A stretch of DNA of 8,980 bases from Nitrospinota bacterium (GTDB lineage Bacteria; Tectomicrobia; Entotheonellia; J063). Below are positions 1 to 8,980 of the stretch, one piece after another. The notes under the pieces were generated by a model that was not told the origin of the DNA, ran no database searches, and saw only the letters and a list, made by a program, of their open reading frames with translations. Positions within the stretch are counted from its first letter, which is position 1. Each line of letters begins with the position of its first letter. The position numbers and the translations under genes were made by a program. The stretch spans positions 1-8,980 of the forward strand of contig RFHZ01000473.1 of NCBI GenBank assembly GCA_003696125.1, in the 5' to 3' direction.

Positions 1-21
1 GGCCAGGGAAGGACCGATCTT
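1..21 (-). other. In-frame continuation of the cytochrome c frame beyond the TAG
   Basis: Reading on from the TAG at 22-24 in the same frame gives KIGPSLA up to the window edge. A Lys-Ile-Gly-Pro-x-Leu stretch is what normally follows a CxxCH motif in class I cytochrome c domains. The fourth heme motif of the upstream gene lies only seven codons before the TAG. This suggests that the original gene extends left of the window. Seven codons are little evidence, but the match to the expected motif and spacing is good. Confidence 0.55.
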
Positions 22-606
22 CTACGGGGGGTATCCCCTTATCTCATGACAACCCGGGCACCCGAGCCAGCGGACGAGGCGTCGCCCTTCACTCAGCACC
101 GGTGCTGCCCGGAAGTCTGGCCCGGAATGGCAGAGGCCACAGGAAGCCTCCAGGTACTGCTTAGGGAGTAGCGGCTCGTTCCAGTGTTTTGTCTGGCCGT
201 GTGCCGCCGCCGTGGTGATCGCCAATCCCTGTCCCCGGTGACAGATGGTGCAGCCGTACTTCTGCGGGGGATGAAACCGGAGCAGGGGTGGGGGATGGGT
301 GGTAAAGGGTTGGGGAGCCCCCTGCCAGCGCGGGTCATCGATCCCCAGATGGCAGGTGGTACAGCGATCGGTACGGCGCAGCGGTTCGATATAGAGTTGC
401 CGGATGGCGATTTTCTCTTGAGAGAAGGGGTATTGCGCCTGGACGGATCGCTCTTTCCCGGGGGAATCTGTCGCCTGCTGGAGACGCAGGGCAGAGAACG
501 CTCTCTGGATCTGTTTCCACTCCTGGTGGGTTTCCTGCCAGAAGAGGAGGAAGGTGCCGAGCATTACCAGGAAGCCAAAAATGGCGAAGAGGAGATGTTT
601 GCGCAT
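22..606 (-). CDS. Membrane-anchored tetraheme cytochrome c of the Rieske/b complex, apparently cut by an in-frame TAG
   Basis: The 194-residue reading frame starts with an uncleaved-looking N-terminal membrane anchor (about residues 5-23). Four CxxCH heme-binding motifs follow at residues 82-86, 119-123, 156-160 and 183-187. This resembles the multiheme c subunits that accompany Rieske/cytochrome b complexes in several anaerobic phyla; it would accept electrons from the Rieske centre on the outer face of the membrane. The ATG lies 3 bases after the stop of the subunit IV-like gene, so the two are surely cotranscribed. The frame stops at TAG (22-24) only seven residues after the last heme motif, too early for a complete cytochrome c domain, and the same frame continues with KIGPSLA. 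It is therefore either a truncated gene, a sequence error, or a read-through codon. Heme count and operon context are clear; the true C-terminus is not. Confidence 0.85.
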   Translation of the reverse strand: MRKHLLFAIFGFLVMLGTFLLFWQETHQEWKQIQRAFSALRLQQATDSPGKERSVQAQYPFSQEKIAIRQLYIEPLRRTDRCTTCHLGIDDPRWQGAPQPFTTHPPPLLRFHPPQKYGCTICHRGQGLAITTAAAHGQTKHWNEPLLPKQYLEASCGLCHSGPDFRAAPVLSEGRRLVRWLGCPGCHEIRGYPP

Positions 607-609
607 GCC

Positions 610-1422
610 TCAGATATTGATCCAGGGGGTTTGCACGATATATTTAAGCCCGAACAGCACGTGGAGGCCGATCTTGAGGAGCACCCCACCGAGCAGCAGG
701 AACAGGGAGACGATGACCAGATAGCGCATAAGGCCCAGGCGCCGGTACCCGTCCGGCCAGAGAAGGCGGGGGAGGAGGTAGCCGAGGGCCAGGTACCCCA
801 GGAGCAGGGGGAGTCCCACCGCAGGGGGGAGACTCCAGGCCGGATCGGTAAAGGGTTTTTCCACATCCCAGGACTCTCCAGGCCAGTATATCTGCCAGTT
901 GGGACCCCGCAGGAACGCCCCTACCAGGATCAGGCCGAACCAGAGGAGGAGGCCGACGGTGAAGGCGGTGGTGGCCAGGGGGCGTTGACGGAAGCTGTAC
1001 TCTCCTGCTCCGGCCCGGTTGACATCGACGTAGGGGAGCAGGAGCAGTCCCAGCAGGAAGAGGAGCGGGATCATGACCCCGCCCAGCCAGGGGTCGAAAT
1101 AGGTCAGGAGTTCCTGCAGCCCGACAAAGTACCAGGGAGCCTTGGCCGGATTCGGTGTCCAGGAAGGGTCGGCCTGCTCTTCCAGGGGGGCATCGATCCA
1201 GAGGGCTAAAAAGAGGAGGAGGGCGATGACCCCCAGGGCAGCGATCAGCTCGATATAGACGAGATGCGGGTAGGTGGGGATCTCTTCCTCATCAGGATCC
1301 CTGTTTCCCGGAGACAGGACCGCTTCCAGATCCCGCTCCTCCTGCCCATCTCGCTCCGGGGGGAGGGGGAAGGGTGCTTTTTTTCTGGTTTTGCTTTTAG
1401 AGCGGCCTTTTGATCGTGCCAT
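610..1422 (-). CDS. Cytochrome b C-terminal (subunit IV-like) protein of the quinol-cytochrome c reductase
   Basis: This 270-residue protein carries the C-terminal half of cytochrome b, which helps form the Qo quinol-oxidation site. A charged N-terminus (residues 1-50) precedes a membrane helix at about 55-76. The Qo motif region reads [12 protein letters not shown] (residues 94-105), so the Glu of the classical PEWY is replaced. Further hydrophobic segments lie near 113-132, 150-171, 198-220 and 231-258, giving about five, more than the three helices of plastid subunit IV. I chose the ATG at 1420-1422 (MARSKGR) because AGGAAAG sits just before it; a longer frame up to 1488 exists but would lie deep in the upstream gene. 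The gene overlaps the end of the cytochrome b6 gene by 26 bases, which suggests translational coupling. The family is sure; the exact start is probable. Confidence 0.88.
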
Positions 1423-2170
1423 CTTTCCTGATCCGCCAGAAATGAATCGCGATAAGGACGAGCATGAGGAAGGGGAGGACAAAGACATGCAAGACGTAGA
1501 AGCGGAGTAAGGCGCTGGCTCCTACGGTTCTGCCCCCCAGCAGATAGAAGCTCAGATCGCTCTGCGTATCCACCAGCCGAAAGGGACCGTCTGCCCCGAT
1601 GAAGGGGGCGGCTCGCGCCATGCTGGTCCCCACCGTTACCGCCCAGTAGGCCAGTTGATCCCAGGGGAGGAGGTACCCGGTAAAGCTCAGGAAGAGGGTC
1701 AGGACCAGCAGGCATACCCCCACCACCCAGTTGAATTCCCGCGGGGGTTTATAGGACCCGGTGTAGAAGACACGGGCCATGTGACCGATCACGGTAAGGA
1801 CCATGCCGTGGGCTGCCCAGCGGTGGAGGTTGCGCAGGAAACGGCCAAAGGCCACGCTAAACTCCAGGTCTTTCATGTCCTGATAGGCATGCTCCACGGT
1901 CGGACGGTAGTAGAACATGAGCAGGGCCCCGCTCACGATCAGGATACAGAAGAGGAGGAAGGAGGTACCACCCAGACACCAGGTGTACCAGACCCTGATC
2001 CGTTTCCGTTTGATATGGGGGGGATGGAGATGCAAGAAGAAATTGGTACGCGCCAGCCGCTTCCGCTCCCGGTCGGTACGCGGATAGGGATGGCGGAAGA
2101 GGGACCGCCACACCTGGATGGCTGGTTTCTGTACGGTCACTTTATCGAGGGGAGGGGCTTCCTTTTTCAC
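1397..2170 (-). CDS. petB: Cytochrome b6-type subunit (N-terminal cytochrome b) of a Rieske/cytochrome b complex
   Basis: The 257-residue protein is the diheme core of a bc/b6f-type quinol oxidase. Four axial His ligands are visible: H116 and H130 (13 residues between) and H228 and H243 (14 between, the b6-type spacing). The segment WCLGG at residues 64-68 matches the site where Cys35 of cytochrome b6 binds the extra heme ci/cn, so that heme is likely here too; FYYRPTV (87-92) and LPWDQ (168-172) are further b6 signatures. It ends after the fourth helix, so cytochrome b is split, as in b6f and Firmicutes-type complexes. I chose GTG at 2168-2170 because AAGGAG ends 8 bases upstream; a GTG at 2179 would overlap that ribosome binding site. 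It follows the Rieske gene by 39 bases and overlaps the next gene. Confidence 0.93.
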
Positions 2171-2209
2171 CGCTACCACTCCTTTCGCTCTTCTCCTCGC
2201 GCAGGGGGA

Positions 2210-2794
2210 TCAGGTCGAGATGACGTACCCTGGTGCGCTGCGTTTGGGTTCACGGTTGGCCTGCGAGGCAAGCCGGATTCCCAGACGACCGGTCCCCACG
2301 ATCAGCTCCCCTTCCGGGGTCAGGCGGATCGGGGTCCGGTACAGGGGTTCAGGAGCCGGTCCGGCCACCACATCCCCTTCCAGGGTGAAGACACTCCCGT
2401 GGCAGGGGCATTTAAAGACCTTTTCGGCAGGAGACCAGTTGGGGGTACAGCCGAGATGGGTGCAGGTGGCAACCAGGCTATAGAGCCCGGCATCGGTATG
2501 CACAATCCAGACCCGCTCCCCCTCTTTCCAGCGCTCACTCACCGTCCCCGGTGGGTATTGCTCAAGCCGTCCGGCACGAAAGAAGGCCGGGGGTTCGTAG
2601 AGGACGGCCGGGGAGAGGAACCGGCCGGAGACATAGAGCGTTCCCCCCAGGAGACCGGCCACCCCTCCCCAGCCGAGTGCCGCACAGAAGGTGCGGCGAT
2701 CGAGTTTTCCACAAGAGGGATGTTTCTCCTTTCCTTCCGCTGCAGGACAAACGGTAGCAGGGGGAGGGGAGGGCTTGGTTCGTTGCTCAGGCAT
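2210..2794 (-). CDS. Rieske iron-sulfur protein (ubiquinol/menaquinol-cytochrome c reductase type)
   Basis: This 194-residue protein carries the high-potential 2Fe-2S cluster that takes an electron from quinol at the Qo site. The two cluster motifs are CTHLGC (residues 111-116) and CPCHGS (129-134). Ligands would be C111, H113, C129 and H132, with C116 and C131 forming the stabilising disulfide. A twin-arginine-like N-terminus, DRRTF (residues 32-36), precedes one hydrophobic anchor (about 38-60), as expected for Tat-exported Rieske proteins. The start ATG at 2792-2794 has AAGGAG 7 bases upstream; an open frame runs further to 3157, but that part crosses a palindromic repeat and looks noncoding. 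It is the first gene of the minus-strand operon, and symbols qcrA, petA or petC are all used for such genes. Confidence 0.93.
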   Translation of the reverse strand: MPEQRTKPSPPPATVCPAAEGKEKHPSCGKLDRRTFCAALGWGGVAGLLGGTLYVSGRFLSPAVLYEPPAFFRAGRLEQYPPGTVSERWKEGERVWIVHTDAGLYSLVATCTHLGCTPNWSPAEKVFKCPCHGSVFTLEGDVVAGPAPEPLYRTPIRLTPEGELIVGTGRLGIRLASQANREPKRSAPGYVIST

Positions 2795-2871
2795 GGCCTT
2801 TCTCCTTTTATCATATCCGAAGCACTGGATTACTCCGGCCTTTTTCTCCTTTCCGTTATCAGGCTCTCTTA

Positions 2872-2899
2872 GTAGAGGCGCAGCGCGCTGCGCCCCTAC
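2872..2899. repeat. REP-like palindrome, copy 1
   Basis: A 28-base near-perfect palindrome with arms of 14 bases and a single G-T type mismatch; the core is GGCGCAGCG/CGCTGCGCC and the right end CCCCTAC. It shares its core with copies at 4324-4352 and 4727-4752. It lies in the noncoding DNA upstream of the Rieske gene. The match to a copy inside the nearby RAYT transposase gene suggests a REP/RAYT family. Confidence 0.8.
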
Positions 2900-2930
2900 G
2901 CGCTTGGGTACCATAAACCAGACCCTAAGG

Positions 2931-2948
2931 CTACCAGGCGTCTGGTAG
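2931..2948. repeat. Short perfect inverted repeat next to REP copy 1
   Basis: CTACCAG and CTGGTAG form a 7-bp perfect stem around GCGT. A second, imperfect stem (GTGCGCCGTGCCC against GGACACGGAACAC) follows at about 2954-2983. They may belong to the repeat cluster or to regulation of the divergent genes; no terminator T-run follows on either strand close by. Confidence 0.4.
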
Positions 2949-3172
2949 GACCTGTGCGCCGTGCCCCTGCTGGACACGGAACACCTGGTTACCATAACCG
3001 GAGCAAAAAGCATACCACATTGGGCGCGCTGAGGGAAGCGAAACGGCCCATAAAGCCTTCCTCCTGCTTTTCTCCTTTTGTCCTCACCCGGTGGAGGGGG
3101 GAGCGTCTTCCGTTTCTGTTGCAAAATGGGACAATGGGAGAGAGGGGAACGGGACAAAAAGTCTCAACCATT

Positions 3173-3206
3173 CTCCTCTCTTCGGGATGCTGAGAGAAGA
3201 GAGGAG
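3173..3206. repeat. 11-bp perfect hairpin in the divergent intergenic region
   Basis: CTCCTCTCTTC (3173-3183) is the exact reverse complement of GAAGAGAGGAG (3196-3206), with a 12-base loop. One arm is pure pyrimidine, the other pure purine. Transcribed rightward it would lie in or before the leader of the CYCXC gene; leftward, a T-run follows only after about a dozen bases, so it is not a clean terminator. Its function is unknown. Confidence 0.45.
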
Positions 3207-3394
3207 GGGGAAAAAAGGTGGTGGACAGGCTTGACGTTTCGTGTGCCGGCAGGTAAGCTTTGCTGGTACCGGTATTGCAAGAGCGAAAGGGCAAGGTTTG
3301 TACAGGTCCCTGAATACTTATGAACGCTCCCTGTTCCGGGCTGCTCCTCCTGGCGTTCTCGAGGAGAGCCGGGGAGCGGGAGTGATACTGAATC

Positions 3395-3418
3395 ATATCC
3401 TCAGAGGAGGGATATATG
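3395..3418 (+). promoter_or_regulatory. Strong ribosome binding site in a small hairpin loop, CYCXC gene
   Basis: AGGAGG at 3405-3410 lies 5 bases before the ATG at 3416 and fixes that start. ATATCC (3395-3400) can pair with GGATAT (3410-3415), leaving most of the Shine-Dalgarno in the loop. The stem is AT-rich and weak, so it may be of no consequence. Confidence 0.5.
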
Positions 3419-3943
3419 GGACGCAAAGGGAAACGTCGTCAAGGTCAGTCATCATCTTCACGTTCCCCGGCTGCGAAACGGGGGACGGTGCAGCAACCGC
3501 AGGACAAGGAAAGGCGTCAGATGCTCTTCTGGTCTGGTGCCGGGGCACTATTAGCCCTGGTAGGAGCCGGGGGCTACTTCTTTTCCAGCAGGTGGGGAAA
3601 AGGGGGGAGGGTCTTGAGTGCGGCGACCAAAGGGGCTCCGGTTGATTATGCCAGCTACCAGTTACGGGAACGGGGAAAGCTCCTCCCCCCTTCCCTTTTC
3701 CGGGGCAAGGTGGCGCGAGCCTATCAGGTGGCGCATGAGATTCCCAAGGTGCTGGACCAGCTCTACTGTTATTGTCGTTGCCGGGAGAATTTTGGTCATA
3801 AGAACCTGCTCAGTTGTTACACCAATACCCATGCCTCCACGTGAGGCATCTGTGTTGAGGAGGCGCTGTTAGCGTCTCGCATGCACCAGAAGGGGTACAC
3901 GGCGCAGGAGATCCAGCGGGAGATCGACCGGCAATTCGGCTGA
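3416..3943 (+). CDS. CYCXC (PCYCGC-type) family selenoprotein, Sec at residue 143 encoded by TGA 3842-3844
   Basis: Read through the TGA at 3842-3844, this is a 175-residue protein. It has a basic N-terminus (residues 1-35), one membrane helix (about 36-56), and an outer domain with CYCRC (C118, C120, C122), FGHKNLLSC (H128, C134) and HAST-U-GIC (U143, C146). It ends in GYTAQEIQREIDRQFG. From memory, the PCYCGC/CYCXC family carries HAxxCxIC at this point, and a (seleno)protein form is recognised. TGA therefore stands in for the first Cys of a CxxC, a typical Sec/Cys exchange. The 33 codons after it keep the frame and family features. A SECIS-like hairpin follows. The role is unknown; a redox or metal-binding job at the membrane near the respiratory complexes is inference. 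Without Sec insertion the product would be 142 residues and lack the C-terminal helix. Promoter context is unclear; the gene stands alone between divergent and downstream units. Confidence 0.85.
3845..3889 (+). promoter_or_regulatory. Bacterial SECIS-like element
   Basis: Just after the TGA, GAGGCGCT (3860-3867) pairs with AGCGTCTC (3871-3878) in 8 bp including one G-U pair, closing a GTT triloop whose first base is G (3868), 24 bases past the TGA. A lower stem CTGTGT (3850-3855) with GCAC(C)AG (3883-3889) can form below an internal loop. Bacterial SECIS elements are known to need a hairpin soon after UGA with a G at the start of a small apical loop; this fits. The folding was done by eye. 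Confidence 0.7.
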
Positions 3944-3958
3944 GAAAAGGTCGCTATA

Positions 3959-3997
3959 GGGGGACTCGCTGCCGGAGCAGCCTGAAAAGAGTCCCCC
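3959..3997. repeat. Hairpin downstream of the CYCXC selenoprotein gene
   Basis: GGGGGACTC (3959-3967) and GAGTCCCCC (3989-3997) form a perfect 9-bp stem. Inside, GCTGC (3968-3972) and GCAGC (3977-3981) form a second 5-bp stem around CGGA, with a 7-base bulge CTGAAAA. It lies 15 bases past the stop codon, so it could end transcription or stabilise the message. It lacks a T-run, so a standard intrinsic terminator is not shown. It could also be an end structure of the RAYT element. Confidence 0.5.
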
Positions 3998-4035
3998 TGA
4001 AAGGTATTCCCGACTGCCACGTCATAGATGATGTC

Positions 4036-4665
4036 ATGACCTCTTACTGCTATTTCTCCAGTACCCGGCATCGCCGGTCGATTCGGCTGTCCGGGTATGA
4101 TTACACCCAACCAGGAGCGTATTTTGTCACGATTTGCACCCAGAAACACCGTCATTTGTTTGGTGAGGTGGTGGATGGGAAGGTGCGGTTGAGCACGTCC
4201 GGCAGCATCGTACACGAAGAATGGTTCCGCACTGCCCGGTTGCGGCCGTCTGTGGTGTTGTATGCCGATGAATTTGTCGTTATGCCCAACCACATCCATG
4301 GCATCATATGGATTAGGGATCAGGTAGGGGCGCAGCGGCGCTGCGCCCCTACACCTCACCTGGTCCCTGGTTCGTTAGGGGTAATCGTCCGGGCGTTCAA
4401 ATCTGCTGTTACGCGACGCATCAACGTCCTACGCTATACCCGTGGTGTGTCCGTGTGGCAACGGAACTATTGGGAACATGTCATCCGTACCGAGCGTACC
4501 CTGGAGGTCGTGCGCCGTTACATCGTCGAAAATCCGCTGCGTTGGCATCTGGACCGATACAACGAAAACGCTACCGGCTCCGATCCCTTGGCCCGTGACC
4601 TCTGGCGTGTTATGCAAGAGGATGTGCATTGTGAAGGTAATCTGGCCAGCCCTTCACAAGAGTAA
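4036..4665 (+). CDS. REP-associated tyrosine transposase (RAYT, Y1/IS200-like HUH family)
   Basis: This 209-residue protein is a single-strand DNA transposase relative of IS200/IS605 TnpA. It opens with the RAYT-typical RHRRSIRLSGYDYTQPGAYFVTICT (residues 11-35). The HUH-type metal site is HIH (H86, H88) in VVMPNHIHGII, and SVWQRNYWEHVIR (139-151) precedes the likely catalytic Tyr162 in RYIVENPLRW. RAYTs are known to act on REP palindromes and are usually single copy and domesticated. Residues 97-106 are encoded by a REP-like palindrome lying in frame inside the gene, between the HUH and Tyr motifs, where the family is variable in length. The ATG at 4036 matches the usual family N-terminus, but no good ribosome binding site is visible. 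All key residues are present, so the enzyme may be active. Confidence 0.9.
   Translation: MTSYCYFSSTRHRRSIRLSGYDYTQPGAYFVTICTQKHRHLFGEVVDGKVRLSTSGSIVHEEWFRTARLRPSVVLYADEFVVMPNHIHGIIWIRDQVGAQRRCAPTPHLVPGSLGVIVRAFKSAVTRRINVLRYTRGVSVWQRNYWEHVIRTERTLEVVRRYIVENPLRWHLDRYNENATGSDPLARDLWRVMQEDVHCEGNLASPSQE
4324..4352. repeat. REP-like palindrome, copy 2, inside the RAYT gene
   Basis: GTAGGGGCGCAGC and GCTGCGCCCCTAC form perfect 13-base arms around GGC. It is the most perfect of the three copies. It is read in frame as VGAQRRCAPT of the transposase without breaking the gene. Confidence 0.85.
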
Positions 4666-4726
4666 ACAGATAGGGAGATGGTACCCTGATCCACCCCTTA
4701 CTGGACAACGGTGTAGGGTATATGGT

Positions 4727-4752
4727 TAAGGGCGCAGCGCACTGCGTCCCTA
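4727..4752. repeat. REP-like palindrome, copy 3 (degenerate)
   Basis: TAAGGGCGCAG pairs with CTGCGTCCCTA around CGCA, with one mismatch and one wobble. It shares the GGCGCAGCG core and CCCTAC end with the other copies and lies 61 bases after the RAYT stop, ahead of the octaheme cytochrome promoter. A perfect 10-base palindrome GGACATGTCC follows at 4754-4763. Confidence 0.7.
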
Positions 4753-4798
4753 CGGACATGTCCATGTTGCCATGCAGGCCACGAATCTGAATCTTCTC

Positions 4799-4827
4799 TT
4801 GACACCTTCTCCTATCCGTCCTAGAAT
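4799..4827 (+). promoter_or_regulatory. Sigma-70-type promoter for the octaheme cytochrome gene
   Basis: TTGACA (4799-4804) and TAGAAT (4822-4827) are separated by exactly 17 bases: a perfect -35 and a 5-of-6 -10 box. Transcription would start near 4834, giving a leader of about 50 bases before the ATG at 4887. AGGAGG at 4877-4882 is the ribosome binding site. The palindrome at 4754-4763 lies upstream and could be an operator. Confidence 0.75.
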
Positions 4828-4886
4828 AGTTATGGGAAGTAGCGCTGTACAGGGGACTTCTTCAGAGACGGAGAGGAGGAGGTACT

Positions 4887-5924
4887 ATGCAGCGGAAGTG
4901 GTATGTGTTTCTGGTGGTCGCCGTTTTTGTGCTCGCCGTTGCTCCTGTCGTCCTCGCTGCGGAGTACGTAGGATCAGCGGCATGTAAGAAATGTCATGAA
5001 GCGATCTACAACGATTTTATCGCTTCCGGACACCCCTTCAAGCTTCAGAAAGCTTCTGAAGCCCGCTATCGCCCCCTTCCCCTTCCCAAGACCTGGAACT
5101 GGGAAGACATCTCCTATGTCATCGGTGGGGTGAACTGGAAAGCCCGTTTTGTAGACAAAAACGGGTACATCATCACCGCCACCAAACGCGGCAAACCGAT
5201 CCCGACCCAGTTCAATCTGGCCACCGGCGAGTGGGTGAACTACCACCCCGGGGAGAAGAAGCCGTATAAGTGTGGTCCCTGCCACATGACCGGGTACAGT
5301 CCGGAGGGACACCAGGATGGCCTGGAAGGGATCGTGGGGACCTGGGCCTTCCCCGGTATCCAGTGTGAGGAGTGCCACGGGCCGGCTTCTGCCCATGTCC
5401 GCTCCCCGCGCAAGGCCAAACCCAAGGTCGATCGCAGCGCTGCCGCCTGTGGGAAGTGTCATGTGCGTGGTGACAAGAACAAGATCCCTGCCAGCAAGGG
5501 GTTCATCCGTCACCACGAGCAGTACCAGGAACTCCTGGCCTCACCGCATGGGAATAACCTGGAGTGTGTGGATTGTCACGATCCCCACAAGAAGGCGGTA
5601 GCCAGCATTGTGCAGAGCTGTAGCGATTGCCATGCCGATGCAGCCAAGGCGGTGGCCAATAACATCCATGGCCAGTCGCGTATCGATTGCATCGAGTGCC
5701 ACATGGCCAGAGCGACCAAATCGGCGGTGAAATTCGACCAGAATGTGGGAGATATCCGCACCCACCTCTTCCGGATCAATACCGATCCGAATTATACCAT
5801 GTTTACCGAAGATGGAAAACTGGCTAAAAACGCCCTGTCCTTGCGCTTTGCCTGTCTCGGGTGTCACAAGAGTCGCGATGCTGCCTGGGCAGCAGCGTAC
5901 GCCAACCAGATTCATCCCAAGTAA
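4887..5924 (+). CDS. Exported octaheme c-type cytochrome (cytochrome c554-like N-terminus)
   Basis: This 345-residue protein has a cleavable-looking signal peptide (cut probably after residue 25, VLAA-EYVG). Eight CxxCH motifs lie at residues 33, 129, 160, 188, 227, 245, 268 and 323 (first Cys). The start of the mature protein, EYVGSAACKKCHEAIYNDFIASGHP (26-50), is typical of cytochrome c554-type multiheme proteins, and ECVDCHDPH and CIECHMA resemble the heme-packing motifs of multiheme nitrate/DMSO/metal-reduction cytochromes. Many extra His residues could serve as second axial ligands. It should work outside the cytoplasmic membrane as an electron carrier or reductase partner; substrate is unknown. 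No catalytic Lys-type heme motif (CxxCK) is seen, so it is not an ordinary NrfA nitrite reductase. It has its own good promoter and leads the plus-strand cytochrome cluster, 188 bases ahead of the dodecaheme gene. Confidence 0.9.
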   Translation: MQRKWYVFLVVAVFVLAVAPVVLAAEYVGSAACKKCHEAIYNDFIASGHPFKLQKASEARYRPLPLPKTWNWEDISYVIGGVNWKARFVDKNGYIITATKRGKPIPTQFNLATGEWVNYHPGEKKPYKCGPCHMTGYSPEGHQDGLEGIVGTWAFPGIQCEECHGPASAHVRSPRKAKPKVDRSAAACGKCHVRGDKNKIPASKGFIRHHEQYQELLASPHGNNLECVDCHDPHKKAVASIVQSCSDCHADAAKAVANNIHGQSRIDCIECHMARATKSAVKFDQNVGDIRTHLFRINTDPNYTMFTEDGKLAKNALSLRFACLGCHKSRDAAWAAAYANQIHPK

Positions 5925-5985
5925 TTCTGGGAGCTTTCCGGTCTCTGAGAGATGTTGATTTCTCCTGCAGCGCTATTCCGTAACC

Positions 5986-6026
5986 GGGCGTGGCCATCTA
6001 TCTCCTGGGGACAGATGGTCACGCCT
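5986..6026. repeat. Long hairpin between the two multiheme cytochrome genes
   Basis: GGGCGTGGCCATCT (5986-5999) pairs with AGATGGTCACGCCT (6013-6026) in a 14-bp stem with two G-T wobbles and a 13-base loop. It lies about 60 bases after the octaheme stop codon. No T-run follows directly, so it may be a processing or partial terminator structure that separates expression of the two genes. Confidence 0.5.
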
Positions 6027-6036
6027 CACGATTATG

Positions 6037-6057
6037 TAAAGTGAGGTTTTCACTTTA
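6037..6057. repeat. Short perfect hairpin or operator upstream of the dodecaheme gene
   Basis: TAAAGTGA (6037-6044) and TCACTTTA (6050-6057) form a perfect 8-bp inverted repeat around GGTTT. It sits 56 bases before the ATG at 6113, a suitable place for a regulator binding site. TTAGAT (6071-6076) downstream could be a -10 box, but no good -35 box pairs with it. Confidence 0.4.
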
Positions 6058-6112
6058 GGGAAGGGACGGTTTAGATCGTGTAATCTCGAGTTTACTGGAG
6101 GAGGGGGAGCCT

Positions 6113-7540
6113 ATGAAGCCAGCGCGCCTTTTTCCTATTCTGGTCATCGGTCTCTTGGTGAGCACCTGTACTTATACCGGGCAGCAGCACTCTGCTGCTC
6201 CCCCTCCCTCCCCGGTCGAGCCTTCCCCTGCCGTGACCGAACAGGCACCGGCCCCGGAAACTCCTGCCGTGACGCCGGCTACTCCTGCTCCTCCCCCTGG
6301 AGAGCAACCGGCCGTCTCCCCTCCGGTGCAACCGGCAGCAGTGGTGGCCCAGGCCACACCCGGACCCCTTCCGGCTGCCGGACCGGTGGCAGCAACCCCT
6401 CCTCCCTCCTTAGCCCAGGCAGCGCAATTCCAGCATGTCCCCTTTGCCGATGAGATGTGCGATGCCTGCCATGAGTCGGAGAAACCGAGTGCGGACGATC
6501 TCTCTGATCAACCACCGGATCTCTGTTACAACTGTCACGACGAGTTCACCAAGAAATTTGTGCATGCCCCGGCCGGTCTGGGAGCCTGCACCCTCTGTCA
6601 CAACCCGCATCAATCCCCGTACCCGTTTTTCTTAAACGAGAAGATCCCTGATCTCTGCTACCAGTGTCATGACCGCATGCAGAGGATCATGACCAATCCC
6701 CAGCATGTCAAACACCCCCCGGCGACCGATCAGTGTGTGGCCTGCCATAATCCGCACGGCTCAGATGTCAGCAACAAGTTTTTGCAGGCAGACCTGAAGA
6801 CCTTGTGCCAGGAATGCCATCTCCGGAACAAGGTACCGATGCAAACGTATATCACTACCGTGACGCATAAACACAAACCGGTGGTGGAGGATGGGAGCTG
6901 TGCCCAGTGTCACTCCCCCCATGCCTCTCCCTTCGAGTTTCACCTGCGGGCAGAGCCGATGGATCTCTGCCTGCAGTGCCATAACCGGGAGGTGACCGCC
7001 TATGATGGCCGGGTGCTGGCCAATATGGCCGCCCTGTTGCAGAAGAACCCGGATCATCACGGTCCGATCCGGGAAAAGCGCTGTACCGCCTGTCATAACC
7101 CGCATGGCAGCAACTACTTCCGCATCCTGAAGTATAACTATCCCCAGACCTTCTACACGGAAACCTTTTCCCTGGACAACTACCAGTTGTGCTTTTCCTG
7201 TCATGAACCGACCCTGTTACGGGACAGGGAGACCACCACGCTCACCAACTTCCGGGATGGGAAACGCAACCTCCATTTTCTCCACGTACACCGTCCCCGG
7301 AAGGGGAGAACCTGCCGGGCCTGTCATGAGACCCATGCCAGCACCCATCCCAAGCATATCCGGGATGCGGTACCTTTTGGCAAGATCGGCTGGCCGCTGG
7401 CCTTAAAGTATCGGGTGGAGTACGCCGATATCAACACCGGTGAACCGTGTAACGCTCCCAGTGCCACCTGTGTGAAGACAGGAGGATCCTGTGTCGGCTG
7501 CCATTCGCGCAAGCACTATAACTATCGAAAAGCAGAGTAA
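6113..7540 (+). CDS. Dodecaheme c-type cytochrome, doubled CXXCH type, probable lipoprotein
   Basis: This 475-residue protein has a short signal peptide ending in LVSTC, with C19 as a possible lipidation site (Thr before Cys is not ideal). A Pro/Ala-rich low-complexity linker fills residues about 29-100. Twelve CxxCH motifs follow (first Cys at 116, 138, 159, 182, 208, 232, 263, 286, 324, 360, 401, 460). They form six pairs about 21-24 residues apart in the first four, then 36 and 59: the doubled CXXCH domain arrangement. NPH/SPH after several motifs is typical of this family. Two extra Cys (C446, C453) near the last heme are not in heme motifs. The layout suggests a heme wire held away from a membrane by a flexible tether, moving electrons across the periplasm or cell surface. 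GGAGGAGGGGGAG lies before the ATG. The thioredoxin-fold gene follows after 15 bases. Confidence 0.9.
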   Translation: MKPARLFPILVIGLLVSTCTYTGQQHSAAPPPSPVEPSPAVTEQAPAPETPAVTPATPAPPPGEQPAVSPPVQPAAVVAQATPGPLPAAGPVAATPPPSLAQAAQFQHVPFADEMCDACHESEKPSADDLSDQPPDLCYNCHDEFTKKFVHAPAGLGACTLCHNPHQSPYPFFLNEKIPDLCYQCHDRMQRIMTNPQHVKHPPATDQCVACHNPHGSDVSNKFLQADLKTLCQECHLRNKVPMQTYITTVTHKHKPVVEDGSCAQCHSPHASPFEFHLRAEPMDLCLQCHNREVTAYDGRVLANMAALLQKNPDHHGPIREKRCTACHNPHGSNYFRILKYNYPQTFYTETFSLDNYQLCFSCHEPTLLRDRETTTLTNFRDGKRNLHFLHVHRPRKGRTCRACHETHASTHPKHIRDAVPFGKIGWPLALKYRVEYADINTGEPCNAPSATCVKTGGSCVGCHSRKHYNYRKAE

Positions 7541-7555
7541 AAAAGAGAGAGGGAG

Positions 7556-8389
7556 ATGGTGAGAAACATCCTGTCAGGCATTTGCCTCATATTCTTTGTT
7601 CTGGACGTCGGGCTGGGAAAGGGGATGGCCTATCGCTTTGTCGATATCGGTGACCCGTACCCGGCCTTTTGCGCCCAGCAACTCGGCGGAGGAGAGCTCT
7701 GTTCCGATCGGTACGCCGATCAGATAGTGATCATCACCTTTGTCAAACCGGATCAACGCTACTCGCAGGAGACGCTGATCGATCTGCAGTCGATTCAGCA
7801 ACGCTACGCGCAGAAGCAGGTGGCGGTGCTGGCAATTGTCTCGGGAACGGTTGATAAGGCCGCCCTTACCCGGTTTGTAAAGGAGCAGGGGATCTCCTTT
7901 CCCCTTGTACTCGATCCTGATCGCAAGATCTACGGGCAGTTTGGGGTGTTCGTCTACCCCTCTACCGGCATTTTTGGTCCAGATACCCGGTTAAAGTATT
8001 ACCTGCCGGCACGCAGGATAAACTTCCGGCAGCATGTGGAAGGGTATGTCCGCTTTCTGCGGGGAGAGATCTCTGCCGAGGAACTGGAGCAGATCATTCA
8101 CCCGGTAGTGGCCAAAACCGATGCCCGGTACAAGAAGGCGGAAGAGTATTATAACTTTGCCCGAATCTATTTCCGGCAGGGCAAGCTCGATCAGGCCAGG
8201 CGTATCCTGGACCTTGCCCTCAAGTCGTCTGCCGAGTATGCACCGGCTTACTCCCTGTACGGCTATATTTACCTGCAGAAGGGAGCATATCAACAGGCAT
8301 TGGAAAAGTTTGAGCTGGCACTGAGTATCGATCCCCAGCTCGCCGAGGCCCAGGCGGGGAGAGAGCGCTGCCTGGAGAAATTGCAGTAG
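7556..8389 (+). CDS. Exported thioredoxin-fold (AhpC/TSA/TlpA-like) protein with C-terminal TPRs, no CxxC
   Basis: This 277-residue protein starts with a signal peptide or anchor (about residues 4-24). A thioredoxin/peroxiredoxin-like fold follows at about 30-170: strand QIVIITFVKPDQ (56-67) stands where a redox site would be, then VAVLAIVSG, FPLVLDPDRKIYGQFG (115-130) and the cis-Pro segment VYPST (133-137). The active-site position has KPDQ, not CxxC, so classical disulfide exchange is unlikely; C39 and C49 are the only nearby Cys and could form a disulfide. Two TPR units cover about 193-260 (YYNFARIYFRQGKLDQA; AYSLYGYIYLQKGAYQQAL). It sits 15 bases behind the dodecaheme gene and is surely cotranscribed. 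A role as chaperone or assembly factor for the cytochromes is inference. ATG 7556 abuts GGGAG, so GTG 7559 is an alternative start. Confidence 0.85.
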   Translation: MVRNILSGICLIFFVLDVGLGKGMAYRFVDIGDPYPAFCAQQLGGGELCSDRYADQIVIITFVKPDQRYSQETLIDLQSIQQRYAQKQVAVLAIVSGTVDKAALTRFVKEQGISFPLVLDPDRKIYGQFGVFVYPSTGIFGPDTRLKYYLPARRINFRQHVEGYVRFLRGEISAEELEQIIHPVVAKTDARYKKAEEYYNFARIYFRQGKLDQARRILDLALKSSAEYAPAYSLYGYIYLQKGAYQQALEKFELALSIDPQLAEAQAGRERCLEKLQ

Positions 8390-8828
8390 CCGTCATCGTC
8401 CCGTTTCTTCCTCCTCTTTTGGCCTCCTTTCTCTAAATCCCTCAAGAAAGTCCCTCTCCCTGCCGATACGGTACTCAGCCCCCTGGGGTCTGGGATGTTG
8501 ATAAGCCGGCCCCTTACGCTTGCCGAGTTGACAGAGAAAAGCCTCCCCTTACTCTCCGGAAGAGTGCTCTGGTTCGCGGCCGGGGGATTCTCCGGTTTCG
8601 TTGAGAGGATATACCCCTGGTGGGCGAAAACAGGGGACAGGGGGGCAGGATGGGCTTGATTCGAGTCAGAATATTGACTATACTTGGTTTGGAAGGCTAA
8701 CAAAATCGAGAATATTCCTGCAACACAGGTGTTTTTTCTGGTGTGTACCGCTATCAAGACCGGTTCCTGAGGATGGTTCTCCCTCCTGTCCCAGAGGGAA
8801 CGGTACACTTACCGGGAGGGCGGTAGCA
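8390..8828. other. Intergenic stretch without a convincing gene
   Basis: I find no credible coding region in these 439 bases on either strand. Small inverted repeats are present: ACTCT/AGAGT (8551-8565), CCCCTG/CAGGGG (8614-8636), and TCCCTC/GAGGGA (8780-8799). TTGACA at 8528-8533 has no good -10 box. No clear intrinsic terminator follows the stop at 8389, although the DNA just after it is pyrimidine-rich. Confidence 0.55.
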
Positions 8829-8980
8829 TATCTAAGTGAGTAATAAGTAACGAGTAACGAGTAATGAGTAACGAGTAAAGTAATGAGTGATGAGTAATGA
8901 GTAATGAGTGATGAGTAATGACTCATTACTTTACTCGTTACTCATTACTCGTTACTCGTTACTTATTACTCACTTAGATA
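8829..8980. repeat. Perfect 60-base inverted repeat at the window end
   Basis: Bases 8829-8888 are the exact reverse complement of 8921-8980, with a 32-base spacer. Outer ends read TATCTAAGTGAG and CTCACTTAGATA. At the inner edge of the right arm, AGTAATGA-C-TCATTACT is itself a 17-base palindrome. The repeat ends exactly at the window edge, so it could be longer, or mark a contig end. Confidence 0.95.
8837..8918. repeat. Heptad tandem repeat, consensus YGAGTRA
   Basis: The unit reads TGAGTAA, TAAGTAA, CGAGTAA, CGAGTAA, TGAGTAA and CGAGTAA from 8837. A 5-base partial unit AGTAA follows at 8879-8883. Then come TGAGTGA, TGAGTAA, TGAGTAA, TGAGTGA and TGAGTAA up to 8918. The same heptads recur in reverse complement in the right arm. 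Period 7 without spacers excludes CRISPR. Confidence 0.9.

Follow-up and report, generated by a model that had tools for sequence, protein, structure and literature searches.

The question raised by this locus is whether a TGA inside an open reading frame ends the gene or is read as selenocysteine and, in the latter case, what the product might do in the cell. Throughout, the window means the whole analysed stretch of 8,980 nucleotides, and its features are collected in Table 1. As the preliminary description stated, the frame from 3416 meets a TGA at 3842, which is codon 143, and the frame then stays open to 3941; the 33 further codons given there, however, include the stop, and 32 sense codons lie between the TGA at 3842-3844 and the second TGA. 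The residues around the recoded codon are THAST-U-GICVEEALLASRMHQKGYTAQEIQREIDRQFG, and the TGA takes the first position of a U-x-x-C pair (U143/C146), both members of which are invariant columns when the TGA is read as Cys. On the whole, sequence comparison leads us to conclude with great confidence that UGA 3842 is decoded as selenocysteine in a protein of the CYCXC family.

Table 1. Positions in the window of the CYCXC-family gene, its predicted elements and the neighbouring opposite-strand genes.
Feature	Position	Strand	Remarks
ORF of the predicted CYCXC-family selenoprotein	3416..3940	+	175 aa with U143; ATG 3416; stop TGA 3941-3943
In-frame TGA, predicted to be read as selenocysteine	3842..3844	+	Codon/residue 143 of U-G-I-C; The column holds a Cys codon in 29 homologues; TGA in 19 sequences, window included
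Predicted N-terminal membrane anchor	3521..3595	+	About residues 36-60, behind a Lys/Arg-rich start; AlphaFold2 helix 31-60; hydrophobic stretch in the sequence
Conserved Cys/His core	3767..3853	+	C118-Y-C120-R-C122, H128, C134, H139, U143-x-x-C146; invariant columns of alignment A1
SECIS-like hairpin	3860..3878	+	8-bp stem (one G-U); triloop of GUU, its G 23 nt past the UGA
Neighbouring set, strand opposite to the CYCXC gene	22..2795	-	Rieske, cytochrome b N and C parts, cytochrome c
Rieske protein	2210-2795	-	Named from its own CTHLGC/CPCHGS sequence
Cytochrome b N part	1397-2179	-	tblastn to L074
Cytochrome b C part	610-1488	-	tblastn to L074
Cytochrome c	22-606	-	tblastn to L074

The read-through product scores 128.3 bits against the NCBIfam model NF041379 'CYCXC family (seleno)protein', exceeding the curated cut-off of 90 bits, and 44.6 bits against PF13798 PCYCGC. 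The NF041379 match spans residues 88-174, the codons past the TGA do continue the family as had been proposed, and the C-Y-C-x-C motif and [C/U]-x-x-C are both present at conserved columns, with C118, C120, C122, C143(U) and C146 invariant. The earlier statement that this family has selenoprotein members is also correct, as seen in the name of NF041379 and in its listing with UxxC (PMC13188914). Two reviews tabulate the family as a predicted selenoprotein, hypothetical protein OS_HP4 with a UxxC motif (PMC9312934; PMC13188914); both cite a study on a symbiont of Olavius algarvensis, published in 2007, in which OS_HP4 was first reported. Since the family is already listed, the window gene is not novel as a kind, and is almost certainly a new member of a listed selenoprotein family. 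It shares with CYCXC/OS_HP4 proteins (NF041379; PF13798) the whole conserved domain, the C-x-C-x-C and, in the same place, the Sec of UxxC; no family-defining feature differs. The phylum of the window copy has seen little sampling (5 genomes in the collection used), and a bc-type complex and multiheme cytochromes are encoded close to the gene.

We then turn to the homologues. Of 395 genomes searched, all from the phylum to which a Desulfobacterales relative (G006) belongs, 44 have the family, in copies with one in-frame TGA or with none. The recoding site and its Cys equivalents are plain from the computational alignment: the column of the window TGA holds a Cys codon in 29 extracted proteins and TGA in 16, the window included, and with three more TGA sequences (L037, L024 and L062) there are 19 in total, from several lineages. 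A Cys thus aligns with residue 143, a point that the preliminary description had left to be checked, and the columns of alignment A1 that are invariant once the TGA is translated as Cys are Y103, A106, C118, C120, C122, H128, L131, C134, H139, C143, C146 and I166. The closest relatives, L002 (Candidatus Tectomicrobia) and L003 and L069 (Desulfobacterales), are 47-52% identical and all have the TGA; the last two are CYCXC selenoprotein genes on different contigs of one genome, G006. Neither frameshifts nor stops follow the TGA in close relatives, and in pairwise comparisons of the window with its relatives the post-TGA codons have dN of about 0.22-0.27, lower than dS (0.70-1.29). Were the TGA an ordinary stop, the product would have 142 aa and the next 32 codons would be a decaying remnant. 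Ordinary gene callers do end the gene at this TGA, as had been foreseen, but truncation would delete the UxxC, which is invariant, together with the helices that are conserved best, the segment after the TGA is open and under purifying selection, and the TGA form recurs in 18 other sequences, all of which makes an ordinary stop very improbable.

The selenocysteine reading also agrees with the selenium machinery detected computationally in the same genome. One tRNA-Sec is found with 74 bits, above the Rfam cut-off, and ARAGORN calls a tRNA-SeC (tca); selB matches with 386 bits and selA with 560 bits, with a second, partial selA match on another contig, and selD matches with 136 bits in a gene cut by the contig end. 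The tRNA and sel genes whose search had been advised are therefore present, selD in part. This partial selD has its own in-frame TGA in CAGUASK (the GUASK motif), a known Sec position of SelD, and hence indicates a second, independent use of Sec in the genome. That a TGC or TGT was turned into TGA by an error of sequencing or assembly in this fragmented genome (990 contigs) can be dismissed as wholly improbable, given the same TGA in many independent genomes and a genome with tRNA-Sec, selA, selB and a TGA-containing selD.

A bacterial SECIS element is a hairpin just downstream of the UGA, within a limited distance, having a G in the first two loop positions. The 8-bp hairpin with a G-first triloop described earlier is real: 3860-3867 pairs with 3871-3878 around the triloop GTT (3868-3870), starting 15 nt past the TGA, and it agrees with the bacterial rule, its distance limit included, in placement and early loop G. 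As proof by itself the hairpin was rejected, since 13 of the 222 TGA triplets in the window precede a stem of at least 8 bp with an early loop G at an allowed distance. Its RNA folding z-score is -2.05, with 7 of 200 shuffles equally good, and compared with synonymous recoding its energy is not significant for the window alone (z-score -1.28); neither the whole window nor 3700-4000 matched any Rfam family, hence no Rfam SECIS support. Across the family, the computed bias of such hairpins to TGA forms is clear: under the same rule, stems of at least 6 bp occur in 12 of 16 TGA homologues against 2 of 29 Cys homologues, these being related sequences and not independent. The hairpin codons GAG GCG CTG TTA GCG TCT are identical in the window, L003 and L069, whereas other same-residue codons often differ, and the Fisher p for the lack of synonymous change in these six codons is 0.008 and 0.024 (the two relatives being from one genome). 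For L002 alone this test is not significant (p 0.53); its hairpin is nearly unchanged, both stem arms being kept save the loop-closing pair. A separate TGA group has a different hairpin, CAGGAGG-AGGC-CCUCCUG, in which L053 shows a double change that turns one G-C pair into A-U. Overall, three things exceed chance: homology that stays in alignment past the TGA, the exact equivalence of Cys and TGA in one column, and the enrichment of hairpins in TGA over Cys forms.

It is of interest to discuss what such a protein may do. AlphaFold2 gives a confident helical domain at about residues 81-175 (block pLDDT 90-98), preceded by an N-terminal helix 31-60, and places Sec143 directly ahead of helix 144-158. 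Foldseek returned no match below E 0.001, and a PDB sequence search with the family profile gave nothing convincing. The top structural match overall is a designed zinc protein, and among natural proteins in the PDB the CcmH structures from E. coli and P. aeruginosa come out best, with Z 4.6 and 4.4, scores that common helical arrangements also reach. In direct profile comparison only, hhalign of the family against 10 CcmH sequences gives 79.6% (full) and 88.1% (trimmed, P 3e-6), compared with at most 1.1% for 40 column-shuffled decoys and 3.0% for a reversed profile; the window protein does not reach PF03918 (CcmH), PF13798 being the sole domain found at an E value of 0.01 or lower. Like CcmH, the thiol oxidoreductase of cytochrome c maturation, the window protein has a Cys cluster and, after it, a helix-turn-helix whose end reads G-x-x-x-x-E-I-x(7-8)-[FY]-G, and its small helical fold may be similar (Z 4.4-4.6). 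Unlike CcmH, it has the predicted anchor before the domain and not after it, carries an extra conserved C-x-C-x-C/His core, and has Sec in place of Cys. We found no paper linking CcmH with PCYCGC or CYCXC in the literature searched, which takes in a minority of the subscription journals. In one genome (G064; L070 132-1562, G064:C29) a single 542-aa frame joins a weak CcmH-like Cys-rich stretch (23 bits), a DUF1573-like part recognised by eye and a CYCXC part (84.6 bits). Besides these, three CcmH-family proteins (L080, L083 and L084) have CQCGC or CLCGC for the usual CxxC, and look intermediate between CcmH and CYCXC.

The gene neighbourhoods show both cytochrome-related and other partners. 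Downstream of the CYCXC gene the window has two multiheme cytochromes. The tblastn matches are at L074, where cytochrome b and c genes adjoin a CYCXC selenoprotein and Rieske and cytochrome b Pfam domains occur; in the Tectomicrobia locus a single strand carries the CYCXC selenoprotein together with the Rieske protein, cytochrome b in two parts and cytochromes c. Around many Cys members the gene order is RnfB-CYCXC-TPR-ResB. ResB serves in cytochrome c maturation, the TPR protein at L033 fits the CcmH/CycH TPR model, and ccmH adjoins L069. Other members have other neighbours: DUF1573 is the next gene at L045, TlpA-like genes occur at some, one TGA group has PALP and trypsin-like genes next to it, and for some Cys members the adjoining genes are NadA/NrtR, in neither case cytochrome genes. 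The window's own genome gave no ResB match.

A few further observations concern the window itself. The TGA-joined minus-strand frame 22-1488 was considered as a second read-through and rejected, as it consists of two adjacent in-frame genes, the cytochrome b C part and cytochrome c, which are separate ORFs in L074. Close to the contig edge, and next to a run of C, the cytochrome c ORF ends after GCHEIRGYPP, and a 45% identical relative in L002 runs on to 681 aa; perhaps the window copy has a frameshift. A Y1/IS200-like transposase ORF (4036-4665; PF01797, below cut-off) lies among GC-rich palindromes GTAGGGGCGCAGCG..CGCTGCGCCCCTAC (2877-2902, 4324-4352 and 4729-4755), which together look like a REP-associated transposase with its repeats. 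At 8830-8980, short GAGTAATGAGTAA-type repeats are followed by their reverse complement, forming a long inverted repeat at the contig end that may be an assembly artefact.

Taking function alone, and leaving the Sec decoding as it stands, there is a nearly even chance that the selenoprotein belongs to general redox proteins that handle metal or peroxide, and is not specially linked to cytochrome c. The neighbours vary by lineage (PALP/trypsin-like, NadA/NrtR, DUF1573, TlpA-like), the cluster of C-x-C-x-C, His and Cys might be a metal site, and a designed zinc protein leads the structural matches; on the other side stand the profile relation to CcmH, the ResB and ccmH neighbours, and the ORF joining CcmH-like and CYCXC parts. 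A role of the family in cytochrome c maturation is suggested by profile and fold likeness to CcmH, the RnfB-CYCXC-TPR-ResB clusters, the ccmH gene by L069 and the joint ORF of G064. Because the CcmH Z scores lie in the common helical range, some members have PALP/trypsin-like or NadA/NrtR neighbours, and the window's genome is without ResB, we hold this role to be a serious candidate, somewhere between tentative and evenly balanced. The fuller proposal, that CYCXC/PCYCGC is a distant CcmH-like branch acting in cytochrome c maturation, with Sec for one CxxC Cys in several lineages, is put forward as rather doubtful.

In the proposed mechanism, SelB and tRNA-Sec would decode UGA 3842 as selenocysteine, directed by the hairpin, to give a membrane-anchored and probably periplasm-facing selenoprotein of the CYCXC (OS_HP4, PCYCGC) family. 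Sec143 and Cys146 would form a U-x-x-C redox pair at a helix start, beside the conserved C-x-C-x-C/His/Cys cluster. Distantly akin to CcmH, the protein might then be a thiol (selenol) oxidoreductase which may keep the heme-binding thiols of apocytochrome c, or partners doing so, reduced during cytochrome c maturation. With the window gene, a selenoprotein family already in the catalogues reaches a bacterial phylum of which few genomes have been sampled, and a gene caller that stops at the TGA loses the redox motif of such genes. Should the CcmH link hold, a family of no assigned function would acquire a role that can be tested, and selenium would be tied to cytochrome c assembly; CYCXC selenoproteins would then be a selenium-dependent cytochrome c maturation factor.
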